From Halorubrum lacusprofundi ATCC 49239 (GTDB lineage Archaea; Halobacteriota; Halobacteria; Halobacteriales; Haloferacaceae), in the NCBI RefSeq assembly GCF_000022205.1, contig NC_012028.1, positions 310,001 through 374,000 of the forward strand: a DNA stretch of 64,000 nt. Direction: 5' to 3'. The position numbers and the translations under genes are program-made. This document shows, piece by piece, positions 1 to 64,000 of this stretch; the stretch's first letter is position 1; each line of letters opens with the position of its first letter. The notes beneath the pieces were generated by a model, which ran no database searches, had not been told where the DNA came from, and worked only from the letters and a program-made list of their open reading frames with translations.

Positions 1-1236
1 CACCGAGATACCTGTAGGCAACTCTACAACCACGCACTCAACGAATTCAAGCAAATTCCCAAATCGGCGGGTACACTTAACCAACGAGTGCGACAAGTAC
101 GCGATCAGCTCACCAGCCTCAAAGACTGGTGGGATGAGCTGAACGATGTCTATTCAACGGTCGCACAAGCTGCTGTCATGCGTATCGAAGACAGCATCAA
201 AGCCCTCTCTCAGTTGAAGCAGAACGGCTACAACGTGGGCAGTCTCAATTGGAAGGCCCCCAAGGATTTCCGTAGTTTCACCTACATACAGTCTGGCTTC
301 GAGTTCGATAGTAAGAACGGCCAACCCGTACTGTCGCTGTCGAAACTTGCGGATATTCCCCTCATCAAACACCGCGCAATTCCTGACGCCGAGACTGTCA
401 AAGAAATCACGATTAAGAAGGAGTCAACCGGTGAATGGTTCGCTTCATTCACCGTCGGCGATAAAGAGACTCCTGAGAAACCGACCGACCCAGATCGATG
501 TGTCGGGATTGACGTTGGCATCTTGAAGTACGCCCATGACACAGACGGCACCGCCGTCGAATCGCTCGACTTATCTGACGAACGCGAGCGGTTGGAACGC
601 GCACAGCATGATCTTTCGCAGAAGGAACGCGGTTCCGCGAATTGGGAGAGACAACGGCAAGTTGTGGCCGAGCGCCACGCCGATCTCAAGCGAAAGCGTC
701 GTGACTTCCTTCACAAACTCTCGAACTACTACGCCACCGAATACGACCTCGTAGCGGTCGAAGGCCTCGACGCGAAGGAGTTGGTCGAACTCCCCGGAAA
801 CTCACGGAATCGGGCGGGAGCGGCGTGGGGAACGTTCCTTCGAATGCTTGAGTACAAGTGCGAACGCGAAGGAACACACTTTGCCGAAGTCGATCCAAGG
901 AACACGACGAAAGCGTGCGCGTCTTGCGGCGTCAAGACGGACAAGCCGTTGTGGGTTCGTGAACACTCGTGTCCCTCGTGTGGGTTTGAGGCGGACAGGG
1001 ACGCGAACGCAGCGTGGAACATTCTTTCTCGCGGTCTTAAAAATATAGGAGTGGTTCACTCCGAATCAACGCCTGTGGAGACTGCGCTCCCTACGGACAC
1101 CGTTGTGTCTGCAAAGCGCGTCATCGAAACAGGAAGCCCCATCACCAGAAGTCAAAGACTTCGGGTTAGCAGTCAGAACTCGGAGAGTTCTGACGACACC
1201 CTCAAGGAGCGAACGGCGTCAGCCGTGAGCGAGTAG
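1..1236 (+). CDS. tnpB: TnpB-type RNA-guided nuclease of an IS200/IS605-family (IS1341-type) element, 5' end outside window
   Basis: The reading frame is open from base 1, so the N-terminus lies upstream of the window. The RuvC-like nuclease core is complete: Asp in GIDVG (codon 511-513), Glu in AVEGLD (760-762), a CxxC...CxxC zinc finger (CASC and CPSC, about 925-985), and Asp in DRDANAAWN (1000-1002). This is the TnpB/Fanzor/Cas12 ancestor fold, which in characterised members is an RNA-guided DNA endonuclease whose guide RNA is read from the 3' end of the gene and element. The C-terminal ~70 residues after the zinc finger are low complexity, as is common in haloarchaeal copies. No TnpA is visible, but it could lie upstream. 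The gene converges on copA with an 11-bp gap. Confidence 0.93.
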   Translation, partial: HRDTCRQLYNHALNEFKQIPKSAGTLNQRVRQVRDQLTSLKDWWDELNDVYSTVAQAAVMRIEDSIKALSQLKQNGYNVGSLNWKAPKDFRSFTYIQSGFEFDSKNGQPVLSLSKLADIPLIKHRAIPDAETVKEITIKKESTGEWFASFTVGDKETPEKPTDPDRCVGIDVGILKYAHDTDGTAVESLDLSDERERLERAQHDLSQKERGSANWERQRQVVAERHADLKRKRRDFLHKLSNYYATEYDLVAVEGLDAKELVELPGNSRNRAGAAWGTFLRMLEYKCEREGTHFAEVDPRNTTKACASCGVKTDKPLWVREHSCPSCGFEADRDANAAWNILSRGLKNIGVVHSESTPVETALPTDTVVSAKRVIETGSPITRSQRLRVSSQNSESSDDTLKERTASAVSE

Positions 1237-1247
1237 GGTGGGGTAGT

Positions 1248-3848
1248 TCACCGGAGGCGGCCGAGGAGCTCGTAATCGTGATCCGGAGTGTACCGACGGA
1301 ACAGTAGACTGTTCGACAGCACCGACACACTCGAGAAGGCCATCGCGCCGGCGGCGAGGACGGGCTGAAGCAGCCCGAGTGAAGCCAACGGGATCATCGC
1401 CGTGTTGTAACCAAGCGCCCACACGAGGTTCTGCTTGATCTTCTGGAGTGTCGCGTCCGAGATGCGGATGGCCTTCACCACGTCCAGCGGGTCGTCGCGC
1501 ATCAGCGTCACGTCCGCCGCTTCGATGGCGACGTCCGTCCCGCTCCCGATCGCGGTTCCGACGTACGCGACCGCGAGCGCTGGTGCATCGTTGACACCGT
1601 CCCCGACCATCATTGCCTTGCGGCCTTCATCCTGGATGGCCTCGACGGCATCAGACTTGTCCTCGGGGAGCACCTCAGCGTGGACATTCTCGGGGTCGAT
1701 CCCGACCTGCTCGGCGACGGCACGAGCGGTCCGCTCGTTGTCGCCGGTGATCATCATCACGTCGACGCCGCGCTCCTGCAGCTGGCTCACAGCGTCCTTC
1801 GCGCTTTCTTTGACCGTGTCGGCGTCAGCGACCACACCGACGAGTTCGCCCTCGTCCGTGCCAGCGGGCACGCGGGCGACGAGCATCGCCGTCTTCCCCT
1901 CGTTCTCGAGGCGCTCCATCGTTTCCTGAGCGGGCGAGGGGTCGATCCCGTTATCGCGGAGGAACTTTCGGTTACCGACCAGCACCTCGCTGTCGCCGAC
2001 GGTTGCGCGGATGCCGTGGCCGGGGACGTTTTCGAAGTCGTCGGGGTCGCTCACGTCGATGCCGCGATCTCTGGCTCCGTCGACGATGGCCCGGGCGAGG
2101 GGGTGTTCGCTCCCGCTCTCGGCCGTGGCTGCGAGCCGCAACACGTCGTTTTCGCTGAGACGGTCACGTCCGGTTAGTTGGCCGCCGTCTGTGATCGGCT
2201 GACCGTCACCGTCGAAGACGACGACGTCTGTCAGTTCCATCTCGCCTTTCGTCAGCGTGCCCGTCTTGTCGAAGACGACCGTGTCGACGTCTTTCGCGCG
2301 TTCGAGGATGTCACCACCCTTGAACAGAACGCCGTTCTGGGCACCGATCGTCGTCCCAACCATCGTTGCCGCAGGCGTCGCTAACCCCAGCGCACAGGGA
2401 CAGGCGATCAACACGGACGACGCGAAGACGATGAGCGCGAACTCGAAGACTGAGACCCCTCCTGCGGCGACGGGGCCACCTGCGACGAGTCCCCACAGCG
2501 GGATTACCTCGACGAAGTCCGCAAGAGTCGCGGGGAGGAGGTACCAGACGACGCCCCAGAGGACCGCGTTCGCGATGACCGCTGGGACGAAGTACGCCGA
2601 GATGCGGTCGGCGAGATTCTGGATGTCTGGCTGGCGGGACTGGGCTTCCTTGACTGTCTGGACGATCTGCTGGAGCGCCGTGTCCGCACCGACCTTCGTC
2701 GCCTCAACGACGAGGACACCGTTCTCGTTAATGGTGGACCCGACGACCTCGTCGCCCTCACCTTTCTCGACGGGGACGGACTCGCCGGTGACCATCGACT
2801 CGTCAACAGCGCTCTGCCCGTCGATGACGACGCCGTCGGTCGGGATCTGTTCGCCGGGACGGACCTTCATGCGGTCGCCCACGGTGACATCCTCCAGTGG
2901 CACTTCCACTTCGATACCGTCCTCGTCGACGAGGGTGGCCGTCTCGGCCTCCATTTCGAGGAGTTTCCGAAGGGCGTCACCTGCCTGCCCTTTCGAGCGG
3001 GCTTCGAGATAGTTGCCGAGCGTGATGAACACGAGGATCAGCGCGGCAGTGTCGAAGTACAAACTCCCCGCGATCAATCCGGCAAGTACCGCGACTGAGT
3101 AGAAATACGCAGTGGACGAACCCAGTGCGATGAGAACGTCCATGTTGGCGCGCCTGTTGTTGACCAGCGCGTTGTACGAGTTCTTGTAGAACGGCCAGCC
3201 GAGCACGACCTGAACGGGTGTCGCCAACAGGAATTCGACCCACCCGAATTCGACGCCGAAGACCGTCTCCGGGAGAATTCCCCCGCCGAGCAGAAACTTC
3301 TCTGCGAGGAAAAACAGCATCGGGGCCGACAGTATGGCTCCGAATAGTGTCAGACGGAGCTGTTTTCGAATCTCACCCTGTCGTGCAGTGTCTCGAGCAT
3401 CTTCACCCGATTCACCGCTGTCGCTGTCTTCACGGACCGGCGAGTAACCAGCGTCCTCGATAGCGTCGTAGAGCGCGTCGAGTGACGTGTCCGCGGGGTT
3501 GTACCTGACCTGCGCTTCGTCGGTGGCGAAGTTCGCCTCGGCCGCGATGACACCTGGCGTGTCCTCGAGTGCGGTCTCGTTCGTCTGCACACAGTTGGCA
3601 CAGGTCATATCGGAGATGCCGATGGTCACCGTGTCAGACACCGCACCGTAGCCGGCGTCCTCGATCGTCTCGTAGATCTCTGCAAGCGATACCTCGTCAG
3701 GGTCGTACTCGACGGAGCCTTCGTCCGTGGCGAAATTGGCGTTCGCTTCGATGACGCCGTCGAGTGACTCCAAGGCGTCGCCAACTGTCCCCGAGCAGTT
3801 GGCACAAGTCATCCCCGTGACGTCGAGATGTGCTGTGCGTGTTTCCAT
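1248..3848 (-). CDS. copA: CopA-type P1B copper-exporting ATPase, 866 aa
   Basis: This integral membrane ATPase pumps Cu(I) (or Ag(I)) out of the cell. Two heavy-metal-associated domains lie at the N-terminus, with GMTCANC near residues 12-18 and MTCANC near 81-86. The membrane metal site is CPC ([10 protein letters not shown]), the phosphatase loop is TGES, the phosphorylation site is DKTGTLTKG, and the ATP-binding hinge is GDGVNDAPA, so every catalytic signature is present. The length is normal for the family. ATG 3848 starts directly before the first metal-binding domain. Upstream lies the ruined copper regulator (3944-4368) that would be expected to control it, so its present regulation is unclear. 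Confidence 0.97.
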
Positions 3849-3943
3849 ATCGTACTATAGGGGCTACTCCATTAGATGAGTTTCTACTTGGATAGTGGGG
3901 GTAATCAACAGCGTTTACTTTCGATTCCAAACCGAAGTCAGCG

Positions 3944-4368
3944 TTACATGCCTTCTTCGAGACGCTGATGTCGCTCTTCGAATCGACTCTGACACGATGG
4001 ACAACAGAAATGATAGAGCTCTCCGCCGACACGACTCGTTTCCCCCTCAGAATCCACAGTATTGCTGCACTCGGCACACGTGAGTGCGAACTCGACGGCG
4101 TCGTCGTTTCTGACCCGCTCGCGTACCGCATCGAACGACTCGGACGGGAGATCTAGCTTGACGAGTATCGGCACACCAGCTCTGAGTCGGCTACGGTCGA
4201 CATTGATAGTGAAGTGGTTGATGATTCCGTCTCTTGGAGCCGTGTGACGCGATCTGAGACGGCTGGTCCCGAGAGGCCGACTTCCTCGCCGATCGCGCTG
4301 AACGAGCGACGGGCGTTCTCGGCTAACAGCGAGAGAATCTCCATGTCTGTTTCGTCCAAGTCCCGCAT
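3944..4368 (-). pseudogene. Lrp/AsnC-type HTH plus TRASH-domain copper regulator, frameshifted and internally deleted
   Basis: The N-terminal ~45 residues (from ATG 4368, MRDLDETDMEILSLL) are an AsnC/Lrp helix-turn-helix. The C-terminal part, in another frame, is a TRASH metal-binding domain (CAEC...CCPSCQSRFEERH). The two frames meet near 4235-4245, where one base appears to be missing: the text GIINHF, expected straight after the HTH, is out of frame. A second lesion joins RNDDAVE directly to FALTCAEC, with no room for the ligand-binding core expected between them, which implies a loss of roughly 60 codons. Haloarchaeal homologues with this HTH-TRASH architecture activate copper-ATPase genes. 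The position between two copper ATPases fits that role. It is almost certainly non-functional. Confidence 0.85.
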
Positions 4369-4501
4369 ACTGGCAGAAAAGGACGCAAGATGCGATACTA
4401 TTCTCCAGAAGACACTTTGGAATACGTCGTTTCATGGCCGTTCGAACAGCAGTATCGAAGCAGCAAACGACAAAGAGGAGCCGTCCGTATCTCTCACTGG
4501 C

Positions 4502-4588
4502 ATGAGTCACACGATCAGCGTCGAGGGAATGACCTGCAGCCATTGTGAACAGATCGTCGAAGAGGCTGGATACACCGCCCACGCCTGA
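4502..4588 (+). pseudogene. CopZ-like copper chaperone remnant (28 codons, internal deletion)
   Basis: ATG 4502 opens a 28-codon frame that begins like a haloarchaeal heavy-metal-associated chaperone (MSHTISVEGMTCSHC, metal site MTCSHC) and ends like the C-terminus of the same protein (VEEAGYTAHA). A normal member is about 65 residues long. The missing middle is consistent with a deletion between the two VEEA-encoding stretches found near the front and the end of this family, an inference from family knowledge. The CxxC is intact but the fold cannot form. It lies between the broken Lrp-TRASH regulator and the CopB-type ATPase. Confidence 0.75.
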
Positions 4589-4711
4589 GAGCACCCAGAA
4601 CGTTCGCGGACGACCGCCCCGTCGTTCTCTTCCGAGTCCGCTTGCCCTGATCGTCCCGCACAGTATCAGGCTCCGAATAGAATAATGAGGTGCGGTACCA
4701 ACACACAATCT

Positions 4712-7045
4712 ATGAGCAAGCATCCAGACCACGAGCGTATCCGGGACTCTTCGTCGGAAACTGATTCCGGGGGGCCCGTCTACTGCTGCCGTATCTGCCA
4801 GTTAGAAGCAAATGGAGGGAGGCGAGCGCCAGATTCCTCATCCGCCACGGAGCCTCCCCACTCCTCCGAGCACGCGAACCACGACCGGACGGACGAGACC
4901 ACCACGGAACCCGGAGGCACCGACGAACACTCACACCACGATCACGAAGTCGAGTCCGGACACAGCCACGCCGAGGCTACCCACGCCCATACTGGGGGGG
5001 ACGAACACGACCACGACCACGGCGCGGACGTTCACGAGGGAGAGCACGAAGATCACGGGGCCCACACCGATCACTCGGGTCACGAGCGGATGTTCCGGCG
5101 GCGGTTCTGGGTATCGCTCGCGCTCTCGGTGCCAGTCATCTTCTTCAGCGAGTTCATTCAGGATGTCTTCGGCTACACAGCGCCGACGTTCCCCGGAAGC
5201 GTCTGGATCACGCCGGTTCTTTCGGTGATCATCTTCGCGTACGGTGGCGTGCCGTTCCTCTCGATGGCCCGGACGGAACTCGAGAACCGCGAGCCGGGGA
5301 TGATGATGCTCATCTCGCTGGCGATCACCGTCTCGTTCGTCTACTCCATCGGCAGTTTGTTCCTCGAGGGGACGACGCCGTTCTTCTGGGAACTCGTTAC
5401 GCTGATCGACATCATGCTCTTGGGCCACTGGATGGAGATGCGGTCGGTCCGACAGGCCTCCGGCGCGCTCGACGAACTGGCGAAACTCATGCCTGACACC
5501 GCCGAGCGTATCACCGAGAGCGGGGATACCGAGGAAGTACCCGTTTCCGAACTCGGCGAAAACGATGTCGTACTCGTCCGTCCGGGCACGAGCGTGCCTG
5601 CCGACGGCGAAGTCGTCGAAGGCGAGTCGTCCGTCGACGAGTCGATGATCACGGGCGAGTCCCGTCCCGTTGACAAAGCGCCCGGAGTGGAGGTCGTCGC
5701 CGGGACGGTCAACCAAGACGGAAGTCTCCGCATCAAAATCACGAAGACGGGCGAGGAGACGACGTTGGCGGGCATCATGCGGCTCGTTGATGAAGCCCAG
5801 AAATCGAAATCTCGAACCCAGTTGCTCGCAGACCGCGCAGCTGGCTGGCTGTTCTACGTGGCACTCGGCGTCGCGGCGATTACGGCCGTCGCGTGGGTCG
5901 TCGCCACGGGGTTCAACATCGGTGTTCTCGAACGCGTAGTCACAGTTCTCGTCATCGCGTGCCCGCACGCGCTCGGACTCGCAGTTCCGCTCGTGGTCGC
6001 GATCAACACCTCGACGGCTGCCCAGAACGGGATGCTCATCCGCGACCGGATTGCCATGGAGGAAGCCCGGAACCTCGATACGGTGATATTCGACAAGACC
6101 GGGACGCTCACGAAGGGCGAGCAGGGTGTCGTCGGCGTCGAGACGGCAGACGACTGGAGTGAGGAGCGAGCGTTCGAAGTCGCCGCTGGTGTCGAGGGTG
6201 ACTCCGAACACATGATCGCTCGCGCCATCCGGGACGCCGCCGAGGAACGAGACGTCCAGCGAGCGAGCGTTTCGAACTTCGAGAACTTTCGCGGTCTCGG
6301 CGTCAGAGCCACCGTGGACGGTGAGACGGTTCATATCGGTGGACCGAACCTGATTGAGAAACTCGGTATCGAACGATCCGACGGCATCGCTGCCTTCGCT
6401 GAGGAAGCCGGTTCGAACGCAGAGACGGTCATCTATCTGGTTCACGACGAATCCGAAGTCGTCGCAGCATTCGCGCTCGCGGACGTTATCCGGGACGAAA
6501 GTCGGCAGGCTATCGAGGCGCTACACGCGATGGACATCGAGGTGGCGATGCTGACCGGCGACTCCGAGGATGTCGCGAGGGCTGTCTCAGAGGAACTCGG
6601 TATTGACCAGTACTTCGCGGAGGTCCTGCCCGAGGAGAAGGACACGAAGGTCGAACAACTCCAGTCCGAAGGAAAATTCGTCGCGATGGTCGGCGACGGC
6701 GTCAACGACGCACCGGCGCTCACGAGAGCAGACGTCGGTATCGCCATCGGCTCGGGGACCGATGTCGCCATCGAGTCGGGGGATATCATCCTCGTCGACA
6801 ATAACCCGCTGGACGTGGTGCGGCTCATCCGACTGTCGAAGGCGAGCTACCGGAAGATGCAGGAGAACCTCGTCTGGGCGACCGGCTACAACGTGTTCGC
6901 GCTCCCGCTTGCGGCGGGAATCCTCGCTCCCATCGGCATCCTCCTGTCGCCGGCGATCGGCGCCGTGTTCATGTCGCTGTCGACGATCATCGTCGCGATC
7001 AACGCTCGCAGACTGGGGAACGTCGACCTCTCAGTACCTGCGTAA
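4712..7045 (+). CDS. copB: CopB-type (P1B-3, CPH motif) copper-transporting ATPase
   Basis: The membrane metal site is CPH ([10 protein letters not shown]) rather than CPC, which marks the CopB/P1B-3 group. The phosphorylation site [13 protein letters not shown] loop, GDSEDVA and [11 protein letters not shown] are all present. The N-terminus has no HMA domain. Instead it carries a short Cys patch (YCCRICQ) and a cytosolic tail of about 100 residues very rich in His, Asp and Glu, typical of this subgroup and probably a metal sensor. ATG 4712 is preferred because the upstream in-frame ATG 4685 adds an atypical nine residues. A small membrane-protein gene follows after 15 bp. Together with copA this forms a two-pump copper resistance island. 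Confidence 0.95.
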
Positions 7046-7060
7046 CCCACAATCTCAGCC

Positions 7061-7276
7061 ATGTCAGTCACTACGACAGTGCTGTTCGGGCTTGGACTCC
7101 TGTCCAGAGGGATACTACTCGGTGGGCTTCTCGTTCGTATCCGGAGCCAGTCAGGCCGGTTCTGGCCCCACGGCACCCGCAACTGGACGTTCTGGCTCGG
7201 GTGGACAGCATGGACCGTCGCACTCGTGATTCTGTTTGGAGTATCAATGTTCGCCAGCTGGACGCGGTCGCGTTAA
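7061..7276 (+). CDS. Small two-helix membrane protein, possibly a truncated methyltransferase-like protein
   Basis: A 71-residue protein with a hydrophobic segment at about residues 5-25 and another at about 45-65. The linker (FWPHGTRNWTFWLGW) resembles the N-terminal part of NnrU/isoprenylcysteine-methyltransferase-like membrane proteins, which are normally about 200 residues or more, so this may be a 5' fragment of such a gene. It starts 15 bp after copB and could be co-transcribed with it. No catalytic region is present. Its function is not known. Confidence 0.5.
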   Translation: MSVTTTVLFGLGLLSRGILLGGLLVRIRSQSGRFWPHGTRNWTFWLGWTAWTVALVILFGVSMFASWTRSR

Positions 7277-7382
7277 GTTAGAGGACGAGGCGCTCGACTG
7301 CAGAGTGTCTATGGCCGAAATCGAACGCCTCAACGATGGTATCGCGTGAATTGACTTGTCGTTTGTTGCTGTATACGCGCGT
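7277..7382. other. Short intergenic stretch without a recognisable gene
   Basis: Downstream of the small membrane protein there is only a 12-codon frame starting near 7311 (MAEIERLNDG), too short to interpret. The rest of the gap up to queD is decayed IS sequence, described separately. Confidence 0.4.
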
Positions 7383-7508
7383 TGTATCTCGCACGGCTAT
7401 CGGAACTCCTCTTTGAATTGGTGGAACACTCGGTGGTCAATATGGCTTCGTTGCTGAGCGACTGTTCTGCTTGCGAACCGGTCTGAAGGAGTAGGATCCG
7501 ACAGAGCC
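7383..7508 (+). mobile_element. Decayed right end of an IS5-like element (transposase 3' tail and terminal repeat)
   Basis: Bases 7383-7441 match 15439-15499 at roughly three positions in four (TGTATCTCGCACGG, then GGTCAATA). Translated, this resembles the C-terminal residues of the IS5-like transposase at 31842-32663. Downstream, GTCTGAAGGAGTAGGATCC and ACAGAGCC (about 7481-7508) are a mutated version of the terminal repeat GGATTTCAACAGAGCC seen intact at 15564, 33593, 36510 and 36831. The IS end stops one base before the in-frame ATG 7510 of queD. Confidence 0.65.
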
Positions 7509-7522
7509 GATGAAACTCAATG

Positions 7523-7529
7523 CTTATAT
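7523..7529 (+). promoter_or_regulatory. TATA box of queD
   Basis: CTTATAT lies 23-29 bases upstream of ATG 7552. This is the usual spacing between an archaeal TATA box and a transcription start, so queD is probably leaderless from 7552, and the earlier in-frame ATG 7510 lies upstream of the promoter. Confidence 0.55.
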
Positions 7530-7551
7530 CCTCGCCCTATATTCTTCGGAT

Positions 7552-8013
7552 ATGTCTCAAAGCATATCAAGAGATGATTCTACGATAGTAGACCTGGCCG
7601 AAGCAGGCCAACGAACACTCCAAATTGGAGCAGGCAACCCGATTCGGATCAGCTCGGGCCACCGAATCCTCCATCACGAGGGGAAGTGCTCACGGCCACA
7701 CGGGCACAACTACGAGATCACCGTCGAAGTGACCGGCCAACTCACCGAGGAGGGGTGGGTCGTCGACAAAGGCGACGTCACGGACGTCATCGACGCGTGG
7801 GACCACCGGTTCCTCGTCGAAGAAGGCGATCCGCTCGTCGACGCGTTCGAAGCGTCGGGCGACAGCGATGCCCTCGTCGTCCTCGATCATCCACCGACGG
7901 CAGAGGTGATGAGCGTCCTCCTCGAACAGCGAATGCTCGACGCGTTCCCGGACACCGTCTCGGACGTATCGGTGTCGGTGAGCGAAACCGGCGAGCTCTG
8001 TGCATCGTACTGA
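7552..8013 (+). CDS. queD: 6-carboxy-5,6,7,8-tetrahydropterin synthase QueD
   Basis: QueD converts dihydroneopterin triphosphate to 6-carboxytetrahydropterin, an early step to preQ0, the precursor of archaeosine in tRNA. The zinc-binding region is clear: GHRILHHEGKCSRPHGHNY carries the His of the first site, the catalytic Cys and the HxH pair. A second conserved region is DWHRF-like (AWDHRFLVEEGDP). Start 7552 is chosen over 7510 because a TATA box lies in between and the extra 14 residues are hydrophobic and unlike the family. The stop overlaps the queE start (TGATG). First gene of queD-queE-queC. Confidence 0.93.
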   Translation: MSQSISRDDSTIVDLAEAGQRTLQIGAGNPIRISSGHRILHHEGKCSRPHGHNYEITVEVTGQLTEEGWVVDKGDVTDVIDAWDHRFLVEEGDPLVDAFEASGDSDALVVLDHPPTAEVMSVLLEQRMLDAFPDTVSDVSVSVSETGELCASY

Positions 8014-8789
8014 TGCCGGTCGCTAGCGATGTCGAGGAGCCCGCAACGGATGTTGACGCGGCTGGTGAGGGGCTCCCGATCAACGAGGTGTTCTACTCGC
8101 TGCAGGGCGAGGGAACGCTTGCTGGTGTGCCCTCCGTGTTTGTGCGGACGTCTGGGTGTAACCTGCGGTGTTGGTTCTGTGACTCGTACCATACGTCGTG
8201 GGAGCCGACCGGGGCGTGGCGCGACGTCGACTCGATCATTGAGGAGGTTCACTCCCACGAGCAGGCGAATCATGTCGTTCTCACGGGCGGAGAGCCGCTT
8301 ATCCACGAGGAGTCCATCGAACTTTTGGAACGACTGGCTGCAGACGGGTATCATACGACGGTGGAGACGAACGGGACGATTTACCGGGACGCGCCGATCG
8401 ATCTGGCGAGTATCAGCCCGAAACTGGCGAGCAGCACGCCGACACCGGACCGTGACCCGAAGGGGGAGGGTGAGTGGGAAGAGAAACACGAACAGAACCG
8501 GATCGATATGGATGCGCTGTCCCAGATGGTCGACGACTACGAGACGCAACTGAAGTTCGTCGTGACAGATGCGTCGGATCTCCCACAGATCACGGACCTG
8601 GTTGATCGGGTGCGAGAAGCGACGGCGACGACCGTCGCCGATGATGACGTGTTGTTGATGCCGGAGGGAATGACGCGGGAGCAACTTGATGGAACACGAA
8701 GTGAGGTCGCCGAGTTAGCGATGGAGTACGGCTACCGGTACACGCCGCGCCTCCACGTTGACCTGTGGAACGACGCCCCGGGAACATGA
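8013..8789 (+). CDS. queE: 7-carboxy-7-deazaguanine synthase QueE (radical SAM)
   Basis: QueE rearranges 6-carboxytetrahydropterin to 7-carboxy-7-deazaguanine with S-adenosylmethionine and a [4Fe-4S] cluster. The cluster motif CX3CX2C is present as CNLRCWFC, preceded by the substrate-loop text FYSLQGEGTLAGVPSVFVR. TGGEP, which binds the SAM amino group, follows. ATG 8013 overlaps the queD stop, implying translational coupling. Length (258 aa) and order are normal for haloarchaea. An open frame continues upstream through queD but is its shadow. Confidence 0.95.
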   Translation: MPVASDVEEPATDVDAAGEGLPINEVFYSLQGEGTLAGVPSVFVRTSGCNLRCWFCDSYHTSWEPTGAWRDVDSIIEEVHSHEQANHVVLTGGEPLIHEESIELLERLAADGYHTTVETNGTIYRDAPIDLASISPKLASSTPTPDRDPKGEGEWEEKHEQNRIDMDALSQMVDDYETQLKFVVTDASDLPQITDLVDRVREATATTVADDDVLLMPEGMTREQLDGTRSEVAELAMEYGYRYTPRLHVDLWNDAPGT

Positions 8790-8901
8790 GCGTTGTACTG
8801 GGCCAGTCTGGTCGAGGTAGTGCGGTACTCCCAACGCGATGGGAGCGTCGCAGTCGGCGTGGTGTACAGAGCGAAAATCGATTCGACGCAACTGAGCAAT
8901 C

Positions 8902-9591
8902 ATGAGCAACAAAAGCGCGGTGATTCTGGTGTCCGGCGGGATGGATAGTGCGACGGCGGTGTACGAGGCGATCGAGCAGGGGTACGAGCCGTACTTCCTC
9001 CACACGTCGTACGGACAGCGCACCGAAGACAAGGAGTACGAGTGTGCGAAAGCGCTTGCCGAGGAGGTCGATGCGGCTGACTTTCTCCATATCGAGACGG
9101 GGCATCTCTCTCAGATCGGGGCGTCGAGCCTGACGGATGAGGAGATGGAGGTGGCTGACGCCGATATGGAGAGTGACGAGATTCCGACGTCGTACGTTCC
9201 CTTCCGGAACGCGAATCTGTTGTCTATGGCGACCTCGTACGCGGAGGCGACTGAGTCGGAGGCGCTGTTTATCGGGGCGCACTCCGAGGACTTCTCCGGG
9301 TATCCCGACTGTCGCCCGGCTTTTTTCGATGCGTTTCAGAACGTCATTGATGTCGGGACGAAGCCGGAGACAGCGATCGAGTTGAAAGCGCCGTTCGTTG
9401 AGTGGTCGAAAACGGAGATCGCGAAGCGTGGGTTGGAGCTTGACGTGCCGTACGACATGACGTGGTCGTGTTACCGCGATGAGGAGCCAGCGTGTGGGAC
9501 GTGTGATGCGTGTGCGTTCCGGCTTGAGGCGTTCCGGAATGCTGGGTCACGCGATCCGATCGCGTACGCAGAGCGGCCGGAGTTTTCGTGA
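8902..9591 (+). CDS. queC: 7-cyano-7-deazaguanine (preQ0) synthase QueC
   Basis: QueC uses ATP and ammonia to convert 7-carboxy-7-deazaguanine to preQ0. The PP-loop SGGMDSATA lies at about residues 11-19. The C-terminal zinc site CYRDEEPACGTCDAC supplies four Cys. With QueD and QueE the preQ0 pathway is complete apart from the general GTP cyclohydrolase step. Archaeosine tRNA transglycosylase is not in the window. The 112-bp gap after queE holds no further gene. The DNA 7-deazaguanine (Dpd) system can also use these enzymes, but no dpd genes are nearby, so a tRNA role is more likely. Confidence 0.95.
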   Translation: MSNKSAVILVSGGMDSATAVYEAIEQGYEPYFLHTSYGQRTEDKEYECAKALAEEVDAADFLHIETGHLSQIGASSLTDEEMEVADADMESDEIPTSYVPFRNANLLSMATSYAEATESEALFIGAHSEDFSGYPDCRPAFFDAFQNVIDVGTKPETAIELKAPFVEWSKTEIAKRGLELDVPYDMTWSCYRDEEPACGTCDACAFRLEAFRNAGSRDPIAYAERPEFS

Positions 9592-9713
9592 TTTACCGGT
9601 CACGAAGGGTCTAGTCTTCCGAGGCAAGTATATTTATTCGTCTACCGACACGGGATAAGTATGATTGGTGTCCGATCGATGTGTGGTTGGAACTGTTCAG
9701 GGGTGCGTTTCAG

Positions 9714-10235
9714 ATGAGTCTTGATGCTCGGGACGTTCGTATTCTACGCTCGATCGCGGAGAACGACTCTACCAGCCCGGAACGCATACAGGAGGAGACG
9801 AATATCCCTAAATCGACGGTCCATTACCGCATCAAGAATATGAAGGACCGAGGGGTGATCAAAAATGATTTATTTGAGATCGATTTCGAAAAGGCTGGAT
9901 TGGGTCTCACGGTTATTTCCGAAGTGCTCGCCGAGTTCGGAGAAGGGTATCAGGAAGAGGTTGGGAAGGCGTTAGCCGAGATTGAGGGGGTAAATGAAGT
10001 TTATTTCATGATGGGGGATACTGATTTCATTGTTATTTCACGGCTTCCGTCTCGTGATATGGTTGAAACGCTTGTTGAGGAGTTTGAGGCTGTTGACGGA
10101 ATCCAACGGACGAGTTCGAAGTTTGTGATCAGTTCGATCAAGGCAGATGAGAGCGTAGGGATATTGCGCGATTACTCTGAAGAGACGTTACTGAACTCGC
10201 ACGGACTCGACGAGACGGTAGAAAAAATTGAGTGA
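9714..10235 (+). CDS. Lrp/AsnC-family transcriptional regulator
   Basis: A DNA-binding regulator of about 173 residues. An AsnC-type helix-turn-helix occupies residues 5-55 (DVRILRSIAEND, IPKSTVHYRIKNM). An alpha/beta effector-binding RAM domain follows (GLTVISEVLAEF to FVISSIK). ATG 9714 (MSLDARDVRIL) gives the standard start. The in-frame ATG 9681 adds eleven atypical residues. A TATA-like GTATATTTATT lies near 9627-9638. It is downstream of queC in the same direction with its own promoter, so a link to preQ0 synthesis is possible but not shown. Confidence 0.85.
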   Translation: MSLDARDVRILRSIAENDSTSPERIQEETNIPKSTVHYRIKNMKDRGVIKNDLFEIDFEKAGLGLTVISEVLAEFGEGYQEEVGKALAEIEGVNEVYFMMGDTDFIVISRLPSRDMVETLVEEFEAVDGIQRTSSKFVISSIKADESVGILRDYSEETLLNSHGLDETVEKIE

Positions 10236-10547
10236 TCTGCTCTGTTCAATCCGGAGAAGGCGGAAGGGTAGAGCCGATTATACACTGGCGACGAAGCGGA
10301 AGTGCTGGACCGGTCGTTTGAGGGCGTCTCCGTGTCAATGTGATGTGGGTTGTGTTGAGAGTCTGCGACGGCCTGCGGTCCGTGGTGCTGCCATCGGTGT
10401 CATGTTACTCGACCGGGAAGCGGCATGGAGGCAGTACCAGCACCGCTCGGGTCGCCGTGGACGCACGCTGAAAACGGCGGTGTTCGTCGGTACGGGATCG
10501 CGTGTGGTCTCTTGATGCTCACGAGTCGGTACGCTGGTCGCACAACG
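10236..10547. other. 312-bp intergenic stretch without a supported gene
   Basis: Frames here are short and mutually contradictory. No IS end, promoter or repeat recognised elsewhere in the window occurs. It lies between the 3' end of the Lrp-like gene and the 3' end of the MFS fragment, so it may include a terminator, but no clear hairpin was seen. Confidence 0.4.
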
Positions 10548-10877
10548 CTATCTTGGCCGTCGAGTCTGGTGAATCCAGAGTGCACACGCGAGGGCCGCGA
10601 AGCCGGCAACTGTGGCGATACCGAACGCAACACGATAGCCTGTAAAGGAGTACACGGGCGTGCCGTCGACGATCTTCCCGGTCCAGAAGACATCGAGCAC
10701 CATACCCATTACTGCGGGCACGACGGCAGCCCCGAAGTAGCCGACGCTGTTTATTGTCCCGCTCACCGTTCCGCTCACCTCGTCGGGGTGTCGCTGACGC
10801 CCGACGGTGAACGCGAGTGACACACCGCCATTGACGAACATGGCCGTGAAGAAGTGGAGTTGCGAATGCCGGTCAAA
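10548..10877 (-). pseudogene. C-terminal fragment of an MFS transporter
   Basis: The minus-strand frame carries the last third of a major facilitator superfamily permease: a helix reading FFTAMFVNGGVSLAF, the conserved SGTVSGTINSVGYFGAA, and two further hydrophobic helices, ending in a basic tail (TRRPR). Recognisable sequence fades at about 10862-10877, where the frame becomes charged and then stops. The N-terminal two thirds are missing. The adjacent transposase gene at 11046-12800 suggests that an insertion and deletion removed them. ATG 10841 is inside a transmembrane helix and is not a real start. Confidence 0.8.
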
Positions 10878-11045
10878 ACGTTCACGGGATCGACTCTATT
10901 CGGACCAGTACCCGATAGAAATAGCCGCGATTACGCTCTAATAGCTATCATACAGACAGAATTATTATAGTAAACACACTTATCGGTAGAAATCTATCTC
11001 AGCAAAGAGTGATGCCTCTCGCGAAGGGCTAGCCCAGATCGAGCT

Positions 11046-12800
11046 CTAAATGAGTGTGATCAGCTCTTTGTCCAGCCAATCAAGGAACCGACTGAGTGTG
11101 ATTCTGGGCTTCTTCCGGGTTTCAATGACCCCAATGCGCTCTTGTGTGAGGAAATCGACTAACAGCCACATATTGTAGACCACACACCCGAAGGCGAAAT
11201 GAAACCACCGTACTCCAAACTCCTTCGAGGTAGTCCACGCTGCTGCGTTCTTGATCGACGAGTACGAGTTCTCGATCGCTCCGCGGTCACTGTACTGTTC
11301 GATCTGCTGTTTCGCCCAGCGCCGATCGAGTGCGACCTCATCACTCACATCGAGACTGGTGATAAACGGCTGTGGCGATCCCTCTTCATGGACATCATCA
11401 TCTTCCGCTGGGGGTAACACGGCAACGGTCGTATGTACCGTGTGGTTTGAGACGCCATCCTTCACTACACCGTGCATGACGAAATCCTCCTCGACATACA
11501 GCGGGGTGTCATTCGGTTCGTGATACCCCTGCTTCACTTGGTCAAACCGGTCACACATCGGTCCAATCCGATGTTGATCTTTCTTGGCAGGGATTACGTA
11601 ATCCAACCGCTTGTTAATAAGCGTCTGAAGGACATCTACAGCGTGAAATTCACGATCGGCATACACCATCCTGATGTCGACATAGTCTTCGGCGATCGAG
11701 AGAAGTTGTCGTGCAACATCCCCAACGTAGTAGGAACTATCCTTGCCGGGATAGGCGTCCGTCGCAGCGTAATCCGTACTCCCGAGCGGACACACCCCAA
11801 CGACGTAGTGGGTGTTCTCGCCGACGATCACGACCGTCGCAAACTTGTGACACCAACTGTACTCTTTTCCTTCAGGTGCGCCCTGTACCCATTCCATCTC
11901 GTCGCGATCGCCATAGTAGGCAACGTACGTCATATCCAGAGCGACTTTCGCACGAGTCCCAAACCGTGAGCCGTTCCCGTGTTCGAGCTCCCTGATTCGG
12001 GGTTTCGCGCGTGTGTAGGTTTTCCGGAGAGCGAAATTCAGTACAGTCGCAATCTCCTCGATAGACATCTGCTTGAGGGCTTCCAACAGCGTCTCACCAG
12101 ATGGGCCGTCCTCGTAGAACGGGTCATCAATATCTGGGTCTGGATTTTTCATGTCACCCAGCTTCTGGCCCGAATCGTGTGCTGCCTTCTGTTTGATCGA
12201 CGCGATTGCTTCTAAGACGAGTAACTCATCGTCGTCGTAGATCGCGTCATCCGGGCGAGAGAGTGAGATTGAAGGGATGGCTACCGACTTCAACTCATCA
12301 AGCACCTGATGCCCCTTCTTCCGTAGCAAGCGTTGGACGGTTCGATTTGACAGCGACTGTTTGTCTTCGTCGTCCGCTGTTTTGAGAAGATCATTCCCGA
12401 TTGGTGCGCCTCGTTCAGCCGCGAGCAGGCGGATCTCTTCAGCACCTGATTCGACGACCGTCTGTAACTTTCTGAATCGGCTTTCAAGCCGGACTGGTTT
12501 ACAGCTACTTTCTGAGGGGAGATCATCCATCTCAAACCCAAATGCACGGGCGAGTTCCGGTCGGTCAGAGAGGCGTTCTGGGATTCCTGACAGAGATTCA
12601 CGCTCGACAGTTGCCCACAGATACGCCAGAAACATTGGCCGAAACGGAAGCGACGAACTCCACTCTGGGTGTGCGTCCCGTAGCGTATAGCGGCTCACGT
12701 CCAGTTCGTTCGCAAGTGTGATCCAGTCAGTATCTGCAGTAAGGACATCATCAACTTGCTTTGTCAGCCCACTTTGAACCCGACTGCTCTCATTGCTCAT
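11046..12800 (-). CDS. Large DDE-type transposase (584 aa), IS family not identified
   Basis: The protein has a DDE/RNase-H-like core: LDMTYVAYYG (first Asp), VYADREFHA (second Asp) and DRGAIENSYSSIKNAA (Glu in an IS4-like ExxYxxIK arrangement), followed by the hydrophobic FAFGCVVYNMWLLVDFL. The ~270-residue N-terminal region contains an HTH-like part. At 584 residues it is longer than ISH3, ISH6 or ISH8 enzymes. No convincing terminal inverted repeats or target duplication were found by eye in 10880-11045 or 12801-13074, so the element's ends are undefined. Confidence 0.85.
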   Translation of the reverse strand: MSNESSRVQSGLTKQVDDVLTADTDWITLANELDVSRYTLRDAHPEWSSSLPFRPMFLAYLWATVERESLSGIPERLSDRPELARAFGFEMDDLPSESSCKPVRLESRFRKLQTVVESGAEEIRLLAAERGAPIGNDLLKTADDEDKQSLSNRTVQRLLRKKGHQVLDELKSVAIPSISLSRPDDAIYDDDELLVLEAIASIKQKAAHDSGQKLGDMKNPDPDIDDPFYEDGPSGETLLEALKQMSIEEIATVLNFALRKTYTRAKPRIRELEHGNGSRFGTRAKVALDMTYVAYYGDRDEMEWVQGAPEGKEYSWCHKFATVVIVGENTHYVVGVCPLGSTDYAATDAYPGKDSSYYVGDVARQLLSIAEDYVDIRMVYADREFHAVDVLQTLINKRLDYVIPAKKDQHRIGPMCDRFDQVKQGYHEPNDTPLYVEEDFVMHGVVKDGVSNHTVHTTVAVLPPAEDDDVHEEGSPQPFITSLDVSDEVALDRRWAKQQIEQYSDRGAIENSYSSIKNAAAWTTSKEFGVRWFHFAFGCVVYNMWLLVDFLTQERIGVIETRKKPRITLSRFLDWLDKELITLI

Positions 12801-13074
12801 CGGCTCTCACCGTCGATCGACAAAGATGAGCTGTCAACAGCCCAGTTGAGTGAGGACATTAGTATCGATAGTAGATTCATTTTGAACTTAACTGCTAGCG
12901 TGTCGTTTCCGAAGTTTTCGAAATAACCTTTGATACGGAGAGTTAAATACAAAATTTGAATACTACCGTTCGTCCCAAACAGAGATACATAGAATATTTG
13001 AGTATGCTTTGAATGCCAGTATAATTTGAACTAATGTACAAGGTGAATAGCGCTGCATCACAGAGCAGTATGTA
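12801..13074. other. AT-rich intergenic stretch upstream of the large transposase
   Basis: This 274-bp AT-rich gap separates divergently transcribed genes. It probably holds the end of the transposase element and the promoter of the winged-helix gene at 13075. No gene is visible. Confidence 0.4.
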
Positions 13075-13581
13075 ATGCCAGATGATATCCCCGATACAGC
13101 GCCTAATTTAGAGGATGTGAATTACGATGAACTGTCGGAATTTTTTGAGAAGAAGGGCGCAGTTGAGTTGATCTCTCTTCTTGATGGTGAAGGGTATCGA
13201 TTCGACGAAATCGACGATTTACTCGATGTCAGCCGTGGGTATCTGAATGATCGCCGTGACGAAGCCGTCCATCTCAGGCTGATTGTTCCTGACCAAGCAT
13301 ACCGAGATGACTCCGTCCGCCGTGTGTGGACTCTTACAACGTTGGGCCACTACCTCCGACAGCGGATGCGCCATCTCGGAGTGACAGAGAGCCACGAGCG
13401 ACTCATCACCGCTAGACGTGAATACGAAGACCGGAAGGGTGATTTCTTGGACTGGGTTGATGATCCAGAGTCAATTGAAGCGTATGCTGAAGATATGCGA
13501 GCTGGCAATCGGGTACATCCAACAGAGTTTCCGGCCAAGATACAAGATCTTTTCCGCCGAATTGATCACGACCGTTTCTAA
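13075..13581 (+). CDS. Winged helix-turn-helix protein, 168 aa
   Basis: An N-terminal domain reads like a winged helix: ELSEFFEKKGAVELISLL, then a recognition-like helix FDEIDDLLDVSRGYLNDRR, then a wing ending RRVWTLTTLGHYLR. The C-terminal half is helical and charged, without a known signature. It is probably a small transcriptional regulator of a type common on haloarchaeal plasmids. It stands alone: nothing intact follows in the same direction, and IS debris begins about 80 bp downstream. Confidence 0.65.
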   Translation: MPDDIPDTAPNLEDVNYDELSEFFEKKGAVELISLLDGEGYRFDEIDDLLDVSRGYLNDRRDEAVHLRLIVPDQAYRDDSVRRVWTLTTLGHYLRQRMRHLGVTESHERLITARREYEDRKGDFLDWVDDPESIEAYAEDMRAGNRVHPTEFPAKIQDLFRRIDHDRF

Positions 13582-13662
13582 TCCTGCTTGAACTGTTAGT
13601 GGACCTTTGGGGTAGTGGATTTGTTGAAATATTCAGCAGGTGACACGACTTGAGGTGGCTTC

Positions 13663-13693
13663 GGTCAATACAGGGGACTCACGAATCGCTCAG
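13663..13693 (+). repeat. 31-bp scrap of IS5-like 3' non-coding sequence
   Basis: This 31-bp stretch (GGTCAATACAGG, then ACTCACGAATCGCTCAG) matches 32666-32696, which lies just after the stop of the IS5-like transposase at 31842-32663, at all but two positions. It is a solo remnant of the same element family. Confidence 0.7.
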
Positions 13694-14002
13694 ACTGCGT
13701 GAGGTGTCTCCCAGTCGGGAGTATCTGTCAAAGCAAATATCCCCCGTCTGAATACAGTTATAGACATGGATCTTGAACAGTTTCGCTACTACACTGCGTG
13801 GCACCAACACGCAAATCAGCGTTCTTACGAGGCTCCGGCCTCCCCGTGGAGGCTTCTCTCGGTGAGTCCAGCAGTAGTGGACTGGTACCATCCGAATCTT
13901 CAACTAAACTGGGGACTCGGTCGGGTGGAAGGTGGAGAGTGGGACGACACGAGCAACTGCTCACACATCCGAGACACCGTTATTTATCAAGGGCTCAGAG
14001 AG

Positions 14003-14931
14003 TGCTGTGTTGAATAGGTGCTGAGTCACGGTTACAGCGGTTCACACAGTGGTTCTATGTTGGTGATGGCGAACATCAAGACGATTTCACGGAACTGTCG
14101 ATACCAGCCCAGCGCTCGCACGGCGTCGCCGAGCGAGCGCTTCGTTGTCGAATACGATGTTTCGGCCATCCACCGCTGAGAGTAACCTTTTGCCCGGTTG
14201 AGAGCGTTTTTCGCGGCTGCGTTCGCTGACGAGCCGCGATAATGAACGAGGTAATCGATGTCGTGTGCGGCGATCTCGTACTCGGTGTGCCAGTCTTGGA
14301 AGCCGTTGTCGGCGGCAACCGACTGCAGGTCGTCCGCGTTTCGGCGGACGACCTGCGGTCCCGTCTTCGTGTCGTGCTTCCACCGAGCTGCAATGTGCAC
14401 GTCAAGAACAGCCAGCGATTCCACATCAGTCAATGTCGTCACTTTTAGCGTCTGTATCGTTCGTCCTGCCCGCTGACGAAAGTACGATGACGCACGTCGC
14501 CGGTCGAAGAACGTGCTGTCGAGCGCAGCGTGTTCGGACTGCGGGTGCTGCTGCGCGGAAACGCGCAGCAGCGCCCGCCATACCCACATTTTCAGCCGAT
14601 CAAACGACTTGTAGATCGTGCTGTAGTCTGGGAGATCGTCTGGATCTAAGCCGAGTGCGTCACGAATCTCGGCCATATACTTCAGCCGATTCGGCGTTTC
14701 TCGGTAGCTGTGGCCGTCTTCGAGCCGAAGACAGTGTAGCACAACGTGTTTCCAGCGGGCGAACCCGCCGCTGGCGGGCTCGCCCGCGTGCTTTCCCAAC
14801 GCTTGTTTGACTAGGCGACGACACTGCTCAACGAAGTCGAGGAGATCGACTTCCATGGACAGAATCGATTTCCTCGGCTTCGTCCTTCTGCCCCGTGATA
14901 ACAGCTGATTAGATCGCTATTCAACACAGCA
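14003..14931 (-). mobile_element. Complete IS5-family (ISH1-group-like) insertion sequence, 929 bp
   Basis: The terminal repeats are TGCTGTGTTGAATAG at the left (14003-14017) and its complement CTATTCAACACAGCA at the right (14917-14931). A perfect 8-bp target duplication TCAGAGAG flanks it (13995-14002 and 14932-14939), the size expected for ISH1-group elements. One intact transposase gene fills it. Exact ends and duplication indicate a recent insertion. Confidence 0.95.
14032..14856 (-). CDS. IS5-family transposase, 274 aa
   Basis: A DDE transposase of ISH1-group length. The catalytic region includes ALDSTFFDRRRAS (first Asp), VAADNGFQDW (second Asp, in a DNG context) and the C-terminal YSQRWMAETSYSTTKRSLGDAVR, where the Glu of the DDE triad lies in the AETSYSTTKR segment. 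It fills the 929-bp element, starting 75 bp inside the right repeat. It is intact, so the element may be active. A decayed copy of the C-terminal part of a relative lies at 33594-33811. Confidence 0.93.
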   Translation of the reverse strand: MEVDLLDFVEQCRRLVKQALGKHAGEPASGGFARWKHVVLHCLRLEDGHSYRETPNRLKYMAEIRDALGLDPDDLPDYSTIYKSFDRLKMWVWRALLRVSAQQHPQSEHAALDSTFFDRRRASSYFRQRAGRTIQTLKVTTLTDVESLAVLDVHIAARWKHDTKTGPQVVRRNADDLQSVAADNGFQDWHTEYEIAAHDIDYLVHYRGSSANAAAKNALNRAKGYSQRWMAETSYSTTKRSLGDAVRALGWYRQFREIVLMFAITNIEPLCEPL

Positions 14932-15438
14932 TCAGAGAGAGGTTTCAAGAAAGCTACGCATGGGAAGATACAACTCTCTTTCAGTACGTAGCGGAGCAAT
15001 TTGAGCAGCGTGAGACGGTGCGAGGGTATGAAAGCCCATCAGAGTATGTGAGGGTCCGGTGTGCGTATCTGGATAATCTCTTCAAATCGATACGTGATGA
15101 CGGTTACCGCTCGAACGCAGCCGCTTACCACGAAATGGCGACCGAGGATAACAAATTCGAAGATGCGTATGCGAATCATTTAGATCCACTTGTTGCTATC
15201 TCTCGAACCGGTGAGATATACTGGCTAGAGGGATACCATCGATTCGCAATTGCGTCAATTCTCGAACTAGAGGAGATTCCTGTGTACGTCTTGTGCCGTC
15301 ATGAAGAGTGGCAACGTGTGCGGGACGCACTCTCCACTGAACCGTCCTCCTCACTCTCCTCTGAGTTGGAGGAGTATGTTAATCATCCAGACACACAGGA
15401 CATCGATGTGTAGAGTAGTCGGTACCCGATTTGCGCCC

Positions 15439-15564
15439 TGTATCTCGCACGGTTATCGAAACATCCCTCTGAGCTGGTAGAATTCTGAATGGTCAATACG
15501 CAGGTCTCATCGACCAGCCGTTTCAGGCAAGTATATGTCTGAGAAAAAGTATTTCAACAGAGCC
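15439..15564 (+). mobile_element. Remnant right end of an IS5-like element
   Basis: Bases 15439-15475 translate like the last residues of an IS5-like transposase. GGTCAATACG follows, then a subterminal stretch, and the terminal repeat ATTTCAACAGAGCC ends at 15564. The same end occurs at 36510 (nearly identical), 33593 and 36831. The rest of the element is missing, because the sequence before 15439 belongs to the split 236-aa gene region. Confidence 0.75.
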
Positions 15565-15810
15565 GAGCGTTTGTATTTATTTCAACGAAGGCCGATGCGC
15601 CTGTAACGTGTGTATATGTACCAAATACCTGCGGGTACCGTCAGCAACTGGGCCGTTGGGACGCCAATCGAAACCAAATGTAAGAGCGCAACCCCACCGT
15701 AAACAATCCGATTAGGAGACCAGTTACAGTCTCTCCGTCGAACTGCCCTGATGTCAAGCCACAGGCTCACCGAGAACAACGGAACCAACAGTACCACCGC
15801 GATTATGAAT
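15501..15810. repeat. 310-bp direct repeat, copy 1 (second copy 36447-36756)
   Basis: The stretch from CAGGTCTCATCGACC to GCGATTATGAAT is repeated nearly identically, without length change, at 36447-36756. It covers the IS5-like right end plus the 3' third of the membrane-protein gene at 15582-16007. Copy 1 is the complete context. Copy 2 is cut off inside the gene. Confidence 0.9.
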
Positions 15811-16007
15811 GCGACTGTAACAGTCAACGAGGCAAGAAACGGACCTGTGAGTAGCTGATTCGCCGGGACCAGCGCAGATGGTGTGTCACGGACCTCGCTC
15901 ACTAGGTGTAGCGTTGCCCACGCCATCCACGTCAGGCCCAAGGTCACTATTGGGACAGCGACACTGTACCACCACCGAGATATTCGGGATTGACGATCAT
16001 CCGGCAT
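15582..16007 (-). CDS. Four-helix integral membrane protein of unknown function
   Basis: About 141 residues from ATG 16007 (MPDDRQSRISRWW), with hydrophobic helices around residues 12-35, 50-80, 95-110 and 115-135, and a basic C-terminus (RYRRIGLR). ATG 16007 is chosen because it overlaps the stop of the preceding gene (15997) in an operon-like way. The in-frame ATG 16079 lies inside that gene. Its 3' part is duplicated at 36447-36756. It is the last gene of a four-gene run of exported or membrane proteins (20168 to 15582). I do not recognise the family. Confidence 0.6.
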   Translation of the reverse strand: MPDDRQSRISRWWYSVAVPIVTLGLTWMAWATLHLVSEVRDTPSALVPANQLLTGPFLASLTVTVAFIIAVVLLVPLFSVSLWLDIRAVRRRDCNWSPNRIVYGGVALLHLVSIGVPTAQLLTVPAGIWYIYTRYRRIGLR

Positions 16008-16320
16008 GGGTCTGTTTCCGGTAAACAAAAATATAAGTAATCGCAATGACAGTCCCCATAAGGCTAAACGAAACGACACTACGCCTGAATCCGCCGGTCA
16101 CATAACTGGCTGCTGCCGTTCCAAACACCGTGACAGATAGGGCCCCAAGCAAATGATACTGTGGGAACGGCAGATCAACCGCGGTCAAAGCACCGACGGC
16201 ACCGAGTGCTAGTAGCGCCACCCGCATCGGCCACGACTCCGTACCAAGTAACAAAACCACTAATATGACTGCTGCGATGGCAAGGCCCCCGAGCTTCAAT
16301 GGATGTGGCGTTTTAATCAT
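15997..16320 (-). CDS. Membrane protein, 107 aa, of unknown function
   Basis: Nearly the whole chain is hydrophobic (helices about 8-28, 32-50, 57-75 and 82-101), ending in a short polar tail. It overlaps the next gene by 11 bases, implying co-translation. Upstream, 45 bp away, is the end of the IS-interrupted 163-aa gene. The neighbourhood of a Tat-exported protein, a membrane-anchored protein and two membrane proteins suggests one envelope-located system, but I cannot assign a function. Confidence 0.6.
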   Translation of the reverse strand: MIKTPHPLKLGGLAIAAVILVVLLLGTESWPMRVALLALGAVGALTAVDLPFPQYHLLGALSVTVFGTAAASYVTGGFRRSVVSFSLMGTVIAITYIFVYRKQTHAG

Positions 16321-16597
16321 ATTGACATGCTATAGATTGAGGCCGAAGTGATATAGTTGATGTGATTAGGCCGGGAATGGGAAACCGTCGAAGACGATGA
16401 TAAGGCCAATGATGACGAGCAAGAAGGCGTAGAGTACCTGCCCAGTCCCTCTGTTAGGATCTTGACCTAGATCTCTGACCACATCTTTAGCGGTGTCATC
16501 TACTGTGTTGATAACAGTGTCGACTGCGGCAGTCGGATCCACGTCAGGGAGGCCAAACCGTGCGCAACCCTCAGCCGTCTCCTCACCGACCCAGACT

Positions 16598-17996
16598 CAG
16601 TACCTCACAAAGCATCCTCGGCTAGCTGTTTCTGCGGCCTGAGTTCTGTGTCGAAGCGGTTGTACTGACGGTCTCGACGAGAGAATTACGGACGGATCGA
16701 CGGAGAGCTGTCGCTGTCGGCGGCGGTCAGCCGCCGACGCGACAGCGTCGCCACTCACTCCGCTGGCTTGCTCGGTCGGTGGTTAGCGGTGGAATCGGTC
16801 GTCAGGTGGCCGATTCGCGGGGACGGCCCGACGCACCGCGAGGGCCGTCCACGCAGCTCGTCGAATCATATTGACGAACTCCTTGTACGGCCACCACCAG
16901 AGGCGACGCCCGCCTCGGCGGGGCGTCGCCACATACTCGTAGTGAAGGTACCGCCAGACGTTCTGTAAGAGGAGACTCACCACCACGTACAGCAGCCGTA
17001 CCGTTGGATCTCGTGTTGTCGTTGTCGCTATCGCTTGCTCAAACAAGCGATAGCTTGACTCGATACCGAAGCGTTTCGAGTAGTGGTATCGAGCGTCCCG
17101 TGGTGAGTCGATGAACGGCGCGTCAGCGGCGTAGCCGTGACGCGCCACACCGTTCTCGTCATACTTCCCATTTAGGTACGTACAGTCGATGTAGACGGGA
17201 AAATCGACGGTCCAGCTGTGACCGTCGAGTTTCCCCGTCAGATCATGCTGAATGACGCGACTCCATCCTTCCGAGAGCTCTTGCTGAATCGCCTCACCCC
17301 ACCGGATGATCGGGATCACGTACGCGTAATTGTGCGCCTGAAGCAGCGTGAGACACTTACTGTCGTAGAATCCGCGATCAAGGTAGACGGCCTTGACCCC
17401 GGCGTCAAGGCCGTCGAGGACACCGAAGAACTCAGCGAGGACACTACTTGCGGTATCGCCGTCTTTGAGACGGCGTACCGCCAGCGTGTAGCGTTTGTTC
17501 TTCACACGCGCGTAGAGTGTGGCATAGGCGTGGAACGCAGTGGTTCCACGCTTCGCTACCGAGTGATAGAGGCCGTCTGTGTCGTCTTCGTCACCGTAGT
17601 AGGGCCGCAGGTGGAGGTCTGCGCAGACCTCCACCTGTTCGGGGAGCAATTCATCGAGATCCTTTCGCAGGAGCGTGTTAGCGACTCGTTCGAGCCGTTC
17701 CGGCTCGAACTTCGTCCGAAGATGGTAGAGGACCGTGTTCCCAGCGGGTGAGTTCTGGCTCGACGCACAGAGCGTAGAGACAGAGGTCCCGTCGGCGCAA
17801 GCGCCGACGAGGACCTCATAGATGTCTTCAGCAGTGATTTCAGCGTTATTGGCTAACGAGAGCGAAACTTCCTCGTCAAGGCGGTTGACGAGAAAGTTAA
17901 GAAGCTGGTCCTCGTGGATCTCACCGTCTGCTTGTTTGGTTTTAGACACACCTTCAGCAAGCAGACGTTCTAACTAAGCGGCTTTGTGAAGTACTG
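16598..17996 (-). mobile_element. ISH3-family insertion sequence, copy 1 (1399 bp)
   Basis: Terminal repeats are CAGTACCTCACAAAGC at the left and the complement of CAGTACTTCACAAAGC at the right (GCTTTGTGAAGTACTG, ending 17996). A 5-bp duplication AGACT flanks it (16593-16597 and 17997-18001). The sequence appears identical to copy 2 at 46039-47437, which has its own duplication AGAAT. Both are recent and in the same orientation. Confidence 0.95.
16783..17949 (-). CDS. ISH3-family transposase, 388 aa
   Basis: Length and sequence are those of ISH3-family DDE enzymes. ADLHLRPYYGDED carries the first Asp, VYLDRGFYDSK the second, and the C-terminal YHYSKRFGIESSYRLFEQ holds the Glu. The Trp/Arg-rich tail is typical of the family. 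The start MSKTKQADGEI lies 47 bp inside the right terminal repeat. The protein is identical to that of 46224-47390. Confidence 0.95.
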   Translation of the reverse strand: MSKTKQADGEIHEDQLLNFLVNRLDEEVSLSLANNAEITAEDIYEVLVGACADGTSVSTLCASSQNSPAGNTVLYHLRTKFEPERLERVANTLLRKDLDELLPEQVEVCADLHLRPYYGDEDDTDGLYHSVAKRGTTAFHAYATLYARVKNKRYTLAVRRLKDGDTASSVLAEFFGVLDGLDAGVKAVYLDRGFYDSKCLTLLQAHNYAYVIPIIRWGEAIQQELSEGWSRVIQHDLTGKLDGHSWTVDFPVYIDCTYLNGKYDENGVARHGYAADAPFIDSPRDARYHYSKRFGIESSYRLFEQAIATTTTRDPTVRLLYVVVSLLLQNVWRYLHYEYVATPRRGGRRLWWWPYKEFVNMIRRAAWTALAVRRAVPANRPPDDRFHR

Positions 17997-18015
17997 AGAC
18001 TGCGTCCAGATCTTC

Positions 18016-19459
18016 GGTCGTGTTGCAAAGCGGTCTAGACTTTGCCGCTGGTACTCTCAATTGAGAGGTCACAGTTGATTGCTGTTTTGGTCGAACGTTG
18101 GAGCAGTTCGTCGAGGAACGCTTGGTAGTACTCGGGGTCGGCGTACTTCACCAACCGAAGTTGGAGTATCGCTTCCAATCCCTCTGCTGTCCAGCGCATC
18201 CACTGGTTCTTGCACCGCTTGCTGACCTCGCCCATCAGTCGTTCGACGGGGTTCGAGGTCCACGGAACCTCGAACCCCTCGACAGCGTGCTCGGCGAACG
18301 TCACAATCGACGGCAGCCACCGCCGAAGATACCCTGCAGCCTTTGCTGACCCGAACTGCTCCAGTTGCCACGCTGTCTTCTCTAATCGCTCTCTCGTTCG
18401 CGCGATCCGCGAGCGGATCGCCGCGAACTCCTCCGCTGGACGATGCTTCGCCACAGAGTTCTTCAGATGGAACACCTCGTCGATCACCTCCGAAACGATC
18501 TCCTTCCGACGGTCCAAGGAGAAGACGCCATCGTCCCAGAGGGTGTAACCCAGCGTTCGGCCGACGTGGACGAGATCGAGCTGGTGGTCACGGTTTTCGT
18601 CGGTAAAGGCTGTGACGATGCCGCTATCAGCGTCACTGACGACCGTCGCGTCGTCAGTGACTGCGCCGATATCATCGAGTTCGGCGGCAGTTTCGTCCCA
18701 GTCAGCGTTGACCGACAGATCCAGCAGGGAGCGTGACTCTTCGGCGGTGTCTTCGCCGAGCGTTGCTTGGACGGAGTGGGACGAGCGGTCGTCGTCTTGG
18801 CTGTGGCACTTTGTCCCGTCAGGAATGACGGCGTCAGCGTCTGTGCCAGCGACACAGTCTGGAAGGAACTGTTTGAGCTTGTGGCCGTATTTCTTGGCAC
18901 GGCGGTTGATGGTGGTCGGCGACGGCATCGAGACGAAGCTGTCGCCGTGATTGGCAGCGTCTCGATAGCTGAGCGAGGTAGCGAGATCGACGCTTTTGGC
19001 GGCGATGTCCTGCTGATAGCGGTTCTGCCCGTCGAAGTCGAGAACGTCTTCGACGGGCCGGAAGTAGCTGGATTCGTCTGGGGAAGCGGCTGTATCTTCG
19101 ACGTAGTGGAGAGAGAACTCGTGTTCTCCGGCAGTTGTGACAGCTGTGCGGGTGTCGGTGCCGGCGCGTTGGAAGCGCTGGTCACCGTTGCCATGTGCGT
19201 GTTTCTCACCACAGAGCGCCTCGACGCTGGCGGCGTCGAGGCTCTCGACCAGCGATTCGAGAAGGACTGCTTCGAGGTTCTGGTCAGTGACGGCCTCGGC
19301 AAGCGTGGCGAGCGGTAGCGTTTTGTCGTCGTCGATACTCAGTTCGAACCGCACGTCGATTGTGGCGTGCATGGGGTACCTCGGTTTGGACACCAGAGGC
19401 AACCCCGCCTTCACGGGAGTCAGTTACTACTGAACTCTAGAGGACTTTGCGACACGACC
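18016..19459 (-). mobile_element. ISH6-family-like insertion sequence, 1444 bp
   Basis: Left end GGTCGTGTTGCAAAG (18016) and right end, complement of GGTCGTGTCGCAAAG (ending 19459), are imperfect terminal repeats that continue weakly inwards (TCTAGA on both sides). A perfect 8-bp duplication AGATCTTC flanks it (18008-18015 and 19460-19467). Element size and duplication length fit the ISH6 family. Confidence 0.92.
18035..19372 (-). CDS. ISH6-family transposase
   Basis: A long DDE enzyme of about 445 residues. Key segments are DAVIPDGTKCHSQ and VVSDADSGIVTAF, with acidic residues in two conserved blocks, and the C-terminal VPWTSNPVERLMGEVSKRCKNQWMRW with the conserved Glu in NPVERLMGEV, characteristic of ISH6-like transposases. 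ATG 19372 (MHATIDVRFEL) is preferred. In-frame ATG 19414 adds fourteen residues from the terminal region. It is intact. Confidence 0.9.
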   Translation of the reverse strand: MHATIDVRFELSIDDDKTLPLATLAEAVTDQNLEAVLLESLVESLDAASVEALCGEKHAHGNGDQRFQRAGTDTRTAVTTAGEHEFSLHYVEDTAASPDESSYFRPVEDVLDFDGQNRYQQDIAAKSVDLATSLSYRDAANHGDSFVSMPSPTTINRRAKKYGHKLKQFLPDCVAGTDADAVIPDGTKCHSQDDDRSSHSVQATLGEDTAEESRSLLDLSVNADWDETAAELDDIGAVTDDATVVSDADSGIVTAFTDENRDHQLDLVHVGRTLGYTLWDDGVFSLDRRKEIVSEVIDEVFHLKNSVAKHRPAEEFAAIRSRIARTRERLEKTAWQLEQFGSAKAAGYLRRWLPSIVTFAEHAVEGFEVPWTSNPVERLMGEVSKRCKNQWMRWTAEGLEAILQLRLVKYADPEYYQAFLDELLQRSTKTAINCDLSIESTSGKV

Positions 19460-19709
19460 AGATCTTCTTCAACGCCGATCCAGATACTTCTCTCAATGAG
19501 GACTTCTCCGTCATCAAGTACCTCAATTGACTCTTCTTGGTACGTTACATCAACTGATACGAGCGGCGGCGTTGACCCGTTCTGACAATCACGCGGTTCA
19601 CCGATGTTTCCTTCGATACTACCTGTCTGGACGCAAAATCTTGTTCCCTCTGGTGTCGGCGCGCAAAGGTCGAACGGTAAGCTGCCTGGGATGGGGAAAG
19701 GTAGCGGGC

Positions 19710-20168
19710 TCATGTCGAATCACCTCCGTTCTCTTCGAGCACGTTTTCAGTAACGGTTTTGTGGTCGAGTTTTTTATACGACGGAGGTATCTTCAACTTA
19801 TACCGTACGAAATCTTTTACATATTCAATACGGTTACCTTCTTTCCAGCGTGGCTCGAAAACTCCCCCATTAGCGTCATCGGTAATCCTGTAAATGGATT
19901 CCGGAACGTCATTAACCGTTTCGGCTCCATCAGCGATATATAGCTGTATTCCATCACCAAACGCAGCAGTTACGACTGCAATCCGATTCTGGTTCGGATG
20001 GGGCTGCGCGCCGGCAGCAAAGACTTCGACTGGGTGATCCTCATACATCCCAAGATCACTCACCTTAGGATATGTATCCTTCTTTGCACTTCCAACTCCA
20101 GGTACTACGCCAGCCAGTACACCTGAACCAACCAACTGTAACAACCGTCTTCGGCCTGGTTTTGTCAT
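19710..20168 (-). CDS. Tat-exported protein of unknown function, 152 aa
   Basis: The N-terminus is a twin-arginine signal (KPGRRRLLQLVGSGVLAGVVPGVGSA), so the protein is exported folded. The mature part (KKDTYPKVSDLGMYEDHPVEV and so on) is hydrophilic and has no family I recognise. It includes GIQLYIADGAETVNDVPESIY, which may be an extracellular beta-rich domain. The stop overlaps the start of the IS-interrupted 163-aa gene, so the two are an operon with two further membrane-protein genes downstream. A bacteriocin-like or cell-surface role is possible but not supported by a signature. Confidence 0.65.
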   Translation of the reverse strand: MTKPGRRRLLQLVGSGVLAGVVPGVGSAKKDTYPKVSDLGMYEDHPVEVFAAGAQPHPNQNRIAVVTAAFGDGIQLYIADGAETVNDVPESIYRITDDANGGVFEPRWKEGNRIEYVKDFVRYKLKIPPSYKKLDHKTVTENVLEENGGDST

Positions 20169-20416
20169 GATTGCGTCACCACGTATTGATGTTGACTGTT
20201 CTAGTATTCATTCTGTTTGTTCGGAAAATCACGAATTACTCGGCTTTTAACGAGAAGTAACTATCCCCTACCATACTCTCACGTTTTATTCAAATTTTTG
20301 TCTCGGCTCAAAGTGGCTGTAATCAAGAATAGAGCGATCCGCCTCAGCAAATCTTACGTCCCTAGTAGTTTATAGGAAAGTCTTAAGTTAAATAATACTT
20401 ATTTGTAAATGAAGTC
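20169..20416. promoter_or_regulatory. Divergent promoter region between the Tat-protein operon and the FilR1-type regulator
   Basis: 248 bp of AT-rich sequence between divergently transcribed genes. TAAATAATACTT at about 20390-20401 is a plausible TATA element for ATG 20417. No clear palindrome was seen. Confidence 0.45.
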
Positions 20417-21235
20417 ATGTCGAGCCCCGCTAACGATGAACTCGCTACTGTCCTCCTCAAGCGCTATGAGTGTCTCAACGCGCTCATCAACCATCCTCAA
20501 GCCAAACCCGAGCTCGTTGACACACTCGATATGCCTCGTTCAACTCTTGATGATGTCGTTCGTGAGCTCGAACAAGCAGATCTCGTCGAGTACAGAGATG
20601 GAGACTGGTATTCAACACAGTCAGGCCGGTTAGCCTGTCGTGCACACCGCAACTACCTTGACCAACTCGACAACCTTGGGGATGTTTCGTCAGTGCTGGA
20701 TTTCATGGACACTGATGAAGAGGTTAGTTGGGCGTTCATCGAAGGTGCGGACACCTACGAGACCCATTCGAGTATTCAGGACGCCGTGATGACTACGCTT
20801 CTGGACTTTGTTGAAGTAGCGACCGATGTTCGTGTTGTGACGCCAAACGTCGTTGCCGGGTATGCTGACCGGTTCTACGAAATGGGGATTTCAGGACGAA
20901 ATGCCACGTTCGAGATGATCATCCCTCCGGAGGTCCATGCGTGGTTTCATTCAACGTACCCGTCGATATCGACAGACGTACTGAACGACCCGGATGTCGA
21001 TGTCTTGCGTGCGTCCATCCCGTTTTCGTACGGGCTCTCGATTTTCGATCACGACCGCGCAGGGATCACCATCTTCACAGAGCAAGGCATCGCTGGCCTG
21101 ATCGTCAATGACACCGACGACGCACTCTCATGGGCTGAAAAGCAGTATGAACGCGTGAAACAGAACGCAGACCCGATCCTGCTGCGCGGAGGGTCTATCA
21201 AACATCGAATAAATAGTTCAGCGGATCGTTTCTGA
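20417..21235 (+). CDS. HTH transcriptional regulator with a FilR1-type C-terminal domain, 272 aa
   Basis: Residues 10-60 form a winged helix (LLKRYECLNALINHPQAKPELVD, MPRSTLDDVVRELEQADLV), followed by a wing (YRDGDWYSTQSGRLA). Residues 100-260 match the FilR1/methanogen-regulatory type domain (VRVVTPNVVAGYADRFYEM, FEMIIPPEV, YGLSIFDHDRAGITIF, GIAGLIVND). Such two-domain regulators are very common in haloarchaea, and their targets are usually unknown. It is divergent to the Tat-protein operon and may control it. It is intact with normal length. Confidence 0.85.
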   Translation: MSSPANDELATVLLKRYECLNALINHPQAKPELVDTLDMPRSTLDDVVRELEQADLVEYRDGDWYSTQSGRLACRAHRNYLDQLDNLGDVSSVLDFMDTDEEVSWAFIEGADTYETHSSIQDAVMTTLLDFVEVATDVRVVTPNVVAGYADRFYEMGISGRNATFEMIIPPEVHAWFHSTYPSISTDVLNDPDVDVLRASIPFSYGLSIFDHDRAGITIFTEQGIAGLIVNDTDDALSWAEKQYERVKQNADPILLRGGSIKHRINSSADRF

Positions 21236-21373
21236 TCCGAGTTTTAGTTGAGGTACACGTTCTACTCATATCCCAACCGATCCGGGCAAGCGGATACACC
21301 GTACAAGGATTGCGGATCTGACACTAGTTTATCAACTTGAGAGAATTTTAACAGACATGGTTACTTCGCCGAA

Positions 21374-22772
21374 CATCCGTCTTCAGTTAAGCAAGAAACC
21401 GCGTGACAGCGGCGGCTTATCGAGACATCTTTCGGAAGGAATGAGGAAGCCGAGTTTGTGCCCAACGGCTCCTCATCTCGAATTATGCGTCGGCTCACTA
21501 CACTGTTTCCCTCCGAGTTCCTCGAAGAGCACGCCGAGGAACTCGGCGTGGTCGAACGTGACCGCAAGCTCCAGATCCCTGCCTTCGTTTGGGCGTTCGT
21601 GTTCGGCTTCGCCGCAGGTGAAAGCCGAACACTCGCCGGGTTCAGGCGATCTTACAACTCAACTGCCGATGAGACAATCTCGCCCAGTGGGTTCTATCAG
21701 TGGTTGACGCCGACGCTTGCGGAGTACTTCCGCGACCTCGTCGAGCGCGGTCTCGACGAGGTCGCTGTCTCTGATGCTGTTGACGCTGATACCGATCGAT
21801 TTAGAGACGTGATGGTCGCCGATGGAACGGTGTTGCGGTTACATGAGTTTCTTTCAGATCAGTTCGAAGCCCGCCATGAGGAGCAGGCTGGAGCGAAGCT
21901 CCACCTGCTCCACAATGCCACAGAGCAGACGATCGAACGAATCGATACTGCTGACGAGAAAACACACGACAGCACCCTGTTCAAAACAGGGCCATGGCTT
22001 GAGAACCGCCTCATGCTGTTCGATCTCGCCTACTTCAAGTACCGCCGGTTTGCGCTGATCGACGAGAACGGCGGCTACTTCGTGAGCCGGCTGAAACAGA
22101 ACGCGAACCCGGTGATTACGGCAGAATTACGGGAATGGCGCGGCCGCGCCATTCCCTTAGAAGGCAAGCAGCTCCGAACTGTTCTCGACGATCTCGATCG
22201 GAAGTACATCGATGTGGAGGTCGAAGTCGAGTTCAAGCGGGGGCCGTACAATGGGACACAGTCGCTGGATACGAAGCGATTTCGCGTCGTCGGCGTCCGC
22301 GACGAGGACGCCGACGACTACCACCTGTACATGACGAATTTAGCGAGGAAGGAGTTCTTTCCGGCGGATTTAGCGGAGATCTACCGCTGTCGGTGGGAAG
22401 TTGAGTTGCTGTTCCGGGAGCTGAAGACACAGTACGAATTGGACGAGTTCGACACGAGTGACGAACACGTGGTGAGGATCTTATTGTACGCAGCGCTGCT
22501 GTCGCTGCTTGTAAGCCGCGATCTGTTAGATCTAGTCACTGAGCAGGCGGATGATGAGCTTGTGTTTCCGACAGAGCGCTGGGCGGCGACCTTTCGGTCG
22601 CACGCCCAGCTTATTCTCCACGAACTCGGTGAGTTCCTCGGCTACTCACCACCGCCGCTGCTCGACCGGCTGATCGAAGACGCTCAAAAGATCCACAAGC
22701 GACGACCAATCTTACAAGAGACGCTCGCTACCGCTACACAACCGAGATGTGAGGCTTAACTAAAGACGGATG
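21374..22772 (+). mobile_element. IS4-family, ISH8-group-like insertion sequence
   Basis: The left end CATCCGTCTTCAGTTAAGC (21374) and right end GCTTAACTAAAGACGGATG (to 22772) are imperfect inverted repeats enclosing one transposase gene, about 1.4 kb in all. A 10-11-bp duplication expected for ISH8 was not found. Only GCCG recurs (21368-21371 and 22773-22776), so an end may have been altered. Confidence 0.8.
21485..22759 (+). CDS. IS4-family (ISH8 group) transposase
   Basis: A DDE enzyme with the IS4 YREK signature: YRCRWEVELLFRELKTQY near residue 310. Other catalytic parts are VMVADGTVLRLHE (first Asp) and LMLFDLAYFKYRR (second Asp). The N-terminal MRRLTTLFPSEFLEEHAEELGVV is typical for ISH8 enzymes. 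ATG 21485 gives the usual start; an in-frame ATG at 21458 adds nine residues. Intact, about 424 residues. Confidence 0.9.
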   Translation: MRRLTTLFPSEFLEEHAEELGVVERDRKLQIPAFVWAFVFGFAAGESRTLAGFRRSYNSTADETISPSGFYQWLTPTLAEYFRDLVERGLDEVAVSDAVDADTDRFRDVMVADGTVLRLHEFLSDQFEARHEEQAGAKLHLLHNATEQTIERIDTADEKTHDSTLFKTGPWLENRLMLFDLAYFKYRRFALIDENGGYFVSRLKQNANPVITAELREWRGRAIPLEGKQLRTVLDDLDRKYIDVEVEVEFKRGPYNGTQSLDTKRFRVVGVRDEDADDYHLYMTNLARKEFFPADLAEIYRCRWEVELLFRELKTQYELDEFDTSDEHVVRILLYAALLSLLVSRDLLDLVTEQADDELVFPTERWAATFRSHAQLILHELGEFLGYSPPPLLDRLIEDAQKIHKRRPILQETLATATQPRCEA

Positions 22773-22776
22773 GCCG

Positions 22777-23052
22777 TACTCAATTGAGCCAGAGTACAGC
22801 TTGGGCGAGTTCTACTGCTTTACCGGAATTATATCTGGGTATCTTTCCGATGATCGCGAACTCAACCCGCTGAATGGGAAGTCACTGAGCGATGAGGATT
22901 TCCGTCGCATCAGGATGTCCTCCCATGATGTGAAGCGGAAGAAGCCATTTCTCGGGGTGCGGCAATACGTCGATGAAGACGATTATGAGGAGCGGGCTGA
23001 CCGGTTCATCGAGTACCACGAAGAAATCGTCGACGAGGATCAGTCAGAATAG
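22777..23052 (+). pseudogene. 3' part of a small gene cut by the ISH8-like element
   Basis: After the IS, an open frame reads YSIEPEYSLGEFYCF and ends EEIVDEDQSE, with 91 codons before the stop. It has no ATG before residue 50. On the other side of the IS, ATG 21357 opens MVTSP in the compatible frame behind a TATA-like AGTTTATCA. Joining the halves at the repeated GCCG gives a plausible 96-residue protein. The family is unknown. The C-terminal half is acidic and helical (RADRFIEYHEEIV). Confidence 0.55.
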
Positions 23053-23128
23053 GATGGTGTTCACTTAGAAACGCCCCTCACGTCGACGTAAGGTAGATTC
23101 GCAAGGGGCCACTCGACATTGTGGCGGC

Positions 23129-23293
23129 TCAAACGCGTTCGTAGTAAGGGGGAGGTCCACCGTTCCAGCACTCACCGTTGTATGCGATGAGTTTCACCTC
23201 GCAAGATCGGAGCTTCGCCTCGGTGAATTCTACGATGTCCTCTAGCAGTTCTCCTCGGTTCCGTGGGCAGAAAACGAAACAGGCCGCGTTACC
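23129..23293 (-). pseudogene. Remnant of an unidentified gene, C-terminal ~50 codons
   Basis: The minus strand reads FVFCPRNRGELLEDIVEF, continuing to a Cys- and Pro-rich end (GECWNGGPPPYYERV stop). The composition looks protein-like, but no start codon exists before an upstream in-frame stop near 23294. The frame immediately upstream (about 23300-23420) continues in another register with protein-like text (GFDFESG), so a frameshifted gene is likely. No family was recognised. The surrounding 23053-23426 contains nothing else. Confidence 0.45.
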
Positions 23294-23426
23294 TCATCAT
23301 CGAGTTTCTGTTCGAGACCAGTTGGGCTCGCCTACCCGTGTTGAGGAAGACACATGACCCGCTCTCGAAATCGAATCCGATCACGGTCAGCCAGTCGTCT
23401 CGTTATCGAACGCAACGGCTCCGAAA

Positions 23427-23744
23427 TCACTCATTATCCTCGCCACCAGCGTTCGTCGTGTCTCCGTCGCGGTTGGACAGCTGGTCGACCCTCGTTTCAA
23501 GCTCCGCTATGCGTTGCTCGTGTTCGTCAAGACACGTTTCTTGTTCGAGGTCGATGCTGAGCAGCGCCAGCAGGAGTGGATTCTGGTGGTTCAACAGGCC
23601 GCTCGCGTCAGCGTGCTCGCGGGCGTACTCGAACAGCCGGTCGAATCGCGGCTGGTCGTGACGCCGCAGTGCCCGGCGAAACTCCGCCCAGCGCTCTTCG
23701 ATGGCTCGCAGCGCATCCCGGTATGTCGGATTCGTTCGCCCCAT
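23427..23744 (-). CDS. DUF8156-like haloarchaeal protein
   Basis: About 105 residues from ATG 23744 (MGRTNPTYRDALRAIEERW), a start typical of this small haloarchaeal family. The middle (RFDRLFEYAREHADASGLLNHQ) and a C-terminal coiled-coil segment (DEHEQRIAELETRVDQLS) are helical. The start lies directly beside the stop of the RecA-like gene (23747). The two genes usually travel together on haloarchaeal plasmids (recollection, not checked). The biochemical function is unknown. The in-frame ATG 23777 is inside the upstream gene and is rejected. Confidence 0.65.
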   Translation of the reverse strand: MGRTNPTYRDALRAIEERWAEFRRALRRHDQPRFDRLFEYAREHADASGLLNHQNPLLLALLSIDLEQETCLDEHEQRIAELETRVDQLSNRDGDTTNAGGEDNE

Positions 23745-23746
23745 CG

Positions 23747-24688
23747 CTATCGGCCTCCTGTCCCAGTCGCGGTCCACGCATCAAGCAAGGGATCCGCGGT
23801 GGCTGCGACCGTCTCACCGTCAGCTGTGACACCCGTCCCGACGCCTTCCGGAGTCGGCGTCGACGGCGCCGGCGTCGTCGGTTCCACGCCGACCTGCGTG
23901 GCGCGCGCTGCGAGCAGCTGCCGCCAGTACGCGAACGTCGTCTGGTAGTACGCACCGTCGTCGACGGGATAGACGAGCGTCTCGAAGCCGTCGCCGACGA
24001 CCCGCGGCCCCATTCGGGTTTGCTCGCACTCCAGGTGGTGGTCGGCTGCCGTCACGCCCGACGCTGTGAAGTCGTTGCGCTTGGTCCGGGTGACTAGCAC
24101 GGGGATGTCGTACCCGTCGGCGTAGGTCGCCAACCGGGCGAGCGTTCGGGTCTGAAGCGTTTCCGCGTGTGTTTCCCCGAGGGTATCGTCGGCCCGATAC
24201 TGGATGTCGACGGCCGGCGCGACGATGAGCGAGGGGGTGTGTGGCGATTCATCGTCATTCTCCGTAGGTTGTCGATTTCGAAGACTATCGTCGGACGTCG
24301 ATTCTTGAATGGACTGATTCACCGCCGTCGGGAGATCAGAGACGGCGCCGTAGTGCTGGTAGGCGGTAAAGCCGCGTGCGACGTGGATCCGGTCAAGTAG
24401 CCGCCGGCTGGGAGCAATTTGGGAGAGCGTTGTTGTTGTCGCGTGTCCGTTTGCGTCGACCCAGAAGGCGGGCCCGGCGTGCAGGAGGAGATGATCGAGC
24501 ACGAGCGACTGCAGAATCGGGACGCCGCGACCGCCCTCCACATCGAGGAGGGTGACGCCGTCCTTGAGGGAAGGAAGTAGCATATCGTCCGTAGCTGGAT
24601 CGGCTTGGTCAGCAAGGGATCGATTGCGGTCAGCGCCCCGTGTCGGCTGCTCCACTGCCAATCGGTTCGACATCGAGTGTTCTCCCAT
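23747..24688 (-). CDS. RecA/RadA-like protein without a Walker A lysine, 313 aa
   Basis: The fold signature resembles RecA-type ATPases: a P-loop-like LLDVEGGRGVPILQSLVLDHLL, a Walker-B-like TPSLIVAPAVDIQY, and a following LATYADGYDIPVLVTR. The canonical GxxxxGK(T/S) is replaced by EGGRGVPIL, so ATP hydrolysis is unlikely in the usual way. It may bind DNA or act as a structural paralogue. The C-terminus (from about 260) is Thr/Pro/Gly-rich and looks disordered. It precedes the DUF8156-like gene. ATG 24673 is an alternative start five codons in. Confidence 0.55.
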   Translation of the reverse strand: MGEHSMSNRLAVEQPTRGADRNRSLADQADPATDDMLLPSLKDGVTLLDVEGGRGVPILQSLVLDHLLLHAGPAFWVDANGHATTTTLSQIAPSRRLLDRIHVARGFTAYQHYGAVSDLPTAVNQSIQESTSDDSLRNRQPTENDDESPHTPSLIVAPAVDIQYRADDTLGETHAETLQTRTLARLATYADGYDIPVLVTRTKRNDFTASGVTAADHHLECEQTRMGPRVVGDGFETLVYPVDDGAYYQTTFAYWRQLLAARATQVGVEPTTPAPSTPTPEGVGTGVTADGETVAATADPLLDAWTATGTGGR

Positions 24689-24979
24689 ACTTGACTAGAG
24701 GTCCACAATCCCGATAAGCCGCGGCGTGGCGCTTCCGCGTTTCAGGGAAGGCACGAGATAGATGGTGGCCCATCCTCAGTCGTTGTGTTTTGTGGACGAT
24801 TGACTGTTTCCGAGAACGTTTCCAGAATGACCTTGTTAATTACCCAAGTAGTAATGGGTCTTCGCTGTCACGGTGAACCCGCGCGATGAACTGATCTCCA
24901 GCCACTAAGCAACAGCAGGAGCGCAGCCAATAATATCCTGCGAAACAGTTATATCTAACTACCGACAAAACATCCCTAT
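24689..24979. promoter_or_regulatory. Divergent intergenic region with a TATA box for 24980
   Basis: TTATATCT at 24949-24956 lies 24-31 bases before ATG 24980, the spacing expected for a leaderless transcript. The other side serves the RecA-like gene. No gene is visible in the rest of the gap. Confidence 0.5.
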
Positions 24980-25207
24980 ATGAGTGATGACGAGCAGGAG
25001 CAGGAAGTCGACAATCGAACAATCCGAGGTAATTCTAAAAAACGGACGACAGACGGCGAGTTTTCCAAGTCCCGCTCTCGCGACCTCGACGAAGCCCTCG
25101 GAGGTGAGCGAGAGGTCCCCGAGGACGCGGAGCACGTCACAATGGCCCCCGAACACGTCCCGATGCAGATGCGAACAGACGACGAGTCGAATTCCGAAGA
25201 CGAGTAG
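24980..25207 (+). CDS. Small acidic protein, 75 aa
   Basis: A highly charged, probably disordered protein (MSDDEQEQEVDNRTIRGNS to MRTDDESNSEDE) without Cys or hydrophobic core. A well-placed TATA box and tight linkage to the following membrane-protein gene (12-bp gap) support it as real. It may be an accessory subunit or regulator of that protein. No family was recognised. Confidence 0.55.
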   Translation: MSDDEQEQEVDNRTIRGNSKKRTTDGEFSKSRSRDLDEALGGEREVPEDAEHVTMAPEHVPMQMRTDDESNSEDE

Positions 25208-25219
25208 AGAACCGATCGG

Positions 25220-25906
25220 ATGCCAGCGCTCTCTCCAGAGAACGTCCTTCTATCGCTAATCGTCGTTGCACCCGGCTTCATTGCAGTCTACACCGCTATT
25301 ATCATCGGAGGCCTCGAAGAATCACTCTCGGACGGACGACTACTCGGCGCGAGTATCGCAGCGGCGTTCATTATCGATCCGCTATTCTTCTGGGGCTACA
25401 CGCTGTTCGGTGGGGAGATCACTGACCCAACAGCAGCGGTTAGATTGTTTTTCGAAGGAGGATTCAGGCCAGAGCGAGTTCTCATACTCGCACTTCTCTC
25501 TGTAGCAGTCGGAGTCGTCGGTGCCGTGGCCGTCAGTGGCGATTTCGCGTATGCCGCTCGCGAAAGACTTCAACGACGGTTTGACGTGAATAGTCATCCA
25601 CACCAGCCCTGGGTGGGATCGCTAAAAACGGCGAACATCGTTCGAGTGTTGACCACTGAGTCGTGGTTCCAGGGATACATCGCTGAGTGGAGTGAGTCGG
25701 GGAATGAACGGCAAATCGCTCTAGGTTACCCTGCAGAGTGGGATGGAGACGGTTGGTCAAAGATGGGTTTAACAAAAATACTTCTCTTTGAAGAGGACAT
25801 CGAACAGATTCAAGTCGTGAATGAGGTTGATTCAGAAGGAAGGAGAACACACCCCGCTGGCGACAGCGAGGACAATGAAGCCGATGATGATCCTGACTCC
25901 GAGTGA
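25220..25906 (+). CDS. DUF6338-like membrane protein, 228 aa
   Basis: Three hydrophobic segments lie at about residues 8-32, 43-65 and 83-108, followed by a soluble domain (FDVNSHPHQPWVGSLKTANIVRVLTTESWFQGYI, then KILLFEEDIEQIQVVNE) and an acidic tail. The arrangement of N-terminal helices and a beta-rich cytoplasmic domain resembles DUF6338 proteins, whose role is unknown. The 3' end abuts the deletion junction of the converging broken nucleotidyltransferase at about 25920, so the last residues could have been altered. Confidence 0.55.
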   Translation: MPALSPENVLLSLIVVAPGFIAVYTAIIIGGLEESLSDGRLLGASIAAAFIIDPLFFWGYTLFGGEITDPTAAVRLFFEGGFRPERVLILALLSVAVGVVGAVAVSGDFAYAARERLQRRFDVNSHPHQPWVGSLKTANIVRVLTTESWFQGYIAEWSESGNERQIALGYPAEWDGDGWSKMGLTKILLFEEDIEQIQVVNEVDSEGRRTHPAGDSEDNEADDDPDSE

Positions 25907-25919
25907 CACCAGAAGTGAT

Positions 25920-26134
25920 TCCTTGGCGTGGCTGTCCGTTTCTTCGAAGCCCCGGTGCTCGATGAACTCGACGAAGTCAGCCTTGGAGTCCGGCGCGACG
26001 ACGATATCGAGGTCCGTAGAGAAGCGAGCATTGGACGCTGAGACAGCGTATCCCCCCACAAGGACGTACTCGTGCCCCGCTTGCGTGAGCTCCTCGAACA
26101 GTTCGATGAGCGCGTCACTTCGGTTATGGAAGCT
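25920..26134 (-). pseudogene. Nucleotidyltransferase toxin remnant (start codon lost, 3' two thirds deleted)
   Basis: About 70 codons match the first third of the intact nucleotidyltransferase at 40725-41420 (SDALIELFEELTQAGHEYVLVGGYAVSA..., including the TDLDIVVAPD active-site strand), then diverge after DSHAKE at about 25920. In the intact pair the toxin starts ATGAGC overlapping the HTH stop. Here the G of that ATG is missing (ATAGC), which also creates a TAG stop for the HTH gene. Both changes would silence the toxin. Confidence 0.88.
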
Positions 26135-26798
26135 ATGTCTGTGCCCGTTCTGTCTCCCGATACGTGACGCCGAGGTCGAGGTCCTCGTACATCCGGTCGA
26201 GCATCGCCAGCCCCGACTGGAATTGGGCGTAGTTCTCACGCATATACTCGATCGTCTCGTCTCTCGGGATCACCGGGTAGCCTTCAACGTGCTCGATGTC
26301 GAGTGAGGGGCGTGGCTCGAGAACGATCTGCAGGCGACCATCGATCTCGTCGCTGGGCTGGCGCTCGAAGGCGGTTGGTAGCCCGAAGGGTGCGAAGAAC
26401 GTCTCCCAGGCGTCGATGTCCTGCTCGCGAACAGCGATGAATATCGGGTAATCGTCGGGATCGCGGCTGACTTGGTAGCCGCCTTGGGTCCACACGTAGA
26501 CGGCGTCGACCCGCGTAAACGCGAATGGCCACTCACCGAACTGTGGGATGACGTAGGCCTCCTCGATGGAGGGTGGACTGACGCCGGCGCTGGCAGCGAC
26601 GAGCTCGCGGGCAGCGTCGCGGACGTGCTCGTCGACGACTGAGAGCCCTTCGTCATAGGTGACGTAGCCTGCGTCTTCGAGTCGGTTGACGGCCTGTCTC
26701 ACCGTCTCGTACGGTGTGTGGAGATGCTGCGCGACACAACGGATGGAGTCACCACTCTCGATGGCGAGGAGGACCTGGGCCGCCGTGTGGTCGAGCAT
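26133..26798 (-). CDS. HTH antitoxin-like regulator paired with the broken nucleotidyltransferase
   Basis: Homologous along its length to 40054-40728, with a helix-turn-helix (IRCVAQHLHTPYETVRQAVNRLEDAGYV) and a conserved C-terminal domain (ayVWTQGGYQVSRDPDDYPIFIAV, ENYAQFQSGLAMLDRMYE). This is an AbiEi-like role in a type IV-style TA pair, an inference from its nucleotidyltransferase neighbour. The start at the other copy (ATG) is AAG here, so ATG 26798 (MLDHTAAQ), four codons further on, is likely used. The gene itself is open and apparently functional although its toxin is dead. Confidence 0.8.
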   Translation of the reverse strand: MLDHTAAQVLLAIESGDSIRCVAQHLHTPYETVRQAVNRLEDAGYVTYDEGLSVVDEHVRDAARELVAASAGVSPPSIEEAYVIPQFGEWPFAFTRVDAVYVWTQGGYQVSRDPDDYPIFIAVREQDIDAWETFFAPFGLPTAFERQPSDEIDGRLQIVLEPRPSLDIEHVEGYPVIPRDETIEYMRENYAQFQSGLAMLDRMYEDLDLGVTYRETERAQT

Positions 26799-26813
26799 TT
26801 CGTGCTTCTGGTA

Positions 26814-26833
26814 GTTACCAATAAACCGGTAAC
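26814..26833. promoter_or_regulatory. Inverted-repeat operator GTTACC-N8-GGTAAC before the HTH antitoxin gene
   Basis: A perfect 6-bp inverted repeat with an 8-bp spacer, 16 bp upstream of ATG 26798. The same element occurs at 40028-40047 before the paralogous antitoxin, in the same relative position, suggesting autoregulation. Confidence 0.7.
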
Positions 26834-26863
26834 AGTTAAAATCCTTACTTGATCCACTATTTT

Positions 26864-28222
26864 TCAAGCCTGCTCTTCACTCTGTGACATCCCTGTCGCG
26901 TATTGCTCAACTAAATCGACTACATCGTAGACGTGAATTCCCGTTTTGAACCACAGCACTCGATCGGCGGCGCTCCCGAACTCCTCGCTCGCACAATCCA
27001 GTTGCTCCGAGACAGCCAGCACGAAATTGTCGGCCTCCACCTTTCGAATCTTCTCCAGTTTCGCGTCCAGATATTCGGGCGTCCAGAAGCCGACAATCTC
27101 GAGGATCGCACGCCTGCCATCGGGATGTTCGATCGCGAAGTCGGGAATCATCACCTCAGCACCTAGGTCGAAGACATCGTCTTCCCGCACCAACTTCCAG
27201 TCCGTATTCGCTCGCTCCCATTTATCGGCGAGCGTCCGCTCGACGTCGCTATCGAACTGGTCGCCCGCGCTGTAGTGTGAATCGAGATCCTCCGTGGGGT
27301 CGAGCGCGAACTGTCGGGTCTCGCCGGTCGTCTCGTCGACGAGGATCTCACCAACCATCTCCCAGCGGTCACAGAGGGGCAATGCCGGCAGGAAGTTCGC
27401 CATGCGAATCCCGTACTTCTGCGACTTTGAGAATAGCGATGCCGGGCCGTCCAGTACGGCCTCGTAGCCGGCGGCTTGGTCCGTGTTCGCGACGCGTTCA
27501 CCGTCGCTGTCGATCGGATAGATGCGATGCATCAACCCGAACAGCTTCACGTAACTGAACACCGTCCCGAAGTGGTCCCACACCCGAATCCGCATTTCTG
27601 TGGCGTCGTAGAGCACCGCCTGGGCGAGCGCGAGGTTGTACCGGGTCACCAACCAGTCCACGGTGAGACCCGTGTGTTCATACTCCGCGTCGCTGCTGCC
27701 GGTCAGGTTGGTCGTCGACGTCGACGTATCGTCATCACTGGCGTACTGGTCGGCCGTCCGCGTTCCGATTCGGACGAGTCGTTTGTTGTCTTCGAGATCG
27801 GCGTACATCCCGCGATAGCACTCTTCCAACGACACCCCGAGGTCGTCGGCGACCGCGCTGTACACCTCCAGCTTCTGTGTGTCCTCGCCCAGCGTCGGCT
27901 GGCGGACGATCGGATAGCGCTCGTTGGCTTTCTCGAAGAGTCGCCGGCGGATCTCACGCGGTTCGACGGAGGCGACGACCTCGAACTCACACTCGTCTTT
28001 CAGGAGTTTCGCCAGCCCTTGGACGATCTTGTAGTCGGTATCCGCGATGGTCAGCTCGTCAATCGCGTCCTCGAGGTCGCCTTTCGGCTCACCGAGATGG
28101 GCCTCGAACAGCTGGATGAGTTCTCGAGCAGTCTGTTGGTAGCGCTCCTCGTCGGGATCGATGAACAGCGGTTTGACTTCTTCGTCGGTCGTGCGTGACC
28201 GGGCGAGGTTCGCGGTCAGCAC
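26864..28222 (-). CDS. bax1: Bax1-like nuclease (DUF790), partner of XPB
   Basis: A 452-residue archaeal DUF790 protein. Bax1 is an XPB-associated endonuclease that cuts bubble DNA in a repair-like reaction. The C-terminal nuclease core has PD-(D/E)XK features: MIPDFAIEHPDGRRAILEIVGFWTPEYL contains the Asp and the ExVGFW motif. N-terminal helical segments (PLFIDPDEERYQQTARELI) are typical. It overlaps the end of the XPB gene by one base, the conserved archaeal order xpb-bax1. Here the pair lies on an accessory replicon next to TA genes. Confidence 0.88.
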   Translation of the reverse strand: MLTANLARSRTTDEEVKPLFIDPDEERYQQTARELIQLFEAHLGEPKGDLEDAIDELTIADTDYKIVQGLAKLLKDECEFEVVASVEPREIRRRLFEKANERYPIVRQPTLGEDTQKLEVYSAVADDLGVSLEECYRGMYADLEDNKRLVRIGTRTADQYASDDDTSTSTTNLTGSSDAEYEHTGLTVDWLVTRYNLALAQAVLYDATEMRIRVWDHFGTVFSYVKLFGLMHRIYPIDSDGERVANTDQAAGYEAVLDGPASLFSKSQKYGIRMANFLPALPLCDRWEMVGEILVDETTGETRQFALDPTEDLDSHYSAGDQFDSDVERTLADKWERANTDWKLVREDDVFDLGAEVMIPDFAIEHPDGRRAILEIVGFWTPEYLDAKLEKIRKVEADNFVLAVSEQLDCASEEFGSAADRVLWFKTGIHVYDVVDLVEQYATGMSQSEEQA

Positions 28223-29622
28223 TACGCACTCACCCCCTCACGGCGGCGTTGGGAGACGTACGTCTCCATCGTATCCTCGGTGATGATCTCGTAGAGCCGC
28301 GCGGGCTGGCGGTCGTCCGTGGGTCGCAGGATGCGGCCAAGCCGTTGCGCGTACTGGCGTTTCGAGGCGCTCCCCGAGAGGATGATCCCGACGTTTGCCG
28401 CCGGGACGTCGATGCCCTCGTCGAGCACCTGTGACGTGACGAGCATCGAGTACTCCCCGCTCCGGAAGCGGTCGAGGATTTCGGTGCGTTCGTCAGTCTT
28501 GGTCTGGTGAGTGATACAGGGGACGATGAACTCCCGGGAGATGTCGTAGGCGAAGTCGTTGTTGGCGGTGAAAATAATTGTTCGATCATCGTGATGACGT
28601 TTCAATAGGTTGTCGAGCGTGTCGAGTTTCTTTTCGGCGGTTCGGGCGATTCGCTCGGCACGTTGCTTGGCGATGAGCGCCCGCCGCCCTTGCGGGTCGT
28701 AGGACGTGCGTTTGAGGAACTCTGCGTAGCCGTCCTCTTTCCAGAGGTCAAACTCGTGGCTGTCGACGTAGTCGCGATAGATCTGGTACTCCTCGTCGTA
28801 CTCCTCACGTTCGTCAGCCGTGAGGTCGACCGACATGTGGATCGTTTCGTACTCGCTGAGGTATTCGCCGGCGAGTTCGTCGACGTCCTTCCGGTAGACG
28901 ACCGGGCCGAGGAGGTCCTCAAGAAGTTCGTGCTTACCATCGGGCCGCTCGTAGGTGGCGGTCAGCCCGAGGCGATACGGGGCGATAATCATCTCGGGGA
29001 TCTGCCGGTAGGTCGGGGCTGGCAGGTGGTGTTCCTCGTCGACGACGAGCAAGCCGAACTGATCGCCGTACTCGTTGACGTAGCGGTAGGCGCTGTCGTA
29101 GGTGGTGACGGTGATCGCGGTGACGTCGTGGCTGCCGCCGCCGAGGACGCCGACCGGTTCCGTGAGTTGGTCGCCGAAGGCGTTGGTGAGCGTGGCGTGC
29201 CACTGGTTCATGAGGTCAATCGTCGGCGTCACGACGAGAGTACTGACGCCAGCGTCGGCGATGGCCTGCAGCCCGAGGAACGTCTTCCCGCTGCCCGTGG
29301 GGAGTACGACACTCCCTCGCCGATCGTGGTCGATCCAGGCGTCGAGCGCCGCTTGCTGGTAGTCACGCGGTTCGATGTGGAGCGCTTGCGTGAGATCGAG
29401 ATCGGGGTAGGCCCGCGCGGTGTCTTCGAGAGTGTGAGCGAAGCCTTCTTGCAACGTTGCCTGCTCGTTTCCGTCCGTCCACTTACCGGCCCACTCGAGC
29501 AGGGCTCGATATCGATATGCTCGCGTTCGGTACTCGTCGACGCGGTCGTCCCACTCCCCATAGGGAACATCGTCAGGAGCATTACGGAGCAGGAGCGTCC
29601 CGTCGTCGAATTCGACTTGCAT
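28222..29622 (-). CDS. xpb: XPB-family DNA helicase (SF2), 466 aa
   Basis: An SF2 ATPase that opens DNA and works with Bax1. Walker A is PTGSGKTFLGLQA, and the Walker B/DEAD-like box is DEEHH. Motif III/IV text is LTATYERPDGK, and the C-terminal helicase motifs include VLDEGIDVPAANVGII and QRLGRILRP. The N-terminal damage-recognition region and the RED/thumb insert (residues ~240-330) are present. Length is normal for archaeal XPB. The start MQVEFDDGTLLLRN is unambiguous. Confidence 0.93.
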   Translation of the reverse strand: MQVEFDDGTLLLRNAPDDVPYGEWDDRVDEYRTRAYRYRALLEWAGKWTDGNEQATLQEGFAHTLEDTARAYPDLDLTQALHIEPRDYQQAALDAWIDHDRRGSVVLPTGSGKTFLGLQAIADAGVSTLVVTPTIDLMNQWHATLTNAFGDQLTEPVGVLGGGSHDVTAITVTTYDSAYRYVNEYGDQFGLLVVDEEHHLPAPTYRQIPEMIIAPYRLGLTATYERPDGKHELLEDLLGPVVYRKDVDELAGEYLSEYETIHMSVDLTADEREEYDEEYQIYRDYVDSHEFDLWKEDGYAEFLKRTSYDPQGRRALIAKQRAERIARTAEKKLDTLDNLLKRHHDDRTIIFTANNDFAYDISREFIVPCITHQTKTDERTEILDRFRSGEYSMLVTSQVLDEGIDVPAANVGIILSGSASKRQYAQRLGRILRPTDDRQPARLYEIITEDTMETYVSQRRREGVSA

Positions 29623-29741
29623 TCGATGTTGGTACAGAGACCCCCGACCGGATTCAATATGTGGGTTCCTCGGGTTCCATGGAGGCGTACGTCTGTCCTT
29701 CTGCGGATGCGAGTGGTTCTATTGTTTCGGAGTTACGGTTG

Positions 29742-30107
29742 TCAGCGATCGAGCCAGTACTGCCAGTCTGCGATCGCTTGGTCCGTCTTACTACTGGCTT
29801 CGATCGGCTCCAGTTGCTCCAGTGGCACGCCAAGTGTTCTGTCCATCCACTCTATCGTCACGAACATTTGGCTGAGAGTCGGATCTGTCGGAGACATCCC
29901 CACTACGCGTACTGTTTCGCCTTCCTCCAGCGGTGACTCCTCTTGCTCGGTGACACAGCGTGCTTCGAACGGGAAGTCCATCGTGTCGTCCAGATACTCG
30001 CACCATCCCCACGCTTGCTCTTCAGGGCTGTAGGTATCGACGATGATCCGCATCTCGATGCGCTCTTCTCGCTCCTCGTCCTTCTCGGCCCGCGTCATGC
30101 TGACCAA
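29742..30107 (-). CDS. CcbP-like calcium-binding protein family member
   Basis: The core from MRIIVDTYSPEEQAWGWCEYL onward resembles the small acidic CcbP (calcium-binding) family, annotated in haloarchaea: VDTYSPEEQAWGW, then DFPFEARC, GETVRVVGMS and MFVTIEWMDRTLGVPLEQLEP. ATG 30098 or 30053 are alternative starts. The first ~18 residues are charged and may not be translated. A paired TTAACCAAC motif lies 107 bp upstream. Calcium binding has not been shown for this protein. Confidence 0.65.
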   Translation of the reverse strand: MVSMTRAEKDEEREERIEMRIIVDTYSPEEQAWGWCEYLDDTMDFPFEARCVTEQEESPLEEGETVRVVGMSPTDPTLSQMFVTIEWMDRTLGVPLEQLEPIEASSKTDQAIADWQYWLDR

Positions 30108-30213
30108 TACTCATCCCGACTTCAAGATGCTCGGGGTGGCCGAAACCACTCCTTGACCGAAGCAGGACGCGCTGAATCCTGGCCGTGGAAGGGCTCCGAG
30201 TCGCTGGACGAAG

Positions 30214-30255
30214 TTAACCAACGAATGCCCGATAGATCTGTATACTGTTGGTTAA
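30214..30255. promoter_or_regulatory. Paired motif TTAACCAAC-N24-GTTGGTTAA (copy a)
   Basis: Inverted half-sites at 30214-30222 and 30247-30255, upstream of the CcbP-like gene. The same arrangement occurs five more times in this window (51244, 53439, 54360, 56615 and 59173), always outside genes. This suggests a binding site for a dimeric or cooperative regulator. Confidence 0.7.
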
Positions 30256-30324
30256 GATGGAGGATGGGATTGTCTGATGACGAATGTCGACGGCTCACGG
30301 TGTGCATCAGTTGACAGAGGCCAC

Positions 30325-31413
30325 CTATTCCTCTTGCATCTCGGACGTGTCCATGTTAGCCAATCGGCGTTCGAGTTCGTCGATCCGCTCAGAGACAGTT
30401 GATGGTTGTTCGAGAGAACCTTCGGCGTTTAGGGCCTGTTCGTACAATTTCACGGCGCGTTCCAGATCCTCGGCTGTTGGCTCGTCAGCTCCCTCCCGCC
30501 AGTAGCTATCTGCGAGTTTCTTGTACGCCCAGGAATCTTCGGGATAGTCTCGAATGAGCGTCTCGAACTCGTTTCTGCTTTCGTCCAGTCGTCCTAGCTC
30601 TGTCAGCAAGTCAGCGATGAAGTGGCGGAAATCAAGGAGTAGCTCGTCAGGTGCATCCGGAAACTGGGTACAGACCCCCCGACAGAATTCGAGGCGTCGC
30701 TCGTGATAGGTTGGATCGTCCGCTGCCAGGGCGGCAAGGTCGTTGTCGACCGACCGCAGGAATGGTTCGAGTGAGAGCACATTCGGGAGGTGATCATCAG
30801 CCGCCTCGATTGTCGTGATGTCTTCCGGCGTGACGGCGATAATGGTCTCCCAGGCAGTCAGCCATTGCTGGCAAGCCTCGGCGTCGTTGCCCTGCTCACG
30901 GAGTTCTCGGCCTTCCTGTACCAGGTCGTAGATCCGTTCCCGATAGGGGAGATCGGATGCCCACCGGCTCCAGAACACTTCAGCCGCCATCCAGATGAAA
31001 TCCTGATCGTACCCCGACGCGTCGACATCGTGATCGTCTTCCCACTGGTCAGCAAGTGCCATCGCGGAGTCAACCTCGGCCGCACGGTCACGGAACGACG
31101 CTTCGGTCGTGTCGATACCGTGCTCGGCAAGCTTGTCCCGAATTTCCTCCGTCGACAGGGCCTGCACGTCATGTAACTCCCACCGCTCATCCGACTGGCG
31201 GTCGGTCGCCGGGGTCATGCCTACCGTTTCCTCTGTGTCTTGCTGCGCACGAGTGGCATCGTCGCTTTCTTCGAGGTCGTGATCGTCGATGTACTGCTCA
31301 ACCCGCTTGGTGTCGATCCGACCGAGTTCGTCGGACTCGTGGTCTTCGTAGAGATGCTTGCGGATCTCGGATTCGTCCGCGAAGGATCGCTCACAGTACG
31401 GACAGTCGGGCAT
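30325..31413 (-). CDS. C2H2 zinc-finger protein with a TPR-like C-terminus, 362 aa
   Basis: Residues 1-25 are a C2H2 finger (CPYCERSFADESEIRKHLYEDH). Then follow an acidic linker, a central helical region (residues ~75-190) and TPR-like repeats at about 250-340 (ELGRLDESRNEFETLIRDYPEDSWAYKKLADSYWREG). Zinc-finger plus TPR architecture suggests a scaffold or nucleic-acid-binding adaptor. No enzyme motif is present. The upstream gap (31414-31475) is short and faces the truncated pRiA4b gene. The function is unknown. Confidence 0.75.
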   Translation of the reverse strand: MPDCPYCERSFADESEIRKHLYEDHESDELGRIDTKRVEQYIDDHDLEESDDATRAQQDTEETVGMTPATDRQSDERWELHDVQALSTEEIRDKLAEHGIDTTEASFRDRAAEVDSAMALADQWEDDHDVDASGYDQDFIWMAAEVFWSRWASDLPYRERIYDLVQEGRELREQGNDAEACQQWLTAWETIIAVTPEDITTIEAADDHLPNVLSLEPFLRSVDNDLAALAADDPTYHERRLEFCRGVCTQFPDAPDELLLDFRHFIADLLTELGRLDESRNEFETLIRDYPEDSWAYKKLADSYWREGADEPTAEDLERAVKLYEQALNAEGSLEQPSTVSERIDELERRLANMDTSEMQEE

Positions 31414-31475
31414 TGATTACGCGTTTGAGGAGTCGGGTGAAAAAGAGCGGGACAACTGACCGCTCGTGGCCATTA

Positions 31476-31781
31476 CTAGGGTCGTTTCTCGTCGATGATC
31501 GCGGCTGTCTCGGTCGTAGCGATCGGCTCACGTTCCTTGAGAAAATTCTCAATCTCGTCTCCACTGTACACCTCCTTGACGATGCAGTAGTAGTGTGAGG
31601 GAGTCCCGAAATCATAGATCATGCTGAGTCTGTCTCCCTCCCAGAGCGTCGCACGTTCGGCAATGGCAGAAACCGTCACCACGCTTGCGGTCGTGTATGA
31701 TGGATCGTTGACCTCGGTAAACTGGTGATCTGGGATAACGTTGAGTGTCGAATCTATATACTCGTCTTCGAGGCCGTACAT
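31476..31781 (-). pseudogene. pRiA4b ORF-3-like protein, N-terminus lost at an IS end
   Basis: The frame carries the second half of a plasmid pRiA4b ORF-3-like domain (DDSYT-like region, then LWEGDRLSMIYDFGTPSHYYCIVKEVY, matching the family's FDFGD...F pattern) and a short C-terminal tail. The first strand and helix expected before it are missing, and nine bases upstream of ATG 31781 the terminal repeat of an IS5-like element begins (31790). It was probably truncated by that insertion, so ATG 31781 is incidental. Confidence 0.55.
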
Positions 31782-31789
31782 ACGAAGAT

Positions 31790-32696
31790 GGCTCTGTTGA
31801 AATCCTCAGAGATGTACATGTTCGCCGTGTAATTCTATGGGATGAAGTCCCTCCCAAAGTCGCAGATTCTCCGGTTTACTGAGAAGGCGATCCATCTGGC
31901 ACGCCGGGCGGTCTCTCGGTACTCCTCGAAATTCTCTAAACACCGCTATACACTTCCGCAGCACGTTGTTCTGCTCTGTCTCAAAGTTCGGAAGAACACG
32001 ACCTACCGTGGTCTGCTTGACGAACTGATCGAGATGCCACGCATCCGTCGTGTTCTCGGGCTAGCCGAACTTCCTACTGCTTCAACGCTTTGTAAGTCGT
32101 TCAGCCGGCTTGATATGGCTGTATGGCGTGTCATATTGACTCTCTCAGCGACACTACTTCCGACAAGCGGCGTTGTTGGTGTTGATGCGTCAGGGTTCGA
32201 CCGCAGTCACGCTTCGAAACACTACACGAAACGCGCTGAACTCACGATTCAGCAGCTCAAGGTGACGTTACTGGTCGATGCGAAGGTAAACGCGATACTC
32301 GATCTACACGTAACTACGACGCGGAAACACGATAGCCAGATCGCTCCGTCGTTGATCAAGCGCAATCCCGACGATATTGACGTTTTGCTCGGTGACAAAG
32401 GGTACGACGATCAGAAGATCAGGCGGCTCGCCCGGCAACACGAAGTTCGACCACTGATCAAGCATCGTGAGTTCACGTCACTCCATAAGGCATGGAACGT
32501 ACGCTTAGACACTGATCTCTACGGTCAGCGGAGTCAATCCGAGACTGTCAACTCAACACTCAAGCGGAAGTACGGGGCGTTTGTCCGGTCACGGCGCTGG
32601 TGGAAGCAGTTCCGTGAACTCACCATCGCCTGTCTCATTCATAACGTAGATCGATCACTCTGAGCGGTCAATACAGGAAACTCACGAATCGCTCAG
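31790..32696 (+). mobile_element. IS5-like element, left end and transposase; right end unclear
   Basis: The left terminal repeat GGCTCTGTTGAAATCCT starts at 31790. The transposase follows 36 bp later. After its stop comes the 31-bp sequence also found at 13663. The expected right repeat (ATTTCAACAGAGCC within ~100 bp) is absent. The next copy ends only at 33593, beyond the PGF-CTERM gene, so the element is either broken or enlarged to 1804 bp. Confidence 0.75.
31842..32663 (+). CDS. IS5-like transposase, 273 aa
   Basis: A DDE transposase with GVVGVDASGFDRSHAS (first Asp), DVLLGDKGYDDQKIR (second Asp in a GDKGYDD context) and RSQSETVNSTLKRKYGAFVRSRRW, containing the catalytic Glu in the SETVNSTLKR segment. 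It is intact from MKSLPKSQILRF to IACLIHNVDRSL. Remnants of related transposase tails lie at 7383 and 15439. It differs from the ISH1-group enzyme at 14032-14856. Confidence 0.9.
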   Translation: MKSLPKSQILRFTEKAIHLARRAVSRYSSKFSKHRYTLPQHVVLLCLKVRKNTTYRGLLDELIEMPRIRRVLGLAELPTASTLCKSFSRLDMAVWRVILTLSATLLPTSGVVGVDASGFDRSHASKHYTKRAELTIQQLKVTLLVDAKVNAILDLHVTTTRKHDSQIAPSLIKRNPDDIDVLLGDKGYDDQKIRRLARQHEVRPLIKHREFTSLHKAWNVRLDTDLYGQRSQSETVNSTLKRKYGAFVRSRRWWKQFRELTIACLIHNVDRSL

Positions 32697-32775
32697 TGCA
32701 GGAGACGCAGAGATCGCTCAGAGTGTTCTGTTTCGACCCACAAGACATACTCTTTGTCAGCAAAGCCGAATACGT

Positions 32776-33477
32776 ATGTCCCCGACGAAACGTCTAATTG
32801 GCACCACTTTACGCGAAAAAATTACTGTGATCCTCTTGGCAGCGTCAATGCTAATCTCCGTGGTCGCAGTTGGCTTTGTTTCCGACCCCGTCGCAGCCAC
32901 GGCCGGTCATTCCCCAAGTTTTGGCGAAAGTGTTACTGATACAATCGCTGATACCAATGTACCAAATACAGCCAACGAGACCAACAAAAGTGAGGTCTAC
33001 TTTGAGATCGCTAACCTCACGCCTCAGGCTCGGGACACTACCGTGGCTCTTGACGACACATTAGCATTCACCGTTACGATCGAAAATACTGGTGATGCCA
33101 AAGGCGTTCAGACCGTTGAGTTTCGCATCGGCGACAACGCGGTCGCCAGCCGAAAAGTGACGCTTGATGTAAACAACAGCACCACTATTGAATTTGATGA
33201 GATCAACGTGTCACACTTTGACACGGGTGAGTACGAGTACGGCTTCCTTACGAATGACGACAACCGGACTGTAACCATCACATTCCAGCCTGCTGGTGAC
33301 GACCGCGTTGTTGTCGATAGAGACAATGATACCGATAGTGAGAACGACTCAAACGGAAGTGACGGTAACGATGAACGGGACGGGGCTACCAGTAATGACA
33401 CGCCCGGCTTCGGTGCGTCTGTGGCTCTCGTTGCTCTCGTCGTAGCTACGCTGTTCATGACCCGTCCCAGCGAGTAG
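32776..33477 (+). CDS. Exported surface protein with CARDB-like domain and PGF-CTERM-type anchor
   Basis: The N-terminus has a signal sequence (REKITVILLAASMLISVVAVGFV). The middle (residues ~75-170) reads as an Ig-like CARDB fold (LAFTVTIENTGDAKGVQTVEFRI, TTIEFDEINVSHFDTGEYEYGF). An Asp/Asn/Ser-rich linker precedes the C-terminal DTPGFGASVALVALVVATLFMTRPSE-type tail: PGF motif, one helix, basic end, the recognition signal for archaeosortase A. The protein is thus probably lipid-anchored outside the cell. It lies between a transposase (31842-32663) and an IS right end (33593), possibly as IS cargo. Confidence 0.8.
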   Translation: MSPTKRLIGTTLREKITVILLAASMLISVVAVGFVSDPVAATAGHSPSFGESVTDTIADTNVPNTANETNKSEVYFEIANLTPQARDTTVALDDTLAFTVTIENTGDAKGVQTVEFRIGDNAVASRKVTLDVNNSTTIEFDEINVSHFDTGEYEYGFLTNDDNRTVTITFQPAGDDRVVVDRDNDTDSENDSNGSDGNDERDGATSNDTPGFGASVALVALVVATLFMTRPSE

Positions 33478-33534
33478 GATCTTTGAATTCCGGCTGAGTA
33501 GAGCGTACAAGGATGTTTTGAGCGATTCGCAGCT

Positions 33535-33593
33535 CTCACCAACTGGCTATTTCATCTGTGTATATGTCTGATGAATAGGATTTCAACAGAGCC
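33535..33593 (+). mobile_element. IS5-like right end with terminal repeat
   Basis: CACCAACTGGCTATTTCATC, then a TATGTCTGATGAATAGG block, and finally ATTTCAACAGAGCC ending at 33593, match the subterminal pattern of the ends at 15564, 36510 and 36831. It could be the right end for the left end at 31790. Confidence 0.7.
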
Positions 33594-33811
33594 GGACTAC
33601 CTTATTCAGTACCGTGGATCGACCCCGAAAGCAGCAGCAAACAACGCGCTGATCCGGTCAAAAGGCTATACACAGCGGTGGATGTCGGAAACATCCTACT
33701 CGACGGTCAAGCGAACGCAGGACTCCGCCCTGCGTTCGCAGTTCTGATGCCGACAGTTCCGTGAGATCATCCTCTCATTCGCCCTCAAAAAGCTCACCAA
33801 AACACTGTGAT
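33594..33811 (+). pseudogene. Decayed 3' fragment of an ISH1-group IS5 transposase
   Basis: The frame reads DYLIQYRGST-like text, then KAAANNALIRSKGYTQRWMS and ETSYSTVKRTQDSALRSQF before a stop, and continues REIILSFALKK. This parallels YLVHYRGSSANAAAKNALNRAKGYSQRW and the following text of the intact enzyme at 14032-14856. The N-terminal three quarters are missing and an internal stop is present. Confidence 0.8.
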
Positions 33812-33869
33812 CCCGCTCCCGTACCGCATTTTCAATAGAGCATCCTGTGTAAGTATGTATAGAATCGTG

Positions 33870-34112
33870 CTACAGTCCAGCTTTTCGGACTGGATACCAC
33901 AGTACGATGTAACCAATAACACAAGTAATCATAACTAGGAAGAGAACATCGACTTCTGAGAGTTCAAAGGCGCTTCGAGCAATACCTACAACTACGATTA
34001 GCACAACCAACAGGCTGAAATTAAGCAGTAGCGGCCCCTTATACCGGGTATGAAACTTCCAGCCCGACTGTTGGTACTCCTTTTTATAATCCTCTATCAG
34101 TTCCCAAATCAT
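33870..34112 (-). CDS. Small two-helix membrane protein, 80 aa
   Basis: A charged N-terminus (MIWELIEDYKKEYQQSGWKF) is followed by two hydrophobic helices (about residues 28-47 and 53-73). It lies 49 bp downstream of the Tat-exported protein at 34162-35139 in the same direction and is probably co-transcribed. A small membrane protein paired with an exported protein could be an immunity or anchoring partner, but nothing in the sequence proves this. Confidence 0.5.
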   Translation of the reverse strand: MIWELIEDYKKEYQQSGWKFHTRYKGPLLLNFSLLVVLIVVVGIARSAFELSEVDVLFLVMITCVIGYIVLWYPVRKAGL

Positions 34113-34161
34113 TAATTCAAAATAAAGAGCGGCTGTTTATAATTTCTTTGGCTCTTCTCCT

Positions 34162-35139
34162 CTATAGGTCCCAGATGGTTTCGTTACCAACATCCACACC
34201 AACCGGAGTATCTTCTATGTGAATGAGGGGAGGCTCTGTCGTGTAAGTAAGCATGTCGGTGTCCTCGTCCATCCAGATACCGCTTACCAGAGGTTGAATC
34301 GCCGCATCGGTCTGCCCGAGCGCAGATTTGTCAATATCACGGTAAGCTACCGTGATAACGGAGGTATCTTTGAGCTGGTTAATCCCGAATCCAATTACTG
34401 CTCCAGCAAGCGTACCTGCGAGTCCACCGCCGGGCGAAGCGGTGAACACCGAGCTGATAATACCCGCTACAATTGGGGTGATGAGCTGGACTGAGAGTTT
34501 ACCAATATCTTCGTCGTAGTCAACAGAGACGCCCAGCTGACGGTGGGGGTGTTGATCAGTTATTTCTGCGTCACAGTCTGTTCCATCGGGACTATCGATG
34601 AAGTAGAACCCAACTCTCTTGACAGAGTCCTTCGTACCAGCCGCGATCTCTTCAAGAACGTCCTGTATGATGGATTTTTGTTGAGTAGAAATGCCCGAAG
34701 ATTGCGTCTTCTCACGGATGGGCCCCCAGATATCGGTCTGTTCACCCCCACTCGATTTTTGTAGTCCCCCCTCCGTGCTGGCTTTTTGTTCGTCTTGGTT
34801 GTCGAAGACCGTCGATTCGACGTCATCAACCACATCGTCAGAAACATCGAGAAGTTCCATCTCAGACTGCTCAGAATTCAGTTCTTCTGAGCCGGTAGAT
34901 CCCGTAGGTCGGACGAAGATAGCAGAATTGATCTCGTCCGTATCTTTGTTACGGGCTAATGCGATGGTGTATACTTTGCCATCCTCAACAACACGGTCAT
35001 ACCGCACCTCAACGTTACTCTGTGGTTCGGCCTGATCTTCTTTTCCGTCAGTCGCACTACTAATACCGGACACGCCTGCGATTCCGGCGGTAGTTCCAAC
35101 GACGCGACCAAACTTTCGACGGGTTACTGGTTTAACCAC
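34162..35139 (-). CDS. Tat-exported protein with a glycine-rich hydrophobic segment, 325 aa
   Basis: The N-terminus (KPVTRRKFGRVVGTTAGIAGVSGISSA) is a twin-arginine signal. The mature protein begins with an acidic domain (VEVRYDRVVEDGKVYTIALARNKDTDEI), then a linker, then LIPIVAGIISSVF-like and GGGLAGTLAGAVIGFGINQL segments around residues 225-260 that could insert into or cross a membrane, and a C-terminal domain. Halocin-type precursors share a Tat signal with a long propeptide, but the Cys-rich mature end expected for halocin C8 is absent. The family is unknown. Confidence 0.55.
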   Translation of the reverse strand: MVKPVTRRKFGRVVGTTAGIAGVSGISSATDGKEDQAEPQSNVEVRYDRVVEDGKVYTIALARNKDTDEINSAIFVRPTGSTGSEELNSEQSEMELLDVSDDVVDDVESTVFDNQDEQKASTEGGLQKSSGGEQTDIWGPIREKTQSSGISTQQKSIIQDVLEEIAAGTKDSVKRVGFYFIDSPDGTDCDAEITDQHPHRQLGVSVDYDEDIGKLSVQLITPIVAGIISSVFTASPGGGLAGTLAGAVIGFGINQLKDTSVITVAYRDIDKSALGQTDAAIQPLVSGIWMDEDTDMLTYTTEPPLIHIEDTPVGVDVGNETIWDL

Positions 35140-35295
35140 AACCGAGTATAGTATAGAATAATAACATAAATCTTGTTAATTTACTCAGCACTAATAGGGT
35201 AGGATTATTTTTAATAGAGAAAGATCTTCTATAAATAATCTTGGTGGAGTTTTAAATTGAGTAATTTGATGTTAATTAGAGTGTGTTATTACATG
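35140..35295. other. AT-rich intergenic stretch
   Basis: 156 bp of very AT-rich sequence upstream of the Tat-protein gene, holding its promoter. No gene is visible. Confidence 0.35.
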
Positions 35296-35754
35296 TTAAA
35301 AGCTGCTGGCACCCTCCGGTTGGCTCCATCTTGAAGTGTTTGGCTCTGTTGAAATCCTGTTCTTCAGACGTGTTATCGGCTGAAACGCCCGGTCTGGATT
35401 GACCATATAATAGAGCAGTTCGTAGTTTCCGACTCCAAGATCCTTGGGACTTTCCAGAACATCGTCCATGACCTCTTTCTGTTCCTGATCGATATCATGC
35501 GTTGATTCACTGAACGACTCGTAAACTTCGCGTAGGTCTTCAGCTTCCATGAAATAGACGAGGTACACGCCGTCGTCCCCCTGTTCAAGAAATGCCGCCT
35601 CGGTTAACATTCCTTCCGACTGGAACGTTTCGATAACTTCGCTCTCCCGTTCCCGGACTTCGTCCATCCACTCCTTGAGCCGGTCGACCTTGTCAGGCTC
35701 AATCTTTTGTTTCGTTAGGACAGCTTCGGTCACGTAACATAGGTTGGATGCCAT
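35296..35754 (-). CDS. DUF6176-like protein with an IS-derived C-terminal extension
   Basis: Residues 1-115 match the DUF6176 pattern: LTKQKIEPDKVDRLKEWMDEVRERESEV, EGMLTEAAFLEQGDDGVYLVYFMEAEDLREVY, a His in STHDID and LLYYMVNPDR near the end. The family, about 110-120 residues of unknown function, normally ends there. Here translation runs on through an IS right end: ...RISTEP is the read-through of AGGATTTCAACAGAGCC, followed by 12 residues of flanking sequence. The gene sits between two opposed IS5-like ends (35342 and 35828). Confidence 0.7.
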   Translation of the reverse strand: MASNLCYVTEAVLTKQKIEPDKVDRLKEWMDEVRERESEVIETFQSEGMLTEAAFLEQGDDGVYLVYFMEAEDLREVYESFSESTHDIDQEQKEVMDDVLESPKDLGVGNYELLYYMVNPDRAFQPITRLKNRISTEPNTSRWSQPEGASSF

Positions 35755-35828
35755 TCACATTTGTGTACGGCCTATATTGACCGGAACCGGAATGAGATGT
35801 GTCACTTTCTGAGGATTTCAACAGAGCC
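35342..35828 (-). mobile_element. 487-bp unit with IS5-like ends carrying the DUF6176 gene and no transposase
   Basis: The minus-strand left end GGCTCTGTTGAAATCCTCAG (complement at 35809-35828) matches the left end at 31790. The other end, GGCTCTGTTGAAATCCT at 35342-35358, is followed inwards by GTTCTTCAGAC..., matching the right-end subterminal pattern. No target duplication was found. It may be a non-autonomous element with cargo, or two separate IS scars. Confidence 0.6.
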
Positions 35829-36055
35829 AGTATTCGTTGTTCACGATCGGCACGGCATCCGAGGCGGAACTGTCCAACCCGAAGCTTCTGATGTGGCGCT
35901 CCCGCGAGCGGTTCGAGGTAATCTGTCGGCTCTCGCCACTGATCGGTGACAACTTCCTCAAGCTTGGAGATGATCCGATCGCGAGCGTATTCGTCGAGTG
36001 CCTCGAACTGTCGCTTCGATCGGTCAGTGAGCTTCCAGTCCCAGTCCTCGCTCAT
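35829..36055 (-). pseudogene. RelE-family toxin with its C-terminus removed by an IS end
   Basis: The frame begins MSEDWDWKLTDRSKRQFEALD and contains the RelE core RVGQFRLGCRADREQRILA, then runs into the IS terminal repeat at 35828 and continues with 42 IS- and flank-derived codons to 35699. The last RelE strand, carrying basic residues needed for mRNA cleavage in this family, is lost. It overlaps the antitoxin gene by four bases (36052-36055), the normal arrangement of a type II TA operon. Confidence 0.8.
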
Positions 36056-36330
36056 TGCTCGCTGGCATCGTCACGTCCGTACTCCGCTTTGATCTCCTCG
36101 CTGGAGTGGGTTCGACCTTCCTGAATGTCGACCTCGCTCGCAGCAATCGCCTTGAGATCTGCACGGTTGAACTCCGGATGTTTCACCGCGTCACGGAGTA
36201 CGTCGCGAACGAACTCGCTACGGCTGTTGTACCCCAAATCTTCCCATGTTGCGTCGACGTCGGAGAGAAACGTCTCCGTTATTCGGATGTTGACTGTCGT
36301 TTTCTCGGGCGACGAACTGGCTTCGGACAT
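36052..36330 (-). CDS. Ribbon-helix-helix antitoxin of the RelE-like pair
   Basis: 92 residues. The N-terminal TTVNIRITETFLSDVDATWEDLGYNSRSEFVRDVLRDAV is a ribbon-helix-helix DNA-binding domain. The C-terminal part (FNRADLKAIAASEVDIQEGRTHSSEEI) would bind the toxin and resembles RelB-like tails ('EGRTHSSEE'). It is intact although its toxin is truncated, so it may persist as an orphan antitoxin able to neutralise related toxins. Confidence 0.8.
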   Translation of the reverse strand: MSEASSSPEKTTVNIRITETFLSDVDATWEDLGYNSRSEFVRDVLRDAVKHPEFNRADLKAIAASEVDIQEGRTHSSEEIKAEYGRDDASEQ

Positions 36331-36395
36331 GCTACTGTGTTGAAATTGTGTAGCAATAACAGTTACGCCAAATCAGATGTGTCGAGGAACTTTTG

Positions 36396-36446
36396 CTACT
36401 GCTCCATCTTTTCACGCTGATTGCGGCGGTCGTAGTGTTCGTCAAG
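36396..36446 (-). pseudogene. 3' end remnant of an unidentified gene
   Basis: A minus-strand run of about 16 codons ending DRRNQREKMEQ stop stands directly against the IS-derived repeat beginning at 36447. It is the tail of a gene whose body was removed. Too short to identify. Confidence 0.3.
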
Positions 36447-36756
36447 CAGGTCTCATCGACCAGCCGTTTCAGGCAAGTATATGTCTGAGAAAAAGTATTT
36501 CAACAGAGCCGAGCGTTTGTATTTATTTCAACGAAGGCCGATGCGCCTGTAACGTGTGTATATGTACCAAATACTTGCGGGTACCGTCAGCAACTGGGCC
36601 GTTGGGACGCCCATCGAAACCAGATGTAAGAGCGCAACGCCACCGTAAACAATCCGATTAGGAGACCAGTTACAGTCTCTCCGTCAAACTGCCCTGATGT
36701 CAAGCCACAGGCTCACCGAGAACAACGGAACCAACAGTACCACCGCGATTTTGAAT
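36447..36756. repeat. 310-bp direct repeat, copy 2 (first copy 15501-15810)
   Basis: Nearly identical to copy 1. It includes an IS5-like right end (terminal repeat to 36510) and the 3' third of the membrane-protein gene found intact at 15582-16007. The gene is cut at 36756, where another IS right end follows. Confidence 0.9.
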
Positions 36757-36764
36757 CAGTCAAC

Positions 36765-36831
36765 TCGCAGTCTTCAGCGACCGGCTGTTTCAGGTGAGAA
36801 TCTATCTGAAGAATGGGATTTCAACAGAGCC
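36765..36831 (+). mobile_element. IS5-like right end with terminal repeat
   Basis: GCAGTCTTCAGCGACC, GGCTGTTTCAGG, and finally GGATTTCAACAGAGCC ending at 36831 form the best-preserved subterminal pattern of this family. No transposase is attached. It truncates copy 2 of the 310-bp repeat. Confidence 0.7.
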
Positions 36832-36837
36832 TTATAA

Positions 36838-37449
36838 TCATGAAGGTGGAAGGAGATCCGAGTCAATGACGTCTGAGCAGTCGACTGGAATCCCCTCCCA
36901 CGCAGCATCGACGGCGTGATAGCCTGTCCACCCTTCGCTTTTGAGAAGTTCAACACACGTTTCACAAAACGCTGTTCGCGAGATGAGATCGTTATCGTAG
37001 AGAATGTAGAAGAGAAAAGTCGGTGGCACTACACGCGCCTCGAGGTCGCGGTTCTGAATCTCTCGACGGATCGAACGGCGGCCGTGAGCGTCCATCAACA
37101 CCACGTAATCGACCGCCTTTGGATGCTGCACGAGATGCTGTTCCAGCGATTGTTCACCGGCATCAGCCCCATGCGGTCGAGGGACACTCACGACACGTGT
37201 CAACGGTGTCTCTGTATCCTCAAGCGCATCAAGAACACGCGTACTACCGTGGTGAAGGCGATACGAGCGACTTCCTTCTGGAGCGTGAGAGCGGTTCTGC
37301 TCGTAATGGCGCTTTAGCTCCTGCTGGCAGACGTTCGTGGTCGTGAGTCCGATGTTCTCAGTAATACAATCCCATAGTGAGCTGTTCCCGACAGCGATCA
37401 GGGCGTCAGTATCGACGAGAATCGGATATTGCGATTCCTCAGTCGCCAT
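36838..37449 (-). CDS. PIN-domain protein, probable toxin, 203 aa
   Basis: The N-terminal YPILVDTDALIAVGNSS places the first catalytic Asp residues of a PIN RNase. Other acidic positions follow in NVCQQELKRHYE and DYVVLMDAHGRRSI. It is longer than classical VapC (about 130 residues) because of an insertion around residues 60-110. The start abuts the stop of the preceding gene (37450), so the two form an operon typical of PIN TA systems. The 3' end lies seven bases from an IS end but appears complete. Confidence 0.7.
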   Translation of the reverse strand: MATEESQYPILVDTDALIAVGNSSLWDCITENIGLTTTNVCQQELKRHYEQNRSHAPEGSRSYRLHHGSTRVLDALEDTETPLTRVVSVPRPHGADAGEQSLEQHLVQHPKAVDYVVLMDAHGRRSIRREIQNRDLEARVVPPTFLFYILYDNDLISRTAFCETCVELLKSEGWTGYHAVDAAWEGIPVDCSDVIDSDLLPPS

Positions 37450-37761
37450 TCAAACAAGATATTGGCTGGTATCGTCCTCGGCTGCCGCGGCAAACTCTTC
37501 GATATCTTCCTGGAGGAGGTCGAACTCCTCGCCAAGCAGCAGGCGAGTAGCCTCCTCGGAGATCTCACCTGCCTTGTAGCGTTCATAGAGGGTGATTTTG
37601 TCCTCGTCAGTCATGCTCCGACGGAGCATATCTGCAAGCCCCGCTCGGGCGAGTTCGCTGATATTGATCCCGCCGAGATGGATCGCATCGAGCTCGCCAG
37701 CCGCCTCTTTCAGCGCGCCCGCGCGGAATTTGATGGTATCGTCGTACGAGCCCTGACTCAT
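37450..37761 (-). CDS. Probable antitoxin partner of the PIN protein, 103 aa
   Basis: The helical segment MTDEDKITLYERYKAGEISEEATRLLLGEEFDLLQED resembles UPF0175-type antitoxins that pair with PIN toxins. The N-terminal half (RAGALKEAAGELDAIHLGGINISELARAGLADMLRRS) could form a ribbon-helix-helix-like DNA-binding part. It stands directly upstream of the PIN gene with no gap. A promoter should lie in 37762-37860. Confidence 0.6.
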   Translation of the reverse strand: MSQGSYDDTIKFRAGALKEAAGELDAIHLGGINISELARAGLADMLRRSMTDEDKITLYERYKAGEISEEATRLLLGEEFDLLQEDIEEFAAAAEDDTSQYLV

Positions 37762-38208
37762 ATCTCTATGTACGGGCTGCTGCCAGTATAAATGTTCCCC
37801 CAGTCGGGAACACGTGGGTACAAACGATTTGCTTGCGAGAGGATGTTTCTGGCCGCCTTGGTTGTTAGATAACTTATATTCTGAACAAAAATAATTATTT
37901 GTAGCCGATCCGGTATTGGATAGGCTACGGCTTATTTCTCGTAATGGAACCGATATCGAATCGGATACAAGAGCGGGTTTCTCTGTAACTGGCTGGAATT
38001 TGTCATATCTCCTCTTGTTTTGTTAGATATCCGTTGTGAGAAAAAGAAGTCGTGAACGTTTCGTGTCGTTCGTAACTTAACGGCAACCGACGGTTGACTC
38101 AGCTTCGTGAGTAATCGCAAGACTGCAACCCAATCGCATTCACATAATCTACATAATGTGCAATATGTGCAAAACCTAAATAGTAGAGAAAATCGGGCAA
38201 ATGCAGGG
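37762..38208. other. 447-bp non-coding region downstream of the partition genes
   Basis: AT-rich, no gene. It holds an inverted repeat GTAGCC-N16-GGCTAC (37901-37928), a smaller palindrome near 37950-37965 (CCGATATCGAATCGG), and the iteron-like block at 38147-38177 described separately. It may be part of a centromere-like site for the adjacent ParA system. Confidence 0.5.
38147..38177. repeat. Iteron-like block downstream of the partition operon
   Basis: CACATAATCTACATAATGTG followed by CAATATGTGCA repeats the core (T)ACATAATnTrCA found many times on the other side of parA (39590-39940). It is probably a binding site for the partition proteins. Confidence 0.55.
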
Positions 38209-38694
38209 TTAGTCGTTCGAGACCTGCTCGCTAAGCATCTCCACAACTTCCTGGACACGTTCCTCATCAGCTTCGATGCCACGCTCTCGGAGTATCTGTA
38301 GGGCAACCTCGTCACCGTGGTCCGCAATTACCCGGAGACACGCATCTTGGAACTCTCTTCCCTCGTACTCGGGAACATCAAACATTGAGCAAGCGGCAGC
38401 CACTGATGATCGCATCCGGGTGACGCCATCCCACGTGTCCTCCCGGACATAGAAGCCGTGCATATCGGTCTCATCAAAGGAGAACGCCGGTCCACCGGTG
38501 GATTCGTCCACATCCTCCTCATCCTGCTCAGGAATGGACTCAGTCTCCGACTCTGTGTCCTCAGTAGTTATCTCTTCATCCGGTTGCGGTTCATCATGGG
38601 TGTCAGTACGTTCGTCGTCATCCGATTCGGCACCTTCCTCCGTTTGTTTGAGTTGTTCAGCGACGTCCCCGAAACGGTCGTCCTCATTAGGCAT
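38209..38694 (-). CDS. ParA-partner (centromere-binding-like) protein, 161 aa
   Basis: The N-terminal 75 residues are very acidic (EEGAESDDDERTDTHDEPQ to EQDEEDVDE). The C-terminal half is a compact helical domain (MHGFYVREDTWDGVTRMRSSVAAACSMFDVPEYEGREFQDACLRVIADHG). It overlaps the parA stop by eight bases, so it takes the position of a ParB/SegB-like adaptor. It has no ParB nuclease-like motif. Function is inferred from position and from the iterons around the operon. Confidence 0.6.
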   Translation of the reverse strand: MPNEDDRFGDVAEQLKQTEEGAESDDDERTDTHDEPQPDEEITTEDTESETESIPEQDEEDVDESTGGPAFSFDETDMHGFYVREDTWDGVTRMRSSVAAACSMFDVPEYEGREFQDACLRVIADHGDEVALQILRERGIEADEERVQEVVEMLSEQVSND

Positions 38695-39559
38695 GGCTGT
38701 GTTCCTCCACGAGGTCCGCTAAGTGGTCGAAATTCGGGATCTGGTCGCAATCTTCGTCGAACTCCGAGACGGGCATCCCTTGCTTGAAGGCGCGGGAAAT
38801 TGCGGTCCGTTCGCGAATCCCCGGCTTCGGGATATTATCGATGGTGCGTCCCAAATCATCGAGGGCATCAAAGATCTCCGGGTCCACACGAGCGTACTCA
38901 GGGACGAACGAACCGAACTCTCGGTTGAGATTTTCAACGAGAGTTCGGTGCTCGTTGTGTTGACCCATTGTTTCACGAATCATATTCGGGGTAACTGCGA
39001 GGATATCTAACCCGATATTCTGTCGGATTGGGGAGATCTGGCGTTCAATCATTTTGTTGAGACCGTTGATCGAGCCAGCACGCGGAATCAGCGGGATAAT
39101 GACGCGCTGGACGGCGATAAGGGCATTATCAGAGAGTTTCCCACGGCCGCCTGCGGCATCAATTATCACGTAGTCGTATCCGTTTTGAATGAGCGGGTCG
39201 ACGACGTTCCGTCGAAGCTTCACGTCTGCGAACCGTTCGTCCTTCAGCCTCGTCTCGACGTTCTCGAGCTCGTTACTCGACGGGAGTAGGTGAACGCCGA
39301 AGTCCGTCTCGATAAGCAGGTCTTCGGGGTCCTCACCATCGATAAGGGCGTCACCGAGGTTCGCATCTCGGTCGTACGCATCGTCGTATCCCAACTGGGT
39401 CGTCATGTGCCCATCCTTATCCAGATCCAATAGTACCGTCTCATGGCCACGAGCAGCGAGTCGATCAGCGATGTTGAGCGCGATCGTGGATTTCCCTACC
39501 CCTCCCTTGAGCAACGAGACAGCTGCTCCGGGGAGTCCTTCAAACTCGTCAGCACTCAT
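38687..39559 (-). CDS. parA: ParA/Soj-type partition ATPase, 290 aa
   Basis: The deviant Walker A motif KGGVGKSTIALN lies at about residues 18-29. The A' motif is VLLDLDKDGHMTTQLG, and Walker B is YDYVIIDAAGGRG. These define a ParA/MinD-type ATPase that segregates plasmid DNA with a centromere-binding partner. The downstream gene overlaps it. Multiple TACATAATGTACATT-like repeats lie upstream (39590-39940) and downstream (38147-38177), as expected for parS-like sites. Start MSADEFEGLPGAAVSLLKGG. Confidence 0.9.
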   Translation of the reverse strand: MSADEFEGLPGAAVSLLKGGVGKSTIALNIADRLAARGHETVLLDLDKDGHMTTQLGYDDAYDRDANLGDALIDGEDPEDLLIETDFGVHLLPSSNELENVETRLKDERFADVKLRRNVVDPLIQNGYDYVIIDAAGGRGKLSDNALIAVQRVIIPLIPRAGSINGLNKMIERQISPIRQNIGLDILAVTPNMIRETMGQHNEHRTLVENLNREFGSFVPEYARVDPEIFDALDDLGRTIDNIPKPGIRERTAISRAFKQGMPVSEFDEDCDQIPNFDHLADLVEEHSHA

Positions 39560-39589
39560 AGCTCAGCACCCCCGTAAGAAGCGGATTTT

Positions 39590-39940
39590 GAACATTTTGT
39601 AGATAATGTACATTGGATAGATGTTGAAGGTTGCGCGAGTTTTGTCGATAATGTAAGTTTCGCTCTGGTCATACGCGGTTAATGAAGCTCGTCCACCTTA
39701 ATTCTGTGTCAGACAGATTGCGTACGCTATCTACACAACTTACATTTTGTACATTCCGTGGATTGTTGGCGCAATTGAGATTGTCCTAATCACCGTCGAC
39801 TTTACGCAATCTACATAATTTAGATTATCAGCATTACATACATATTCGTCACAATCTTTGCCACCCACACGAACCAATTGAAGATACCCAATTTGCATTA
39901 TCAACATTATCCACATTATGCAAATTGTCTATGAGATCTG
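39590..39940. repeat. Iteron array upstream of parA (putative parS/centromere or origin element)
   Basis: Short palindromic repeats occur at 39590-39612 (ACATTTTGTAGATAATGTAC), about 39651-39662 (CGATAATGTAAG), 39733-39760 (AACTTACATTTTGTACATT), 39815-39835 (AATCTACATAATTTAGATTA) and 39890-39930 (CATTATCAACATTATCCACA). The shared core is ACATwwTGTACATT-like. No gene exists in this 400-bp AT-rich interval. Confidence 0.6.
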
Positions 39941-40027
39941 CATTTTCCAGTCATTCAATTGAATAGTCCTGAGTGATAGAACTCAGCCAGAGCCGTTCTA
40001 CCCTGTCCTCTAGTAAGACTTTTAACT

Positions 40028-40047
40028 GTTACCGGGTTATTGGTAAC
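40028..40047. promoter_or_regulatory. Inverted-repeat operator GTTACC-N8-GGTAAC before the intact TA pair
   Basis: Same architecture as 26814-26833, here seven bases upstream of ATG 40054, with TTTTAACTG just before it. It is likely the autoregulatory operator of the HTH antitoxin. Confidence 0.72.
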
Positions 40048-40053
40048 TACCAG

Positions 40054-40728
40054 ATGTACGAGGTTCTCGACGACACGGCGGCACAGACTATCCTCGCCAT
40101 CGAGAGTGGTGACTCCATCCGCCGGGTCGCCCAACACCTCCACACGCCCTACGAGACAGTGAGACAGGCCGTCAATCGGCTGGAAGACGCAGGCTACGTC
40201 ACCTATGACGACGGCCTCACTGTCGTCGACGAGCGCGTACGCGACGCAGCCCGCGAGCTCGTCGCTGCCAGCGCCGGCGTCAGTCCACCCTCCATCGAGG
40301 AAACGTACGCCATCCCACAGTTCAGTGACTGGCCGTTCGCGTTCACGCGGATCGACGCCGTCTACGTGTGGACTCAGGGCGGCTACCAGGTCGGTCGCGA
40401 GCCCGACGACTATCCATTGTTCCTCGCTGTTCGTGAGCAGGACGTCGACGCCTGGGAGACATTTTTCGAGTCGTTCGACCTCCCCACCGCATTCGAACGA
40501 CAGCCCCAAGACGAGTTGGACGGACCGCTGCAGATCGTCCTCGAGCCACGCGCGTCACTCGACATCGAGCACGTCGAAGGGTACCCGGTGATCCCGAGAG
40601 CAGAGACAATCGAGTATATGCGCGAGAACTACGCCCAATTCCAGTCGGGGCTGGCGATGCTCGACCGGATGTACGAGGACCTCGACCTCGGCGTCACGTA
40701 TCGAGAGACCGAACGGGCACAGCCATGA
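40054..40728 (+). CDS. HTH antitoxin-like regulator of a nucleotidyltransferase TA pair, 224 aa
   Basis: A helix-turn-helix at residues ~15-50 (SIRRVAQHLHTPYETVRQAVNRLEDAGYVTYDDGL) is followed by a C-terminal domain conserved in three copies here (40054, 26798 and 60190): DAVYVWTQGGYQVGREPDDYPLFLAVREQDVDAWETFF. ATG 40054 (MYEVLDDTAAQ) follows the operator immediately. The in-frame ATG 39973 lies upstream of the operator. It overlaps the nucleotidyltransferase by four bases (ATGA), the arrangement of AbiEi/AbiEii-like type IV TA systems. Confidence 0.82.
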   Translation: MYEVLDDTAAQTILAIESGDSIRRVAQHLHTPYETVRQAVNRLEDAGYVTYDDGLTVVDERVRDAARELVAASAGVSPPSIEETYAIPQFSDWPFAFTRIDAVYVWTQGGYQVGREPDDYPLFLAVREQDVDAWETFFESFDLPTAFERQPQDELDGPLQIVLEPRASLDIEHVEGYPVIPRAETIEYMRENYAQFQSGLAMLDRMYEDLDLGVTYRETERAQP

Positions 40729-41420
40729 GCTTCAACAATCGAAGTGACGCGCTCATCGAACTGCTCGAAGAGCTCACCCAACAGGGTCACGAGTACGTTC
40801 TTGTTGGCGGCTACGCTGTCTCAGCGTTCAATGCTCGCTTCTCCACGGATCTCGATATCGTCGTCGCGCCAGACTCCAAGGCTGACTTCGTCGAGTTCCT
40901 CGAACAGCGGGGCTTCGAAGAAACGGACAGCCACGCCAAGGAGTGGTTCTACGATACCGAGGTAATCGAGTACGAGAAGCGGCTCACGCCGCAGCAGCCG
41001 ATCGGCTTCGATCTCCTGGTAAACGGACTCGGGTGTCGCCAGACGGAGGCACAGTGGTCGTTCGACTACCTGTACGACCACAGCCACCAACAGGAGGTGA
41101 GCGGAGGCACAGTGACGACGACGGCCAGAGTCATCGATGGGGCAGTCCTCGTCGCGGCAAAGCTCCATAGCGGCCGTGAAACAGACCTTCGGGATGTCCT
41201 GGCAGTGGCAGAAGAAATCGATCTCGACGCTGTCACGCCACACCTGCGACGAGGGGACGACGATGCGCTGCGGGAGCAGCTTAAGCGTGGACTGGAAATC
41301 TTGGAGAGCGACGAACTCAAGCACGGATATCGGAGTGACTTCGGGGCCTCAGCTGTCTCAGAAGAAACGGTCACCGCTCTCCAAGAGTATCTGTCTGCTC
41401 AGATTGACCACCTGAGCTGA
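40725..41420 (+). CDS. Nucleotidyltransferase-fold toxin (AbiEii-like role), 231 aa
   Basis: The polymerase-beta-like active site is visible: EYVLVGGYAVSAFNARFSTDLDIVVAP, with the GG(x)A helix start and the DxD in TDLDIVV, and a third acidic position likely in GFDLLVNGL. The C-terminal half is helical and contains DGAVLVAAKLHSGRETDLRDVLAVAEE, a K-x-n-R-DLxD motif typical of such toxins and nucleotidyltransferases. It is full length, in contrast to the copy at 25920-26134. Expected to modify RNA or nucleotides when free of its partner. Confidence 0.8.
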   Translation: MSFNNRSDALIELLEELTQQGHEYVLVGGYAVSAFNARFSTDLDIVVAPDSKADFVEFLEQRGFEETDSHAKEWFYDTEVIEYEKRLTPQQPIGFDLLVNGLGCRQTEAQWSFDYLYDHSHQQEVSGGTVTTTARVIDGAVLVAAKLHSGRETDLRDVLAVAEEIDLDAVTPHLRRGDDDALREQLKRGLEILESDELKHGYRSDFGASAVSEETVTALQEYLSAQIDHLS

Positions 41421-41504
41421 AGCGGTCGGGACCACCTTAATTGGAAGTCAAGATAGGGGCCTTCAGCGGTGCTTGCAGTCAGTCAAAAAATTGGAGGGTC
41501 GATA

Positions 41505-41809
41505 TCAGTCGACCGTCGCTAACACACGGACATCCGTAGCGGAGTGTCGTTCCCGTTCAGTACAAGCACCGTGCTCGCGGAGGAATTCATCAATACGGTC
41601 GGCAAGGGACTCCGCATCCTCCCTATCAACGTGGACGATCAGCGTCGGACGCTCCTTGTCGCTGTTCTCAATCACGAGCGAGACATCCTTGAATTCGTTT
41701 GGCTGTCTATACGCCCGAACTCATCGGCGACCTGGTCGGCCAGGTCGTCGAGTACCTCAATCGGTTCCTTTGTCATAGATTGAATTTCGGCCTTGGAAGG
41801 TTGTGCCAT
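41505..41809 (-). pseudogene. Small conserved-looking protein with a frameshift
   Basis: From ATG 41809 (MAQPSKAEIQSM) the frame reads TKEPIEVLDDLADQVADEFGRIDSQ and then turns to a nonsense end. The neighbouring frame, entered near 41705, continues NEFKDVSLVIENSDKERPTLI to ADRIDEFLREHGACTERERH and stops at 41505. One missing base near 41700-41712 restores a protein of about 100 residues. It could be a real lesion or a sequencing error. No family was recognised. Confidence 0.55.
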
Positions 41810-41933
41810 CGCGAACGCGTGAAGAAAACGTGACGTGGCTTTCAGAATCACCTCCATCAGACAAACGCGAACGGAGCCTTCTCACACCGATGGTTTACCG
41901 AGAAGAAGACCTATCCACAGAAGGGACAATGGG

Positions 41934-42368
41934 TTAGAGTGCTCGCGGATCGCTATCGGCGATGCTCGCAAACGCGACGTTCTCCTGAACTTGTTCGATT
42001 TCGACTGTTGGTTCGTCGCCGGGGTGAGCGCCAGGAACGATCACGACGTACCCACGTTCGACTTTCGCAATACCGTCGCCCTGATCACCGACGGTTTCGA
42101 TTGTCACGTCGCGCACTTCTCCCTCATCAACAGGAGGACCAGATGAATCGTGGCTCGTGCTCCCCTGAGAGGCGGGATGCCGTGGGGCCTGTGGAGATGT
42201 TGATTCAGCTTCGGAGGATGAATCAAGAAGAGCGATGCGGTACATCTCATCACCAGTCAGCGCCCCGTGCTTGATCTCACTCGAAGGAATCTCGATGACG
42301 AATGTGCCATCCTCCTCCTTAATTTTCGCAGTGAACAGCGAACACAGGGAGTCTGAGATTTCTACCAT
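41934..42368 (-). CDS. TRAM-domain protein with a conserved haloarchaeal N-terminus
   Basis: The C-terminal 60 residues are a TRAM RNA-binding domain (VDEGEVRDVTIETVGDQGDGIAKVERGYVVIVPGA). The N-terminal ~50 residues (VEISDSLCSLFTAKIKEEDGTFVIEIPSSEIKHGAL) match the head of haloarchaeal TRAM proteins. The linker is Ser/Pro-rich. ATG 42368 (MVEISDSL) is chosen over 42392. TRAM proteins are RNA chaperone-like in archaea. Nothing in the context specifies a target. Confidence 0.82.
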   Translation of the reverse strand: MVEISDSLCSLFTAKIKEEDGTFVIEIPSSEIKHGALTGDEMYRIALLDSSSEAESTSPQAPRHPASQGSTSHDSSGPPVDEGEVRDVTIETVGDQGDGIAKVERGYVVIVPGAHPGDEPTVEIEQVQENVAFASIADSDPRAL

Positions 42369-42425
42369 AACTGGGTTTGATACTGGATACAATTAATCGG
42401 TCTCTTTGAGAAGGAGCGAACTGGA

Positions 42426-42992
42426 TCAGCTGTCCTCATCTGGTTCTTCCCAAGGAATGTCTCGCTTGTGGACTACAGCGAGCTTCGAGTCGTCATCATC
42501 TTCCATTGCACTAAGACCCCGCTGGACGAGAGTGTGAACCTGTCCAGCGGACTCCGGGAACGAAAATTGGTCATCCCCCGCGTCAGCACGGAGTTCCAGA
42601 TAATGGAGGTACAGCCTGAACGTCGTATCTGCTCCGATAGGCCACCAAATCGTCCCTATCTGCTCATCTACCTGATTGTCCCAATGCTCTATGAGTTCGC
42701 GGATATCGTCGACGAGCTCCTCCCCGGAGGTGCGAAGGCGGAGGGAGTATTCCCGATCCCGCTCCATATCTTCGATTATATCCTGAAAGAAGGGCTCAGC
42801 CTCCAAGGCAGTAGGTGAGGTCTGATCCGCTTCTAGAAGGTGTTCTAACGCCCTAATTTCTTCATGCCGAGCGGCTACAGCGTATGCGACATTGTACTTG
42901 TCCTCGGGGAAGATTTCGTGCTGACTCGGTTGCTGTGCCTGAGGGACAGTATCCCCGGTGGATGAGCTAAATAAGGTCTCAAAGAGTCCCAT
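42426..42992 (-). CDS. Unidentified protein, 188 aa
   Basis: From ATG 42992 (MGLFETLFSSSTGD) the chain is acidic and mainly helical, with Trp-rich patches (ELIEHWDNQVDEQIGTIWWPIGADTTFRLYLHYLELRADAG). No signal, Cys pair or enzyme motif is visible. The 58-bp gap to the TRAM gene and same orientation are compatible with an operon. I do not recognise the family. Confidence 0.5.
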   Translation of the reverse strand: MGLFETLFSSSTGDTVPQAQQPSQHEIFPEDKYNVAYAVAARHEEIRALEHLLEADQTSPTALEAEPFFQDIIEDMERDREYSLRLRTSGEELVDDIRELIEHWDNQVDEQIGTIWWPIGADTTFRLYLHYLELRADAGDDQFSFPESAGQVHTLVQRGLSAMEDDDDSKLAVVHKRDIPWEEPDEDS

Positions 42993-43083
42993 ACACGTCG
43001 TCCGGAGGGCACCCATAAGTACTTCCTGTCATAGTGGACCTCAGCTCTGGCGACAGTGTACCTTCTATACAGTCGTTGCGTAA

Positions 43084-43881
43084 TCAGAAGACCTCACGTG
43101 AACCCTGACCGGCTTGGGAGTGACTATGAAACTCATCTAAAATATACAGGATTGAAACATCAAATAATGACGCCAGTTGTTGCTGATATCGGACGATGTC
43201 TTTCTTATCTCCGGTCACAACACGCTGAAGCATATCGCGTTCTGCAAGCCCTATTGCGTCAAGAAGCCACTGCGAGTCTACTGGAGGAATTCGGGACTCT
43301 CGAATTCCGATGTGCTCCTGGACTAGACCGCGAGCGCGCTCCTGATCGTCATAAGTTGAAGACATGATGTGGACAGCATCCATTAGAGCGTCTTTCCGCT
43401 CCTTTGCGTCGTGGAGAACGCGATCTCGAAGATCTTCGACACACCGTTTCGCATTTCGCGGGGTGATTTCCCGCGAGGAGAAGTAGTTCTGGAAGTGCCG
43501 AACAAAGTGTGGCTTGGCCTGACTTCGAACCTCAATATTATCGAAGAAAATCTCTAAGATCCTCTCAAACGAAAGCCCATCGTAGCGCTGTAAATCGATT
43601 TCCCGATTGTACATTGGGATATTATCCTCGACATTCTCTTGAAAGTCTTCAAGAACGGTTCCGAACACGCCACCTGTACCGTCAGGATCAACCTGTAGCT
43701 GATCGGGGTCGGAAACAACTCGAGGCGCTCCTTGCGGACGGCTACAATACTCATAGATTACAAAATCACTCGTGAAGAGCGTGTTATGACCGTCTAGGAT
43801 ACGCTCTGCTTCTACGGCCCACCGGTCGTGAGAAAACGTGAGTCCAATGAGGACGTTAGTGTCTACGAAGTATCTAGTCAT
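43084..43881 (-). CDS. Large PIN-domain protein, 265 aa
   Basis: The PIN RNase core is recognisable: MTRYFVDTNVLIGLTF (first Asp near residue 7), DFVIYEYCSRP (acidic helix), ERKDALMDAVHIMSS (middle Asp) and RVVTGDKKDIVRYQ (last acidic region near the C-terminus). At 265 residues it is about twice VapC, with an internal ~100-residue insertion. It overlaps the preceding 285-aa gene by four bases, so the two are co-expressed. It is divergent from the short-Argonaute operon at 44839, in a defence-island context. Confidence 0.72.
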   Translation of the reverse strand: MTRYFVDTNVLIGLTFSHDRWAVEAERILDGHNTLFTSDFVIYEYCSRPQGAPRVVSDPDQLQVDPDGTGGVFGTVLEDFQENVEDNIPMYNREIDLQRYDGLSFERILEIFFDNIEVRSQAKPHFVRHFQNYFSSREITPRNAKRCVEDLRDRVLHDAKERKDALMDAVHIMSSTYDDQERARGLVQEHIGIRESRIPPVDSQWLLDAIGLAERDMLQRVVTGDKKDIVRYQQQLASLFDVSILYILDEFHSHSQAGQGSREVF

Positions 43882-44735
43882 TGGCCCGGATGAAAATCTT
43901 CGTGCGGAATCCCCCGGCGTTCAAGAATCGGAGCAACAAGTTCGTCAGCTGCGCTCCGCTCAGATTCGAGTTCGGTCGCTAATCCAGAAAATTTCGCATC
44001 AAGGTCTTCCTCTTCAAATTCGTCAAGTTTCTGGATCGCAGAACTACGAGCCTGCTCAAATGAAGTTATACCGAGGTTCCCACAGACCTCTTCCTGAGTC
44101 ATTCCCTGGGCATGCCGTTGAGCAAGTTCGAGAGCAAATATACGCCAGAACGTTACATTCACAGTCATCAATCTGGAGGGATCAGGAGAATGCGAATGGA
44201 GTTCTCGAGCGACCGCATTATACCACTTGATTATTGGTCGATCGTACTCCGGAAATCGGTCGTTTGGAAATGATTCAAAAGTTTCGTGAACCGAGCTGAG
44301 TACCGATTCTCTGCTTGGGTCAACCTCAAAGAAATCGTGATACTCCGTATGTAACGTTCGTATTTTCTTATCTAACTCCCGAAAATCCCGCTGAACCTGA
44401 TACGGCGCATCATCATACATTCTGTCTGTGAGCCATTCTAACCCATGTTCGTAATATTCAGAGAGAGCCTCTGAGACAACAGTACGCAGGCAATCTTCAA
44501 CTCCGGGCTCATTAATACTGGCTGAGGGGACAGTCGAGGGCGTAGCTGGAGAGACAGTACCAAAGAGATACCAGTAATACGGAATCTCGATGTCCAAATC
44601 TTGTTCGGCAGATTTGACGTCAATACGATAGAGGAGCTTGTGAAGCGACTTTTTCGGTAACGTATCTGCGGCCCCACGCTCGCGATTGAGGAGACGCAGA
44701 GTCGTTCCCAGGGCCTCGCGGTTCATTATATCCAA
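43878..44735 (-). CDS. Partner of the large PIN protein, 285 aa, no assigned family
   Basis: The N-terminal part (LPKKSLHKLLYRIDVKSAEQDLDIEIPYYWYLFGTVS) loosely resembles the opening of DUF4065/Panacea-type antitoxin domains (a KLLY helix followed by a YGPV-like turn), but the match is weak. The C-terminal part has a sigma-like HTH (GMTQEEVCGNLGITSFEQARSSAIQKL). Its stop overlaps the PIN gene by four bases. A helical, DNA-binding antitoxin for the PIN protein is a reasonable inference. Confidence 0.55.
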   Translation of the reverse strand: MDIMNREALGTTLRLLNRERGAADTLPKKSLHKLLYRIDVKSAEQDLDIEIPYYWYLFGTVSPATPSTVPSASINEPGVEDCLRTVVSEALSEYYEHGLEWLTDRMYDDAPYQVQRDFRELDKKIRTLHTEYHDFFEVDPSRESVLSSVHETFESFPNDRFPEYDRPIIKWYNAVARELHSHSPDPSRLMTVNVTFWRIFALELAQRHAQGMTQEEVCGNLGITSFEQARSSAIQKLDEFEEEDLDAKFSGLATELESERSAADELVAPILERRGIPHEDFHPGQ

Positions 44736-44838
44736 TATCTACCGCTCGTTTTATAGAAGTACCGTCGGATCCCAGTAGACTATCCAACGACTGAGGGAAA
44801 AGTAATTCACACGAGACTTCCTTGTAACGAGATACAAC
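44736..44838. promoter_or_regulatory. Divergent promoter region between the PIN pair and the Argonaute operon
   Basis: 103 bp between two divergent starts. It contains AT-rich text on both sides. No clear palindrome was seen. Both systems are therefore likely expressed from adjacent promoters. Confidence 0.4.
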
Positions 44839-46038
44839 GTGCCCATCTACAATCTATATAAAGAGCGGGAAGGGACGGCGCGACGCGGGGAGGACTATAA
44901 GGAAGTCGTCATCGAGTACATGGAAGGGCTAAATTACATGGTTGAGCTGGATTCAGCCTTCCACTCCACGCTTGACGATATTCAGTTTGTGAACAAAGCT
45001 ACGGGCGATAAAGTGGTAGCCGAAGCGAAAGCGTATTCCACAGGCCTCAGCCCGAACGATTTTAGAGACGAACTCGCCCGGTATTTCCTCGAATACATCA
45101 AACAGCCCCAACCCCACCGTTTTGATTTCTATATTTTTACGGAGACACTCTCTAATGACCAGCTCTGGAAAGCCCTATTCGATCGAGATGTCACCGATAA
45201 TCAGAAACTGGTCGACTTCTACGAAAAACTCAAAGACAGCGTCAACGATGAGGTCGTAGATCGGCTAGAGGATACTGAGGTAGATGAGTTCCGAGATTTT
45301 GCTATCGATACCCATGTTTTCGTAGGTACATATGATGATCTCCGTCAACAAGCTCATCAACTCGAGAAAACAGAACGGTTCCAGTACGAACCATATCTTC
45401 ACTCGTACGAACCAGTTACGGAGGAAACAGAATATGCGACAAATCTGTTTCAGGTAACCCACTACCCTGAGACACTGTACATCATAGAGACGACGGAGGA
45501 AGCCGAGTCGGCTCGCGTCTATAATTACAACAACGAGGCGTTTCCCATCAAGCTTCACGAGCGGAAGTTATATTCTCTGGTTCATCCGGACCATCTTCCG
45601 GGGTCTACTCGTCATTACCTCCACGAGGACCGTTTCGAAACCCGAGATTTCGAGGAGTTCCTTCGAACGGGTGCTCAAGAGGAAGAGCGCGAAAACATCG
45701 TAAGATCGCTTCTCAGAGGAATATTCACCCTCGTTGCTAGAGATAACGATTGTCTCATCGACCGTGAGAAAGGAACAACGGTATACCCAGAACTCGACCG
45801 CAAACAGCACGGTACCGAGCGAAAACTAGGTCGATCTTGGGTTGCAAAGGAGTTAGACTCCTACCCCGATGTCATCCATCGTGGTGTCAAAGTACGAGTG
45901 CGGCGCTATGCAGGAGAGTACTACTACGTTCTGCTACCCACACAGGTCTTTACTTCTGACGGTCGTCGGCCTGTAAAAGGCGAGCGTAAATCGCGGCTCC
46001 AAAACGACTTCTCACCAAATCGCTTCCACGCCCAGAAT

Positions 46039-47437
46039 CAGTACCTCACAAAGCATCCTCGGCTAGCTGTTTCTGCGGCCTGAGTTCTGTGTCGAAGCGG
46101 TTGTACTGACGGTCTCGACGAGAGAATTACGGACGGATCGACGGAGAGCTGTCGCTGTCGGCGGCGGTCAGCCGCCGACGCGACAGCGTCGCCACTCACT
46201 CCGCTGGCTTGCTCGGTCGGTGGTTAGCGGTGGAATCGGTCGTCAGGTGGCCGATTCGCGGGGACGGCCCGACGCACCGCGAGGGCCGTCCACGCAGCTC
46301 GTCGAATCATATTGACGAACTCCTTGTACGGCCACCACCAGAGGCGACGCCCGCCTCGGCGGGGCGTCGCCACATACTCGTAGTGAAGGTACCGCCAGAC
46401 GTTCTGTAAGAGGAGACTCACCACCACGTACAGCAGCCGTACCGTTGGATCTCGTGTTGTCGTTGTCGCTATCGCTTGCTCAAACAAGCGATAGCTTGAC
46501 TCGATACCGAAGCGTTTCGAGTAGTGGTATCGAGCGTCCCGTGGTGAGTCGATGAACGGCGCGTCAGCGGCGTAGCCGTGACGCGCCACACCGTTCTCGT
46601 CATACTTCCCATTTAGGTACGTACAGTCGATGTAGACGGGAAAATCGACGGTCCAGCTGTGACCGTCGAGTTTCCCCGTCAGATCATGCTGAATGACGCG
46701 ACTCCATCCTTCCGAGAGCTCTTGCTGAATCGCCTCACCCCACCGGATGATCGGGATCACGTACGCGTAATTGTGCGCCTGAAGCAGCGTGAGACACTTA
46801 CTGTCGTAGAATCCGCGATCAAGGTAGACGGCCTTGACCCCGGCGTCAAGGCCGTCGAGGACACCGAAGAACTCAGCGAGGACACTACTTGCGGTATCGC
46901 CGTCTTTGAGACGGCGTACCGCCAGCGTGTAGCGTTTGTTCTTCACACGCGCGTAGAGTGTGGCATAGGCGTGGAACGCAGTGGTTCCACGCTTCGCTAC
47001 CGAGTGATAGAGGCCGTCTGTGTCGTCTTCGTCACCGTAGTAGGGCCGCAGGTGGAGGTCTGCGCAGACCTCCACCTGTTCGGGGAGCAATTCATCGAGA
47101 TCCTTTCGCAGGAGCGTGTTAGCGACTCGTTCGAGCCGTTCCGGCTCGAACTTCGTCCGAAGATGGTAGAGGACCGTGTTCCCAGCGGGTGAGTTCTGGC
47201 TCGACGCACAGAGCGTAGAGACAGAGGTCCCGTCGGCGCAAGCGCCGACGAGGACCTCATAGATGTCTTCAGCAGTGATTTCAGCGTTATTGGCTAACGA
47301 GAGCGAAACTTCCTCGTCAAGGCGGTTGACGAGAAAGTTAAGAAGCTGGTCCTCGTGGATCTCACCGTCTGCTTGTTTGGTTTTAGACACACCTTCAGCA
47401 AGCAGACGTTCTAACTAAGCGGCTTTGTGAAGTACTG
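46039..47437 (-). mobile_element. ISH3-family insertion sequence, copy 2 (1399 bp)
   Basis: Same ends and same length as 16598-17996, apparently identical. The 5-bp duplication AGAAT flanks it (46034-46038 and 47438-47442). It interrupts the Argonaute-effector gene. The two copies lie in the same orientation 29,441 bp apart. Confidence 0.95.
46224..47390 (-). CDS. ISH3-family transposase, 388 aa
   Basis: The protein is identical to that at 16783-17949, with the same DDE residues (ADLHLRPYYGDED, VYLDRGFYDSK and KRFGIESSYRLFEQ). It is intact and transcribed opposite to the gene it interrupts. Confidence 0.95.
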   Translation of the reverse strand: MSKTKQADGEIHEDQLLNFLVNRLDEEVSLSLANNAEITAEDIYEVLVGACADGTSVSTLCASSQNSPAGNTVLYHLRTKFEPERLERVANTLLRKDLDELLPEQVEVCADLHLRPYYGDEDDTDGLYHSVAKRGTTAFHAYATLYARVKNKRYTLAVRRLKDGDTASSVLAEFFGVLDGLDAGVKAVYLDRGFYDSKCLTLLQAHNYAYVIPIIRWGEAIQQELSEGWSRVIQHDLTGKLDGHSWTVDFPVYIDCTYLNGKYDENGVARHGYAADAPFIDSPRDARYHYSKRFGIESSYRLFEQAIATTTTRDPTVRLLYVVVSLLLQNVWRYLHYEYVATPRRGGRRLWWWPYKEFVNMIRRAAWTALAVRRAVPANRPPDDRFHR

Positions 47438-47663
47438 AGAATAGTAAATACGACCGCCAGCTGCGTGTCTGGGAAGAGCTGCTGATGTCCGATCAGACCC
47501 AGCTTGACCGATTTATTGGCGAAAAGATACCCGTGATAAAGGAACTCGAAGTAACCAGGGTTGACTCCCTTTCCCTCAATGTCCGCCCACCCAAAGACGG
47601 AGAGGAACGTGACGAGCTCATCGAGTCAGCTTCTGATCTCGAAAACACAGGTGGAATTGAACA

Positions 47664-48708
47664 ATGACGCCTGAAGATACTCCGTTCACGCTTCGTCACA
47701 TCGAGGAGCCAGAGATTCAGTTTGAAGGGGGTACTGAAACCTCTCCCAAACGAGGCCTCATCAGATATGGTCCACGGCTCTATGAGGAAGGACACCACAC
47801 AATCAAACTCGGGATTATCGGCGATCGAGATTCGATCCGCCGGTTGACCGAACTACTTCACGATATGGAGGTCGGGATCCATCCAGGAACAAGTGATAAT
47901 CCGTGGCAAGTTCCGTATCCCGGCCTAGGTAAGAGTTCCCCGCTCAATCTTTCTATTAATGCAAAAAAGGGCTGGAGACGCCAGATTCGTCGACGGGACA
48001 TCCAATCTGTTACGAGTAAATCAACCCCAAGAGACCGGATGGAGCGATTCCTGAAGCTAGTGCGGAAAGACATCGAGATAATCGAACGGGATTCCGTTCA
48101 GCCGAATGCAATCATCGTCTGTATTCCGCAAGAAGTAATGGACGCGTGTACTCCAGAGAACCAGGACCATGCGCGAATCCAGTCGGAAGGTTCTGACCTA
48201 CGAAATCGAATCAAACTGATCGGGATGGAGGCTCGAATCCCCACACAGCTGATTAAGCCGTCCACACTTGCGATCCGTACTGACCGACAGCGAGCATCTC
48301 GGGCCTGGAATCTCACAGTCGGACTTCTATACAAGTCTCAACGAGGCCATCCCTGGAAAACTCGGCAGATCGAAGATGGGCACTGCTACGCAGGGCTCTC
48401 GTTCTACAGGGAGCGAGACGAAGGAGATGATGTAATCCGAGCTGCTCTTGCTCACGTCTTTCACGGACGGGACCATATTATCCTTCAGAGCGATCCACTC
48501 CCGGATATCACCGAGGACGAAAATGGATCTCCCCACCTCTCATATGAGGCGGCTAGACAGGTAGGTGAGCAGATTCTGGAATACTACGAAGCTCAGAAAG
48601 GGACACGTCCCAGCCGGTTCGTCCTTCATAAGCCATCTGTCTTCTGGGAAGAAGAACGTGAAGGGCTACTTGATGCCACAGACGGTGTTCGCGATTTAGA
48701 TCTAGTAT
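47664..48708 (+). pseudogene. Short prokaryotic Argonaute (MID-PIWI), C-terminus lost at an IS
   Basis: About 348 residues remain before the IS at 48709. The MID-type opening (HIEEPEIQFEGGTETSPKRGLIRYGPR) and the PIWI segments YAGLSFYRERDEGDD and TRPSRFVLHKPSVFWEEEREGLL are clear. The first catalytic Asp is Ser in AGLSFY and the last position is Lys in HKPS, so the PIWI site is inactive, as in short Argonautes that need a separate effector. The final ~25-30 residues, including the C-terminal carboxylate used for guide binding in this family, are missing; the frame runs on into IS sequence to 48791. Confidence 0.85.
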
Positions 48709-50084
48709 CAGTCGATCACATCGAGAATTCTCTACCCCCTCCAGTAGAGGTTGAATTTGCGTCTTCGATGCGTGGTCAATTCTCGAAATGACACGGACGG
48801 TGAGTTTCGGCGGTGAGGGGTCGCTGTCGGCGGCGGACTGCCGCCGACGCGACAGTGTCGCCACTCACGATTGCTGTCCCGAGCGGTGGACAGCTACCGG
48901 AAGAACCGGTCGTCGAGTGGTTGGTTCGCTGGAACAGACCTGCGCACACCAAGCGCTGTCCAGGCTGCCCGCAGCACCATCTCACAGAACTCCGTGAACG
49001 ACCATCTCCAGAGGCGGCGCCCCCCGCGGCGGGGCGCCGCCACGTACCTCCAGTGAAGATACCGCCAGCTGTTCTGAAGCAATAGGCTCACTACAAACAT
49101 CACCAGCCGCAGTCCAGCATCCTGAGAACTGGTGAACGCGAGGCTCTGCTTGGCTAATCGGTAGCTCGACTCGATGCCGAAGCGTTTGCTGTAGTGGTTT
49201 CGGGCATCTCGTGGCGTGTCGATGAACGGCGCGTCAGCGGCGTAGCCGTGACGCGCCACCCCGTGTTCGTCGCACCGTCCTTGCTGGTAAACACAGTCGA
49301 TGAACACAGGAAACGTCACCTCGCCGGCGAGATCGTGTTCAATCTCGCGGCTCCAGCCGCTGTTGAGTTCGTCCTGAATCGTTTCGCCCCACTTGACAAT
49401 CGGCATCACGTAGGCGTAGTTGTGCGCGTACAGCAGTTTGAGACCGGTGCTGTTGTAGAATCCGCGATCGAGGTAGACGGCCTTGACGCCGAGGTCAAGG
49501 CCGTCAAGCAGTTCAAGAAACTCAGCGAGGACATCGCTGGTGGTCTCGCCAGCGACTAACTGGCGAACCGCCAGCGTGTACCGCTTGTTTCGTACCCGCG
49601 CATAGAGCGTCGCATACGCGTGAAACGCCGTGGTTCCGCGTTTAGCCTGCGAGGAGTACAGCGCCTCTGTCTCGTCCTCGTCACCGTAGTAAGGATCCAG
49701 GTGGAGGTCGGCGACGACCTCCACCGGCCGATCCGGCAGTGTCTCAAGAGTATCTCGTTGCAGGAGTGTGTCCCCAACCGCCTCAACGGAGTCCAGCTCA
49801 AACTGGTCGGTGAGATGTCCACGGACGGTATTGGCGTGGGGCGAGTCGTCAGTTGTTTCGCAGACGTGGTTGATTGAGGTCCCGCCGGCGCTGGCGCCGG
49901 CGAGGACCTCGTACAACGTCTCTGTCGTGACCTCGACATTCTCGCCGAGGTCTATCGCAAGTTCCTCGTCGAGGCTGTTGACGACACAATTAAGCAGGTG
50001 CTCTTCCTCTATCTCGCTGTCTGCCTGGGTAGGCTTCACACCGCACCCAAGCAGACACTTACTCTAACCCGATGTGATCGACTG
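48709..50084 (-). mobile_element. ISH3-family insertion sequence, distinct type, 1376 bp
   Basis: Ends CAGTCGATCACATCG (48709) and its complement CGATGTGATCGACTG (to 50084) are terminal repeats. The flanking pentamers differ (AGTAT at 48704-48708, AGAAT at 50085-50089), and the flanks belong to two different genes (short Argonaute, Orc1). Insertion was therefore followed by recombination or deletion. Confidence 0.9.
48894..50039 (-). CDS. ISH3-family transposase, 381 aa
   Basis: A relative, not a copy, of the 388-aa enzymes. ADLHLDPYYGDEDE, VYLDRGFYNSTGLK and NHYSKRFGIESSYRLAKQ supply the DDE residues. The Trp/Arg-rich C-terminus (WRYVAAPRRGGRRLWRW) is shared. It is intact. Confidence 0.93.
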   Translation of the reverse strand: MKPTQADSEIEEEHLLNCVVNSLDEELAIDLGENVEVTTETLYEVLAGASAGGTSINHVCETTDDSPHANTVRGHLTDQFELDSVEAVGDTLLQRDTLETLPDRPVEVVADLHLDPYYGDEDETEALYSSQAKRGTTAFHAYATLYARVRNKRYTLAVRQLVAGETTSDVLAEFLELLDGLDLGVKAVYLDRGFYNSTGLKLLYAHNYAYVMPIVKWGETIQDELNSGWSREIEHDLAGEVTFPVFIDCVYQQGRCDEHGVARHGYAADAPFIDTPRDARNHYSKRFGIESSYRLAKQSLAFTSSQDAGLRLVMFVVSLLLQNSWRYLHWRYVAAPRRGGRRLWRWSFTEFCEMVLRAAWTALGVRRSVPANQPLDDRFFR

Positions 50085-50088
50085 AGAA

Positions 50089-50340
50089 TGGTTCCGGACG
50101 TCAGAGATTCACGAGGTTTACCAAACAGTAGCACGGGACGTCGAAGTAGAGCCCAAGGGGTACAATCGTGCGCTTGAGCTTCTGAACAAGCACGTGACGA
50201 CAGGAGTTCTCGAATCGAAAAAGAAGGAAGGCGGAGATCAGGGGAAGTTCAGGTCGTATTCGCTCCAAGGAGACGTGGAGAGTACACGAACTGGACTAAT
50301 CAACTCAACGCCGGAACTCCAGACGTTGATGGGATGGTGA
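50089..50340 (+). pseudogene. C-terminal winged-helix fragment of an Orc1/Cdc6 initiator
   Basis: The open frame begins WFRTSEIHEVYQTVARD (50089), followed by KGYNRALELLNKHVTTGVL and GKFRSYSLQGDVESTRTG, and stops at 50340. This is the C-terminal winged helix of archaeal Orc1/Cdc6 (R-T-x-E-I/V-x-x-x-Y...GKxRxYSL). The AAA+ ATPase part is missing, apparently lost in the IS-mediated rearrangement. Origin-like repeats follow directly, as is usual next to orc1 genes. Confidence 0.75.
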
Positions 50341-50346
50341 CCCTCC

Positions 50347-50850
50347 CACCCCTCGGTGTGAATGGTCCCCCATAGGTCACGGCAGTAGTAAAGACGGAGC
50401 GGGACTTGACCCGTAGAAGCTGTGTCGTCCGTTTGAGGTCCCATTACCGGCACGGAGAGCGGCTTACACGTTCTTCCTCGGCAGCTGACCCGACCCGCTA
50501 CTGCACCGCACCGTAGCTGTAGTTATCTTTATTATGGTACAGTCTAAACAGTCCTCCGAGTGGATGTATTCTGAAAGGCGAGGCCTTGTGCCGAAGCCAA
50601 AGGTCCGCCAATGAGGCGAGAACCCTCCCTACGGCGTGAGGACTTCTGCTGTTAAGGACTTCTTAATCGCGGTACCCTGGGTGGTGGACCATTCACACTG
50701 AGGGGTGTGGGGGTAAACGAGGCGTAATCTATCCCCGTGTTGCTCTGTCTTCTCTCGGCGTGAACTTTCGTTAGAGAGTGGCGGTTGGTAGCCCATTCAC
50801 ACCGAGGGGTGTGGGGTAAACCGATCCCATTCACACTCTGGGGGGTGTCA
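50347..50850. other. Replication-origin-like region with four ORB-like repeats
   Basis: The consensus CCATTCACACYGAGGGGTGT occurs at 50689-50708 and 50793-50812 (perfect or near), at 50827-50848 with a variant centre (CTCTGGGGGG), and inverted at 50347-50364. R2 and R3 extend with GGGGTAAA. Between the inverted and direct copies lies an AT-rich segment (GTTATCTTTATTATGG, 50522-50537) that could be the unwinding element. The layout and the neighbouring Orc1 fragment suggest an origin. No other gene is supported in 50341-50905. Confidence 0.65.
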
Positions 50851-50905
50851 TCTGCTATGCCACGAATCACGTTGAAACGAACATCTGGCTACAGTTCCAT
50901 CTCGT

Positions 50906-51229
50906 CTACTCGTCGGGATTCACCGGCCCTTTGTACTTCGACGTCACCGAATCTCCTTCCCGCCACTGCCAGTAGTAGTACCGATTGTCGTTGATCTCCT
51001 TGATCGTGATCGTTGCTTTGGCTGGGACGTCGTCCGGGAGGTCATCAGGGCGCTCCTTGACGTCAGTGTCGTCCGCTTCCTCCTCGAGACGAGCTTCACG
51101 CTCCTTGTGTTCGGCCAACGCCTCGGCGTAGCTGGCAGCGTCCCGAAGATGCTCCGGTGTGGCTTCGTTGAGGGCGTCGACGATCTCCGTCGGGAGGTTT
51201 GCTGGTGGGGAGGGTTGTTCGTAGGACAT
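50906..51229 (-). CDS. DUF6788-like small haloarchaeal protein, 107 aa
   Basis: The C-terminal block ATITIKEINDNRYYYWQWREGDSVTSKYKGPV resembles the DUF6788 conserved core (a short beta-rich module with the Y-Y-x-W pattern). The N-terminal 60 residues are helical and acidic with a coiled-coil look (YAEALAEHKEREARLEEE). The paired TTAACCAAC motif lies 15 bp upstream of ATG 51229. The function is unknown, but such modules are frequent in plasmids and viruses of haloarchaea. Confidence 0.6.
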   Translation of the reverse strand: MSYEQPSPPANLPTEIVDALNEATPEHLRDAASYAEALAEHKEREARLEEEADDTDVKERPDDLPDDVPAKATITIKEINDNRYYYWQWREGDSVTSKYKGPVNPDE

Positions 51230-51243
51230 CGACTCTCTTCGTG

Positions 51244-51284
51244 TTAACCAACAAAACTCGCCGATCCATAGTTCTGTTGGTTAA
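51244..51284. promoter_or_regulatory. Paired motif TTAACCAAC-N23-GTTGGTTAA (copy b)
   Basis: Both half-sites are perfect (51244-51252 and 51276-51284). It lies between the divergent genes at 51229 and 51368. Confidence 0.72.
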
Positions 51285-51336
51285 GCAGGTTCGTGGACTC
51301 GCTGACCTCGTCCTCTGTAACATCATGAGCAACTAA

Positions 51337-51364
51337 TTTATAAACCGGTTTCGTAATATGTTAC
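51337..51364 (+). promoter_or_regulatory. TATA box and palindrome before the GTG-start regulator
   Basis: TTTATAAA (51337-51344) is a strong TATA box. GTAA-TATG-TTAC (51353-51364) lies between it and GTG 51368, so it may be an operator for the regulator that follows. Confidence 0.6.
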
Positions 51365-51367
51365 ACC

Positions 51368-52288
51368 GTGCTCCGACGTATTGAACTTGAGGTCCTCTCC
51401 ACAGTCGACCGTGGCGACACGATCTCCGAGCTCGCGATGAAGCTCGACCACAGCGAGAGCTACCTCTCTCGTGCCGTCGCCGACCTCGTCGAAAAGGGGG
51501 TCGTCTACACGGAACGCGACGGCCGGCGAAAACGAGTCGTTCCGTCGGATGCTCGCGCCGTCGAACGCTACCAGGACCTCGTCCGCCAGCACTCCCACAT
51601 CGACTTCCCCGAACTGCTGACCGGGAAGGCGCTCGAGGTGCTGTACTACCTCGACCAGCCGCGAACTGTCTCCGAGATCGCTGACCGGAGCGACAACTAC
51701 CGCAACACGGTCAACCGTGTCCTCAAGCGGTTTCGTGACCGTGGTCTCGTCGGGACGGCCGACGGCCACTACGAGTTCAACGCCGACTTCGACCGCCTCC
51801 ACGAGTTTGCCCGTGAAATCGCACACCATCTGCACCGTCACCGCCTCGAAGCCGTTGCCCCGAAGGGCACGATTCTCTGGGAGGACTACGACGAATTCCT
51901 CGCCCAGGCCGAAACGGAGATCGATGCGGAGGCGTTCCACGAAACCGGCCTCGCTCGATTCGCGGCCTTCGACCTCCAGTTCCTGCTCACCGATCATCGC
52001 TACTACGTCTACTCCGAGGAACCCGACGCAGTCTCGCCGGCGGAGCTCTGCTGTCACACGCTGTTGATCGACGACGGCAGCCGTCACCGCTCGTACTGTC
52101 TCCTCCTGCTCAGCCACGTCGACATCGACGAAGAGGATCTCCGAGAGCAGGCGGTGAAGTATGGACTCGAAGACGTGATCGACGCGCTGCTCCAGTACCT
52201 CGAGACGCAGGGCGAGGTCGAGGACGACCGGCTTCTCGCGTGGTCGGAGTTCCAGAAGCTGGCGGGTGAGTACGAAATCGAACGGTGA
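51368..52288 (+). CDS. Two-wing HTH transcriptional regulator, 306 aa
   Basis: Starts with GTG (LRRIELEVLSTVDRGDTISEL). The first winged helix is at residues 5-65 (ISELAMKLDHSESYLSRAVADLVEKGVVY), the second at 80-145 (VSEIADRSDNYRNTVNRVLKRFRDRGLV). The C-terminal 150 residues (ILWEDYDEFLAQAETEIDAEAFHETGLARFAAFDL) form a predicted effector or nucleotidyltransferase-like domain. The double MarR-like HTH plus a sensor domain is a recurrent haloarchaeal arrangement. It may repress itself at the GTAATATGTTAC palindrome. Confidence 0.8.
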   Translation: MLRRIELEVLSTVDRGDTISELAMKLDHSESYLSRAVADLVEKGVVYTERDGRRKRVVPSDARAVERYQDLVRQHSHIDFPELLTGKALEVLYYLDQPRTVSEIADRSDNYRNTVNRVLKRFRDRGLVGTADGHYEFNADFDRLHEFAREIAHHLHRHRLEAVAPKGTILWEDYDEFLAQAETEIDAEAFHETGLARFAAFDLQFLLTDHRYYVYSEEPDAVSPAELCCHTLLIDDGSRHRSYCLLLLSHVDIDEEDLREQAVKYGLEDVIDALLQYLETQGEVEDDRLLAWSEFQKLAGEYEIER

Positions 52289-52321
52289 TCGAGTACTGAG
52301 ACGAAGCTAGTTCTGTAAGGG

Positions 52322-52735
52322 TTACGCGTCGTCCGGGCGAGGGGAATTCTCGTACTTGACCATCTTCTCGGGCTTGTCAGAGATGGTCTCGTAGATCTGT
52401 TGGAGGGTTTCCTCCGCGGCGAGGAGATTGTGTTCGTCGAGGAAGGTCCGGCCCTCCTCTGTGAGGCCGTAGAACTTCCAGGGATACCCCTGCCGGCGCT
52501 GGTCATCGTCTAGAGCGACCTCCTTGACGATACCGGCGTCGATGAGCTTCTGAATGTGCTTGTAGACGGTGGCCTCGCTCACGCTGGGGTTGAGCTCCTC
52601 GAGCTCGTACATCGAGGGGAGCTGTTCGGGGTGCTGGAGGATGTTGTTGATCAGCGCGAACCGCGTCTGCTGAGTCACGAAGTGGACAAGTTCGCGGGAT
52701 TCCATCTCCCCAGCAGTCCCCAGGTCGGTGCTCAT
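52322..52735 (-). CDS. Winged-helix transcriptional regulator, 137 aa
   Basis: ATG 52735 (MSTDLGTAGEMESREL) is preferred over the in-frame upstream ATG 52801. The HTH is VTQQTRFALINNILQHPEQLPSMYELEELNPSVSEATVYKHIQKLIDAGIVKEV, followed by a PadR-like wing (GYPWKFYGLTEEGRTFL) and a C-terminal helix. It is divergent to 52864-53412, with an 11-bp inverted repeat between them, so it probably regulates both. Confidence 0.8.
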   Translation of the reverse strand: MSTDLGTAGEMESRELVHFVTQQTRFALINNILQHPEQLPSMYELEELNPSVSEATVYKHIQKLIDAGIVKEVALDDDQRRQGYPWKFYGLTEEGRTFLDEHNLLAAEETLQQIYETISDKPEKMVKYENSPRPDDA

Positions 52736-52775
52736 ACGACACAGTACACACCCTGGCGGCAAGTAGTTTACCCTT

Positions 52776-52826
52776 GAGTAAATCACTCTATAGTAATTCA
52801 CACCGAATTAACCCGGTGATTTACTC
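52776..52826. promoter_or_regulatory. Inverted repeat between divergent genes (GAGTAAATCAC ... GTGATTTACTC)
   Basis: A perfect 11-bp inverted repeat at 52776-52786 and 52816-52826 with a 29-bp spacer. A shorter partial palindrome TTTAC-N6-GTAAA overlaps its left arm (52767-52782). Likely operator for the winged-helix gene at 52735 and the gene at 52864. Confidence 0.72.
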
Positions 52827-52863
52827 CATAAATCATATCGCACGGCGCCGAGAGAGCCTGTAT

Positions 52864-53412
52864 ATGTCCGACGAAGAGCCGCCCGTCCCCGAGGAGGTCC
52901 TTACTAGTGCGAAGGACCAACTCAACGAGGAAGAGATCTCGCTGGCGGACAACGAGGAGATCCTCCACGCCCTGAGCGAACTGACTCCCGTCTACGAGAA
53001 CGACCGCTCGTACTTCGTGCTGGGGAACTACGACCGGGAGCCGATCCGCCGGTTGAACCTCGTGATCGACCGACTCAACCGCCGGCAGGACGCCTACGCC
53101 TTCCGGATGGTCGACATCCGCGGCGAGTGGGACAATAGCATTCAGAAGTTCTGCCTGATCGGTGATATCGTGACCTACCTCGTCGGTGTCGCCGAGAAGG
53201 AACCGAGCGACTTCCTCGTCGAACAAGGGCTGCTCGTCGGCACGACCGAGTTCTTCGCGAAGAGCCACGTCCTCAAACGGGAGTACGAGGACGAGGAGCA
53301 CCCCTTCGGCTGGATGCAGGACGGCGTCTTCGAGCTATTCGAGCGGGAGGGGCGGCTGTATCGCTGGCAGAACGAGGAGGAGCTCGCCGACGTGACGGAA
53401 GAACTCCCGTGA
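52864..53412 (+). CDS. Unidentified haloarchaeal protein, 182 aa
   Basis: ATG 52864 (MSDEEPPVPEEVLTSAKDQLNEEEISLADNEEIL) is preferred. The in-frame ATG 52774 lies inside the operator. The chain is acidic, with a conserved-looking central block (REPIRRLNLVIDRLNRRQDAYAFRMVDIRGEWDNSIQKFCLIGDIVTYLVGVAEKEPSDFLVEQGLL). No known motif. It is divergent to the winged-helix regulator. Confidence 0.6.
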   Translation: MSDEEPPVPEEVLTSAKDQLNEEEISLADNEEILHALSELTPVYENDRSYFVLGNYDREPIRRLNLVIDRLNRRQDAYAFRMVDIRGEWDNSIQKFCLIGDIVTYLVGVAEKEPSDFLVEQGLLVGTTEFFAKSHVLKREYEDEEHPFGWMQDGVFELFEREGRLYRWQNEEELADVTEELP

Positions 53413-53438
53413 CAGCGGTGGGATTGTGGCTATCTGCG

Positions 53439-53479
53439 TTAACCAACGCCAGCGATGAAACGGATGGTCTGTTGGTCAA
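53439..53479. promoter_or_regulatory. Paired motif TTAACCAAC-N23-GTTGGTCAA (copy c, one mismatch)
   Basis: It lies between two convergent genes (53412 and 53486), which is an unusual place for an operator. It may act as a bidirectional terminator-like hairpin or as an architectural binding site. Confidence 0.6.
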
Positions 53480-53485
53480 CCGAAA

Positions 53486-54307
53486 TCAGTTCACGTCAGC
53501 CGGGAGTCGGCCATCTGGGCGGGGCACACGGCGTCGTTTGATCTCGTGGTCGACGCGACGTAGATGCTTGCAGCCACCCTCTGGTGAGCGCTGCTGCCAG
53601 TCGGGACAGGTACACGACTCGTCGACGACGTCGACTTCGTACCAATTACCGGACGCGGACTGGACCTCGTAGCGACCACCTTTCGAGAGGAGCGAGACGT
53701 CCATCGCTTCGTCGATGGCACGCTTCGTGCGTGGTTCGAGGTCATCCTGAGGCTGTGGATCATCGTCGACGACCAGCCGGTCGCGGACGTCGCCAGTCCG
53801 ACCACCGTCTGGAGCGACGGCTTCCGCAGGGCTACTGAGCCGCTCGTGGAGCACTTCCTCCACCGGATGGCCTTCCGACCACAGGTAGTGGACCTCACGG
53901 CGCTCGCGATGGTCGTAGGAGCCGCACGCGGTTGCGCTCCCGGTCCACACTCGCCAGGTCCCGAGCGCGGCCATCACGTCGACGATGTCACGGGGAACCG
54001 TCTGGTGGTCGTCCGGGAAGAACACGCGGAAGCGGGTACACGCTTCCTGGGGCGGGACTGTTTCCCACCAGTCTTCGCTGGAGCCCCAACTGTCGAACAT
54101 CGCCTCATCCTCCCCATACCCAACGGTTACGCCGTCGATCGGCGTCCAGTCCGACGGGAGGTGGTCCGCCTCTCTTTCGAGCACCCGGAGGACGGCGTAT
54201 CGAAGGTATTCGTGGGCTTGGTTGTCCGCCGTTCGAGCGACCTGGTCGTGCTGCTCGGCGACGCGCTCGGCTTCCTTGAGAACCGTCGTGAGATAGCGGT
54301 CAGTCAT
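53486..54307 (-). CDS. SWIM-type zinc-finger protein, ~273 aa
   Basis: ATG 54307 (MTDRYLTTVLKEAERVAEQ) is preferred because a conserved promoter cassette lies 29-52 bp upstream of it. In-frame ATG 54376 adds residues from the promoter. The C-terminal region carries a SWIM finger (GNWYEVDVVDESCTCPDWQQRSPEGGCKHLRRVDHEI; CxCx..CxH). The N-terminal 200 residues are of unknown fold. SWIM proteins bind DNA or protein partners. Such genes are frequent in mobile elements of haloarchaea. Confidence 0.7.
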   Translation of the reverse strand: MTDRYLTTVLKEAERVAEQHDQVARTADNQAHEYLRYAVLRVLEREADHLPSDWTPIDGVTVGYGEDEAMFDSWGSSEDWWETVPPQEACTRFRVFFPDDHQTVPRDIVDVMAALGTWRVWTGSATACGSYDHRERREVHYLWSEGHPVEEVLHERLSSPAEAVAPDGGRTGDVRDRLVVDDDPQPQDDLEPRTKRAIDEAMDVSLLSKGGRYEVQSASGNWYEVDVVDESCTCPDWQQRSPEGGCKHLRRVDHEIKRRRVPRPDGRLPADVN

Positions 54308-54335
54308 GATTCGACGGAGGTCAGAATGCGCCTCC

Positions 54336-54359
54336 GCCCCTCGGCGGGCGCAGAAAAAC
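54336..54359 (-). promoter_or_regulatory. Promoter cassette (C/G block plus A-run), copy before the SWIM gene
   Basis: Plus strand GCCCCTCGGCGGGCGCAG followed by AAAAAC, i.e. minus strand GTTTTTCTGCGCCC... The same block precedes four or five other minus-strand genes (57644, 58063, 59135 and 60971, weaker at 59461). It directly abuts the paired TTAACCAAC motif at 54360. Confidence 0.6.
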
Positions 54360-54401
54360 TTAACCAACAGATTCATCGTATCACCTCTCTGCGTTGGTTA
54401 A
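54360..54401. promoter_or_regulatory. Paired motif TTAACCAAC-N24-GTTGGTTAA (copy d)
   Basis: Both half-sites are perfect (54360-54368 and 54393-54401). It directly abuts the promoter cassette of the SWIM gene, as an upstream activating or silencing site would. Confidence 0.72.
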
Positions 54402-54443
54402 CTAGACTCGCCCTACTGCGGTCTTCTGGCAGTGACGAATTCG

Positions 54444-54941
54444 CTACGTTGTCTCTCCGCAGATACACTCGTGGCCCTGTCGAGACCGGCCAGTTACGTA
54501 TGCGTGAAGTTCAGTGGCGAGTTCGTACATCGCGTCGGCACGCCCTGCGGAGGCAAGGCCGTCCTGATAGTAGGTCTTTGCGCGGTGGTCGCGCCAGAGA
54601 TCCGCGAGGTCCGCGGCCATCGACTCCCCGAAGACACCGGCTGCTGCAGCCTCCCGATAGACACCAGGGTGGGTACCGGGGAGATCATCCGGCTGCATCG
54701 TGCCGCGCTCGAGGAGCCGAAATTCGACGGTGCGTTCAATTGCGACAAACGACGCCTCAATGACGAGCGTATAGTAGCTGGCATCCCGGAGGGCCTCGGC
54801 GCCGGCGAGCAAGCGACAGGCCTTCCGTAGCTGGAGCAGGGCGGCGTCCTCGACATCGAGCCCGGCTTCGATGTCCGTCGGACGGCGGTCGAATGCTGCT
54901 TGCACCTCGTCGATGAGGGCTTCGATGCGCGTACTACTCAT
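54444..54941 (-). CDS. HEPN-like protein of an NTase-HEPN module, 165 aa
   Basis: ATG 54941 (MSSTRIEALIDEVQ) overlaps the nucleotidyltransferase stop by 8 bases. The chain is all-helical and contains ASYYTLVIEASFVAIERTVEF and LWRDHRAKTYYQDGLAS, a variant of the HEPN R-x4-6-H motif. HEPN RNases pair with minimal nucleotidyltransferases that inactivate them (type VII TA, MNT-HEPN). The order NTase then HEPN fits this. Confidence 0.65.
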   Translation of the reverse strand: MSSTRIEALIDEVQAAFDRRPTDIEAGLDVEDAALLQLRKACRLLAGAEALRDASYYTLVIEASFVAIERTVEFRLLERGTMQPDDLPGTHPGVYREAAAAGVFGESMAADLADLWRDHRAKTYYQDGLASAGRADAMYELATELHAYVTGRSRQGHECICGETT

Positions 54942-55623
54942 CGGCGACGACCTCCTTGCGGATCTCGTCGAGGCGGTCGCTCCCGTATACTGTAATCCCC
55001 TCGGTGAAGATCTCGTGGAGCTTCGATCCGGCTCTCCCAGCGCTCTCTGCAGATTCGACGTACGGTTCGAACACGAATCGGTCACCGTCGAACCGCTCGG
55101 ACTGGAGATCGGCGACGACGTCGGTTATCTGCCGGCGGGCTGTCGTCCGGTTGCCATCGACGACCACGAAGCAATCGATATCGCTCTGTCGGTCTGCCTC
55201 CCCCCGAGCGACGCTTCCAAAGATGACGATCCCAAGGAGGTCGTTGATGTCGTCGGCGTCGGCGGTCGTGGCTTGGACGCGGTCGACGAATGCTCGGATC
55301 GGCGCGTGGAATTCTGATTGAGAGATGCCAAGGATCGGGTCGTCCTTCTGGAGACGGTCTGGGTTGATCGCGATGTAGTTGCGTTGAGGCGTTTCTCGAA
55401 TCTGGATGGCGTCGATACTGTCGAGGAGATCGACGGCCCGCCAGACCGTCGACCGAGTAACACCCGTGGCGTCGACGAGTTCAGGGATCGAGAACTCCGT
55501 GTCGTGGGCGTCGACGAGCAGGCGGAGGATGTCGTCCGCGGCGCCGATGCGAAAGACATCGGTGTCCGGGTCGGGATACGCATCGATACAGACCGTTATA
55601 TCCTGTTTCGCCATTTCAGACAC
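54934..55623 (-). CDS. HTH plus minimal nucleotidyltransferase (MNT-like antitoxin), 229 aa
   Basis: Residues 25-85 form a winged helix (DAHDTEFSIPELVDATGVTRSTVWRAVDLLDS). The C-terminal part is a polymerase-beta-type nucleotidyltransferase with LLGIVIFGSVARGEADRQSDIDCFVVVDG, i.e. GS-x10-DxD. In MNT-HEPN systems such enzymes add AMP groups to the HEPN partner. The HTH fusion would add autoregulation. ATG 55623 or 55614 (MAKQD) are both possible. It overlaps the HEPN gene downstream and follows the AbiEi-like gene. Confidence 0.78.
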   Translation of the reverse strand: MSEMAKQDITVCIDAYPDPDTDVFRIGAADDILRLLVDAHDTEFSIPELVDATGVTRSTVWRAVDLLDSIDAIQIRETPQRNYIAINPDRLQKDDPILGISQSEFHAPIRAFVDRVQATTADADDINDLLGIVIFGSVARGEADRQSDIDCFVVVDGNRTTARRQITDVVADLQSERFDGDRFVFEPYVESAESAGRAGSKLHEIFTEGITVYGSDRLDEIRKEVVADE

Positions 55624-55705
55624 TATCTGATTTTGTGCAACGACCTATAAATAGATGGCGGCGTCACGCAGCAGGCTGCTTTGCGCTGCGAGTTAGCCGA
55701 TTCAG

Positions 55706-56536
55706 CTAGGACTCCGTCGGCGCCAGCGTGTCCAGCTCGATATTGATGCGGACCCGGTACGTGCTGGCTGTCGACCCGGTCTCGGGACGCGTGGGGTCCA
55801 GCAGGGAATAGCCACTCGTGAACGACGCGACGAGCCCCTCTCGGGTGGGAAGGCCGATGCCAAGCTGGTCGGCGAGGTAGACGATCCGCTTGGTCGCGGC
55901 GCCGTTGTCGAGGCGCTCGAGATACTCGCCGACGGTTTCCCAGGAACAGCCTTGTTCGTCGGCGGCGCGCATTGCGCACGCGAGCTCGCGGATGCCGCCA
56001 CAGAACCCGGGATGGTCAGCACAATCGACGAGGGTCTTCTCCAAGTCGCTGACCTGGATGGTGGTCCCCTCGATGGAGGTCGGCGTCGTGCCGAAGAACT
56101 TCCGGCCGGTGACCGTCGTGACGCGGTAGGGCACGCCGTGAATCTCCCGGCTCTGGGCCCGGGTTGGTGTCACGACGTAGACTGTCCGGGGAACCTGTTC
56201 GGTCAGCCCGTGGTGGCTGAGCGCGCTGTAGTAGCCGATGTACATTGGCTCGGCGACGTGGGCGGCGATGAGGTACTCATGGGTCGTGTACATGGACTTC
56301 TCGCCGGCCGCGAGCGGGACGATGAGGTATGTTCCCGGGAAGAGTCGGTCGAGCCATCCCTTCTCCGTGAGTCGGGACGCGATCTCCCGGGCGGCGTTCG
56401 GAGCGACCTCCAGGGTCGTCTCGATGTCGTCGACCGAGATGATCTGGTGGCCCTCAGCGGCAAGCCGCGAGAGGAGCCGACTTTCCCGAGTTGAGAGCCC
56501 CTGCCGATTACTTTGCGTTTGTTCTATGGTTCCCAC
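55706..56536 (-). CDS. AbiEi-family antitoxin-like protein, 276 aa
   Basis: AbiEi architecture: an N-terminal HTH (STRESRLLSRLAAEGHQIISVDDIETTLEVAPNAAREIASRLTEKGWLDRLFPGTYLI) followed by the AbiEi C-terminal domain (PMYIGYYSALSHHGLTEQVPRTVYVVTPTRAQSREI, IQVSDLEKTLVDCADHPGFCGGIRELA). A GTG at 56536, about 20-25 bp after a TATA-like TATATTC (56555-56565), is preferred over ATG 56590. The classical AbiEii toxin is absent. The NTase-HEPN pair lies directly downstream instead (83-bp gap). Confidence 0.8.
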   Translation of the reverse strand: MGTIEQTQSNRQGLSTRESRLLSRLAAEGHQIISVDDIETTLEVAPNAAREIASRLTEKGWLDRLFPGTYLIVPLAAGEKSMYTTHEYLIAAHVAEPMYIGYYSALSHHGLTEQVPRTVYVVTPTRAQSREIHGVPYRVTTVTGRKFFGTTPTSIEGTTIQVSDLEKTLVDCADHPGFCGGIRELACAMRAADEQGCSWETVGEYLERLDNGAATKRIVYLADQLGIGLPTREGLVASFTSGYSLLDPTRPETGSTASTYRVRINIELDTLAPTES

Positions 56537-56614
56537 ACCTGCGTTTCGTACATAGAATATACAACCGTACCGACTTGAGTGTTGTACCACCGCTCGCTGA
56601 CGGGCCCAACCCGG

Positions 56615-56655
56615 TTAACTAACGGAAGGAGATCACGGGGAAGAACGTTGGTTAA
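56615..56655. promoter_or_regulatory. Paired motif TTAACTAAC-N23-GTTGGTTAA (copy e)
   Basis: Left half-site with one mismatch (56615-56623), right half-site perfect (56647-56655). It lies upstream of the AbiEi-like gene and directly after the ArdC-like gene. Confidence 0.68.
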
Positions 56656-56658
56656 GAG

Positions 56659-57591
56659 TTACTCTCTCGCTTCGAGTGTGTCGATGACTTCCTGCGCCGA
56701 CGTACTGATCCGTCCAAGCCGCTCGCGAACAACCTCGGGATCGTCCGACTCCCAGGCTGCGAGGTAGAACGCCGAGCCGCTGGTATCGAGTCCGCAGTAC
56801 CGCCCGACGACGTACGCGACGGCTTCGGCCTCGACTTCGCGTTTCGACCGCTCGGTGTCGTCGTCGACGTCAAAGTGGAGCAGGGCGTGCGCGTACTCGT
56901 GAATCAGTGTCCGGGCGAGATCAGCGTCGTTCTTCCGACCCCGTACCTCGACACGCGGCTGCATATCGACGAGACTCAGTTGCTCGCAAATGCCCTTTGC
57001 CTCACCGTGGGTCCACTCGTCTGCTGGAATGATCTGCACCGTCACGCCGAGTTCATCCGAGGCGTCGGTCAGTTGACCAACGAGGTCGCCAGCGTCCCCA
57101 GTCGCCTCAGTGTCGAGGTCGGGGAGCGGTTCGCCCTCGGTCTGGGAGATGTCAAACACCGGTGCGGGCTTGAACCCGACCAGGCCCTCGGACCACTCCT
57201 CGGGTGGCGTCTCGTCGTACTCACAGTCGCTGCTCTTGTGGTAGCTCGGCGAGTTCTCGCACTCCGGACACTGGTTCGTGATGATTGGTGCCCAGATCCA
57301 GATAGCCGATTCGCCCTCCGTGACGTGGCGGTCGAACTCCTCCTGCCACGTCCGGTAGCCCGCCACCCGCGTTGCCTCGGGACACTGCCGCTTGATGAGG
57401 AGCGTGTTCCGGTAGGAGTAGTCGTGGAAGCGACTCTGGACGTCAAGCCACTCCTGGAACTCCGCGCTGGCCTGCGCGTCGTCGACGCCGGCGACGAGGT
57501 CGTCGATCCACTGTTCGATAGTGCTGTTCATCTCGTCTGATCGCGTGTCGGTCTGGTCAAAGGAGACCGACGAGTCACTGGTCGTAGCCAT
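56659..57591 (-). CDS. ArdC-like antirestriction protein with a zinc-metallopeptidase motif, 310 aa
   Basis: The N-terminal ~130 residues match the ssDNA-binding ArdC N-domain (WIDDLVAGVDDAQASAEFQEWLDVQSRFHDYSYRNTLLIKRQCPEATRVAGYRTW). The C-terminal domain has the metallopeptidase motif HEYAHALLH with a downstream EAEAVAYVVGRYCGL glutamate. ArdC proteins protect incoming plasmid DNA from restriction during conjugation. ATG 57591 (MATTSDSSVSF) is used; a promoter cassette lies at 57644-57668. A central Cys pair insert (CPECENSPSYHKSSDCEYDE) is a haloarchaeal variation. Confidence 0.82.
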   Translation of the reverse strand: MATTSDSSVSFDQTDTRSDEMNSTIEQWIDDLVAGVDDAQASAEFQEWLDVQSRFHDYSYRNTLLIKRQCPEATRVAGYRTWQEEFDRHVTEGESAIWIWAPIITNQCPECENSPSYHKSSDCEYDETPPEEWSEGLVGFKPAPVFDISQTEGEPLPDLDTEATGDAGDLVGQLTDASDELGVTVQIIPADEWTHGEAKGICEQLSLVDMQPRVEVRGRKNDADLARTLIHEYAHALLHFDVDDDTERSKREVEAEAVAYVVGRYCGLDTSGSAFYLAAWESDDPEVVRERLGRISTSAQEVIDTLEARE

Positions 57592-57643
57592 TGTATTCAC
57601 CGAATCAAGTTCACGGCGACTGCGTCTGTTCAGACCGCGCCGC

Positions 57644-57668
57644 ACCCCTCAGGGGCGTTCAAAAAACC
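57644..57668 (-). promoter_or_regulatory. Promoter cassette before the ArdC-like gene
   Basis: ACCCCTCAGGGGCGTTC followed by AAAAAACC, the same arrangement as at 60971 and 58063. Confidence 0.6.
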
Positions 57669-57678
57669 GCTCTGTCGG

Positions 57679-58026
57679 TCAGCGGAGCTCGTGGCGTTCG
57701 TCCGCGAAGCCGACTGTGACGAGGTACTCGAGGAACTCGTCGAACCGCTCGACGTCGCTAGGCGTATCGGTCGCAAGGTGACGTGCCCACTCGATAGCCC
57801 ATTGGAAGGCGGGGTCCGTGCCGCCCTTGCCGTGAATGTACCACCATCGGGCCGCTTTCAGCACGACCAGCGGATTCGTCGGCGGCTGCTCACCGGCGAG
57901 TCCACGGGTGATGGATTCGATTTCGTCGGGGACGTCGGCGGGATCGACCTCCGCTGATTGCGTGTTGTCGATATCGACCGGGATCTCGTCGATCGAGACG
58001 GTGTCGGGACTCTGTTGTTGACTCAC
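57679..58026 (-). CDS. Unidentified haloarchaeal plasmid protein, 115 aa
   Basis: An N-terminal acidic stretch is followed by a helical region (LVVLKAARWWYIHGKGGTDPAFQWAIEWARHLATDTPSDVERFDEFLEYLVTVGFADE). ATG 58026 lies 60 bp from the A-run end of a promoter cassette (58063-58086), the conserved distance. It sits between the ArdC-like and DUF6610-like genes in the same direction. The family was not recognised. Confidence 0.6.
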   Translation of the reverse strand: MSQQQSPDTVSIDEIPVDIDNTQSAEVDPADVPDEIESITRGLAGEQPPTNPLVVLKAARWWYIHGKGGTDPAFQWAIEWARHLATDTPSDVERFDEFLEYLVTVGFADERHELR

Positions 58027-58062
58027 TGGAAGTCACCTCTGAGAGCTTTCGAAGGAGCCCTC

Positions 58063-58086
58063 GCCCTCTCTGGGGGCACGAAAAAC
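58063..58086 (-). promoter_or_regulatory. Promoter cassette before the 115-aa gene
   Basis: GCCCTCTCTGGGGGCACG followed by AAAAAC. Distance from its outer end to ATG 58026 is 60 bp. Confidence 0.62.
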
Positions 58087-58097
58087 AGGTCGCGAAG

Positions 58098-59099
58098 TCA
58101 CGCCGGGGGGAGGTAGACGCTCTGCTCGCCGGCGATCTCCTCCAGGTTGTTCCGGTGACGGTGGCTGAAGTAGCACTCGTAGCTGCAGTATCCACAGACT
58201 GCGCCAGTGTCGTATTCAGCGACGAAAGGGCCGCGACGTGTTCGCCAGACGTTTGCCTCGCATTCGGTGCAGGCGGCTTCCTCGAGATCGGCTGGGCTCG
58301 GCCCCCCGTACTCGATGTGTAACCCCGCGTCCTGTGGTGTCGTCTCGGGCCAGATCCCGTGGGACTTCCAGAACTCACGTATTCGAGCGAGACTATGGCG
58401 CACCGTCTTCCGAACGGTGACGTGATCGGCGTCGCGACCGCTGTCGTCCCAGCCGTCGGCCGTCCAGAACTCGCCGAACTGTGCGCCGCGATGGAGTCCG
58501 TTCCAGTCGACGCCCACGATGTCGGCTGGTGGATCGGCAGAGAGCGTCGGTCGGGTCAGCTGCTGGATGGCCTCGAGTTGCTTGGGTGGGCTCCCGCCGA
58601 GGATGTGGACGTGACGACCGCGCCAATCGGTCGGCTCGGAGAACTCGTGGGCCAACCGGTCGGCGTAGCCACGCGAATATCCGAGGACGATGTCATCGGG
58701 AACCGCGTCGATCACCGATCGTGACTTCGGGACGATAATGAGCTCGGCCTCGGGGTAGCTGGCCTGAATCTCGCGAGCAGCGGCGACATGGTCATCGACG
58801 TCGTCGCGTTCGTAGACATCGCCTATGACACCGACCCATGGTTCGTGCTCGAAGAACCGATCGACGAATCGATCCAGATTGGGGTTCCGGAAGTCGTTGT
58901 CGAGCATTCCGACGGGGATATTCAGGTCCTGATACTGGCTCTGCTGGTATCCACAGTCCTCTCGGAACCCGGGTAGGAATCCGACCTTATAGGCATCCAG
59001 GGTGAACGGCGCTCGATGGAGGAAGGCCACGACGTCGGCTTGTCTGGCGGCAGCGATTTCACTAGCCGTGTTGGAATTTGCACTCAGATCGAGGGACAT
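58098..59099 (-). CDS. DUF6610-like protein with two Cys clusters, 333 aa
   Basis: A conserved haloarchaeal protein of unknown function. The N-terminal part (ADVVAFLHRAPFTLDAYKVGFLPGFREDCGYQ, VGMLDNDFRNPNLDRFVDRFF, VGVIGDVYERDDV) and a central Asp/Gly-rich segment (HVHILGGSPPKQLEAI, VDWNGLHRGAQFGEFW) resemble a glycan- or nucleotide-processing or tRNA-guanine-like TIM barrel. The C-terminus has ACTEC and CGYCSYECYF, a probable zinc site. ATG 59099 is 59 bp from the outer end of a promoter cassette. Confidence 0.68.
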   Translation of the reverse strand: MSLDLSANSNTASEIAAARQADVVAFLHRAPFTLDAYKVGFLPGFREDCGYQQSQYQDLNIPVGMLDNDFRNPNLDRFVDRFFEHEPWVGVIGDVYERDDVDDHVAAAREIQASYPEAELIIVPKSRSVIDAVPDDIVLGYSRGYADRLAHEFSEPTDWRGRHVHILGGSPPKQLEAIQQLTRPTLSADPPADIVGVDWNGLHRGAQFGEFWTADGWDDSGRDADHVTVRKTVRHSLARIREFWKSHGIWPETTPQDAGLHIEYGGPSPADLEEAACTECEANVWRTRRGPFVAEYDTGAVCGYCSYECYFSHRHRNNLEEIAGEQSVYLPPA

Positions 59100-59134
59100 G
59101 ACTGGGCTTGCGAGGCCGCTGCTGGCCGCCCCGC

Positions 59135-59158
59135 ATCCATTCAGGGGCTCGAAAAACC
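59135..59158 (-). promoter_or_regulatory. Promoter cassette before the DUF6610-like gene
   Basis: ATCCATTCAGGGGCTCG followed by AAAAACC. The paired TTAACCAAC motif (59173-59213) lies 15 bp further upstream. Confidence 0.6.
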
Positions 59159-59172
59159 GGGACTACATTCTA

Positions 59173-59213
59173 TTAACCAACAATTAGTGATACAACTCGG
59201 GATTGTTGGTTAA
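59173..59213. promoter_or_regulatory. Paired motif TTAACCAAC-N23-GTTGGTTAA (copy f)
   Basis: Both half-sites perfect (59173-59181 and 59205-59213). Between the 3' end of the small gene at 59223 and the cassette of the DUF6610-like gene. Confidence 0.72.
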
Positions 59214-59222
59214 GACCGGAAT

Positions 59223-59444
59223 CTACTCCTTGTCCTCACGGAGCTCCCTAGCCTTCCACTCGAGGCGTCGCAGAATATGCGTCCGGTTCTGGTTAGCATT
59301 CTCGTAGGCGACGCAGGCTCGGAGCGTCTCCATGTCGTGAATCGTCGCGATACCAGCGTTGATGAGTCGAGTGTTTAGCGGTTCAAGACGCTGTTCCGGT
59401 GTGAGACCGTCTGATTCGACGGATAGGTTTGACGAGTTGCTCAC
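59223..59444 (-). CDS. Small protein, 73 aa, probable GTG start
   Basis: The GTG at 59444 (VSNSSNLSVESDGL) gives a compact protein: TPEQRLEPLNTRLINAGIATIHDMETLRACVAYENANQNRTHILRRLEWKARELRED. An in-frame ATG at 59495 lies in the upstream cassette-like sequence (TCTCTCAAGG and AATAAAC, 59461-59481) and is unlikely. No family recognised; helical and charged. Same orientation as its neighbours. Confidence 0.5.
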   Translation of the reverse strand: MSNSSNLSVESDGLTPEQRLEPLNTRLINAGIATIHDMETLRACVAYENANQNRTHILRRLEWKARELREDKE

Positions 59445-59530
59445 TTTTGTTCGCCTCCGCTCTCTCAAGGCGACAATAAACAGCGGCCAGGCCACTCCCG
59501 GTCGAAGACATTCCTTGTCAGAATCCCAAG

Positions 59531-60190
59531 TCAGTTTGGACGGTAATTCGCGTCAGTGTCGACGCTGTCGTACATGCGGCCGAGCATGTCGAGCGCCGAC
59601 TGGAAGTGCGCGTAGTGCTCGTTTGCGAACGCCGCCGTTTCTTGGAGTGGGATGACGGGCCGTCCATCGACCATCTCGGCTTCGATCTGTGGCCGTAGCT
59701 CCAGAACAACCTGTATCGCACCATCGAAGTCGGTAGCGGGCTGGCGCTCTTCTGAAGTCGGGATTCCAAATCGATCGAAGAACGCCGTCCAAGCGTCGAG
59801 GTCGGATTCGTGGACGGCGATGAACAGCGGATAGTCCTCTGGGTCGCGAGCGACCTGGTAGCCACCGCGGGTCCAGACGTAGACCGCATCAATGGAAGTG
59901 AAGGCGTAGTCCATACTGGCGAACTGCGGGAGGACATACGCCTCCGCTATGGATGGCGGCGAGATGTTTGCTGACGCCGTCAGGAACTCGAGACCGACGT
60001 CTTGGATTGCCTGATCGACGAGATGGAGCCCATCGTCGTACGCGACGTATCCCGCCTCCTCGAGGCGATGCACGACGCGACGGATCGTCTCCCGGTTCTC
60101 GTCAATCTTCCGCGCGACGCCTGAGATGGAATCCTCCGGGTCAAGCGCGAGGACGACCTTGAGTTCCTTCTCACCGCACACTTCGTACAT
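59531..60190 (-). CDS. Third HTH antitoxin-like paralogue, without a toxin, 219 aa
   Basis: Full-length relative of 26133-26798 and 40054-40728, with a divergent HTH (DSISGVARKIDENRETIRRVVHRLEEAGYVAYDDGLHLV) and the shared C-terminal domain (DAVYVWTRGGYQVARDPEDYPLFIAVHESDLDAW). ATG 60190 (MYEVCGEKEL) is used. A different palindrome, CACA-ATTC-TGTG (60201-60212), precedes it in place of GTTACC-N8-GGTAAC. No nucleotidyltransferase gene follows, so it is an orphan regulator. Confidence 0.75.
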   Translation of the reverse strand: MYEVCGEKELKVVLALDPEDSISGVARKIDENRETIRRVVHRLEEAGYVAYDDGLHLVDQAIQDVGLEFLTASANISPPSIAEAYVLPQFASMDYAFTSIDAVYVWTRGGYQVARDPEDYPLFIAVHESDLDAWTAFFDRFGIPTSEERQPATDFDGAIQVVLELRPQIEAEMVDGRPVIPLQETAAFANEHYAHFQSALDMLGRMYDSVDTDANYRPN

Positions 60191-60230
60191 CCTTTGGTTA
60201 CACAATTCTGTGCAATAGTCAAAAGAAGTA

Positions 60231-60509
60231 CTATTCGTGTGGGTTAGCTGGCTGGATCTGGCGAGTGTCCTCAGCGAGGTCGTGGATATACTCGCGGAGG
60301 GTTTCCATATCCTCGCGGGCATCTTCGAGCGTCTTGCCCTTCACTTTGGCCGTGATCTTGTCTTGATCGCGGGTGCCGGTACCACGAGTGAGTTTGACGG
60401 TGAGTGAGACGCCGACATCGCTTCGCTCGACGTACTCGGTTGGTGCCTGACGCTCACGGTTCTGCGGCGATTCTGCGCTCGTACGAGGCTGCTGGGTGTG
60501 TTCTGACAT
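60231..60509 (-). CDS. DUF7389-like protein, 92 aa
   Basis: The C-terminal block DVGVSLTVKLTRGTGTRDQDKITAKVKGKTLEDAREDMETLREYIHDLAEDTRQI matches the small DUF7389 family of haloarchaeal plasmids (beta-hairpin followed by a helix, conserved KVKG). The N-terminal 30 residues are polar. No function is known. Same direction as the flanking accessory genes. Confidence 0.6.
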   Translation of the reverse strand: MSEHTQQPRTSAESPQNRERQAPTEYVERSDVGVSLTVKLTRGTGTRDQDKITAKVKGKTLEDAREDMETLREYIHDLAEDTRQIQPANPHE

Positions 60510-60528
60510 TGATTGCTCTCTGTGATCG

Positions 60529-60933
60529 TTAGTTGACGGACGGTGCGACTGGATCGTCGACTATCTCACGAAGGACTGCATCTATCTCGCGGCCGGTGAG
60601 TCGCCAGCAGTCGTCGGGTCCTAAACTCTCTAGCTGGCTCACCACTTCGGTCTTGAACGCCTTGTACTCCGCAAGCGCCACCTCCTCATCGTCAGTGTAA
60701 TCGAGCAGGAGGGCGAGTGCAAGTTGGGCCGGCCCGCTGCCACCATATCCCCATTCGAAGCCCGAAGGACTGTGATTCGCCAGCTCGAGACTCCGCTCTG
60801 GCGTGAGCTGTTCTTGGTCCGATTGCTTCTCGACGATGGCGCGGCCTCGACGACGGTAACCGACGTAGATGACGTCGGGATCAGCCGAGGTCCGTGCCTG
60901 TACGTGCGAGCGTGGGTCGCTGATTCCACTCAT
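60529..60933 (-). CDS. DUF6166-like protein, 134 aa
   Basis: The DUF6166 signature is visible: VIYVGYRRRGRAIVE, then ELANHSPSGFEWGYGGSGPAQLALALLLDY, a short domain (about 100 residues) of unknown function found in haloarchaeal mobile elements and bacteria. ATG 60933 is 60 bp from the outer end of the promoter cassette at 60971-60993, a distance shared with two other genes here, which supports the start. Confidence 0.72.
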   Translation of the reverse strand: MSGISDPRSHVQARTSADPDVIYVGYRRRGRAIVEKQSDQEQLTPERSLELANHSPSGFEWGYGGSGPAQLALALLLDYTDDEEVALAEYKAFKTEVVSQLESLGPDDCWRLTGREIDAVLREIVDDPVAPSVN

Positions 60934-60970
60934 AGGTTGGTTCGCGGGAGGCTCGTTCGATCACCCCCGC

Positions 60971-60993
60971 ACCCCTCTCGGGGGTTCAAAAAC
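60971..60993 (-). promoter_or_regulatory. Promoter cassette before the DUF6166-like gene
   Basis: ACCCCTCTCGGGGGTTC followed by AAAAAC: a C-block/G-block palindrome core with an A-run. It is the clearest member of the set. Confidence 0.65.
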
Positions 60994-61055
60994 AACACGG
61001 GGCTGCGTTCGGCAACGTATTTGGCAGTTGCAACGTACTGTCCACATAATTCGGG

Positions 61056-62420
61056 ATGGCTGTACTGGACGATCTCTCAGGGTTCGAGTTCGAGGACGTG
61101 ATAGAGGACGTCTTCCGCAATCTCGGCTACGAGAACGTCCGCCAGGCCGACCGCACGGCTGACGAGGGTCGCGACGTCATCATGGAGGAGGTCGTCGACG
61201 GCACGCGGCGTGCGATCATCGTCGAGTGCAAGCACACGGGGACGGTCGGGCGCCCAGTCGTCCAGAAGCTCCACTCGGCGACCGCGACGTTCGACTTCGA
61301 CGGCCCCAAACGCGGAATGGTCGTCACGACCGGCCGGTTTACGAACCCTGCTCGGGAGTACGCCGACCGCCTCCAACAAAACGATGATCCCTATCCTATC
61401 GAGCTGCTCGACGGCGAGGACCTCCGGGAGATCGCCGACGAGATCGGCCTCGACCTCTACAACGGTCGCATCGAGATTCTCTGCGACGAGACACTCCGCC
61501 CCTATGACCCGGCCGCCGACGTCGACGCACCCGTCGAAGAGGCGTTCCACGACATCGTCAACATCGAGGCCGCTGAACTCCCAGAACCACATTCGGCGGT
61601 GACGTTCCGCCCGGTGGTCGCGGTCACCGCCGACACGAACGCTGTCTTCGAGACGTCGGTGGGCGTCATCCACCGGATCAACGACCGGACTCGATTCGTT
61701 GCCCACGCCGAACGCGGGCAGCCGCAGGTCGTCAACGAGGACGTCACGACACTGGTCACCGAGAACCTCCACGCGACGGTCGAACTCGATACCGAGCAGT
61801 TCGCGGAGGTGTTCGACGACGTCGAGGAGAACCGGTTCGGCCAGACGCAGACCGAGTACAAAGAGTGGGCCGTCGAGCGGCTCCAGCAGCACCACACGAC
61901 GACGGTCACCTACACCGGCGACAACAACGTCACCTACAACAAGACCTGCGAGCCGAACCGCTCGGATATCTCGGTCCAGTCGATCGAACCGGTGTACCTT
62001 CCTGAGGTTCGACAGACGACGGAACTCCAGGAGTACACCTACCCCTACGAGTACTACGCGGCAGGGCCGTCCAGAGTAACAGACGAGGACGGCATCCATC
62101 GGTGCGTCCACTGTGACACGAGCGGCGTCGATGAGACGTACACCTACTGTCCGAACTGCGGGGCCATCGCCTGCAACAGCCACACCAAAACGGAACGGTT
62201 GGAAGGCGAGCCGGTTTGTACTGGTTGTGCGGTCACCGAACGGTTCGCGCTGAAGATGAAGTACTTCTACGACGAGGACAACCTCGAGGCGTTCCGCGAG
62301 GAATACGCCGCAATGCCACTCCACGAGAAGGCGATGGAGAACAAGTTACTCGCTGGAGGGAGCGTGGTCGCGACGCTGCTGCTCGTCGTCGGCCTGCTCG
62401 TCATCGGCGGCATCATTTAG
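61056..62420 (+). CDS. Mrr-like restriction endonuclease with zinc ribbon and C-terminal membrane helix, 454 aa
   Basis: The N-terminal 130 residues form an Mrr_cat PD-(D/E)XK domain: FEDVIEDVFRNLGYENVRQADRTADEGRDVIME (Asp) and AIIVECKHTGTVGRPVV (ExK). A central region (residues ~150-330) is unassigned. A zinc ribbon follows (CVHCDTSGVDETYTYCPNCGAIACNSH, CTGC), and the chain ends in one hydrophobic helix (SVVATLLLVVGLLVIGGII). The combination suggests a membrane-tethered nuclease acting on foreign or damaged DNA. Opposite in direction to the accessory block. Confidence 0.82.
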   Translation: MAVLDDLSGFEFEDVIEDVFRNLGYENVRQADRTADEGRDVIMEEVVDGTRRAIIVECKHTGTVGRPVVQKLHSATATFDFDGPKRGMVVTTGRFTNPAREYADRLQQNDDPYPIELLDGEDLREIADEIGLDLYNGRIEILCDETLRPYDPAADVDAPVEEAFHDIVNIEAAELPEPHSAVTFRPVVAVTADTNAVFETSVGVIHRINDRTRFVAHAERGQPQVVNEDVTTLVTENLHATVELDTEQFAEVFDDVEENRFGQTQTEYKEWAVERLQQHHTTTVTYTGDNNVTYNKTCEPNRSDISVQSIEPVYLPEVRQTTELQEYTYPYEYYAAGPSRVTDEDGIHRCVHCDTSGVDETYTYCPNCGAIACNSHTKTERLEGEPVCTGCAVTERFALKMKYFYDEDNLEAFREEYAAMPLHEKAMENKLLAGGSVVATLLLVVGLLVIGGII

Positions 62421-62471
62421 ACCGGTCGCGTTCTCACGCCGGCTTAGCGACCAGCTCTTCGAGCGCGTGCT

Positions 62472-62744
62472 CTAGGGCTGTGGAACTGCCAAGTGGCTCG
62501 CTCGAAGGCCTCGTCGGTGGGGCCTCGAGAGCTTGTCGAGGAACACGAACGCTGCTGCCGTGTAGGCCGGTTCTCTCTCGGCGTGGGTCGCATCGAGCAG
62601 TTCCTTCAGCCGGATGAGATCCTGCAGGACGCTCGTCGGGTAGCCGTCCGAGCGTCGGTATACCTGTGCGACCCGGTCCGAATCGTTTGGTTCGTCATCC
62701 TGGTCGCCTCGTTGGACGAATCTGAGTTGACTTCGTGTCGACAT
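62472..62744 (-). CDS. Unidentified haloarchaeal protein, possibly frameshifted near its 3' end
   Basis: ATG 62744 (MSTRSQLRFVQRGDQDDEPNDSDRVAQVYRRSDGYPTSVLQDLIRLKELLDATHAEREPAYTAAAFVFLDKL) opens with the head of a conserved haloarchaeal protein usually about 170 residues. After FLDKL the tail turns basic (SRPHRRGLRASHLAVPQP) whereas another frame continues with plausible text ending EELVAKPA, so a frameshift or deletion near 62520 is likely. The in-frame ATG 62804 lies inside the next gene. Function unknown. Confidence 0.5.
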   Translation of the reverse strand: MSTRSQLRFVQRGDQDDEPNDSDRVAQVYRRSDGYPTSVLQDLIRLKELLDATHAEREPAYTAAAFVFLDKLSRPHRRGLRASHLAVPQP

Positions 62745-62775
62745 CAAATACCGCCGGCGCAACAACAACCAGTCC

Positions 62776-63846
62776 TCAGAGAGGGTGTCGTGTGATGCCG
62801 TCAACGCCGCTCTCAGTCACACGGAGGAGCCACGTTGACGGGTTGTTGTCTTCTTTCCCACTATTGATTGGTGCTGGTGCTCCGGTAACAAGGACGGGCG
62901 TTTGGAACTCATCAAGCGTGCCCTGTTGACCGACGTGCATGTGTCCGGAGACGATGAGATCAATTTCAACGGAGGTTTGTTCAATAGCCTTCCGAAAATC
63001 TGCTCCCCTCTTTTGATGTATGTGGTACCCGTTTTCATTCCGGACGGGGTATGGAGTATCGTGGACGACCAATACATTCGCGTTTGAAAGTACTGATTGA
63101 ACCGAGGCTTCGAGCGGTTCGCCCGGGAAGCTATCGTGACTGTAGTCGATTCCGAATAGCGTAACGTCTGTTTCCCCTACTGATTCTCCATTCTTCAAGA
63201 GACGCTCAATCTCTGACGTATCATTAGTTGCTCCATCAACTGTTCGACGGCTAGCAGGCTCATCGTGGTTCCCGTAGATGTAGTAGAACGGAATATTGAG
63301 CTCTGAGTTGAGAGCGTCTATCACAAAGGACCGGTCTGCCCCGATGGCAACGTGATCGAAAATGTCCCCGGCGTGGACAATGGCATCAGCGTCTAGGGTG
63401 TTGGCCTGATCCATTACCGCTTGGAAGCGATCACGAGCGTCGAGATCTTTAGCACCTTTTGCTTTCTTATCACGGCGACGATGCCGATAACCGACGTGAG
63501 TGTCGCCGACAATCAAGAGTCGCGTCGCGGTGTCATCGGCCGGACCGAGTTCAGTTACTGTCAGATCCTTCGTACTGTCGAGCTGGTAGTGTCGACTTCC
63601 ACCCTGTGACCAGTACCTTCCTCGGACGTCTTCCAGTTCGTACCGGTGACCTTCGGTAAGCGAAAGGGAGAGAGAATGCGTCGACCAGATTTTAAGAGAG
63701 ATTGTATGTCCGTCTGCATCCTCGACTGTAACTTCAAAATCGAGTTTGTTACTGCTGGAGGGCGAGACCTCTCGAACGAGGACTGTGATCGGATTAGAAA
63801 GACGGTCATTACGAGGGAGATCATCTCGAGTAAACATTAACTTCAT
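62776..63846 (-). CDS. Mre11/SbcD-like calcineurin-type phosphoesterase with an N-terminal OB-like domain
   Basis: All phosphoesterase motifs are present: GDTHVGYRH, GDIFDHVAIG, GNHDEPASR, VVHDTPYPV and SGHMHVGQQ, with the metal-binding Asp/His/Asn residues. The ~110 residues before it (NDRLSNPITVLVREVSPSSSNKLDFEVTVEDADGHTISLKIWSTHSLSLSLTEGHRYELEDV) look like an OB-fold nucleic-acid-binding domain. ATG 63846 (MKLMFTRDD) or 63837 is preferred over 63900. A DNA-processing nuclease or repair exonuclease is likely. No Rad50 partner is nearby in the window. Confidence 0.8.
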   Translation of the reverse strand: MKLMFTRDDLPRNDRLSNPITVLVREVSPSSSNKLDFEVTVEDADGHTISLKIWSTHSLSLSLTEGHRYELEDVRGRYWSQGGSRHYQLDSTKDLTVTELGPADDTATRLLIVGDTHVGYRHRRRDKKAKGAKDLDARDRFQAVMDQANTLDADAIVHAGDIFDHVAIGADRSFVIDALNSELNIPFYYIYGNHDEPASRRTVDGATNDTSEIERLLKNGESVGETDVTLFGIDYSHDSFPGEPLEASVQSVLSNANVLVVHDTPYPVRNENGYHIHQKRGADFRKAIEQTSVEIDLIVSGHMHVGQQGTLDEFQTPVLVTGAPAPINSGKEDNNPSTWLLRVTESGVDGITRHPL

Positions 63847-63924
63847 AGACAGATGGCAGGACCGAGTACTTAATCGATGCGAGTATTCTCTGTGACTCAA
63901 TTTTAGATTTGTAGCAGTGCTTCG

Positions 63925-64000
63925 CTAAGCCAAACGAGAGACCTCCGAAGGTTCCTCGACGTCGTCGAACTCACCACGTTCGACCGGCTCCCAGTCCTCA
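63925..64000 (-). CDS. C-terminal end of an unidentified gene, continuing beyond the window
   Basis: The last ~25 codons read EDWEPVERGEFDDVEEPSEVSRLA stop (63925-63927), acidic and protein-like. Everything upstream lies outside the window. The phosphoesterase gene follows after a 78-bp gap. Confidence 0.4.
   Translation of the reverse strand, partial: EDWEPVERGEFDDVEEPSEVSRLA

Follow-up and report, generated by a model that had tools for sequence, protein, structure and literature searches.

What is the pair of overlapping genes that lies beside the short-Argonaute (short-pAgo) operon of Halorubrum lacusprofundi ATCC 49239, an independent toxin-antitoxin (TA) or defence pair, or a part of the Argonaute locus itself? 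The window that we analyzed is a stretch of 64,000 nucleotides from a contig of 526 kb in this haloarchaeal genome (3.69 Mb, three contigs). Both open reading frames are present where an earlier note on this DNA had placed them, on the minus strand and overlapping by 4 nt, with the stop codon of gene B (43878-44726) lying over the start of gene A (43084-43881). An alternative TTG start at 44735 gives gene B a length of 285 aa, but this start is probably nine bases too early; we prefer the ATG at 44726, which gives 282 aa, because a TATA-like element (CTATAAAA, minus strand) is found at a distance of about 26 nt, and because RefSeq starts the homologue on plasmid pNG600 of Haloarcula marismortui 9 nt downstream, at the corresponding ATG.

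Gene A encodes a protein of 265 aa, and the earlier proposal of a PIN protein about twice the normal size agrees with the fold predicted for it (PIN/VapC, Z about 12). Pfam PIN matches residues 4-47 (E=1.6e-4), where the score of 22.7 bits falls just under the cutoff of 23.6 bits. VapC structures align to the AlphaFold model (mean pLDDT 90.7, with 30 homologues in the alignment) at Z 11-12 over 125-140 residues, with the middle part unmatched, and Foldseek relates the model to PIN proteins at a marginal E of 0.13 and a probability of 0.93. In the model, helices inserted at about residues 70-170 account for the double size. The expected metal ligands D7, E44, D208 and D225, all present in the window protein, are retained in 19-21 of 21 Argonaute-type homologues, with D208 missing from two of these PINs, and D202 is kept in 21/21. 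On the strength of this model and of the nearly invariant catalytic acids, we class gene A as a PIN nuclease with a VapC-like core. The pair shares with VapBC this PIN core with metal-binding acids, best fold matches to VapC, and a nuclease gene in second place, but VapC is small (about 130 aa) whereas A has its helical insertion, and the partner in VapBC is a small DNA-binding VapB-type antitoxin whereas B is a Panacea-related protein of 282-285 aa. PDC-S70, the archaeal PIN system named in PMC12988326, was considered as an identity for gene A and rejected, since a PADLOC scan of the A relatives gave no consistent family. RefSeq places the start of the PIN homologue on pNG600 (locus L177, 4701-5333) about 165 bases too far downstream, giving 210 aa instead of 265 aa; the catalytic N-terminus is thereby lost, which may be why the protein is labelled hypothetical.

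Gene B is no known enzyme, a possibility that the earlier note had raised for it. A Pfam search of the window protein matched no family (best HTH_28, E=0.17). Helices make up most of the AlphaFold model (pLDDT 87.7), in which the second helix leads into a short beta hairpin, and conserved positions include K29, K33, Y36, W55, Y56 and G59. Since a Foldseek search against the PDB gave nothing better than E 0.39 and VIA-align found only generic helical bundles (Z about 9), we make no fold claim for B; among PDB sequences, the B profile likewise found no more than weak matches to unrelated proteins (E about 0.03). The sigma-like helix-turn-helix (HTH) that had been read into the sequence is weak: helices do occur in the model at residues 186-207, at 214-221 and from 226 onward, and so in the region 186-236, but the best Pfam HTH match among the B relatives reaches E 0.015, and an HTH in the C-terminal part is putative.

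The weak Panacea/DUF4065 head proposed for B found support in profile-profile comparison rather than in direct Pfam matches to Panacea, which are below the cutoff or absent in the B family, and absent for window B. We gathered archaeal Panacea proteins via PF13274 as the comparison set. Against it, the non-Argonaute relatives of B reached a probability of 92-93% (about 130 columns, E about 3e-7 to 7e-7), and 86-89% was obtained for the B family as a whole, compared with at most 0.9% for PIN, pAgo and APAZ alignments used as controls and 0.2% for column-shuffled ones. An alignment of Argonaute-type proteins with ten other members (A5) reached 40-67%, and one of Argonaute-type proteins alone (A1), compared solely with an early Panacea set that included three wrong-strand ORFs, reached 21%. 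The GPV signature of Panacea is absent from window B, which has GTV; Argonaute-type relatives mostly have GT(V/M) at this position, and a GPV/GPM/GPY-like motif occurs only in some non-Argonaute relatives. These comparisons point to a remote relationship of the N-terminal part of B with Panacea/DUF4065 that is good for the family and indirect for the window protein, since the probability is high via the non-Argonaute relatives and 21% for A1. Many toxin folds are known as partners of Panacea (PanAT; PMC8832971, PMC10440598), and the pair studied here resembles these Panacea/DUF4065 (SocA) systems in that a gene of a family with profile-profile kinship to PF13274 adjoins a gene for a toxin-type enzyme. 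It differs from PanAT in the GT(V/M) in place of GPV, in the long helical C-terminal part of B, in having no Pfam-level match, in being embedded in a defence locus, and in that neutralisation is here putative.

Neither NCBIfam nor PADLOC holds a family that names gene A or gene B, and gene B matched none of the antitoxin families of Pfam, NCBIfam and PADLOC, in agreement with the earlier view that the pair belongs to no named TA family. Our literature search, with subscription papers and bioRxiv outside its scope, found no open paper that describes short pAgo with a partner of the PIN or Panacea kind. Both genes are shared by many genera, in which identity is about 25-38%, with dN/dS values of 0.09-0.20 that indicate purifying selection, and B is followed by the PIN gene in every family genome that has B, so that the co-occurrence in other genomes on which the earlier note had made its proposal depend is found there and in most non-Argonaute loci. 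This combination of conservation across genera, purifying selection and co-occurrence argues against a chance pairing. Viral contigs and phage records contained no relatives of B. We conclude that the pair is probably an undescribed toxin-antitoxin-like module in haloarchaeal short-Argonaute loci.

Our census of Halobacteria (391 genomes) identified 37 short-pAgo places, with that of the window counted among them. B lies within 5 kb of the short pAgo in 34 of them, and in a further genome (G227) the locus is split across contig ends; with this one counted, the pair is present in 35/37 loci. The two exceptions, one on contig C3 of the window's own genome and one in genome G056, are also without a recognisable APAZ. 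Conversely, a pAgo lies within 5 kb of 34 of the 36 strong B places, plus G227. The census is not circular, since the alignment used for B was built from B homologues and not from neighbours of pAgo. The pair is a regular, co-inherited part of the haloarchaeal short-pAgo locus, and the census rules out reading it as an isolated TA pair beside Argonaute. The earlier note is thus supported in its proposal of an unnamed TA-like or defence pair adjacent to an Argonaute operon, but it missed that the pair belongs to the locus rather than being an independent neighbour, that the family also occurs in DISARM loci, and that the operon itself is degraded in the window.

Examination of the individual loci showed two types of arrangement. 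In the usual one, B and the PIN gene run in one direction and REase-APAZ and pAgo run divergently from them; in the second, B, PIN, APAZ, pAgo and a membrane protein follow one another. Near-identical relatives (87-93%) occur in 13 loci of other haloarchaea, all with a divergent REase-APAZ and then pAgo, one of them with the contig edge inside pAgo. In 7 of these 13 loci the DNA similarity ends at or near the stop codon of A (43051-43114), so that the shared block ends with A. At 24-47% identity, the four genes recur in 13 of 15 further loci. In the remaining two (L055, 4406-8509, and L062, 7020-12409) all genes point one way: B and A come first, then a gene for an APAZ-like protein that lacks REase, a short pAgo gene and a gene whose product has hydrophobic C-terminal segments. 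L142 (5245-9391) has the same order of B, A, APAZ and pAgo, likewise with an APAZ that lacks REase, and the short pAgo of this variant is diverged in sequence. SiAgo-Aga1-Aga2 (cited in PMC11442185) is a pseudo-short pAgo system with a membrane effector, and L055 and L062 resemble it in their APAZ-like gene without REase, pAgo and following gene for a protein with hydrophobic C-terminal segments, but differ in that B and PIN come first, oriented like the genes that follow. A PADLOC scan of the putative membrane protein of L055 and L062 gave no match. The B proteins of this membrane-effector type fall inside the Argonaute-linked B group, although their pAgo is merely 17-18% identical, which suggests that the B-A block has moved between pAgo types at least once.

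Nuclease-associated short-pAgo systems have been described as two proteins, an APAZ effector and pAgo. The haloarchaeal locus is like these SPARDA or nuclease-APAZ systems in having REase-APAZ and a short pAgo in one operon (PADLOC Aga_REase_Archaea and pAgo), which is intact in relatives and disrupted in the window, but it adds a co-inherited B and PIN, usually divergent, that are absent from PMC12205087 and PMC10810196. A whole haloarchaeal clade thus carries two extra co-inherited genes that no library we searched recognises.

Pairwise distances within the locus are correlated; kinship of the sequences inflates such correlations, which are therefore support for joint inheritance but no measure of it. 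For B against A, r is 0.95, or 0.79 when 12 non-redundant loci are used; for pAgo against APAZ it is 0.92, or 0.90 in the non-redundant loci. Between the two blocks the links are looser, yet above permutation: 0.60-0.71 for A or B with APAZ and 0.37 for B with pAgo, all in non-redundant loci. In the B tree, the Argonaute-linked proteins lie on one side of a branch with 100/99 support.

More distant B proteins are found in haloarchaea and other Halobacteriota, and a profile search placed an A-like PIN directly downstream of B in 22 of the 28 non-Argonaute loci examined; in one locus (L159) a different, small PIN-like gene follows B, as judged by eye. In two loci the relatives of the pair lie inside or beside DISARM genes, with the order DrmE-B-PIN-DrmA in one (L134, 2981-11242) and with B-PIN divergent from DrmA in the other (L135, 4398-9670). 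In L137 and L173, DrmD/BrxH-like helicases and Hma-like methylases lie near B relatives, and many other non-Argonaute B loci have no evident defence neighbour. The presence of the B-PIN family in DISARM loci argues against a role confined to Argonaute. It also bears on the idea that A supplies the short pAgo with RNA guides by producing or trimming them, with B as an RNA-binding or scaffolding partner, an idea in keeping with the near-obligate association with pAgo across two effector types and with the RNA guides that nuclease-associated short pAgos take (PMC10810196, PMC12205087). We consider such guide supply unlikely, since the family occurs in many loci without any Argonaute, DISARM included, since the bacterial DUF4365-APAZ/pAgo systems function as two proteins (PMC10810196), and since the pair co-diverges less closely with pAgo than pAgo does with APAZ.

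In the window itself, the Argonaute genes are broken by insertion sequences. Gene B is separated from REase-APAZ by a divergent intergenic region of 112 bp (44727-44838) that is strongly conserved among near relatives; the divergent region that the earlier note had the pair share with the Argonaute operon is real. The 5′ part of REase-APAZ (44839-46083, plus strand; PADLOC Aga_REase_Archaea, E=2e-141) has 414 aa compared with 474 aa in homologues, with true homology stopping at about 46038. There it is interrupted by an insertion sequence (about 46039-47437, minus strand) with inverted ends, a transposase ORF at 46224-47390, and a 5-bp AGAAT duplication that is seen against the empty site in L014. 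A 3′ fragment of REase-APAZ follows at 47485-47667 (plus strand), with residues identical to the C-terminal ones of the homologue in L014. The short pAgo (47664-48791, plus strand; PADLOC pAgo, E=2e-136) is truncated at its C-terminus, with 375 aa compared with 472 aa in homologues and homology as far as about 48706, so that about 120 C-terminal residues are lost; a search up to 52000 did not find them. The ORF of a second transposase gene (48894-50039, minus strand) adjoins the truncated end.

Genes A and B are intact beside these disrupted genes (44839-50039), as they are beside a broken Argonaute operon in L143, and the pair thus survives here without a working Argonaute operon. A self-maintaining pair would be expected to behave in this way. 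It could do so as a plasmid-stabilising TA pair, linked to the locus by chance, that prevents loss of the Argonaute genes and has no immune role. Such plain addiction, which would fit the many plasmid-borne loci and the copies of the pair outside Argonaute loci as well as the broken operon, is in our view unlikely, since co-occurrence in 35/37 loci with a fixed order, persistence of the pair to 25-35% identity and its retention through a change of effector all exceed the usual loose linkage.

The intergenic region raises another possibility, that B serves chiefly to repress the divergent Argonaute operon by binding DNA, with the PIN protein tuning transcript levels. The divergent order, the conserved 112 bp and the HTH-like helices at 186-236 of B would suit a regulator, as would an imperfect 21-nt inverted repeat (44745-44765 and 44811-44831, 71% complementary) that lies near each of the divergent promoters. 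We regard this as unlikely: the HTH matches are marginal, the membrane-effector type has B and A upstream of the Argonaute genes and co-directional with them, and, among four intergenic regions of other clades, three have no inverted repeat and the fourth has one of 7 nt only. A shared operator for B in the intergenic region is accordingly unsupported outside the window's own clade.

The reading that we favor, with a probability of roughly 0.52, is that short-pAgo immunity took up a Panacea-like/PIN module of toxin-antitoxin type to serve as its RNase arm or guard; the same figure covers, jointly with this reading, the assignment of gene A as a metal-dependent ribonuclease. We infer the RNase activity of A, its neutralisation through B, the triggering event and a connection with pAgo activation alike. 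The B-A module would have been recruited, probably once, into haloarchaeal short-Argonaute loci. B, encoded just upstream of A and probably on the same transcript, would bind and restrain A through its Panacea-like or its helical C-terminal part. Infection, or an attack on the Argonaute system, would alter B or its amount and free A, which by analogy with VapC would cut tRNA or mRNA so that growth stops. Next to the effector that pAgo fires, whether DNA-degrading or of the membrane type, A would in this way be an additional RNase arm or guard.

Several lines of evidence favor recruitment of such a module: the PIN fold and conserved acids of A, the Panacea profile probability of 86-93% for the B family compared with no more than 0.9% in the controls, and a gene order that puts the putative antitoxin first, the two genes being overlapping or adjacent in loci with Argonaute and in loci without it. 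The short-pAgo census, the B-A and APAZ distance correlations, the 100/99 branch for B, the relatives in DISARM and DrmD/Hma-like loci, and the intact state of the pair beside broken Argonaute operons in the window and L143 point the same way. It is weakened by the GT(V/M) of Argonaute-type B, by direct Pfam Panacea matches that are below the cutoff or absent, and by the loss of D208 in two Argonaute-type PINs. In L130, moreover, B is split into two ORFs with A intact, which would be awkward if A is a strong toxin, although an error in the draft sequence is possible. Should the pair indeed act as a guard or as a second effector, Argonaute immunity in archaea would include an RNase arm.

A broader and more tentative proposal is that archaea use B-PIN generally as a guard module that can be fitted to defence systems of unrelated kinds (short pAgo with two effector types, DISARM and DrmD/Hma-like loci), in which B would sense a disturbed host system and release the RNase as a back-up abortive response once the primary system is triggered or inhibited. 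If true, the presence of such a portable module in DISARM loci too would yield a rule, open to testing, on the way defence is wired to growth arrest in archaea. The four-gene locus of Haloarcula marismortui ATCC 43049, on plasmid pNG600, makes the locus testable in a cultured organism.

Other features of the window and its genome were recorded along with the locus. At 35699-37761 and 39973-41420, the window contains further pairs that look TA-like by eye, one consisting of proteins of 118 and 92 aa, another of a PIN-like protein (203 aa) and its 103-aa partner, and another in which a nucleotidyltransferase with weak NTP_transf_5/AbiEii matches comes after an HTH protein. The same genome also carries, in L128 (C3:89000-104000) at 6899-8323, a second, full-length short pAgo without APAZ or B-PIN, with a transposase remnant upstream and an Hma/SspC-like ATPase downstream.
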